A DNA stretch of 24,985 nucleotides, taken from the IMG/VR virus record IMGVR_UViG_3300027754_000412, positions 1-24,985 of that record; one strand, written 5' to 3'. The notes beneath the pieces are model-generated. The model did no database searches. It was not told the origin of the DNA and saw only the letters and a list, made by a program, of their open reading frames with translations. The stretch is from a virus. This document shows, in pieces, positions 1-24,985 of the stretch. Both the position numbers and the translations under genes were made by a program. The first letter of the stretch is position 1. Each line of letters begins with the position of its first letter.

Positions 1-1709
<1,709 letters not shown>

Positions 1710-1713
<4 letters not shown>

Positions 1714-1994
1714 GATGAGATTCCTCTGAGAGCCTGCGCTGCAGGTAGTTGAGAAGTACCAGCGAGAGCGTTGCATACGCCATTAAAGTCAAGACGATTG
1801 GTGCTAGTCGTGCCTTGAATTGCATTTAATACTCCCACTGTATCTGTTAAATTTGTTGTTACTGACTTTAGAACTGCCCATTGGCGAGCAGCCAAGGCTT
1901 GTCCTACCATCGCCCCTGGTGCTCGATAGGTGCCACCATTAGCCAGACGATTTAGTTCATCTCTTAGCGTTGTTCCTGCTACTCCTAGTGCCAC
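1710..1994 (-). CDS. Conserved small virion-region protein, function unknown
   Basis: 94 residues from a GTG at 1994 preceded by TAAGGAGA. The N-terminus MALGVAGTTLRDELNRLANG and the closing LDFNGVCNALAGT pattern recall small proteins I associate with tail or neck regions of actinobacterial phages. No enzymatic motif, membrane segment or signal peptide is visible. It overlaps the next gene by TTGA, so the two are probably translated together. A structural accessory or assembly role is inferred from location. Confidence 0.7.
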
Positions 1995-2004
1995 CTATGT
2001 CTCC

Positions 2005-2166
2005 TTACTTCTTTTTGCGAGAAGCTGCTGCGTTATCTATTAAGTTTGGATAAGGTCGTCCTGCGGCCTTAGCCTTTGCTTTTGCTGACGCCTTTTGTGC
2101 AGGCGTTAATGTCTTTGACTTTGCTTTAGGATTCTTTGTATCCCAAAATGCTACTTTCTTTTTCAT
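2005..2166 (-). CDS. Small Lys/Ala-rich basic protein
   Basis: 53 residues from ATG at 2166, which overlaps the stop of the Cys-rich gene (ATGA). This overlap favours 2166 over a longer frame from 2205. About a third of the residues are Lys or Arg. It contains TPAQKASAKAKAKAAGRPYP and ends in SRKKK. No fold is recognisable. Such short basic proteins could bind nucleic acid in the virion or act in assembly; this is inference from charge alone. Confidence 0.65.
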   Translation of the reverse strand: MKKKVAFWDTKNPKAKSKTLTPAQKASAKAKAKAAGRPYPNLIDNAAASRKKK

Positions 2167-2261
2167 TTTTTTCTTCTTGCGTTCTTGCAAGTAGCACAGG
2201 TGCATTTACAACCCTTTTGAGGATTGCCTGCTTTGCATTTACAACCACATTTAGCGCACAT
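2163..2261 (-). CDS. Tiny Cys-rich protein, metallothionein-like
   Basis: 32 residues. Start ATG 2261 overlaps the upstream stop (TAATG) and stop TGA overlaps the next start (ATGA), an arrangement that supports a real gene. An AAAGG lies about 9 nt ahead of the start. Eight of 32 residues are Cys, at 2, 5, 7, 9, 18, 20, 22 and 25, mostly as CxC and CxxC, with the rest largely Lys, Gly and Thr and a basic tail ARRKK. There is no aromatic residue. This composition is that of metallothionein-type metal binders or of a very small zinc module. It differs in composition from its Lys-rich neighbours. Metal binding is inference; I know of no named family that it clearly fits. Confidence 0.62.
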   Translation of the reverse strand: MCAKCGCKCKAGNPQKGCKCTCATCKNARRKK

Positions 2262-2563
2262 TATTTTTTACCTTTATTTCTTTTAGATATGGCTGCTGCT
2301 TTAGATCTTGCATCTGCTTTACTAGATGCACCCCACGCTTGCAGGGATAAAAGTAATCTGGTTGGTTCTCCATTGGGCTTGCGTTCAGGTCCTGGATTAC
2401 CAGCAGCGCGAGCAAGGTAACTTGCCCTACGTGGATTATCTCCAGACTTAACAGGTGCTTTAATATTTTGACCTAAAGCCTTTAATGAGGCACGGCCTTT
2501 TGCATTAAGTCCACCTTTAGGATTTTGTCCTTCTTTGCGTTGCCACGCTGGAGTCTTTGCCAT
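2261..2563 (-). CDS. DUF6321-like basic protein
   Basis: 100 residues. It begins MAKTPAWQRKEGQNPKGGLN and contains DNPRRASYLARAAGNPGP and a mid-to-late RLLLSLQAWGASSKADA. The TPAWQRKEG...GGLN signature is one I associate with a widespread phage family of unknown function (DUF6321). It is strongly basic with a Lys-rich end. It is flanked by other short basic proteins between the capsid and tail genes. A DNA-associated or assembly role is possible but not shown. Confidence 0.75.
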   Translation of the reverse strand: MAKTPAWQRKEGQNPKGGLNAKGRASLKALGQNIKAPVKSGDNPRRASYLARAAGNPGPERKPNGEPTRLLLSLQAWGASSKADARSKAAAISKRNKGKK

Positions 2564-2737
2564 TTACTTCTTCTTACCCATTTTCTTGTTAGACATCTTT
2601 GCCGAAGATAGTGCAATAGCAATCGCTTGCTTCTTGCCCTTAACTATTGGCCCTTTGCTAGAACCAGAATTCAGCGTTCCCGCCTTAAACTCTTTCATTA
2701 TTTTAGAGATCTTGGCTTTCTTGGCTGCATTGTTCAT
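2564..2737 (-). CDS. DUF6496-like small basic protein
   Basis: 57 residues from ATG 2737, overlapping the upstream stop as TAATG. It contains KIMKEFKAGTLNSGSSKGP followed by VKGKKQAIAIALSSA, matching the pattern EFKxGxLxSGS...KQAIAIALSEA that I recall for DUF6496, a short domain found in phages and some bacteria. It ends in KKMGKKK. The function of the family is unknown. Confidence 0.75.
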   Translation of the reverse strand: MNNAAKKAKISKIMKEFKAGTLNSGSSKGPIVKGKKQAIAIALSSAKMSNKKMGKKK

Positions 2738-2874
2738 TACTTAGCAGCCTTGCCCATTGCACCTGTCTGTAGTTCTTCATAAGTTTCGTACTTAAGGTTG
2801 CTTGGATATTGCTTATCTGCTGGTGGGTAAACAAGATTATTTATGTCTGTTGTTAATTCTGTGTTGTTATTCAT
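2737..2874 (-). CDS. Small hypothetical protein
   Basis: 45 residues from ATG 2874 to a TAA that overlaps the next ATG (TAATG). It begins MNNNTELTTDINNLVYPPAD and ends GAMGKAAK. It is polar, with no motif I recognise. The case for a gene is the exact packing between neighbours on the same strand and a frame that fills the gap. Confidence 0.55.
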   Translation of the reverse strand: MNNNTELTTDINNLVYPPADKQYPSNLKYETYEELQTGAMGKAAK

Positions 2875-2876
2875 TG

Positions 2877-3068
2877 TTACTTACCTTTCTTCATAGAGGA
2901 GTTCTTCATCATTTTTCCATTAGGCATTTTGTGCATACCTTGTTTTACTTCTTTGGCTTTTTGTGCCTTAGTTTCGCCTTTTTTAGATTCTTTCTTTTTC
3001 ATTGCTTTTGGTTCTGTTTTTTCGTAGGCTGAATAAGCCTTCATCATCTTAGGTGACATCTTTGCCAT
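2877..3068 (-). CDS. Very basic Lys/Met-rich small protein
   Basis: 63 residues. A strong AAGGAGT, placed across the upstream stop codon, sits 4-5 nt before the ATG. About 30 percent of residues are Lys, and Met is unusually frequent (MAKMSPKMMKAYSAYEK near the start, MKKGK at the end). No fold is recognisable. It is one of four consecutive basic proteins (about 2005-3068, with the Cys-rich and 45-residue genes between) that may neutralise packaged DNA or help assembly; this is inference. Confidence 0.65.
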   Translation of the reverse strand: MAKMSPKMMKAYSAYEKTEPKAMKKKESKKGETKAQKAKEVKQGMHKMPNGKMMKNSSMKKGK

Positions 3069-3070
3069 TA

Positions 3071-3343
3071 TTACTCCTTAAAGGTCATTTGAATTCCATC
3101 AAAAGCCTTGCCAGCTTCGTTGGAAAGTTTAACTGCTGCATCTATATCTTTACTCTTTGTTGAACGCGGTTCTATGCCCTGTCTTGTTGCATCATAATAA
3201 GACTGTAGTTCCTTATCGTGCTGCTTAGCAGTAGGCAATCCTCTATGGTTTGCCACTCCTACGCTCAACTCTAACTCGCCTATCTTGCAGCCAAAGCATC
3301 CTTCTACATATTCAGGATGTTTTTGTATTCTGTGTAAACTCAT
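3071..3343 (-). CDS. Small conserved phage protein with CxxC
   Basis: 90 residues. An N-terminal GCFGCKIG motif (residues about 15-22) is followed by an amphipathic half with KQHDKELQSYYDATRQGIEP. This layout (CFGCK, then a W or H...L..Y..AR.QG segment) resembles a small protein that I recall from structural regions of actinophages. It has only one Cys pair, so any metal site would need a second subunit. Overlaps the upstream stop by ATGA. Function unknown. Confidence 0.7.
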   Translation of the reverse strand: MSLHRIQKHPEYVEGCFGCKIGELELSVGVANHRGLPTAKQHDKELQSYYDATRQGIEPRSTKSKDIDAAVKLSNEAGKAFDGIQMTFKE

Positions 3344-3666
3344 ACTATGGGTGTCACATAATCGCCATAGCCAGCGTTAATAAGAACTGTTGCCTGTGCA
3401 TCACTAATCTCATACTCGTGTCCACCAAGGAAGTAGTAACTAGCTGCAGCCAGATCATCTTGGCTAGGAGTTAATGTCAGAGTTACTGTGGTGCCATTGA
3501 CGATCATTGTCTGACCACGTGCTACATCTGTAAGGCTAATTGGAATAGCACCGTCAATAGTTCCACCGTTGAACCGGCGACCAGCAAGGCGTGAGTACTC
3601 ACTGTATACACCAGTGCCTGCGCCCCAAGTCTGCCATTGGTAGGGTGTTACTAATGTGTATGCCAT
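3340..3666 (-). CDS. Small capsid-adjacent structural protein
   Basis: 108 residues, directly downstream of the major capsid gene with AGGAAAGG ahead of its ATG. It is predicted beta-rich, with QTMIVNGTTVTLTLTPSQDD mid-protein, and ends GDYVTPIV. Position after the capsid gene suggests a head decoration, head-completion or connector role. I do not recognise a family. Confidence 0.68.
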   Translation of the reverse strand: MAYTLVTPYQWQTWGAGTGVYSEYSRLAGRRFNGGTIDGAIPISLTDVARGQTMIVNGTTVTLTLTPSQDDLAAASYYFLGGHEYEISDAQATVLINAGYGDYVTPIV

Positions 3667-3729
3667 ATCAAACCTTTCCTAAGTGACAGAGGTGGGCTTG
3701 ACCCCACCCCTGCCGTTGCACTAGCGGAA

Positions 3730-4911
3730 TTATCCGTTTGTTGCTGCAGACTCAATGCGATAGAGCGCTGCTTCACGAAGGCGTGCAAAGCCTCCGAAGT
3801 AGTACCAACCGATTGTGCGGAAACGACGGAGTGCATCAATCTCTGGACCGATAACGGTTGAGATGTCTGCAGCCTGTGCTTCAGCCAATGCTTCACGACC
3901 AGCGACGATTGCGCGGTAGTTGTTGGTAAATGTTACAGTACCTGTATCAGCAACAGAAGTAATATTACTTGATGTTAGTGAATAGGTAAATGTTGTTGTT
4001 GTAGGAACAGATGCAATGGTGTATGTACCATTGATAGCTGTGTTAGTTGTAGCAGCAACTGTTACAATCTGGTTTACACCAAGACCGTGAGCAACTGCTG
4101 TTGTAACTGTTACAACGTTTGATGTCAATGCAACGTTGGTGATAGTTGTTGTAGGTGAGATACCAGCAGCGAGCTTTAGACCATTGAGGACACGTGGTGT
4201 CTCAACGATGAAAGCGCCTTCGATAACTCCTACTGCGCCAGCAACGAACGGTGTACGTTCTACGTACTTTGTTAGTTCCTGGAATCCACCGGTGCCTGTT
4301 TCAGCGCGAAGATCGGCTGACTGACGTGGGTGTAGGTATGCTGCATAGAGTTCACCCATACGAGGCAATGCCTTGTTTGTGCGTAGAGATACAACAGCGT
4401 TGCGGATATCTGCAACTGTCATTGTGTCTGCTGCTAGAACTGTTGCAGATGTTGTTGGAGCAGTTCCTGATGGACCATTTGAGTAGATTACGTTAGTTCC
4501 TGCTGAGAGGACCTGACCTACTACGTTGTCAATCGAGTCTGCTGCGTTGTACGCGATGATGTCAGCAAGAGCTGAATCAACGTCGTTGAAAGAAGTTAGG
4601 TTTAGCTTCTTTGTTGTTGTAACTGCTGAACCGTATTCGTTCAGAGTTACTGTAACCTGTGATGGGTTACCGAGAGCAATGGAAGATACATCTGATGTTT
4701 CTGTCAATGTAGAAGTAGCTTGTGCTAAGTCTGAATAGATTGAGAATACAACTGATGATCCTGGCATTGCCTGTTGCACTGGCTTGACGTCAGCGAGAGA
4801 ACGCATAACCGGAATGGAGCGAAGCGCCATTCTTACATATTGGTCGTATGCGGCCTGTACTAGGGCGCTGATCGTCGAGCTAGATGTGGGGGTACCTGTT
4901 GGGATAGCCAT
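3730..4911 (-). CDS. Major capsid protein, N4-gp56-like
   Basis: 393 residues. The scheme matches the N4-gp56 major capsid family: an N-terminal YDQYVRMALRSIPVMRSLAD segment, KPVQQAMPGSSVVF near residue 43, the AYLHPRQSADLRAE motif near 191, GAVGVIEGAFIVETPRVL near 225, and a C-terminal IGWYYFGGFARLREAALYRI. A HK97-type fold would be expected. Residues about 255-331 look like an inserted module: VVTVTTAVAHGLGVNQIVTV then NGTYTIASVPTTTTFTYS, typical of beta modules in phage fibre and tail proteins. A possible surface-exposed decoration domain follows from this, as inference. The gene lies after the scaffold gene, as expected for a capsid gene. Confidence 0.9.
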   Translation of the reverse strand: MAIPTGTPTSSSTISALVQAAYDQYVRMALRSIPVMRSLADVKPVQQAMPGSSVVFSIYSDLAQATSTLTETSDVSSIALGNPSQVTVTLNEYGSAVTTTKKLNLTSFNDVDSALADIIAYNAADSIDNVVGQVLSAGTNVIYSNGPSGTAPTTSATVLAADTMTVADIRNAVVSLRTNKALPRMGELYAAYLHPRQSADLRAETGTGGFQELTKYVERTPFVAGAVGVIEGAFIVETPRVLNGLKLAAGISPTTTITNVALTSNVVTVTTAVAHGLGVNQIVTVAATTNTAINGTYTIASVPTTTTFTYSLTSSNITSVADTGTVTFTNNYRAIVAGREALAEAQAADISTVIGPEIDALRRFRTIGWYYFGGFARLREAALYRIESAATNG

Positions 4912-4942
4912 TTGGGTCTAGCCTTTCGTTTAGGATTGGATG

Positions 4943-5413
4943 TTAGAGTCCAGACAACCTGATGACTTCATCCAACTCTTCACGGCTGTTTGTATTAAGA
5001 AGTTTTTGCATAATATCTGCGTTGTGTTCTGGCGCTGAGCCGGAGTCTGCAGTATTAGTCATTCTCTTATACGCTGCTGCTTGTGCTGGATCTACATTAG
5101 GTGATGCCTGGGTTTGGCTAGACTCAAAGCCGAATACATCGGCGTAGTCGTCTAACCATTTAGACAAAGACTCTTCAGTTGGGTCAATGTCCTGCGGAAT
5201 AAATGAAGCAATTTTGCTATTTACCCCGCGAGTTGCGAGGACATCCTTAATTGCTCGTTCGCGTTGGCCCTTGCTGAGGTTTTCAAACTGGGAGCGAAGC
5301 TCTTGCAGTTCTTTATCCTTTTGCTTTGAAGCCTTGCGTAGTTGCTTTACAAGGTCATTAGACGAATCATTTGTGAAATCGTCGTCGTCATCCTCGTACT
5401 CGTAATTGGACAT
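4943..5413 (-). CDS. Scaffolding protein candidate
   Basis: 156 residues, acidic start (YEYEDDDDD), then a charged helical stretch at residues about 20-55 (VKQLRKASKQKDKELQELR) with coiled-coil character. The remainder is helical and Gln/Asp/Ser rich, ending in NSREELDEVIRLSGL. Acidic, helical proteins of this size directly before the major capsid gene are usually scaffolds that direct prohead assembly. No sequence signature proves it; the call rests on composition and position. Start ATG 5413 has GGGAGAAGGA about 5 nt ahead. Confidence 0.75.
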   Translation of the reverse strand: MSNYEYEDDDDDFTNDSSNDLVKQLRKASKQKDKELQELRSQFENLSKGQRERAIKDVLATRGVNSKIASFIPQDIDPTEESLSKWLDDYADVFGFESSQTQASPNVDPAQAAAYKRMTNTADSGSAPEHNADIMQKLLNTNSREELDEVIRLSGL

Positions 5414-5503
5414 ATGTCCTTCTCCCTATCATTAGTTGATTTCGCTAGCCTCATACTCGAATGGGGATTCGGTATGGCTCTAACTCCTGGTATTATTATC
5501 GCT

Positions 5504-5527
5504 CCACTAGGCCAGTAGTTCTAGTGG
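5504..5527 (-). other. Hairpin between large virion protein and scaffold genes
   Basis: Arms CCACTAG (5504-5510) and CTAGTGG (5521-5527) form a perfect 7-bp stem with a 10-nt loop, 10 nt downstream of the preceding stop and about 90 nt before the scaffold start. This 123-nt gap is one of the larger ones in the structural operon. No U-run follows, so it is not a classic terminator. An mRNA processing or 3'-end stability element separating the capsid genes from the upstream block is possible. Confidence 0.4.
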
Positions 5528-5536
5528 CAGGTTTAT

Positions 5537-6751
5537 TTAGTACGCGCCTGCGCGGTCCCTTGCTAGCGCTCCGCTAGTAATTCCGGTCTGACCACCAAAA
5601 GTAGCCTTCTCAAGTCCGGTAATCTTTTGACGCGCTTTACGTGCTTCTTCTGCGCCAGGAATATTAAAGATTTCTTGCTCTGCTGTTGTCTGTGTATAAG
5701 GACTCTCTTGGTAGATTGAAGCAAGTTGTGAACCACGCTCTAATCCAGCACCAATGGTTGAGTAACCCTTTTCAGCCATAGCCTTGTCAACGCCATACTT
5801 TTGTAGGTACTCAGCATCTGTCATACTTGTTGTAAGGCCAGACCTAAGAGCAGCTCCACCAATTTCGGCAGAAGTTATCTTACGTTTAATATCTTCAAGT
5901 CCCTTTGTTGGATCAAGTGTATAAGCCAAGATATCACCATTAGTAATATCGGGATAGAAGTTCTTAAGTGCATAAGAAACCTCTGGATTAGCATTAAGAA
6001 CACGCTTCTGTGCTGTGGCAATACGGTCTTCCAACTCTACCGCAGAGACATCGTTTGCAATAAACTTCTCAAACCCTGGCTGTGTACCCATAGCATCCTT
6101 TGTATAATAAGATGCTGGTAGTCCATAGTTACGCATAAGTTTTTGATACTGGTCTTCTAATCCAATATATGTTGCTTCGTCAATAGCCCTAAGACCCTTT
6201 GCTACACGTTGTTTATTTGCAGCAAAACGCTTTTGGTAGGCATCAGATTCACGTAGTTTAATAGTAAATTCTGCAGGGGAAGCACCAGATATAATAAGGC
6301 CTTTAAGCGGATCTACTAAAGATGCTAAACCATATTGAGCAAACTGAGAGTAAAGTAAATCATAGGCAGATTGACGCTCTGCTTGACGTCCTGCAGCTGC
6401 AGCTTCTGCTGCAATCTGTGCTTCTGATTTTGGGGCTAAAACATTTCCATTGCCGCCGCCTCCACCGCCACCGCTACCGCCAGCTGCTTGATTCTTTGCA
6501 GCAGTAGCAGTGTTGATAGCTGCACCAATCGCAGCACCAGTTTTACCTGCAATAGCAGCCTTGTATTCAGCGTCAGTTAAATCCCTATTAGGATCATATG
6601 AATCACCAAACTTACCTGTTACTGGGTTTACACCGCCACGTGAAGCAAGATATGCTTCAGCAGTTAAGCCTTGTGATGCTGCATTAGAAGCAATAACACG
6701 TTGTGTGCTAGATGAAAGTCCTGATAAGTTGGTTACAAAATTGTCAGCCAT
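5537..6751 (-). CDS. Large virion protein (404 aa), helical
   Basis: 404 residues. A Gly-rich linker (GGSGGGGGGGNG) near residue 92 separates an N-terminal piece from a helical body. The body has SAYDLLYSQFAQYGLASLVD, then LRESDAYQKRFAANKQR and YIGLEDQYQKLMRNYGLP. The segment with LRxSxAYxxRF recurs in looser form in the neighbouring 540-residue protein (RIRGDVWYKQNSKAIKERF), suggesting shared modules. The location between portal and scaffold and the long helical composition suggest an internal virion or ejection-type protein. This is inferred; no enzymatic motif is visible. Confidence 0.75.
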   Translation of the reverse strand: MADNFVTNLSGLSSSTQRVIASNAASQGLTAEAYLASRGGVNPVTGKFGDSYDPNRDLTDAEYKAAIAGKTGAAIGAAINTATAAKNQAAGGSGGGGGGGNGNVLAPKSEAQIAAEAAAAGRQAERQSAYDLLYSQFAQYGLASLVDPLKGLIISGASPAEFTIKLRESDAYQKRFAANKQRVAKGLRAIDEATYIGLEDQYQKLMRNYGLPASYYTKDAMGTQPGFEKFIANDVSAVELEDRIATAQKRVLNANPEVSYALKNFYPDITNGDILAYTLDPTKGLEDIKRKITSAEIGGAALRSGLTTSMTDAEYLQKYGVDKAMAEKGYSTIGAGLERGSQLASIYQESPYTQTTAEQEIFNIPGAEEARKARQKITGLEKATFGGQTGITSGALARDRAGAY

Positions 6752-6753
6752 TA

Positions 6754-8376
6754 TTACCCCTGGAATCCAAAGTCACGCAACACACTAAGTGCTGCAGTTG
6801 AAACATCTTTCTTAGCCTGCTCTGTGTACTGCCAACGACTGTCTGATTTAAGTGCTTTCTTAAAGTCATAAAGGTTCATATCGCCCTTATCTGTAATAGC
6901 GCTACGAAGCAAAGGGTCATTAAGATCAATTTGGTCTGGGTCACCAATCTCAAGTACGTTTGCCATTGCTGTTCTGTATGGTTGAAATACTTGTTTTAAG
7001 TTATAACCCTGTGCTAATAAGTCACGTACATATTGCGGTTGACCTTGTGACGCAAGTTTTCTTGCATCTGCAACAACACGATTAACGTCAATCTTGCCTG
7101 ATGCAATACCTTGAAGAACTTGGTCTACGTTAGAACCACCAGGAATAATGTCAGATACCTTGAATCCATTATCACGAGCAGCATTTACCAAAGCATAATA
7201 GTTTTGAAGTGCAGCTCCTGAATAACCTTCGGTTGTTTTACCACCGATAGTTCCTGCTACTGCACGAATAGACGATGCTAGAAAGTCATCAATAAAAGTT
7301 GTGTCATCTTCTTTGTTAGTAAGGTAGATATTTTCTGCTGCCTTACGTAGCGCTATAGGATCTGAAGCTGCAGCTGAACCAATTTTAGTTGCACGATTTT
7401 CAAGAGAACGTACAATGCCTTCAATATCTTGTTCGTACTGAGTTGTTCCTTCTGCTTGACCAGACTCCTGCAAATCTCTGTAATTATAGTATTGGACAAA
7501 GCGTTCTTTAATTGCTTTAGAGTTCTGCTTATACCAAACATCGCCACGTATACGACGAACAAACTCTTCGTCTGTCATTTTTTTCTTTGGATCTACATAC
7601 TCTTCAAAGATTAACTTTAGGCTTGGGATGTTCTTAAACAGAGCCTCAGATAGTCCATATTTTTCTGCAATGTCTGAAACAGCAGCGGTTTTATCAACAG
7701 GAGGTAGAGCAGTAGGTCCTACGAATCCTGTTTCGCCTGGCTTTACTGGAGTCATTCCTGCAAATGCTGGAGTAGTCGGAATGCCTTTTGGTGGGTTAGG
7801 TAACTGTGCTGCTTCTACACCCTTATTACCACTAACCGCTTGCTTAACAGGAGTTACTTTAGGATTAACAGCAAGAGTTTGAGACGCTATTTTACCCTCT
7901 GCAGCAGGTGCTCCAAAAGAAGGAACTTCTTTACCTAAAAGATTTATGCGTGCAACATTTTCAGATACACGAGTACCAACAACTTTAGAGTAAGCATTTT
8001 GAAATGGCTTAACAAGTTCTTCAATTTTTGCATCAATGTCTGCTGCTAATGGATCATTGGGATCTATAAGTAGACTTTTTTGTTCAACAAGGTCTTTGTA
8101 ATCTTCTTGAATTTTGGTAAGATTTTTACCACCTTCAAGTTTATCAACACTATCTTGAAGATCTTCTAGTTTCTTACGGCTAGCATCAACAACCTTTTTA
8201 AGTTTATTGTATTCAACAAGAGCCTTAGCGCGTACTTCTGTCGGTTCATTTGGGTTCTGCGCTCTAGTCTTGAATAGGTCTAATCGGCTTAGGTTAGTCT
8301 GATATTTTGCATTTTCATTTACATAAAGACCAACAAGTTTTAGTTTATTGTTTGGAAGAGTTCCTAGTACTGTCAT
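6754..8376 (-). CDS. Large virion protein (540 aa)
   Basis: 540 residues from ATG 8376, overlapping the upstream stop as TAATG, with GGAGGT 8 nt ahead. The N-terminal 120 residues are charged and coiled-coil-like (TEVRAKALVEYNKLKKVVDA). A Pro/Ala/Val-rich linker follows at about 160-220. Then comes a helical module with YGLSEALFKNIPSLKLIFEE and TDEEFVRRIRGDVWY, resembling the YGL...LR...Y..RF module of the 404-residue neighbour. C-terminal half is helical. Likely a minor virion or DNA-ejection component by context; function not shown. Confidence 0.72.
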   Translation of the reverse strand: MTVLGTLPNNKLKLVGLYVNENAKYQTNLSRLDLFKTRAQNPNEPTEVRAKALVEYNKLKKVVDASRKKLEDLQDSVDKLEGGKNLTKIQEDYKDLVEQKSLLIDPNDPLAADIDAKIEELVKPFQNAYSKVVGTRVSENVARINLLGKEVPSFGAPAAEGKIASQTLAVNPKVTPVKQAVSGNKGVEAAQLPNPPKGIPTTPAFAGMTPVKPGETGFVGPTALPPVDKTAAVSDIAEKYGLSEALFKNIPSLKLIFEEYVDPKKKMTDEEFVRRIRGDVWYKQNSKAIKERFVQYYNYRDLQESGQAEGTTQYEQDIEGIVRSLENRATKIGSAAASDPIALRKAAENIYLTNKEDDTTFIDDFLASSIRAVAGTIGGKTTEGYSGAALQNYYALVNAARDNGFKVSDIIPGGSNVDQVLQGIASGKIDVNRVVADARKLASQGQPQYVRDLLAQGYNLKQVFQPYRTAMANVLEIGDPDQIDLNDPLLRSAITDKGDMNLYDFKKALKSDSRWQYTEQAKKDVSTAALSVLRDFGFQG

Positions 8377-9020
8377 TACTGGAGACCTCCAAGCTCTCTA
8401 AGCATTAGTTCATTAGCAACTTCAGCGCGTGTCTTTTCTGCCGCACCTGTTTGTGAAACTTTTTCAGTAATAAATTGTTCTTCGTTGATACCACCCGTTT
8501 GTACTAGATTTCCAGATGCGTCATACTTCTGTATAGTAGGGTTTAATTTTTCTTCACGGCGAATTTCTTGTTTTATCTCAGAAAGTTCTTTTGCTGTAGG
8601 ACCGTAACCTGTGGCCTTTTGGTAAATTTTAATAGCAAGTGCTTCAATATCTGTATCGTTGGCAATATAAGTTTGACTTATAGTTCTTGCTTTTCCGTCT
8701 CCACCAGCAAGGCCAGATGGTTCTTTAAGAAACTCATCTCTGCTTATTGGTCGGATTGCTGAAATAGAAAGGCGTGCTTCTTCAGCTTTATCTAAGGCTT
8801 TTTGGAATGCAGGTGTGTACTTAGTTGTAATAGCACCTTTATAATAACCTGCAGACTTGAGTAACTTAGAATATCCGCTTATTAAAACAGGATTTGCAGC
8901 AATAGCCTTTTTGAATTCTGTATATTCTGTTAAAGAAGTTACTGTTGGGTTACCGTCTGCTGTGGTTTCTACTGCAGACTTTACCTTGGCTATGCCTTTG
9001 CTTGTTCCTACGCCAGCCAT
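8376..9020 (-). CDS. Virion-region protein (214 aa), function unknown
   Basis: 214 residues, ATG 9020 two bases after the stop of the 1557-residue gene. It is charged and helical with a Lys-rich N-terminus; central GYGPTAKELSEIKQEIRREE has helical bundle character. It ends in ELMLRELGGLQ. No motif is recognised. Sandwiched between very large presumed virion proteins, with which it probably forms one translational unit. Confidence 0.68.
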   Translation of the reverse strand: MAGVGTSKGIAKVKSAVETTADGNPTVTSLTEYTEFKKAIAANPVLISGYSKLLKSAGYYKGAITTKYTPAFQKALDKAEEARLSISAIRPISRDEFLKEPSGLAGGDGKARTISQTYIANDTDIEALAIKIYQKATGYGPTAKELSEIKQEIRREEKLNPTIQKYDASGNLVQTGGINEEQFITEKVSQTGAAEKTRAEVANELMLRELGGLQ

Positions 9021-12000
9021 TTAGTCTCCTAGTAATCTACCAAAGAGTACGTCGTATGCACTCTGTGTATTTTGATTGTATGTTGCAAGTTCACGCATCT
9101 TTATAATTGTTTCTTCTTTGTTCATATTTGAAAGGAATTGACTGCCACCAAAGTTATCTAGTTGATCCTTTGTTGTCTTGTAATCATTATAAAGTTTTAG
9201 CATATCGCGTAATTTTCCTGCAACCTTTGGAGAAGCTGCAAATGCTGACTTCTCGCTAAGCATCTTTTCAAGGTCATTAAGTGATTTCATACGCTCAATA
9301 GCCTTCTTGCCACCTTGTGCAAGTTCTTCTTGAACTAATGGACGTCCTGCCTTAAAGATAGTTGCCCAGTCTGTAAACTCTTTACGAAGTTGTGAGCGCT
9401 CAAAATCTGTGCCTACAGCCTCAAGGTTTGTTTCGTATTCAGCTTTCTTTCCGTAGTAAGCCTGCATATCGGATGCAGTCTGTACCTCACGCAAGAAGTC
9501 TTCGACGCGCTTGTTCTGGCGTAGACCCATATCTGTCATAGTCTTATAAGCATCCCAAGAATATCCACCCTTGTGAGGTATAAGGAATGCTGCACCCTGT
9601 GGATAATCCTTGAATAACTTCTCGTTTGTATCTACGAAGTCACCGGATTCTTTTGCATAACGGAAGTATGCAACAGTTGAACGGTCTGACTCTGAAATAG
9701 TAAATGGCATTTGATCTGGATAACGCTTAACCCACTCAGCCATAGCCTTGTCATAATCACCGGCTTTGTCTAGTATTCCATACCAAGTTTGCTTAAATGA
9801 TGCTTCACCATTGTCACGTACCCAGTCAGCCATTTCAGACTTTAGCAATACCTGTGCTGTAGCAGGTGCTGTAAATCCATACACAACACGCATTCCTAAA
9901 ATGCTCATTGTTGTATTCTTAAGTTGCAATCTATATTTTTCTAATTCAGATGCGCTAAATGGTACTGGGACTTTCTCACCATTAACCATTTCATATTTCT
10001 GTTGGAGTCCGTGACCAGATGCCTCAAGATAAGTCATAGCCTTACGCATTGCTGATGCGTACTGACCGTCACGCTCATCTTTATTCATTGCTGAATAGAT
10101 ACGGTTAACGTGTGCTGGCAAGAATGCTGAAACCATTGGTTGATCTTCTGCATACTTACCAAGAAGCGTGGTAGTAATGCGGTCTGCTGCACCTGGATTA
10201 AAGATATTAACTAGGTTTGCTGCAATTTTTACTGAGAATCCAGATAATGGACCGGCAAGTGTAGGAATGGCAGACTCAGGATTAAGAGAAGGTGTAATCA
10301 TCTTCAACTTAGCGCCAAATTCTACAGGGAATGGAACCTTAAACTCTGCTGGTACGCCAAGTGCCTGCATAGTTGCCTGAACTGCCCTGTAAACATACTG
10401 TGTTCCTGGGTATAGGAAGTATGGCTCACCTTGATCATCGTACTGAACCCAACCTGAGTGAGTAATACCTTCATAAGTAAGGCTTGCTTTAACTATTGAC
10501 TCTGGGTTGTAGCGTACAACACGGTAAACACGGCGATAGAAGTCTTCAGTAGCACGATAGAAACGTGCAAAGTTGCGAATACCAAATGCTAACTGGCTTT
10601 GCACTGCAGGGTTATCAACATAAGCAAGTGTTTGCAAGCGTGCTCTGTCTTCTGCAATCTCTGCCAACTTATAGCGAGCATTTTCTGTAGCACGTTCTAG
10701 AGCTTTAGGTGCAGTAATACCTTTTGTATGTGCTGCAATGAAAGCATCTTCAAATCCAGTGCTCTTAAAATCTTTGCGAATCTTAATCATTTCAGATAAA
10801 ACCATAGGCTCGCGTGAGAAACGTGCGTTAGCATTACCTAGCCAGTCCCAACCCCACTCCATAAAGGATGAGGCATAATTTCCAGTATCGGTGATAGGTA
10901 CTAACTGTGGTCCAACAATGTATGTTGGCACATCTAATTCTGATTTAGGCAAATCATCTAAGCCAAGTTTACCGGTGATGCGATATTCACCAGCAACATC
11001 GTCAAAGGCACGAACCTTGCCAAGAAGTTCTTGGTTAATCTTGCCATCTTTTTTAACGAACAGTTGCTTTGCTGCATCATAGATGCGCTTAGCGTGTTCA
11101 TCTGTAGAGATGCCGCGTTCTTCCATACGGAAAGCTGATACCAACTTGGCATTCTTAGGATCATTAAGCCACGTTGAAATCTTTGTAATAGCTTGAGTTT
11201 CACCAAGTGCATCATCTGCAAGATTAGCAACTGCAATGCGTCCAAGTTTATCGTTTGAGTAATAACCAATACGCATAATCCAGGCAACTTGAGATGCTTC
11301 ATCTGCAAGAGGTGCCATTTGCTTGTAGCCACCCTTGCCTCTGCCAAGTGCCACTCTACCTTTTTCAAGGTCATATGATAATTCTGCAGTACGTACTTTG
11401 TTCTTACGTGTAAAGTTAACAGTACGTGTATATGAATCAAGTCCAGTGAAAGCATTCTTTCCACCTTCGACAACATCCATAAGGGCATTGTCTAAATCGC
11501 CATATTTAATCTGGTCGGCAAGTGCAAGACGATCAGCATCTGTGAATTTACCAAGACCTGTCTTCTCATAGAAACGAGTCAACTTGCCTTCGTTCAAAGC
11601 ACGTGCAGTAATCTCACGAATTAGTTTAATGTCACCATTTGCTGCTTCAATCTCAGCACCATAGCGCTTAGATTCTTTTCTATTAACAAAGCGCATAACT
11701 CCACCTAGTGGGTTAGCTGATATCTTATCAAAATCTGTTAAACCCTTTTCCATCTGACGTGCTGTACGTAAACGTGTTGAAAGAGCACGAGCCTTTACCA
11801 AACCAAATGGTGACTCACCAATAGCAAGGTGAACCATTAAATCTTCTGTTGCATTACGTATCGCATAACGAGGACCTGCAAGTGTAAGGAATGACCAACC
11901 TGTAGTCATCTTCTCTACCCAGTTAGAGTGCGCTAGTCCAAATACACGTTGGATAATTCCAGATCGTGCTGCTGCTCTATCAATGTCACGTACACTGAGT

Positions 12001-13694
12001 GTGGTCACATAGTCTGAAAGGTCAGATAGAATAAGACCAACCTGCTCACCATCTGGTAGCGCAGCTGGATTATATCCATCAACTGTTGAAGCAAAGACTT
12101 TATTAGGACCCATACGCAAAGGGTCAGCAATAGCTTTGCCTTCTTTAGTAACATTAAGTCCGCGAATATCTGCAATAGTAGATTGCAGTCCGTAGAAAAT
12201 TTCCTTCTTACGTCCTACTTCAGCATTATCAAATGCTTGGGCAATAAGTTTAGAATCACTTTGTGGCAATACTAGGCGTGCGTAGCGATAAACCTTTTCA
12301 GCTCCATCTGCTGATGTAACATCAAATAGGCTATCTTCAAAGAAAGGAACCAAGCTACCCTTAGCCTTAAATCGGTCAATTCGATATTGAACTTGAGCCA
12401 TTGAAAAACGTGCTGTTTTTCTAGCATTGGCTTGAGCCTTAACATTAGTAACAATAGTTTCTTTGCCATCAATAATTGCTTTAGCAATACCGTCATCAGT
12501 TGCAGCACCTGCAAAGTAAAGGTCATCAACAAAACGTGGGCCGATTCTATCCATATCAAAGATACGATTTGCTGTAGTTACTGTATTGACACGGGCCTGA
12601 CGCAACACATCCATACGTGGAATCATTACGCGCTTGCGACCAATTTGGCCTTTCATCATTTCTGTTACTTGGTCAGCATTCTTAAAGAAAGCCTTAGCAG
12701 TAGCAGCATTTGTAATAGGCATTTCAATGTCAATAAATGATTTGATTACTGGATCACCAAACTCTGGCGCTAATACACGAAGACGGTTTTTAGCATCAAC
12801 TGCTGATTTAGTAGCGCCTTCTTCAATGGCTTTTTTATAAGTAGCAAGTTCTGCTCCATACTGATTCCAAAAGTTTTGCACCTGTGGTTTTGCAAATACG
12901 TCATCAACTTTGCCACCACCAATAACTACATCTAGTGAATAGCGAGAAACATCAACTGCACGCTTTACTTTACCAGCAATAAGTAATGGATCTGCAAGTA
13001 CTCTATATGCTGCATCAAATGCACCTGATACTGAACGATAGAAAAAGCCTGAACCTTCTACTGATTCTGGTGTAATAAGATTTGCAATTTGACGACCAGG
13101 TGAGTACTTAGCTGCCTGCGTTGCATCTAGTGCATCTTGAAATAAATCATCTTTATTCTGTGCAGCAAGTGCTGCAACTGCGCGTTCTGTATCAGTTCCA
13201 GATGAAGCGATAGCACTGAGTTTTTCTCCAGCTGCAACACGCATTGCTACATTTATACGGTCTTGACCAAACCTAGATACAGCCTTTTCAATACGACCTG
13301 GATTAAATACTTTGTCGCCCTTATCGTTTGCACGAGTCCAAGCATCTGAAAGATTCTTACTTTCTAAAAGAGAGATAGCACCAGTACGATAAGCACGAGT
13401 TGTAAAATCTGAAACTTCTGTAAGACCCTGTAAAAGTGCTCCACCTGTATAGTGCCACGCAGATCCAAAGAATCCACGTTGTGGTTTAGCAGCAGGATTT
13501 TCTGTACCTGCTACACGCTTAAGAGCTTCCTGCTGTTGAGGTGTCTTAGAAGCATATGCTTGTTCTGCAGTTTTTTGTGGGAGGTTTGAAAGTTCTCTAT
13601 GAACTGCAAGCGTTTGAGATAACGCTTCCATTTCTTTTCTTTCTTGAGCACTTAAACCCGCAGCAGCGGCTGCTGCCTTTAGATTATCAGGCAC
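9021..13694 (-). CDS. Giant virion protein (1557 aa), internal/ejection candidate
   Basis: 1557 residues from GTG 13694 with GAGGTGA about 4 nt ahead. Largest gene of the window. Starts PDNLKAAAAAAGLSAQERKE, then a Gly-rich hydrophobic stretch (GFFGSAWHYTGGALLQGL, residues about 74-91), a predicted mixed helical body, and about residues 605-640 a conserved-looking TGWSFLTLAGPRYAIRNATEDLMVHL (P-R-Y-x-x-R-N) of the kind seen in very large phage head-internal proteins. No polymerase, protease, lysozyme or kinase signature was found by eye. Position between portal and capsid rather than after the tail genes argues against a tape measure. An ejected or internal core protein is my preferred guess. 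Confidence 0.78.
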   Translation of the reverse strand: MPDNLKAAAAAAGLSAQERKEMEALSQTLAVHRELSNLPQKTAEQAYASKTPQQQEALKRVAGTENPAAKPQRGFFGSAWHYTGGALLQGLTEVSDFTTRAYRTGAISLLESKNLSDAWTRANDKGDKVFNPGRIEKAVSRFGQDRINVAMRVAAGEKLSAIASSGTDTERAVAALAAQNKDDLFQDALDATQAAKYSPGRQIANLITPESVEGSGFFYRSVSGAFDAAYRVLADPLLIAGKVKRAVDVSRYSLDVVIGGGKVDDVFAKPQVQNFWNQYGAELATYKKAIEEGATKSAVDAKNRLRVLAPEFGDPVIKSFIDIEMPITNAATAKAFFKNADQVTEMMKGQIGRKRVMIPRMDVLRQARVNTVTTANRIFDMDRIGPRFVDDLYFAGAATDDGIAKAIIDGKETIVTNVKAQANARKTARFSMAQVQYRIDRFKAKGSLVPFFEDSLFDVTSADGAEKVYRYARLVLPQSDSKLIAQAFDNAEVGRKKEIFYGLQSTIADIRGLNVTKEGKAIADPLRMGPNKVFASTVDGYNPAALPDGEQVGLILSDLSDYVTTLSVRDIDRAAARSGIIQRVFGLAHSNWVEKMTTGWSFLTLAGPRYAIRNATEDLMVHLAIGESPFGLVKARALSTRLRTARQMEKGLTDFDKISANPLGGVMRFVNRKESKRYGAEIEAANGDIKLIREITARALNEGKLTRFYEKTGLGKFTDADRLALADQIKYGDLDNALMDVVEGGKNAFTGLDSYTRTVNFTRKNKVRTAELSYDLEKGRVALGRGKGGYKQMAPLADEASQVAWIMRIGYYSNDKLGRIAVANLADDALGETQAITKISTWLNDPKNAKLVSAFRMEERGISTDEHAKRIYDAAKQLFVKKDGKINQELLGKVRAFDDVAGEYRITGKLGLDDLPKSELDVPTYIVGPQLVPITDTGNYASSFMEWGWDWLGNANARFSREPMVLSEMIKIRKDFKSTGFEDAFIAAHTKGITAPKALERATENARYKLAEIAEDRARLQTLAYVDNPAVQSQLAFGIRNFARFYRATEDFYRRVYRVVRYNPESIVKASLTYEGITHSGWVQYDDQGEPYFLYPGTQYVYRAVQATMQALGVPAEFKVPFPVEFGAKLKMITPSLNPESAIPTLAGPLSGFSVKIAANLVNIFNPGAADRITTTLLGKYAEDQPMVSAFLPAHVNRIYSAMNKDERDGQYASAMRKAMTYLEASGHGLQQKYEMVNGEKVPVPFSASELEKYRLQLKNTTMSILGMRVVYGFTAPATAQVLLKSEMADWVRDNGEASFKQTWYGILDKAGDYDKAMAEWVKRYPDQMPFTISESDRSTVAYFRYAKESGDFVDTNEKLFKDYPQGAAFLIPHKGGYSWDAYKTMTDMGLRQNKRVEDFLREVQTASDMQAYYGKKAEYETNLEAVGTDFERSQLRKEFTDWATIFKAGRPLVQEELAQGGKKAIERMKSLNDLEKMLSEKSAFAASPKVAGKLRDMLKLYNDYKTTKDQLDNFGGSQFLSNMNKEETIIKMRELATYNQNTQSAYDVLFGRLLGD

Positions 13695-14101
13695 TAATCA
13701 CCTCGCGCAACGGCCTCAGAATACAAGATAGCAATAGAGCCGTCTGTATCAAAAGGTAACATCTTTGCTAAAGTATCTGAAGTCTTTGTAACTGATTTCT
13801 GCATCATCAAAGCTGCAGATCCAACTCCTGGTCCAATATCAATACCTGCTGAAATATCTTCATTAGGACGTTGTGTTTCTGCAAATAGTGGAGTAACTTG
13901 TTCTTGTGCTGCTGCACGTACTTCGGATGCTGGCATACCCTTTACGTCACCAGTCTTACCAAGTGGAGCGCCTGATTTAATAGCAGCTGTTTCTTTACCT
14001 TCGCCATATGCGATTGAACCCATATCAAGGTTATCTGTACGTGTGGAATACATTCCAGGACCTGCAGGGCCAGCCAATGGATTCATTGGGGCTGTTGTCA
14101 T
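13694..14101 (-). CDS. Small virion-region protein (135 aa)
   Basis: 135 residues. I chose ATG 14101 because it overlaps the upstream stop (ATGA) and has AGAGGAGGA five bases ahead; a frame from 14146 would run into the previous gene. The N-terminus is Pro/Gly/Met rich (MTTAPMNPLAGPAGPGM). The rest is low in complexity and mildly acidic. No family recognised. It sits before the giant virion gene. Confidence 0.65.
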   Translation of the reverse strand: MTTAPMNPLAGPAGPGMYSTRTDNLDMGSIAYGEGKETAAIKSGAPLGKTGDVKGMPASEVRAAAQEQVTPLFAETQRPNEDISAGIDIGPGVGSAALMMQKSVTKTSDTLAKMLPFDTDGSIAILYSEAVARGD

Positions 14102-14307
14102 CGGTCCTCCTCTAAAGTTTCTAAGTCTTGCGCCATCCGCTCCCACGCCTGATTAGTTTCAGTTTTGTGGTTAGCGTTGTAAACGCTTAATTCATATAAT
14201 GATTCAAAAAATCCTGATGCAACCTGCGATAAGTTATATGCAGTTTCTGCAAGTACTACTACAAAATCAGAAGAACGTACAGGACGACGAACTTTATTAT
14301 TGTCCAT
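14098..14307 (-). CDS. Small helical protein (69 aa)
   Basis: 69 residues. It begins MDNNKVRRPVRSSDFVVVLA and continues with an amphipathic helix (ETAYNLSQVASGFFESLYEL). The tail is acidic. No transmembrane run is long or hydrophobic enough to call. It overlaps the next gene by ATGA. Function unknown; by position a head-assembly accessory. Confidence 0.65.
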   Translation of the reverse strand: MDNNKVRRPVRSSDFVVVLAETAYNLSQVASGFFESLYELSVYNANHKTETNQAWERMAQDLETLEEDR

Positions 14308-14334
14308 TGTCCTATACGCCTCCCACTAAATCTA

Positions 14335-14475
14335 TTAACCTTTTTTAGTCTTCTTGCCTGGACGGCCCTTAGCCATCATTCCGAAGAACACCTTACCGCC
14401 TGCTGGCTTAGAGGTATCCATCTTGCCTTCCTTTGGCTTTGCCATTGGTGCGGCTGCGCGTGATCCTTTGTTCAT
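14335..14475 (-). CDS. Tiny basic protein after the portal gene
   Basis: 46 residues, ATG 14475 with a strong GGGAGGTG 5 nt ahead. It begins MNKGSRAAAPMAKPKEGKMD and closes KGRPGKKTKKG. Very basic, with Phe-Phe-Gly-Met-Met in the middle. The good ribosome-binding site and frame fill the gap between portal and the next gene. No family recognised. Confidence 0.65.
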   Translation of the reverse strand: MNKGSRAAAPMAKPKEGKMDTSKPAGGKVFFGMMAKGRPGKKTKKG

Positions 14476-14492
14476 ATTTACACCTCCCTCGC

Positions 14493-16250
14493 TTAAGCTG
14501 CGCCGGAAATACCGGCTAGTAGTTGAGCTATATCTGGACGTTGACCAGCAGCAGGGGCCTGACCACCTTGTTCTTGTGGAGGTTGCGCTGAGGCTGGGGC
14601 GGGGGCCACACCTGCTGCTGGAATCTGTTGCTCCATACCTGGTGCCATAGGTGGCGCTTGTGGGGTTGGTGCTGGTTCTGGTGCAAATGCTTTTTCAATA
14701 ATGTTTTCTAACGCTTGTCCCTTTTGGCGACCTTGGATAACAGTTGCGATACGGCTGATAATCTCTGAAGGGTCTTGGCCCTGCGCCGCGAGAGCCGGTA
14801 TTGCCTGTGCATACTGAGCAACAGCAACGCGCAAAGAATCGCGCATTTCTTCAATGTCAACACGTTGTTCCTCTTGTGTAACGTTAAGGTCCATTGGAAT
14901 CTCACGACGTACGTAGTCACGTGAGACGAGCTTATCTGAACGCATCTGTAGTAAAGCAATGATGGCACGGTTAGGATCCATACCAGACATAATGCCGTAA
15001 CGGACATCTACGCCATACTCGCCCTTAATGTCGCGTGATGGGATGTACTTGAGTACGTAAGGTGTTCCGTCGTCGCTTCCCTTAATAGTCTTAGGGATTC
15101 CGCCAAAGATTTTCTCATCTGCTTCAAAACAAATTGCAGAAAGTTCTTGGAACATACGAGCAAACTGCGCCTGTGCTGCCTTGATTTGTGTATCAAAACC
15201 AGCCTGAAGTGCTTGCACACCACGACCTGTAACAACAGATGCGTCAATGTTACCTGAACGAGACTCTGGGTAACGAGCACCCATACGAAGTTCACGCTCT
15301 AGAACGCCGGACTCTGTAAAGACTCCAGCAGGTAGTTCTAGCGGTACACGACGGATACCTTGCGGATTAGCAGAACGCATAATTGCATCAGGACCGAGAG
15401 CAAGTTCTTGTACATCTTGTGGAATAGCAATAGGTGCTTGGATAGACTTCTCAGCGGCTTGGATTTGCAAGATAGCAAAGCGAGCACGAGCGAGTTGTAC
15501 AGATAGCACATCATCAAACTGACCGCGTGCTTCTCCGTCAAGAGAGGAACGCATAATGACAGATGCCATTGCTTTACCTAATACGTTAGGTGTTTGAGAT
15601 AGAACTAGGTTCTTACGCTCTGGTAGGTAGAGCAGATCCTGATCCTTATCGTGGTACTTAACCATAGAAATATACGGTGAAGACAACTGATATTGATTGC
15701 GACCTAGGATCTGATCGTAGAACTCTGGGTATTGTGATGCTAGCGTCTCAGCATCTGTAACAATAACCTGTGTGATAGATAGTACTCGACCATAACGATC
15801 TAGCTCCGGGTATGTACCAAATGGGTTAAGCATACGGATACGAGGATTGTTGTCATCGTAATCCATCTCAACCATACCTACACCTAGACCGTAGGTGTTA
15901 TACCAATCGGCTGCTGTGTACATCTGAAGCTGTAGGTCAGAGTTTGAAACATAGAAGTTTGCAATACGAGTACGAGTATCTGCGGCTTTGCGGGCAGTAT
16001 CTGAAACCATATTAGTTGCTGAGCAGTTAAAGGATGGCAGTGGTGCCATTGCTTCTGCTAGGTCACGTGCTGCTACGTCAATAAAGTTGGCAACGAGAGG
16101 TTTTGGATAGTCCTCTGAGAACATAGATGGAAATACTTTAGAGATATCTCCTTGACGTACCGAAAGCACGTCGCGCATACGCTGATCACGCGCTGATGAG
16201 CGTGTGCGTAGCCGCGATAGTTTCGCGTCAACTTCTTTGACTGATAACAA
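14493..16250 (-). CDS. Portal protein
   Basis: 585 residues, TTG start at 16250 with GGAG six bases ahead. The segment order is that of phage portals: an N-terminal charged helix, VANFIDVAARDLAEAMAPLP, then DWYNTYGLGVGMVEMDYD with the expected beta strands, NPFGTYPELDRYGRVLSITQ, and a long helical stem (LARARFAILQIQAAEKSI). The C-terminal 80 residues are Pro, Gln and Ala rich and probably disordered. It lies immediately downstream of the terminase, as portals usually do. The portal forms the dodecameric DNA channel at one capsid vertex. Call rests on pattern and position; the assignment is fairly firm. Confidence 0.85.
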   Translation of the reverse strand: MLSVKEVDAKLSRLRTRSSARDQRMRDVLSVRQGDISKVFPSMFSEDYPKPLVANFIDVAARDLAEAMAPLPSFNCSATNMVSDTARKAADTRTRIANFYVSNSDLQLQMYTAADWYNTYGLGVGMVEMDYDDNNPRIRMLNPFGTYPELDRYGRVLSITQVIVTDAETLASQYPEFYDQILGRNQYQLSSPYISMVKYHDKDQDLLYLPERKNLVLSQTPNVLGKAMASVIMRSSLDGEARGQFDDVLSVQLARARFAILQIQAAEKSIQAPIAIPQDVQELALGPDAIMRSANPQGIRRVPLELPAGVFTESGVLERELRMGARYPESRSGNIDASVVTGRGVQALQAGFDTQIKAAQAQFARMFQELSAICFEADEKIFGGIPKTIKGSDDGTPYVLKYIPSRDIKGEYGVDVRYGIMSGMDPNRAIIALLQMRSDKLVSRDYVRREIPMDLNVTQEEQRVDIEEMRDSLRVAVAQYAQAIPALAAQGQDPSEIISRIATVIQGRQKGQALENIIEKAFAPEPAPTPQAPPMAPGMEQQIPAAGVAPAPASAQPPQEQGGQAPAAGQRPDIAQLLAGISGAA

Positions 16251-16257
16251 TGTTATC
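16243..16257 (-). promoter_or_regulatory. Inverted repeat over the portal start codon
   Basis: GATAAC (16243-16248) and GTTATC (16252-16257) flank AAT, placing a 6-bp stem exactly over the portal TTG start (16248-16250) and against its GGAG. On the mRNA this could occlude the start or bind a protein. The short stem and AT-rich arms make chance possible. Confidence 0.3.
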
Positions 16258-16260
16258 TCC

Positions 16261-18123
16261 CTAAATTACTCTGATTTTGTTTTGCTCAGCGAAGGCTTCT
16301 TCTAAGTTAATCACTGTTCTTTTGCCTAGCTCGTGGCGAGATAGGAAAGGGTTTTTCATATGGTGAGTTGCATACTGTCCGTAGTTGAGCATCTCACGTG
16401 CTCTAATCTCACAGAACCACAGAGCCATCACCATATCGGTCTTACCCTTAGTTGTTGGAGTCCAGGTAATTAACTGCTCAATCAGAGCCTTGATGTTCTC
16501 GGTCTGATCTGATGGCAGATGTATTAAGTTATCTCGATGGTGCTTACCATCAAATTGCTTAGTACCAAAGAGGGTAGCCATAGATGCCACACCGAAACCG
16601 GCATCCCATTTATTAGAGCCGGTATGGTGTTCCTTGAATGCAACACCTCGTGAGGCTAGGTGCATACGGATGCCTTCGTCCTGCGTTAAGAAGGACTGGA
16701 AGGCGTTCTTTTCGATGATCCACTCTGAGGGTGAGTAGAGCGCTGTCCAATCAAAAATAAGATTACGGATATCGGCTGGAGACGGACGGCTAATCTTGAT
16801 AGCATCTACTATGTACCTCTTGCTCGTTGACCTATCAATGGCGTAGCAGATAGCTGCAGTATCACCAATCATCGCAGGGTCAAGGCCGCAGATGTAGGTA
16901 AAGCCGTTTAAGTCTCTAGGATGTCCTGGGTGGCCTGCAGTTAAGTTGCCAGCCTTACGCATTCCATCAATAGAGCCTTTTACACATACAGGGTCAAAGG
17001 CAGCGTTTTCAGATACGTCCTGTTGCTGGTAGACCAAAGCCCACGTACTAGCATCCATCGCTTGACGTTCGTTGTACAAGTTACGACCAGACCAACGAGG
17101 GTATAGGCCGTCCTCGTTCTTATCAGATTCTTCTTGTCCATCAAAGGGCGCATCAGAGGCGGGCCATAAAGTAACCCACTTGTCTGGGTCTTCATCTACC
17201 TCAAGAAGGGCTGGCATAGCCAAATACTTCCAAGGGACAAGACCGCCTGGGTATCTATCTTCTGAGCGTAGCTCGCGGTATAGATCAACAGAGGCTACTC
17301 GTGTACCAATAATAATCAGTTTGCCGGTAGGGTTAAGACGGGAGCGCACGTCTTGGGTCAGCCAACGGATCTGCTTCTCAAACTCATTAGCGTTCTTTAA
17401 GGTAACAGCGTCATCAACAATAATCATATCGGCACGCTTGCCGTAAATCTGACCGCCGATACCGACGGCCTCAATGTTCGGATCCTTTTCAGATGACTCA
17501 CGGAGTTCATCACCAAAGGTAACGCGGGTGGCCTGCCACGAAGCAGACTTAGAATTGAAGCCGACACCGGCGGCATAGGCCGTTTGCAGCTCTTGGTACA
17601 TTGGATGGGTCAGACGCTGTTTGATAGCGTAGAGGAAGTCTGCTGCTAACTGCTGTGTCTGTGAGACTATCAGTACTCGAAAGTTAGGATTCCTACATAC
17701 CTGCCAGGTTACGTAGTCAACGGTAATCGTAATTGACTTGGCGTGGTTTGGCGGAATATTTATCAGGACGCGGTTTGCGGCTAACCCTGGCTCAAATTTC
17801 ATACTGGGGTGTAGCCACCCAGGATCTCTGCCTTCAATGACATCTACTAAGTTCTGCTGATGTGGGAAGGTCTTAGAGTGTAGGAACTTCTGGCGAAAGT
17901 CTGCAAAGGATATGTCGTGGACGTCGCCATCCTGGAAGTTCTTATCCTTGAGACCAAGGCGGGTACGATCTACCTTATCTGCAAATATCTTATCTGTACG
18001 GCGGTAGTACTCATAGGTCTTAATGGACTTACCAGCGCTGCCACAGGCGGCGTCAATAGTCATACCTTCTGCTACACAGCCAAGGATAATACGCTTGGCA
18101 ATATCTGCTGAATTATCAGCCAC
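16261..18123 (-). CDS. terL: Terminase large subunit (TerL)
   Basis: 620 residues, GTG 18123 with TAGGAGA 5-6 nt ahead. The ATPase domain has a Walker A-like INIPPNHAKSITITV (residues about 121-135), a variant of the usual GxxxxGK with HAKS. Walker B is ADMIIVDDAV (about 231-240), ending in DD rather than DE. IIIGTRVASVDLYREL (about 270-286) follows. The nuclease half has CGLDPAM (D415), WIIEKNAF (E471) and KTDMVMALWF (D563), matching the acidic triad of the RNase H-like headful or cohesive-end nuclease. An N-terminal helix-turn-helix-like stretch is seen at residues about 20-50 (MTIDAACGSAGKSIKTYEYY). TerL drives DNA packaging at the portal. First gene of the structural operon. Confidence 0.93.
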   Translation of the reverse strand: MADNSADIAKRIILGCVAEGMTIDAACGSAGKSIKTYEYYRRTDKIFADKVDRTRLGLKDKNFQDGDVHDISFADFRQKFLHSKTFPHQQNLVDVIEGRDPGWLHPSMKFEPGLAANRVLINIPPNHAKSITITVDYVTWQVCRNPNFRVLIVSQTQQLAADFLYAIKQRLTHPMYQELQTAYAAGVGFNSKSASWQATRVTFGDELRESSEKDPNIEAVGIGGQIYGKRADMIIVDDAVTLKNANEFEKQIRWLTQDVRSRLNPTGKLIIIGTRVASVDLYRELRSEDRYPGGLVPWKYLAMPALLEVDEDPDKWVTLWPASDAPFDGQEESDKNEDGLYPRWSGRNLYNERQAMDASTWALVYQQQDVSENAAFDPVCVKGSIDGMRKAGNLTAGHPGHPRDLNGFTYICGLDPAMIGDTAAICYAIDRSTSKRYIVDAIKISRPSPADIRNLIFDWTALYSPSEWIIEKNAFQSFLTQDEGIRMHLASRGVAFKEHHTGSNKWDAGFGVASMATLFGTKQFDGKHHRDNLIHLPSDQTENIKALIEQLITWTPTTKGKTDMVMALWFCEIRAREMLNYGQYATHHMKNPFLSRHELGKRTVINLEEAFAEQNKIRVI

Positions 18124-18166
18124 GTAATCTCCTAAAAGTTTTGGGTTGACGAGATATCGTCTACTA

Positions 18167-18185
18167 GATGAACTTGTAGTTCATC
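18167..18185. other. Perfect hairpin near the terminase start
   Basis: GATGAACT (18167-18174) and AGTTCATC (18178-18185) pair perfectly around TGT. Just beside it, GACGA (18148-18152) pairs with TCGTC (18157-18161) around GATA. On the late transcript both would fall in the terminase 5' leader, 25-60 nt before the start codon. Role as leader structure or operator is unknown. Confidence 0.45.
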
Positions 18186-18223
18186 CGCCGGAATGCCTCT
18201 TCATTTTACTAAGGAGAAGTGTG

Positions 18224-18246
18224 ATTTATACTAAGGGAGTATTAAT
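18224..18246. promoter_or_regulatory. Imperfect palindrome, possible operator for the late operon
   Basis: ATTTATACT (18224-18232) and AGTATTAAT (18238-18246) form a 9-bp palindrome with one mismatch around AAGGG. On the minus strand the same bases contain TATAAA (an acceptable -10), so a late promoter could lie within the palindrome. No good -35 was seen, which fits activator-dependent late transcription, for instance through the sigma-like protein at the right end; this is inference. Confidence 0.35.
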
Positions 18247-18293
18247 GGATCTCTCCCTACTAAAAAGTATTAAGCAGGGTATTTTTTAGCTGT

Positions 18294-18307
18294 GCTCCCG
18301 AAGGAGC
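18294..18307 (-). other. Hairpin with C(UUCG)G loop on the minus strand
   Basis: GCTCC and GGAGC arms (18294-18298, 18303-18307). Read on the minus strand the loop is TTCG closed by C-G, the very stable UUCG tetraloop. There is no T-run after it in that direction. If transcribed it would sit at the far 5' end of a late leader. Partly within a larger possible fold that also contains the GCCTC/GAGGC stem (18348-18352, 18357-18361). Confidence 0.4.
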
Positions 18308-18317
18308 CTAAAGCGAA

Positions 18318-18380
18318 CTGAGGGGTAAGTTAGGACTCGGCCTAGGGGCCTCGCTAGAGGCACTGTTAGTCACTACTCAG
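18318..18380. other. Nested stem structure, possible structured RNA
   Basis: CTGAG (18318-18322) can pair with CTCAG (18376-18380), enclosing GCCTC (18348-18352) with GAGGC (18357-18361). Stems are only 5 bp each. TGTTAGTCAC at 18364-18373 repeats exactly at 18454-18463, inside the CRP-like palindrome. Weakly supported as an RNA. Confidence 0.25.
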
Positions 18381-18448
18381 GGTCTTTCCTATTAAAGCCC
18401 CTTACTATGTATAAGGCAGGAAATTTAGGTCATTTCCCGTTTACGCCG

Positions 18449-18464
18449 TGTGATGTTAGTCACA
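18449..18464. promoter_or_regulatory. CRP/GlxR-type binding site
   Basis: TGTGA (18449-18453), six bases TGTTAG, then TCACA (18460-18464). This is an exact match to the TGTGA-N6-TCACA consensus of the CRP family, which includes GlxR and Crp of actinobacteria. A half-site TGTTAGTCAC is repeated at 18364-18373. The random expectation of a perfect match in a window of this length is about 0.02. A host cAMP-responsive regulator or a phage analogue may act here; inferred. Confidence 0.5.
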
Positions 18465-18600
18465 GTAGATATAACTGCAGGTCAGGCGCCAGATCAGCTT
18501 TCACTTTAGCAAATATTTTTTGTTGGGGAGTACAGGGACCGCCCGCGCAGAATTAAGCAACACGGGGTGCGTGTCTGGCGGTTAGACGGTGCAGAACAGG

Positions 18601-18643
18601 GCAGACGGTAGACATAGCTGGCGGTAATGTCTAAGCGGTCTGC
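18601..18643. promoter_or_regulatory. Inverted repeat 1: TAGACAT-N11-ATGTCTA, extended
   Basis: TAGACAT (18609-18615) and ATGTCTA (18627-18633) pair perfectly around 11 nt. Outside these, GCAGAC (18601-18606) pairs with GTCTGC (18638-18643). The inner arms and the spacer length are the same as in the repeat at 18871. Either a repeated operator or a structured leader. GTCTGC here can alternatively pair with GCAGACC at 18673. Confidence 0.55.
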
Positions 18644-18679
18644 TAAATCTTGCGGGGCTAACTACCTATCGGGCAGACC
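18637..18679. other. Alternative stem, diverged relative of the early two-hairpin element
   Basis: GGTCTGC (18637-18643) and GCAGACC (18673-18679) match the second stem of the two-hairpin element of the early operon. Between them lie TTGCGGGG and CTAACTACCTATCGGG, a loosened version of the repeat's loop. GGTCTGC is shared with the previous inverted repeat, so the two folds are mutually exclusive. Confidence 0.4.
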
Positions 18680-18870
18680 TAACCGCTAACCCCTAACCGC
18701 TTAACTATTGCCAGCGCACCAGCACCAGCGCACCAGCTAGACCGATAGCCCTACCGATAACCGCTAATCTCCCGCGATCTATCACCTAATGAGCTAACCG
18801 ACTAGACCTACCGCGCCAGCTAATCGCCAGCGATAGCCCTAGACCTAATCGCCTAGCCTTAGCCCTAACG

Positions 18871-18901
18871 CCTTAGACATAATCGCGCCTAATGTCTAAG
18901 G
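18871..18901. promoter_or_regulatory. Inverted repeat 2: perfect 10-bp operator-like palindrome
   Basis: CCTTAGACAT (18871-18880) and ATGTCTAAGG (18892-18901) pair perfectly around 11 nt. It ends 10 bases before the -35 of the putative early promoter, so a protein bound here could activate or block it. The core TAGACAT arms and the 11-nt spacing are identical to those at 18609-18633. Confidence 0.55.
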
Positions 18902-18911
18902 TCTAACCAGC

Positions 18912-18939
18912 TCGACACGGTAGAAAATAGTTATAAAAT
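18912..18939 (+). promoter_or_regulatory. Early promoter, sigma-70 type
   Basis: -35 TCGACA (18912-18917, 5 of 6 to TTGACA), 16-nt spacer, -10 TAAAAT (18934-18939, 5 of 6 to TATAAT). Transcription would start near 18946 and give a leader of about 75 nt that includes a CTAGGG (18952-18957) and CCCTAG (18976-18981) pairing. It lies next to the second TAGACAT palindrome. Best candidate for driving the plus-strand operon. Confidence 0.55.
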
Positions 18940-19021
18940 AGCCTTGCCTAACTAGGGTAGCCTCACCTATAGTTAGCCCTAGCGGGATCAAGCTCGCTAC
19001 ATATGAAAGAGGGATAATCTA

Positions 19022-19534
19022 ATGACTACAGCTACAGCAATTAACCTAGAAGATATGACTACAGGCGAGGCTAAATTAACCTTAGATAAGGTTATTAAGC
19101 AGATAGCAGATCAAGAAAATAAAGAGTTAGTAATCGCATATGATGATCTAGTAATAATCGCCTATGCGTTAGAAAATAACCTACAACTACGCGATTACCT
19201 AATGGGCTTAACACGAGACGGGCTAAGCGTTGAAAGTGTTGCGGGTATTTTAACGGTAATGCTAGACCTATTTAAGAGTGCTTATAGATCTACTTACACT
19301 ATCGAGACCGTGCTAGCTAGTTATATGTACCGCCTAGGCGATAGCGCGGGCGCGCTCGTAATGCTCGCTAACGGTATCTCCCGCGACTACTCACTAGCTA
19401 AGCTACTACTACGCGTATTTGATCAAGGCTTAGCGCCCGATAATTTTGCAATTATGGCGCAAGAATTGCACGGTAAAGTAGTAGAAGAATTGACACGCAC
19501 GCAAGAATTGCCAGCTAATGAGGCTAATCGCTAA
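19022..19534 (+). CDS. DUF4192-like protein
   Basis: 170 residues, ATG 19022 with GAGGGA ahead. The C-terminal part (TVLASYMYRLGDSAGALVML and SLAKLLLRVFDQGLAPDNF) follows the pattern seen near the end of DUF4192 proteins of actinobacteria: a helix ending in GD, a stretch of small residues, then SLA-L-L--- followed by P. The function of DUF4192 is unknown. First gene of the early operon. It uses CTA for Leu and is rich in CTAG. Confidence in the gene is high; family is moderate. Confidence 0.75.
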   Translation: MTTATAINLEDMTTGEAKLTLDKVIKQIADQENKELVIAYDDLVIIAYALENNLQLRDYLMGLTRDGLSVESVAGILTVMLDLFKSAYRSTYTIETVLASYMYRLGDSAGALVMLANGISRDYSLAKLLLRVFDQGLAPDNFAIMAQELHGKVVEELTRTQELPANEANR

Positions 19535-19665
19535 TGATTGAGGTTATCTATGCGCTTAGCGCGTTGCTTATGATCGCGGGCTATATTCTCGCGGGCGTTG
19601 CACTATGGGCAATAGTTGAGGCTAGCTATTGGATATATTGCAAGGTGCGCGGTATAGATTACTAG
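19534..19665 (+). CDS. Tiny single-pass membrane protein
   Basis: 43 residues, ATG 19534 overlapping the upstream stop (TAATG). Residues about 2-35 are almost entirely hydrophobic (LLMIAGYILAGVALWAIV in the centre) with a charged CKVRG tail. One membrane helix. Could be an early membrane effector or a holin-like peptide, but it is far from the lysozyme; no family recognised. Confidence 0.6.
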   Translation: MIEVIYALSALLMIAGYILAGVALWAIVEASYWIYCKVRGIDY

Positions 19666-19666
19666 C

Positions 19667-19726
19667 TAGTGGCGTACCGTGGCGCTAGGGGTAATTCCCT
19701 AGCGTTGCGGTCTGCAACTAGGCAGA
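19667..19726 (+). repeat. Two-hairpin RNA element, copy 1
   Basis: Begins TAGTGGCGTACCGT at 19667, next to the stop of the membrane protein. Hairpin A: CGCTAGGG (19683-19690) with CCCTAGCG (19697-19704), 8 bp. Hairpin B: TCTGC (19711-19715) with GCAGA (19722-19726). Short linker GTTGCGG-type. Shares the 5' sequence GCGTACCGT and hairpin B with copies 2 and 3. Hairpin B loop lacks the CCTA/TAGG extension that the others have. Confidence 0.75.
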
Positions 19727-19746
19727 ATAGAAGAGAGGCTAAGAAA

Positions 19747-20364
19747 ATGGACACTATGAAAGATATCGAGCTAGACACGATAACCGTTAGAAAACTAGAC
19801 ACGATAACCGTTAAGGCTAGCGAGCTTAGCGATCTATTAACGGGCGCGAGCGTTGCAATGGATAAGGGTAAAAATGCGCTAAGCGCACTAGGTAGCGTAT
19901 ACCTAAGCGCTACGGGCGATAGCTACCTAGTCGCTAAGGCTAGCGATAGATACCGCCTAATCGAGGGTAAAATCGAGCTAAACGCGGGAGAATTGCAAGA
20001 GTGCCAGCTACGCGCTAATGATGTTAAGAATATCCTCGCAACGATAAAGGCTAATAAGGTAGCTGGCGAGATCACTTTAACCCGCGCTGGCGATACGCTA
20101 AGCGTTGCGGTAGGGGGCAATAGCCTCACTATCGCGCTAGGGGGCGATAAATTCCCGCCATATGCGCACCTATTCGAGCTTGAGCCTAAGCCTATAGATA
20201 AGATTATGTTAAACCCTACTTACCTAGCCTCATTCGATAAAGTGCCAGCTAGTAACGAGGGTAATACCTTTACATTTTACGGGGAGGCTAAGCCTGTAGG
20301 GGTTACGATTAACCATAACCGCATAAGCTGGCGGGCGTTGCTTATGCCTATGAAGATTAAATAG
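19747..20364 (+). CDS. DnaN-like sliding clamp, short form
   Basis: 205 residues from ATG 19747, chosen because it is preceded by AGAGAGGCT and the copy 1 hairpins lie upstream; an earlier GTG at 19669 falls inside the repeat element. The pattern fits beta clamps: GSVYLSATGDSYLVAKASDRYRL (about residues 55-75) as in the clamp's ATDGYRL-type strand, the GDKFPPYAHLFE segment, then KPVGVTI and ISWRALLMPMK at the end as in the terminal VMPMR region of DnaN. Bacterial clamps have about 370 residues in three domains; this has room for about two. It would tether a DNA polymerase to the template. Residues about 9-23 hold a tandem LDTITV repeat. Confidence 0.78.
   Translation: MDTMKDIELDTITVRKLDTITVKASELSDLLTGASVAMDKGKNALSALGSVYLSATGDSYLVAKASDRYRLIEGKIELNAGELQECQLRANDVKNILATIKANKVAGEITLTRAGDTLSVAVGGNSLTIALGGDKFPPYAHLFELEPKPIDKIMLNPTYLASFDKVPASNEGNTFTFYGEAKPVGVTINHNRISWRALLMPMKIK
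19771..19813 (+). repeat. Tandem duplication in the clamp gene
   Basis: CTAGACACGATAACCGTTA occurs at 19771-19789 and again at 19795-19813, period 24 nt (8 codons), encoding LDTITVRK then LDTITVKA. A short recent duplication that stays in frame. Confidence 0.85.
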
Positions 20365-20380
20365 GGTAGGCTAACCTAGT

Positions 20381-20441
20381 CTATTTATTATCTCTCACTC
20401 TCTCCTAGCTGTAGCGGGAGAGGGTGAGGGAGGGTAAATAG
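20381..20441 (+). other. Long hairpin after the clamp gene
   Basis: TCTCACTCTCTCC (20393-20405) pairs with GGAGAGGGTGAGG (20417-20429) over 13 bp with two G-U pairs. Outer arms CTATTTA (20381-20387) and TAAATAG (20435-20441) add 7 bp. Lies in the 101-nt gap after the clamp stop. No U-run follows. An RNase III-type processing site, a partial terminator or an mRNA stability element could explain it; undecided. Confidence 0.6.
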
Positions 20442-20465
20442 CCCTAATGAGAGAGAGGTAAGAAA

Positions 20466-20957
20466 ATGAGCGCATATATGGTGAACGAGGACACGCTAGA
20501 CCTATTAGCTAGCGTCGCGGTATGGTCTAACCACGGTCTATTTATTTACGCTAGCGAGGGATCGCTACCGCCACGCGGTGAGCTTGAGTATGCGGGCGAG
20601 GGTGAGAGTGTGTATTACCGCGCTAGTCACCTTAAGGATATCAAGAAAGAGCTACGCCTAGAAAATATCGCTAGCCTTAACGCTCGCTACCCTAGCGACG
20701 CGGGATTAGCAGATGAGGGCGCACCCTTTAAGGCTATTTATAGGGATCAAGCTACTTATGGCGAGGTATTAGGCGCGTTAGCGTGTTATGAATATCAAGC
20801 GTGCGAAAGTGATAGCTGGCGCAATAGCTACGCTCACCTATTATGCGTAGCAATTCGCAAGGCTATCTGCGGTCTCATAAGTGAGGGAGAATGGGAATAT
20901 GAGCGCCCTACAGGGCAAGCGCAACGCGTAAGCCTAATGGAAATGATCAACGAATGA
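20466..20957 (+). CDS. Conserved early protein (163 aa), function unknown
   Basis: 163 residues, ATG 20466 with GAGAGAGGT ahead. Contains ACYEYQACESDSWRNSYAHL near residues 106-125 (YxYQxxE followed by W and an Ala/Leu helix), a pattern I have seen in small hypothetical proteins of actinobacteria and their phages. The mid region is acidic. Overlaps the next gene (ATGA). Function unknown. Confidence 0.7.
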   Translation: MSAYMVNEDTLDLLASVAVWSNHGLFIYASEGSLPPRGELEYAGEGESVYYRASHLKDIKKELRLENIASLNARYPSDAGLADEGAPFKAIYRDQATYGEVLGALACYEYQACESDSWRNSYAHLLCVAIRKAICGLISEGEWEYERPTGQAQRVSLMEMINE

Positions 20958-21142
20958 GCGCGAGGGTTGAGCTAACCGCTATCCGCGACGGTAACGCTAT
21001 CCTAGGTAATTTTTACAGGGTGAGCGCGTGGCAAGGTAGCAGATACCTAGGCGAGCAGATCTACGCGGGCTATAACAAGCGCGAGAGTATTAGGCGAGCG
21101 CGGGAAACTATTAAAGATCGAGGCGAGCTATTCGCTAGCTAG
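20954..21142 (+). CDS. Small early protein (62 aa)
   Basis: 62 residues, ATGA overlap with the upstream gene. Two parts: a beta-rich start (VELTAIRDGNAILGNFYRVS) and a helical end (YNKRESIRRARETIKDRGEL). The Y-x-K-R-E-S/A-I-R pattern is common among small phage proteins. No function known. Same CTAG-rich codon use as the preceding genes. Confidence 0.65.
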   Translation: MSARVELTAIRDGNAILGNFYRVSAWQGSRYLGEQIYAGYNKRESIRRARETIKDRGELFAS

Positions 21143-21209
21143 TTGCGTACCGTAGGGCATAGGCGCGAGCTTATGCCTTGCGGTCTGCACCTAACCAATA
21201 GGGCAGACC
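21140..21209 (+). repeat. Two-hairpin RNA element, copy 2
   Basis: Begins with the stop codon of the preceding gene, TAGTTGCGTACCGT. Hairpin A: GGCATAGGC (21156-21164) with GCTTATGCC (21169-21177), 9 bp with one G-U and a GCGA (GNRA) tetraloop. Hairpin B: GGTCTGC (21182-21188) with GCAGACC (21203-21209), with inner CCTA/TAGG pairs. A 4-nt linker separates them. The arms of A are unrelated to those of copy 1. Confidence 0.78.
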
Positions 21210-21258
21210 TTACCCGTAGACGCGGGCGAGGGAGAGAGAAAGAGGGAGAGGGCGGGCT

Positions 21259-21354
21259 ATGGATATACAGCTAGCTTATGTAGTAAGGCTTAACGGTAAA
21301 GGTAAAGGCTCTATTGAATATATACCAGCAGAAGAATACGAGAGGGAAGAGTAA
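21259..21354 (+). CDS. Tiny early protein (31 aa)
   Basis: 31 residues, ATG 21259 preceded by GAGAGGGCGGG. Ends in YEREE, the last codons of which carry the GAGAGGGAAGAG ribosome-binding site of the next gene, and its TAA overlaps the next ATG (TAATG). No motif. Support is the packing and the SD. Confidence 0.5.
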   Translation: MDIQLAYVVRLNGKGKGSIEYIPAEEYEREE

Positions 21355-21446
21355 TGACATATAGAAAATTGCAAGAGTTAGAAGATCACCTAGAAGAGCG
21401 ATACCTTATGTGGGAATTTAATTCATATGATAGAGGGAGAGAGTAA
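21354..21446 (+). CDS. Tiny early protein (30 aa)
   Basis: 30 residues, start overlapping the upstream stop as TAATG. It is helical and acidic (QELEDHLEERYLMWEF), ends DRGRE because the last codons encode the AGAGGGAGAG site of the next gene. Also ends with TAATG. Coupled translation is likely. Function unknown. Confidence 0.5.
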   Translation: MTYRKLQELEDHLEERYLMWEFNSYDRGRE

Positions 21447-21607
21447 TGCAACTACAGGAGATAGATACCTTGCAAGATCTAAAGCTATGGGTGGAAGAGA
21501 ATATGCCTAGTGCAGATGTATATGAAGATATGTATGGCACGCTAGTAATTCGCACGAATTTAATCTCCACTATGGGTGGATACTTACACGAGAAAGAGAG
21601 AGAATAA
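21446..21607 (+). CDS. Small early protein (53 aa)
   Basis: 53 residues, ATG 21446 with AGAGGGAGAGAG ahead, TAATG overlap. Contains LQDLKLWVEENMPSADVYED. Ends in HEKERE, with the codons forming the purine-rich site of the next gene. Next ATG follows immediately. No family recognised. Confidence 0.55.
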   Translation: MQLQEIDTLQDLKLWVEENMPSADVYEDMYGTLVIRTNLISTMGGYLHEKERE

Positions 21608-21769
21608 ATGAACGATTATGTAGTGTTGGTTGATATAAAGGGAGAGGCTATCTCTTTAGGTGCAGACAACAACGAGCAAGCTATAGCGCAAGCCAAAGAT
21701 ATCATTAAAGAGCAATACGGGCAGAGCGTTGCAAGTGACGCTATTTATACACTAGAGGGAGAGGGCTAA
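21608..21769 (+). CDS. Small early protein (53 aa)
   Basis: 53 residues, starting directly after the previous stop. Pattern YVVLVDIKGEAISLGA then EQAIAQAKDIIKEQYG recalls a short beta-alpha unit. Ends LEGEG, coding the GAGGGAGAGG site of the next gene, with which it overlaps (TAATG). Function unknown. Confidence 0.58.
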   Translation: MNDYVVLVDIKGEAISLGADNNEQAIAQAKDIIKEQYGQSVASDAIYTLEGEG

Positions 21770-21984
21770 TGAATAAGCAAGAGGTATTAGAGGCTATAGA
21801 TTCAACCGCTAATTTTAATGCGTTCATTGAAGGGATAGATACTCTTAATGGGCAAGCACTAGGGCTGGTGATAGATGTAGCTGGCGTGGACGGTGAAGAG
21901 TGGACGGACGAAGAATGTCTAGAGACGATTAAAGAGATAGTTGATATGGCAAACGCATATCGGAATACTCATAGCTGGACTTAG
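21769..21984 (+). CDS. Small acidic early protein (71 aa)
   Basis: 71 residues, ATG 21769, overlap of one base with the upstream stop and a strong GAGGGAGAGG ahead. Acidic helices (EEWTDEECLETIKEIVDMAN). No known motif. It ends with TAG, which is also the first base triplet of repeat copy 3. Confidence 0.62.
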   Translation: MNKQEVLEAIDSTANFNAFIEGIDTLNGQALGLVIDVAGVDGEEWTDEECLETIKEIVDMANAYRNTHSWT

Positions 21985-22050
21985 TTGCGTACTGTCATAG
22001 CCTACCAATGGGGTAGGCTGTGGTAGTCTGCACCTAACCGATAGGGCAGA
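21982..22050 (+). repeat. Two-hairpin RNA element, copy 3
   Basis: Begins at the stop codon, TAGTTGCGTACTGT. Hairpin A: AGCCTACC (21999-22006) with GGTAGGCT (22012-22019), 8 bp. Hairpin B: TCTGC (22027-22031) with GCAGA (22046-22050), with inner CCTA/TAGG. The loop CTAACCGATAGGGCAGA is nearly the same as in copy 2. Arms of hairpin A differ fully from copies 1 and 2. Confidence 0.78.
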
Positions 22051-22072
22051 ATACGAAAGAGGGAGAAAGATA

Positions 22073-22213
22073 ATGAGTAAAGAGATACTTACCTGCTCAA
22101 ATTGCGGGTACGAAACGGAAGAGATAAGCACGATCACAGAGCTATGTCAGACCTGTAAAAATGCTTATGACTTAGGTTATGAGGCAAAGGCACAGGAAGG
22201 AGAAATCGAATGA
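22073..22213 (+). CDS. Small zinc-ribbon protein (46 aa)
   Basis: 46 residues, ATG 22073 with AAGAGGGAGAAAG ahead. TCSNCGYE (Cys 8, 11) and LCQTCKN (Cys 25, 28) form a CxxC...CxxC pair with a 13-residue spacer, enough for a small zinc ribbon. Overlaps the next gene (ATGA). Nucleic acid or protein contact is likely but not shown. Confidence 0.65.
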   Translation: MSKEILTCSNCGYETEEISTITELCQTCKNAYDLGYEAKAQEGEIE

Positions 22214-22443
22214 GCAAGCTATATCACTATGTAGTTATATGGAGCGAGGAAGAGGGCTGGCAAATAGATAATGAGGGAGAAGAATCAGCCTTTCGTAATG
22301 GAACTATCTACAATAACGAGACACGCTGCTGGGAATTTGGATACCTAGGAGAGGGTAAATATAACGGTAAAGAAGAAGAGCTAACCGAGACTCTTACCGA
22401 TATCTTGGATCTTCATAACACTATGAAAGGGGTGGTCAAGTGA
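22210..22443 (+). CDS. Small early protein (77 aa)
   Basis: 77 residues, ATG 22210 with AAGGAGAAAT ahead. Begins MSKLYHYVVIWSEEEGWQID and has RCWEFGYLGEGKYNGKEEEL, a beta-rich acidic pattern. No family recognised. Its TGA overlaps the next GTG. Confidence 0.6.
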   Translation: MSKLYHYVVIWSEEEGWQIDNEGEESAFRNGTIYNNETRCWEFGYLGEGKYNGKEEELTETLTDILDLHNTMKGVVK

Positions 22444-22583
22444 GCCATTATGACGGTGATCCATTCAGTAATCACGAGCTTAATGAAGTGAAGTGTGCAG
22501 AGTGCTCAGAGTACTTTGACGATCAAGAGGGAGAGGGCAATATCTGCCCCGCCTGTATAGAGAAAGAGGGAGAGAGTAAATGA
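22440..22583 (+). CDS. Small zinc-ribbon protein (47 aa)
   Basis: 47 residues from GTG 22440 overlapping the upstream stop. KCAECSEYF (Cys 19, 22) and ICPACIEK (Cys 36, 39) give a CxxC-x13-CxxC ribbon. It ends EKEGESK, the codons of which form the GAGGGAGAG site of the next gene. Confidence 0.6.
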   Translation: MSHYDGDPFSNHELNEVKCAECSEYFDDQEGEGNICPACIEKEGESK

Positions 22584-22765
22584 ACTACACTTGCGATAAA
22601 TGTAAAGCAGATTTTGAAGATGACGACATAGTGTGGGCCAATGAAAACGGCCAACTATCACAAGGCCGCAACGAGTTTGCTTGGTGCGTGCCTTGCCTAC
22701 CAGCGCAGGAGGTTTTCTGCGGTGATCATATCCAACCTATCAAAGAATGTGGGTGCTTACTGTGA
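22580..22765 (+). CDS. Small zinc-binding protein (61 aa)
   Basis: 61 residues, ATG 22580 (ATGA overlap). CDKCKADFEDDDIVW, WCVPC and CGDH give CxxC...CxxC plus a CxxH pair, and it ends KECGCLL. Two zinc sites are possible. Fourth gene in a run of small Cys-pair proteins. Confidence 0.6.
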   Translation: MNYTCDKCKADFEDDDIVWANENGQLSQGRNEFAWCVPCLPAQEVFCGDHIQPIKECGCLL

Positions 22766-22779
22766 GAGATGGAGAGACA

Positions 22780-22893
22780 ATGCAGGAGACTATGAAGAGA
22801 GAGCAAGAAGAGCTGCTAGCCACGCTTACGCGTGCCAATAGTGCGCTATCGCGCCTATTCAATGTAGAAGAAGAGGAGAAAGATAATGAATAA
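22780..22893 (+). CDS. Tiny helical protein (37 aa)
   Basis: 37 residues from ATG 22780, with GGAGAG ahead. A GTG at 22762 (overlapping the upstream stop) would add six residues but has no good ribosome-binding site. Coiled-coil-like: KREQEELLATLTRANSALSR. Ends EEEEKDNE. Next start lies inside its end (22886). Weak but consistent with operon packing. Confidence 0.45.
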   Translation: MQETMKREQEELLATLTRANSALSRLFNVEEEEKDNE

Positions 22894-23020
22894 AGAGTGC
22901 GTAAACGAGATAGTATGGAAGGACTGTGATATAGAAGGTCACGGTGAAGGGTGTTATATGCTGGTCTGCCCCGACTGTGGACACAAGGATAGGGATTGCG
23001 AGAACCCTAATGGACGCTGA
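22886..23020 (+). CDS. Tiny Cys-rich zinc-finger-like protein (44 aa)
   Basis: 44 residues, ATG 22886, AGAGGAGAA ahead. Cys at 5, 14, 23, 28, 31 and 38 (VCPDCGHKDRDCENP), with several His. Resembles a small zinc-binding module. Overlaps the tail of the previous gene and the start of the next. Confidence 0.55.
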   Translation: MNKECVNEIVWKDCDIEGHGEGCYMLVCPDCGHKDRDCENPNGR

Positions 23021-23255
23021 GATCATCAGCTTTCACCCACCTAAATCTGAGCTGATCCTGCTCTATGAGGTAGTGGGGGAGGACGGCAAGGCTGAGTGGG
23101 GTGGCAATAGTGAGCGAGAAGCTCTTGCGTGGATAGCTAAATCCCGTACCGCTACCCGTATACTGGTATCAGGGTGGGAGAGCGACGAAGAAGATGCTCA
23201 ACTAATAGGCCAACCCTTAGACATAACTACGATAGTGAGAGAGGCAAGTAGATGA
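23010..23255 (+). CDS. Small early protein (81 aa)
   Basis: 81 residues from ATG 23010, which overlaps the previous gene by 11 nt and gives a better protein start than a far upstream alternative at 22944. A beta-rich segment (KSELILLYEVVGEDGKAEWG) is followed by REALAWIAKSRTATRILVSG. No family recognised. Confidence 0.58.
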   Translation: MDAEIISFHPPKSELILLYEVVGEDGKAEWGGNSEREALAWIAKSRTATRILVSGWESDEEDAQLIGQPLDITTIVREASR

Positions 23256-23536
23256 GCGAGAGAAGGTTAGTTGCTGCTGCAAATATGGCAGTACGCCAGC
23301 GTAACTATAGACGAGCGCGAGATCGTGCTTTAGTCAAACTAGCACAACTATATCCGGACGCTTACAAAGAGCTGCTGGAGAGGGAGAAGGCGAATGACGA
23401 AGCGCAAGGTCGTAAGTGGCTTGATATTGACGGTAATACTTCTAATGTGGGTCTACGACCCATTACCACCGTTGAGCACAGCAACGAAGCCAGTAATAAT
23501 AGAGCGTACAAAAGCAACGATGGAGGAGAAGTATGA
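23252..23536 (+). CDS. Small helical protein (94 aa)
   Basis: 94 residues, ATGA overlap. The N-terminal two-thirds has RNYRRARDRALVKLAQLYPD followed by EREKANDEAQGRKWLDIDG, a pattern of helices I have seen in small proteins of actinophages. The last third (after about residue 60) is low in features and lies in the part that overlaps the lysozyme gene. The N-terminal pattern makes the gene plausible. Confidence 0.65.
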   Translation: MSERRLVAAANMAVRQRNYRRARDRALVKLAQLYPDAYKELLEREKANDEAQGRKWLDIDGNTSNVGLRPITTVEHSNEASNNRAYKSNDGGEV

Positions 23537-23825
23537 GAACAGAAGGATCGCAAGAGAATATAGTCGTGCTCTCGGATATACGCCAAGAGAAGCGGCGTGC
23601 CTTAACACCCTTTGGACCGCTGAATCCCGCTTCGACCACCTTGCTCGCCCAAGAGACGCACAGGGCAAGCCAAGAAGCTCGGCTTATGGAATTGCTCAAC
23701 TCCTTGGAGAGCGTAGTGGAGAGCCTGCAATACAAGTCTTACACGGCTTACGATACCTTGACCATCGCTATCGAGGGAGTGCGTGTCGCGCTCTCCAACA
23801 CCATAGAAGTAGAGGGTGGTACTGA
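23394..23825 (+). CDS. Membrane-anchored lysozyme / lytic transglycosylase
   Basis: 143 residues, ATG 23394 with GGAGAGGGAGAAGG ahead. Residues 8-20 (SGLILTVILLMWV) form a hydrophobic signal anchor. The catalytic domain has WTAESRFDHLA (W74, E77), the GIAQLL at 99-104, and a C-terminal LRYLDHRYRGSACRALQHH pattern ending GWY, matching SLT/lysozyme-fold domains in which the Glu in the WxxES motif is catalytic. It cleaves host peptidoglycan, probably at the end of infection. Overlaps two other frames over almost its whole length. Confidence 0.82.
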   Translation: MTKRKVVSGLILTVILLMWVYDPLPPLSTATKPVIIERTKATMEEKYENRRIAREYSRALGYTPREAACLNTLWTAESRFDHLARPRDAQGKPRSSAYGIAQLLGERSGEPAIQVLHGLRYLDHRYRGSACRALQHHRSRGWY

Positions 23826-23835
23826 TACAGTATAA
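23533..23835 (+). CDS. Overlapping reading frame on the lysozyme (100 aa)
   Basis: 100 codons in a different frame, starting at an ATGA overlap with the 94-residue gene and with a strong GGAGGAG 6 nt ahead. Contains ENIVVLSDIRQEKRR near the start and a helical LMELLNSLESVVESL. It ends 10 nt after the lysozyme stop. Lysozyme conservation alone does not forbid it. It may be an overprinted gene or a chance open frame; I cannot tell by eye. Confidence 0.4.
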   Translation: MRTEGSQENIVVLSDIRQEKRRALTPFGPLNPASTTLLAQETHRASQEARLMELLNSLESVVESLQYKSYTAYDTLTIAIEGVRVALSNTIEVEGGTDTV

Positions 23836-23863
23836 GTGTTCATTTGTTTCCTTTCCAGCACGG

Positions 23864-23901
23864 CTAGCCCTCACCGTTAACCTCTTTCCGGTGGGGGTTA
23901 G
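23864..23901. terminator. Convergent terminator-like hairpin
   Basis: CTAGCCCTCACCG (23864-23876) pairs with CGGTGGGGGTTAG (23889-23901) over 13 bp with two G-U pairs, 12-nt loop. It sits between converging operons and overlaps the FmdB stop codon. No clear U-run on either side, so Rho-independent termination is unproven; a shared bidirectional 3' end is likely. Confidence 0.6.
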
Positions 23902-24077
23902 TGCTTGTAATCGGTAGTATAAAAGCCAACGCCTTTGAATGTGATAGCGGGCGAGGACCAGACACGGTTCATAGGCTTGTGGCAAAGGTTGCACTGCGGG
24001 AACTCTTCTGGGTCTGTCATCTTGCGTTCCATTGTGTATCTATCACCGCACTTGGAGCATTCATATTCGTATGTCAT
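23898..24077 (-). CDS. FmdB-like zinc-ribbon protein (59 aa)
   Basis: 59 residues. ATG 24077 overlaps the upstream stop (ATGA). Begins MTYEYECSKCG with a second pair QCNLCHKPM: Cys 7, 10 and Cys 29, 32. The pattern YEYxCxxCG...CP.C...W is that of FmdB-family putative regulatory zinc ribbons. It ends KGVGFYTTDY, also typical of that family. Small zinc-ribbon proteins like this are found in phages and bacteria. Probable regulator or nucleic-acid binder; family fairly firm, function unknown. Confidence 0.8.
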   Translation of the reverse strand: MTYEYECSKCGDRYTMERKMTDPEEFPQCNLCHKPMNRVWSSPAITFKGVGFYTTDYKH

Positions 24078-24457
24078 AAGCGAACCGCCTCTTCTGTATC
24101 TAGATAACCAACTACCTTCTCAACCTTATCTACATTCTCAAACTCTGTAGTCGCTGGCATCTGATGTGTATGCCACTGCGGTTCATCCATATCTGTAAGA
24201 TCAAAGGAGTAGATACCAAGTGGTGTGCTGTTGATATAGAAGGGCAGTAGTTCACGATGGTATGCCTGCTCCATCAGCTTGCGGTACTTCATCTGCTCTA
24301 TAAGTAGCGTAGAATAATGGGTTTGGCGACACTTGAGTTCAATGAAGTGACCAGCCTTCTGTGAGGTGCAGTCGAAGGCATCATAGATTCCTGGTGCTCT
24401 CTCTAAATCTGGGTAGAGATTGAACTTAAGAAAGTCAAAAAGGATTAACTCGTTCAT
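24074..24457 (-). CDS. PD-(D/E)XK nuclease-like protein
   Basis: 127 residues from ATG 24457, which overlaps the upstream stop (ATGA). Residues 20-44 hold YDAFDC (D29) followed by FIELKCR (E40, K42): D-x10-E-x-K as in the PD-(D/E)XK nuclease core. QMKYRKLMEQAYHRELLPFY follows as the expected helix and strand. Sequence fits a phage recombination, DNA-repair or host-DNA degrading nuclease; exact subfamily unknown. The next gene down is the FmdB-like ribbon. Confidence 0.72.
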   Translation of the reverse strand: MNELILFDFLKFNLYPDLERAPGIYDAFDCTSQKAGHFIELKCRQTHYSTLLIEQMKYRKLMEQAYHRELLPFYINSTPLGIYSFDLTDMDEPQWHTHQMPATTEFENVDKVEKVVGYLDTEEAVRL

Positions 24458-24985
24458 CTCCAAGGACTTTGCCCACCTAACTTATCCTGCAGGGCGCGGA
24501 GCGCAAAGGTAATCCTGCGATCTGCTGTAGATACAGCACACTCTAGTAACTGTGCTACTTGTGCAAGTGTCATAGATTGGTGGTAACGCCAGACCAGTAT
24601 GCTCTGGTGTTCTACATCAAGTGCTGTGTAAGCCTTCTTAATATCAATCAGGATAGCAAGTAAGTTGCCACCTTCTGCTGGTGAGGAAGAACTCTTGGGT
24701 CTGCCATCACGGATCATCTCTTGTGCCTGCTCAAGGACTGTGCCATCTATCACCGATGCAATTACATAGGGCAGTAGCTGTGCTAGGTTGGCAGTCTCAT
24801 AGTAAGACTCATCAGAAATGTGATAGCCGGACCTGATTGACTTCTCCTTGCGAGCATACCTTTCAGCAGCTCGAAACATCTGCCAACCAACACGCTGTTC
24901 ATTGTGCTGACGCTGTTTAATCTCAGGCTCTGACAACTGCTCATTCAAATATGCAGCACGCGATAGCGCCCACTTGATGCACTCT
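24454..24985 (-). CDS. Sigma-region-4-like regulator, start beyond window
   Basis: Open from the right edge to a TGA at 24454; the frame continues through the last bases of the window without a stop, so the start is outside. The C-terminal section (about 24460-24620) has LDVEHQSILVWRYHQSMTLA followed by QVAQLLECAVSTADRRITFA, a typical sigma-70 region 4 helix-turn-helix (MTLAQVAQLLECAVSTADRR). Region 2 is not evident in what is visible. It could direct late transcription of the structural operon, which lacks a good -35. Family moderately sure. Confidence 0.72.
   Translation of the reverse strand, partial: ECIKWALSRAAYLNEQLSEPEIKQRQHNEQRVGWQMFRAAERYARKEKSIRSGYHISDESYYETANLAQLLPYVIASVIDGTVLEQAQEMIRDGRPKSSSSPAEGGNLLAILIDIKKAYTALDVEHQSILVWRYHQSMTLAQVAQLLECAVSTADRRITFALRALQDKLGGQSPWR

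Follow-up and report, generated by a model that had tools for sequence, protein, structure and literature searches.

DnaA-type origins, whether oriC-type or those of phages and plasmids, have an AT-rich unwinding element beside their DnaA boxes, and NikR, BirA and HrcA act at two-turn palindromic operators with short inverted half-sites. The locus analyzed here, a twin palindrome in a viral control region, has likenesses to both. Relatives of this virus carry tandem DnaA boxes and an AT-rich element in the slot occupied by one of the palindromes, but the window (the whole stretch of DNA analyzed, a virus record of 24,985 bases) has palindromes of another sequence and no exact DnaA box (TTATNCACA or TTGTCCACA) within 1300 bp upstream of terminase. 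Its half-sites are about two turns apart, as in the NikR, BirA and HrcA operators, but their sequence and spacer differ, and no NikR-, BirA- or HrcA-type protein was identified here.

In the Streptomyces podoviruses of the cluster BF type WRightOn, Immanuel3, Stella, Manuel and Abafar, GGACA/TGTCC words and a block similar to GTTGTTAA occupy the corresponding position upstream of terminase, which is 43% identical to that of the window, but the palindrome with its 13-base spacer (N13) was absent in all five phages inspected. Phages LanE43AprE7 and AprF5 (hereafter E7 and F5) have one Planktophila host strain (PMC10202952). Their terminases are about 46–48% identical to that of the window and they have core genes in common with it; E7 has a perfect palindrome, TAGACATAAGGCTTATGTATGTCTA, 459 bp upstream of its terminase and one further relaxed match (YRGACA-N13-TGTCYR) elsewhere in its genome, and no palindrome was found in the genome of F5, isolated on the host strain of E7. 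The main text of the paper on these two phages (PMC10202952) mentions no such site, and in the literature searched on origins, DnaA boxes, terminal repeats and control regions we found no description of the motif, nor of the origins and early switches of this freshwater phage group. As a kind of element, an operator-like site in the control region of a phage is familiar; what is new, to our knowledge, is that it occupies a slot common to DnaA boxes.

Both palindromes of the window stand in a non-coding intergenic stretch of 898 bp, the control region, which separates the leftward terminase gene from the rightward first early ORF. The features of this region and its flanks are:

16261–18123, minus strand: terminase large subunit (phrog_38, E = 6.8e-65).
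18449–18464, no strand assigned: CRP/GlxR-like box TGTGATGTTAGTCACA in the late leader.
18501–18518, minus strand: AT-rich conserved anchor AAATATTTGCTAAAGTGA, a possible unwinding element or leader.
18522–18571, minus strand: conserved block CACCCCGTGTTGCTTAATT..TGTACTCCCCAAC, a possible late promoter.
18609–18633, no strand assigned: site A, an exact TAGACAT-N11-ATGTCTA, the terminase-proximal copy.
18654–18663, minus strand: TA^GTTAGCCCC motif, a putative left genome end judged from the pile-up of contig starts in relatives.
18664–18870, minus strand: G-rich, strand-biased tract of low complexity that separates A from B.
18871–18901, no strand assigned: site B, TAGACAT-N11-ATGTCTA at 18874–18898 with extended 10-bp arms, the early-gene-proximal copy.
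18912–18939, plus strand: promoter-like TCGACA-N16-TAAAAT before the early genes (a consensus match, which does not imply function; similar words were seen by eye in relatives).
19022–19534, plus strand: first early ORF, 170 aa, with no family match and no association with the palindrome.
19669–20364, plus strand: sliding-clamp-like ORF (phrog_947, E = 3e-9).

The sliding-clamp-like ORF also matches phrog_12598 (E = 1.9e-10), a family named RusA-like, and a Pfam search with it returned no match. Among the core genes are a DnaB-type helicase and a split primase; no initiator or DNA polymerase was seen in the core gene clusters inspected. The GC skew, which is confounded by gene direction, was mixed and gave no clear origin signal; a tRNA search of the window found none. 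A sigma-factor region 4 protein (24454–24984) is kept in 18 of 18 records compared, and TGTGA-N6-TCACA (CRP/GlxR-like) boxes occur in the late leader of the window and of relatives, as far as the Streptomyces phages L209–L218.

The two copies claimed by an earlier note on this DNA, at 18609–18633 and 18874–18898, proved exact, as did the perfect 10-bp arms of the second (CCTTAGACAT/ATGTCTAAGG, 18871–18901) and the promoter-like -35 hexamer, TCGACA at 18912, which starts after 10 bases beyond the extended site B (13 beyond the 25-bp site). The words GGCAGAC (18600–18606), GGTCTGC (18637–18643) and GCAGACC (18673–18679), which the note had seen as possible pairing partners, are also present. Seven-base inverted repeats numbered nine in the 898-bp stretch against a shuffle mean of 1.67, and in none of 1500 shuffles did a pair of arm and spacer recur within it. 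No copies besides A and B were found in the window at up to two mismatches; at three mismatches there were two more matches, with 1.6 expected by chance at up to three.

The note had pointed to related phages as the place to look for the motif near the divergent region, and would have been refuted by its absence at the equivalent place; it does recur there, best described as TAGACA-N13-TGTCTA. This unit has six-base arms and half-sites 19 bp apart, or approximately two helical turns; relatives keep neither the seventh base of the arm nor the extension of site B to 10-bp arms. In what we call clade 1, the window together with the best 80 terminase relatives among the matches listed (86–99% identical), we counted 32 occurrences of the unit, with at most one mismatch, in the 72.8 kb upstream of terminase and two in the remaining 622.8 kb. 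Spacers of any other length between 3 and 25 occurred upstream 0–2 times each, except spacer 14 with eight cases, mostly from one clade with a different sequence. The GACA-N13-TGTC core was found 37 times upstream of terminase (35 distinct) and not once downstream in the same loci. Copies at position A start 93–137 bp before the AT-rich anchor, and copies at position B, seen in 16 sequences including the window, 257–380 bp before it. Both positions are filled in six sequences, the window, L142, L158, L166, L188 and L197, L158 being included at two mismatches and L166 with a spacer of 14 bases at its B position.

Other repeats were observed around position B. Where B is absent, another motif, which reads TGTCGATxxGTCGACAATT or closely resembles it, stands in that region in L123, L144, L154, L161, L176, L189, L193, E7 and F5 (L254, L255), followed in most carriers by a GTTGAAnnTTCAAC-like inverted repeat. 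Direct repeats of about 11 bp of the (G/A)TAACGATTA type lie near B in L142, L188, L190, L196 and L197. In L130, a contig of 40,683 bp, the late-leader block is inverted relative to terminase.

We also scanned viral contigs for the exact 14-base pattern with genes disregarded. Most of the 120 loci among the matches listed look like chance, given that 94 have no terminase belonging to this superfamily (short or incomplete contigs are numerous), and the scan by itself was not relied on. In the 26 contigs that encode one, the palindrome lay 395–881 bp upstream of terminase in 18. Six of the remaining eight form a third terminase group (L009, L021, L022, L094, L104 and L109) with the palindrome 2.6–3.2 kb upstream, probably a single event by descent, and two (L033 and L102, approximately 25% identity) have it at 1.57 kb; neither set was counted as support. 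In L109 the palindrome (1547–1571) lies inside a small ORF; the other five belong to the same third terminase clade.

The slot of site A was scored in the 65 clade-1 sequences having the anchor within four mismatches, since the other 16 of the 81 had too little upstream DNA or no recognizable anchor. We found DnaA boxes in 29 slots (28 alone and one with the palindrome), the palindrome alone in 18, and neither element in 18, made up of five with TAGAC direct repeats and 13 with none of these. A further slot, that of L169, also holds both elements if two mismatches are allowed. Tandem TTATCCACA boxes stand in the slot of relatives, often 12 bp apart and with an AT-rich element nearby, and across clade 1 there were 67 DnaA boxes in 73.9 kb upstream of terminase versus 10 in 366.8 kb downstream or elsewhere. 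Site B, with at most one mismatch, accompanies DnaA boxes in L170, L178, L190, L191, L195, L196 and L201. The TAGAC direct repeats, with a 13-bp period, were observed in L126, L137, L138, L145 and L146, where they stand instead of the palindrome or the DnaA boxes.

Mapped on the terminase tree, the slot changed state 22 times, 10 of these between palindrome and DnaA boxes. Their mutual exclusion in clade 1 gave a Fisher p of 2.5e-5 with relatedness ignored; on independent branches it never had the same direction and was not significant (median p 0.25). A general replacement of DnaA boxes by the palindrome fails in the E7 clade, where both coexist in one control region in L271, L298, L304, L322, L028, L041 and L087 (L028 and L322 being one contig). 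Across 80 E7-like loci, and allowing at most one mismatch, the N13 motif occurred 12 times upstream of terminase versus none elsewhere, and spacer 14 was about as common (nine upstream versus two elsewhere); DnaA boxes numbered 32 in 79.0 kb upstream versus 14 in 439.9 kb elsewhere. The two elements thus share a module, the replacement of one by the other being a tendency within clade 1 only.

Binding by one dimeric protein, as the note had proposed, is supported by the fixed N13, by the near absence of other spacers in the window's own clade, and by the equivalent place in relatives; the link to an origin gains indirect support from the DnaA boxes that relatives have in this slot. The sites have the hallmarks of an operator, that is, inverted half-sites at a fixed spacing, repeated near promoter-like sites, and the constancy of arms and spacing, together with changes that are uncompensated, points to a protein binding the DNA. 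With slightly better than even confidence, we read TAGACA-N13-TGTCTA as a dimer-binding control site in an origin-like module at the genome end; the comparisons show the sites, their constant spacing, their conserved position and a slot that DnaA boxes also use, and from these protein binding, the dimer, and the origin or promoter role are deduced. In this model a dimeric or tetrameric protein would bind the palindrome sequence-specifically, at B just upstream of the early promoter and at A approximately 115 bp from the AT-rich element, in the slot that has host-type DnaA boxes in relatives. Sites A and B, when bound, would most likely form a control or origin complex of the intergenic module, which would help replication and/or early transcription to begin. 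We consider a role in replication initiation about as probable as one in promoter control: the AT-rich element, the DnaA boxes close by and the genes for helicase and primase suggest an origin-like module, and the adjacency of B to the early promoter-like site suggests promoter control. The palindrome is not indispensable, given the 18 of 65 slots with neither element, the 22 changes of state, and F5 lacking the site on the same host.

The identity of the binding protein was sought among the early genes. Neither the first early ORF, the sliding clamp nor any other early cluster tracked the presence of the palindrome across the 37 loci compared (the lowest Fisher p, uncorrected, was 0.09), and when the genes found only in E7 were compared by eye with those found only in F5, no clear DNA-binding candidate emerged. 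An early protein of 94 aa (23252–23536), conserved and encoded by an ORF that overlaps the next gene, has no family match and is present in 28 other loci; it was rejected as the general binder because E7 and F5 have no credible match to it. Given that none of the early genes follows the palindrome and that E7 and F5 grow on one host, the protein that binds is probably either supplied by the host or part of the phage core set.

A purely transcriptional operator or activator, in which a regulator at A and B would control the divergent late and early promoters and have no role in replication, is possible but less probable. The position of B just upstream of the early promoter-like site, that of A upstream of the possible late promoter block, and the flanking of the divergent region by both sites in several relatives would all suit such a regulator, but the slot of A is common to DnaA boxes, no regulator gene tracks the sites, and the promoters are themselves only predicted. 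More tentatively still, the slot may be a cassette for initiation, exchangeable and located at the end of the genome, filled by host DnaA boxes, TAGACA-N13-TGTCTA palindromes or 13-bp TAGAC direct repeats.

The assignment of a genome end is based on where contigs begin. Thirty-two clade-1 loci begin within 900 bp upstream of terminase and the anchor is present in 18; 13 of those 18 start 129–162 bp before it, where about one was expected (P = 6e-11, on the assumption that loci are independent and starts uniform). By eye, six of the clade-1 contigs share one starting point within a GTCnGCCC-like motif; no such pile-up was seen in the E7 clade. These starts suggest a physical end there, in which case site A would lie within a terminal repeat; alternatively, a boundary between conserved and hypervariable sequence may have broken the assemblies. 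Terminal repeats of 253 and 265 bp have been published for cluster BF phages (PMC9753666 and PMC13097060). In four of the five Streptomyces BF-type phages inspected, the repeats measure 263–276 bp and lie just upstream of terminase, the record of Abafar giving 396; they hold TGTCC/GGACA words, and the conserved block at 18522–18571 resembles their right end, a homology judged by eye.

A packaging site, where terminase or a small terminase protein would bind the end-adjacent palindromes and direct the cutting of terminal repeats, could draw on both the BF-type repeats at the equivalent place and the contig starts (13 of the 32 short-upstream contigs, several exactly at the GTCnGCCC-like motif). 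We nevertheless regard it as improbable, because what fills the slot varies among phages whose terminases are identical or nearly so (L150/L153 versus L151/L152; E7 versus F5); further, no small terminase gene was identified, and the BF-type phages have scattered half-words without the N13 palindrome. An RNA hairpin or switch in leader transcripts, which the note had offered as an alternative, is very improbable even though both copies can fold, site B on the plus strand well (z -4.5) because its arms are perfect: for site A the predicted advantage over shuffles is only mild (z -2.2 and -1.7), the arms keep their bases and do not covary (the outer arm base is unpaired in 11 of 40 distinct sites, with no compensatory changes, which argues for a protein-binding DNA site instead), the loop is fixed at 13 but variable in sequence, the extra GCAGAC/GTCTGC pairing is visible by eye only in the window and partly in L144, and the window has no Rfam match up to E = 1.

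The virus belongs to a widespread freshwater group of phages whose relatives infect 'Ca. Planktophila'. That many of its relatives keep the twin palindrome, at its place and spacing, suggests that a paired protein docks there and aids early activity or copying. If the slot is indeed an exchangeable cassette, then close phage relatives, even two on one host, would start replication through different initiators. The occurrence of the site beside DnaA boxes, and in E7 but not F5 on one cultivated host, makes the start of replication in these phages directly testable.

What the first reader, a model, noticed from the sequence alone, without database searches (positions are those of the whole stretch)
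19667..22050. Three-copy two-hairpin RNA element with compensated stems, at stop codons of the early operon
Copies at 19667-19726, 21140-21209 and 21982-22050 each begin with TAGTkGCGTACyGT. Copies 2 and 3 start with the stop codon of a gene and copy 1 lies two bases past one. Each has hairpin A (7-9 bp; arms GCTAGGG, GGCATAGGC and AGCCTACC, so completely different sequences with pairing kept) and, after a 4-7 nt linker, hairpin B (TCTGC/GCAGA, with CCTA/TAGG inside in copies 2 and 3). Sequence change with kept pairing is the signature of a structured RNA under selection. A looser fourth relative lies at 18637-18679. Two adjacent hairpins recall the put RNA elements of phage HK022, which cause antitermination, but the sequences are not put. 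Alternatives are RNase III processing sites, a regulatory protein binding site, or differential-expression terminators.
Basis: partly seen in the sequence, partly recalled or inferred. Interest (0 to 1): 0.85.

Follow-up and report, generated by a model that had tools for sequence, protein, structure and literature searches.

The report
Paired-hairpin RNA elements bracketing phage clamp gene
Between the early genes of viruses that probably infect freshwater actinobacteria sits a previously uncatalogued folded RNA element, kept in shape while its letters are almost wholly replaced and placed on both sides of the DNA sliding-clamp gene, where it probably helps cut or cap the shared messenger RNA so that this gene can be expressed separately.

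Summary
The three window copies (19666-19728, 21139-21209, 21981-22052) each have a ~16-bp hairpin A followed, with no linker, by hairpin B; a covariance model built without them finds all three (E 1e-8 to 1e-11). I collected 131 distinct copies from over 80 IMG/VR stretches. Stems A and B pair in 98-99.6% of cells with compensatory changes at every counted pair, and G.U outnumbers A.C 295 to 6, so this is + strand RNA. The 5' strand also pairs with hairpin B's 5' side, extending A from ~14 to ~22 bp; this pairing covaries and, in one class, excludes B. Copies fill gaps between a stop codon and the next start and flank the sliding-clamp gene: in 43 clamp loci chosen by protein alone, strong hairpins lie upstream in 38/43 and downstream in 40/41, versus 10/809 control windows. 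No Rfam match. Hosts are probably freshwater actinobacteria. Best mechanism (inferred, 0.42): RNase III-type processing site leaving A as 3' cap and B as 5' cap. Put-like antitermination is not supported.

The parts
19666..19728 (+). Element 1 (class I, short hairpin B), between ORF 19534-19665 and the clamp gene
   Evidence: R1 match 55 bits, E 1.2e-11, not in training
19676..19711 (+). Element 1 hairpin A: 16 bp, arms 19676-19691 and 19696-19711
   Evidence: sequence and fold
19711..19726 (+). Element 1 hairpin B (TCTGC-AACTAG-GCAGA); its loop 19716-19721 also complements 19666-19671 (helix P0)
19747..20364 (+). Sliding-clamp (DnaN-like) gene, 205 aa, bracketed by elements 1 and 2
   Evidence: phrog_947 processivity factor E 2e-9; AlphaFold pLDDT 88.9; Foldseek to DnaN clamps E 1e-9
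20377..20448 (+). Element 2 (class V), directly downstream of the clamp gene: hairpin A arms 20392-20406/20416-20430, hairpin B AGGGT/GCCCT 20431-20445, alternative P0 CTATTTA 20381-20387 with TAAATAG 20435-20441
   Evidence: R2 77 bits (it was in the training set); covariation over 16 relatives
21139..21209 (+). Element 3 (class I, long hairpin B), begins at the stop codon of ORF 20954-21142
   Evidence: R1 42.4 bits, E 1e-8
21149..21184 (+). Element 3 hairpin A: 16 bp, arms 21149-21164 and 21169-21184
21184..21207 (+). Element 3 hairpin B
21981..22052 (+). Element 4 (class I, long hairpin B), begins at the stop codon of ORF 21769-21984
   Evidence: R1 43.7 bits, E 5.4e-9
21991..22027 (+). 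Element 4 hairpin A: 16 bp, arms 21991-22006 and 22012-22027
22027..22050 (+). Element 4 hairpin B

Best explanation
A family of cis-acting, intercistronic RNA elements of freshwater actinophages. Shown by sequence analysis: each copy is coding-strand RNA with strands alpha - hairpin A - alpha' - alpha''. Hairpin A (12-18 bp, median 14 in the counted part) carries a nearly invariant U.G pair near its base. Hairpin B starts at the next nucleotide. Alpha, at or just after the upstream stop codon, can pair with alpha', which turns A into an imperfect helix of about 22 bp and, in class V, excludes hairpin B. Inferred: the extended helix is cut by a host RNase III-type enzyme in the mismatched zone at the A/B junction. 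The upstream mRNA then ends in hairpin A (3' cap) and the downstream mRNA starts with hairpin B (5' cap), so the clamp gene and neighbouring segments become separate, stabilised messages. The stop codon in or next to alpha would let a terminating ribosome hold alpha and so delay cutting (inferred, weaker).
For: Intercistronic position: stop codon at -9 to +1 of the element start in 107 of 113 assignable cases, next ATG 13-31 nt after the element in 100 of 122. Both sides of the clamp gene in 43 of 48 element-selected loci; in independent protein-selected loci a strong hairpin upstream in 38/43 and downstream in 40/41 versus 10/809 control windows. Extended helix 19-26 bp, at least 20 in 130/131, while A alone has median 14; this straddles the roughly 20-22 bp that RNase III needs (general knowledge). 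The two conformers are close in predicted energy (mean difference +0.9 to -4.3 kcal/mol on about -33 in the main groups). No linker between A and B in all classes. Precedent: T7 early intergenic site R1.1, 60 nt with an internal loop, cut by RNase III (PMC6121014); a 5'-terminal stem-loop can stabilise mRNA (title in the reference list of PMC3997798).
Against: No cleavage data of any kind. The nuclease is not identified; 19 phage records show no PF00636 RNase III, so a host enzyme must be assumed. The fixed letters GCGTAC/GTCTGC in class I and the near-invariant U.G pair are more than a generic dsRNA nuclease needs. P0 is weak in class I (75.6% of cells paired over all classes), and in class I-long copies A+B is slightly favoured, so the substrate would be a minor conformer there. 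Whether P0 and B exclude each other or form a pseudoknot is open for classes I-III.
Confidence: 0.42

Rival explanations
1. Translation-sensing switch: a ribosome terminating at the stop codon covers alpha, so hairpin B forms; without translation alpha pairs with alpha' and the extended hairpin forms. The switch tunes expression of the next gene without cleavage.
For: Stop codon within reach of alpha in 107/113 copies; alpha, alpha' and alpha'' behave as competing strands, strictly so in class V; conformers close in energy.
Against: The ribosome-binding site lies downstream of hairpin B and is in neither fold; no terminator U-tract follows B, so no output is visible. Closeness to the stop may just reflect compact genomes.
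Confidence: 0.2
2. Passive mRNA stabiliser or decay barrier between cistrons (REP-like), protecting the upstream message from 3' exonucleases without specific cutting.
For: Strong hairpin directly after stop codons, on the coding strand.
Against: Does not explain the conserved hairpin B, P0 covariation, the near-invariant U.G pair, or placement on both sides of one gene.
Confidence: 0.15
3. Binding site for a phage or host RNA-binding protein, for example autoregulation by a replication protein.
For: U.G pair in 127 of 131 elements and UAUC/GGUR at the base of A in most classes; class-specific fixed letters.
Against: Sequence classes differ almost completely, so one protein would have to read shape; no candidate protein identified. 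Part of the UAUC/GGTRG motif was imposed by the search pattern.
Confidence: 0.14
4. Put-like processive antitermination element acting on RNA polymerase.
For: Two adjacent hairpins recall put (from memory).
Against: Several copies per genome at internal stop codons; terminator-like sites in the early region equal the shuffled number (5 found, 5.0 expected); sequence replaced between classes.
Confidence: 0.05
5. DNA-level feature (cruciform, recombination or replication site).
For: Near-perfect inverted repeats.
Against: 295 G.U-type against 6 A.C-type pairs on the + strand; always oriented with the genes and between cistrons.
Confidence: 0.01

Closest known systems
Phage T7 early-region RNase III processing sites (such as R1.1)
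   Same: Intercistronic, several per early operon, irregular hairpins of about 60 nt with a mismatched zone, on the coding strand; would cut a polycistronic mRNA into segments.
   Different: Here a second covarying hairpin abuts the first, a third strand competes, a near-invariant U.G pair is kept, and one gene (the clamp) is bracketed across a whole phage group. Cutting is not shown.
Lambda sib retroregulation element (from general knowledge)
   Same: A short stable hairpin and a longer RNase III-sensitive extended helix as alternatives.
   Different: Sib depends on terminator read-through; here no terminator U-tract, and the elements are internal to the operon.
HK022 put RNAs (from general knowledge)
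   Same: Two adjacent hairpins.
   Different: Not promoter-proximal, no excess of terminators to read through, third competing strand, sequence replaced between classes.
Transcription attenuators (trp-type alternative pairing; general knowledge)
   Same: Competing strands near a stop codon.
   Different: No terminator hairpin with U-tract.

Membership tests
Any Rfam 15 family | Match at gathering score, or any match up to E 1 | tested here: not met
   0 matches in the window and 0 at E<=1 in five loci that carry elements
T7-type RNase III processing site | Located between cistrons of a polycistronic early transcript, coding strand | tested here: met
   transcription itself is assumed from gene order
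T7-type RNase III processing site | Irregular double helix of about 20 bp or more | tested here: met
   extended conformer at least 20 bp in 130 of 131 elements; predicted, not probed
T7-type RNase III processing site | Cleavage by RNase III | not testable with these tools
   needs in-vitro cleavage or RNA-end mapping
Intrinsic terminator | GC-rich hairpin followed by a U-tract | tested here: not met
   no U-tract after B in the window copies; no + strand terminator-like site at any of the four elements
put antitermination RNA | Promoter-proximal, upstream of terminators to be read through | tested here: not met
   internal positions at stop codons; terminator-like sites at the shuffled level
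put antitermination RNA | Acts on RNA polymerase | not testable with these tools
   needs a read-through assay
H-type pseudoknot RNA | Loop of hairpin B pairs with the 5' strand while stem B persists | tested here: inconclusive
   P0 and B both covary, but in class V they share columns and exclude each other

The most novel reading that the evidence does not exclude
A new class of three-strand RNA switch in viruses that reads termination of translation at the upstream stop codon and thereby decides whether the polycistronic message is cut, producing separately capped messages for the replication clamp.
Probability: 0.17. Interest if true: 0.92.

Novelty: new variant of a known kind. Interest (0 to 1): 0.77.

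Why it matters
It is an abundant structured RNA family with no Rfam entry, in phages that by their WhiB genes and terminase kinship probably infect the dominant freshwater actinobacteria. The architecture survives near-total sequence replacement and is tied to one replication gene, which makes post-transcriptional control of a phage early operon in an actinobacterial host directly testable. If processing is confirmed, the elements are compact, varied natural parts for separating cistrons.

Tried and rejected
(1) First pattern TTGCGTACYGTN{18,45}GTCTGCAC: 13 stretches, only L014 a true relative, the rest chance. (2) Bacterial and archaeal genomes: no match to the element pattern and no clamp relative, so no prophage or host link that way. 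(3) Clamp by tblastn in INPHARED phages: none. (4) Isolated Planktophila phage F5 (OX376641, L107/L108): its terminase is 48% identical to the window's, but it has no R1 match in the part searched; a hairpin list of F5 gave one vaguely similar site that I do not count. (5) Stop-codon readthrough: rejected because in copies with the 42-nt core an in-frame TAG recurs in GGTAG at the 3' end of hairpin A (read from the sequences), and downstream genes have their own starts and ribosome-binding sites. (6) Ribozyme: rejected because no unpaired core is conserved between classes. (7) Phage-encoded RNase III: none in 19 records. (8) The site at 18637-18679: not recovered. (9) Paper searches found no earlier description; the library lacks most subscription papers.

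Full report
What was claimed and what is there. All three are present on the + strand at the stated places. Folding shows that hairpin A is about 16 bp in every copy (arms 19676-19691/19696-19711, 21149-21164/21169-21184, 21991-22006/22012-22027) and that hairpin B (TCTGC/GCAGA) follows without a linker.

It is a family. Two pattern scans of IMG/VR gave 39 and 84 stretches; nearly all hits of the first fold into the same architecture. A covariance model (R1) was built from 29 copies of other phages; none of the window's copies was in it. It finds the three window copies at E 1.2e-11, 5.4e-9 and 1.0e-8. With the window's three, 153 non-overlapping copies, 131 of them distinct, were collected from the fetched loci. 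No Rfam family matches, even at E<=1.

Sequence classes. R1 also recovered copies with other letters: class II (CCGG/CCGG in hairpin B), class III (TATCT/AGATA) and an A/T-rich class I call IV, counted with III. Gaps next to the clamp gene that R1 left empty hold a further class V, with AGGGC/GCCCT in hairpin B. Model R2 for class V finds 42 copies at 27 bits or more in the loci and marks window 20377-20448; that stretch was in its training set, so its score is not independent.

Covariation. On 103 distinct composite sequences (classes I-IV, inner part of stem A left out), helix A pairs in 98.1% and helix B in 99.6% of cells, and all 7 and all 5 pairs show changes on both sides; none of 500 shuffles and no slid version comes near. 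Caveats: the first pattern imposed TCTGC and GCAGA, the second imposed TATC and GGTRG, and R1 itself favours A and B; the composite was cut by a script that looks for pairing. The interior of stem A was not imposed, and classes II-V lie outside the patterns. Counting stem A pairs, T-G/G-T number 295 and A-C/C-A 6, the mark of RNA read from the + strand rather than of a DNA palindrome; well over a hundred of the 295 are the one conserved U.G pair, present in 127 of 131 elements.

A third, competing helix. The 5' strand (columns 1-6, usually NTAGNN or CTAANN) pairs with the 5' side of hairpin B's loop region. It is weak in class I but complete in most of class II with different sequences (CTAGTT/AACTAG, CTAAGC/GCTTAG, CTAGAC/GTCTAG, CTAGGT/ACCTAG). 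Overall 75.6% of cells pair, and 5 of 6 pairs show double changes. This pairing extends hairpin A from median 14 bp to median 22 bp. In class V the extended helix and hairpin B share columns; the extended helix shows double changes, while hairpin B varies only by wobbles, so there they must be alternatives. In classes I-III a pseudoknot is also possible. Predicted energies of the two conformers differ by +0.9 (class I-long), -3.1 (I-short), -4.3 (II) and -2.9 (III-long) kcal/mol on about -33.

Where the elements sit. The upstream stop codon lies at -9 to +1 of the element start in 107 of 113 assignable copies, and the next ATG 13-31 nt after the element in 100 of 122. In 19 phage records the confident matches lie in one cluster per record. 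The cluster surrounds a gene of about 200 aa. This protein matches a PHROG processivity factor; its AlphaFold model (pLDDT 88.9) matches bacterial DnaN clamps (Foldseek E 1e-9). Of 48 distinct clamp genes in element-selected loci, 43 have an element on both sides and all have at least one. That set is biased, so I fetched clamp loci by protein alone: of 43 distinct contigs not used before, models R1/R2 see both sides in 25 and at least one in 37. A sequence-blind hairpin score finds a strong hairpin upstream in 38/43 and downstream in 40/41, against 10/809 control windows more than 700 nt away. By eye, most of the model-negative flanks hold the same hairpin pair in new letters. The contigs are related to each other, so these are counts, not independent trials.

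Host. WhiB-like genes occur in 16 of 19 records, and the window's terminase is 48% identical to that of F5, a phage of 'Ca. Planktophila' (PMC10202952). This points to freshwater actinobacteria (inferred). The searched part of F5 has no R1 match.

Mechanism. I consider an RNase III-type processing site most likely (0.42). It accounts for the intercistronic position, the bracketing of one gene, the switch between a helix too short and one long enough for RNase III, and the missing linker, which would give a flush 3' hairpin on one product and a flush 5' hairpin on the other. Shown: structure, competition in class V, location. Inferred: cutting, the enzyme, capping, gating by the ribosome. Known analogues are the T7 sites (R1.1 described in PMC6121014) and, from general knowledge, lambda sib. 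Translation-sensing without cutting, passive stabilisation, protein binding and antitermination remain as rivals with decreasing weight.

Verdict. A real, uncatalogued RNA family with exceptional evolutionary support and an unknown but testable function.

Noticed in passing
window 18400-19010: About 600 nt without convincing genes upstream of the early operon, full of short repeats such as CGATAACCGCTAA; may hold the early promoter or a replication origin.
   Followed up: no
window 23863-23902: Strong hairpin GCTAGCCCTCACCG...CGGTGGGGGTTAGT just after the last + strand early ORF (ends 23835), in front of ORFs on the - strand; could be a bidirectional terminator or a distant relative (R1 only 12 bits).
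   Followed up: partly
window 19747-20364: The clamp homologue has only about 205 aa, roughly half of a bacterial DnaN, so a ring would need more subunits.
   Followed up: partly
window 22073-22765: Several tiny ORFs with paired CxxC motifs (zinc-ribbon-like, 46-61 aa) in the early operon.
   Followed up: no
window 23394-23825: 143-aa ORF with a weak lysozyme-like Pfam match (PF18013, E 0.007) overlapping neighbouring ORFs.
   Followed up: no
L108 (phage F5) about 6664-6705, - strand: Single intergenic hairpin with TAGT/ACTA flanks near a start codon, faintly like the element; not scored by the models.
   Followed up: no
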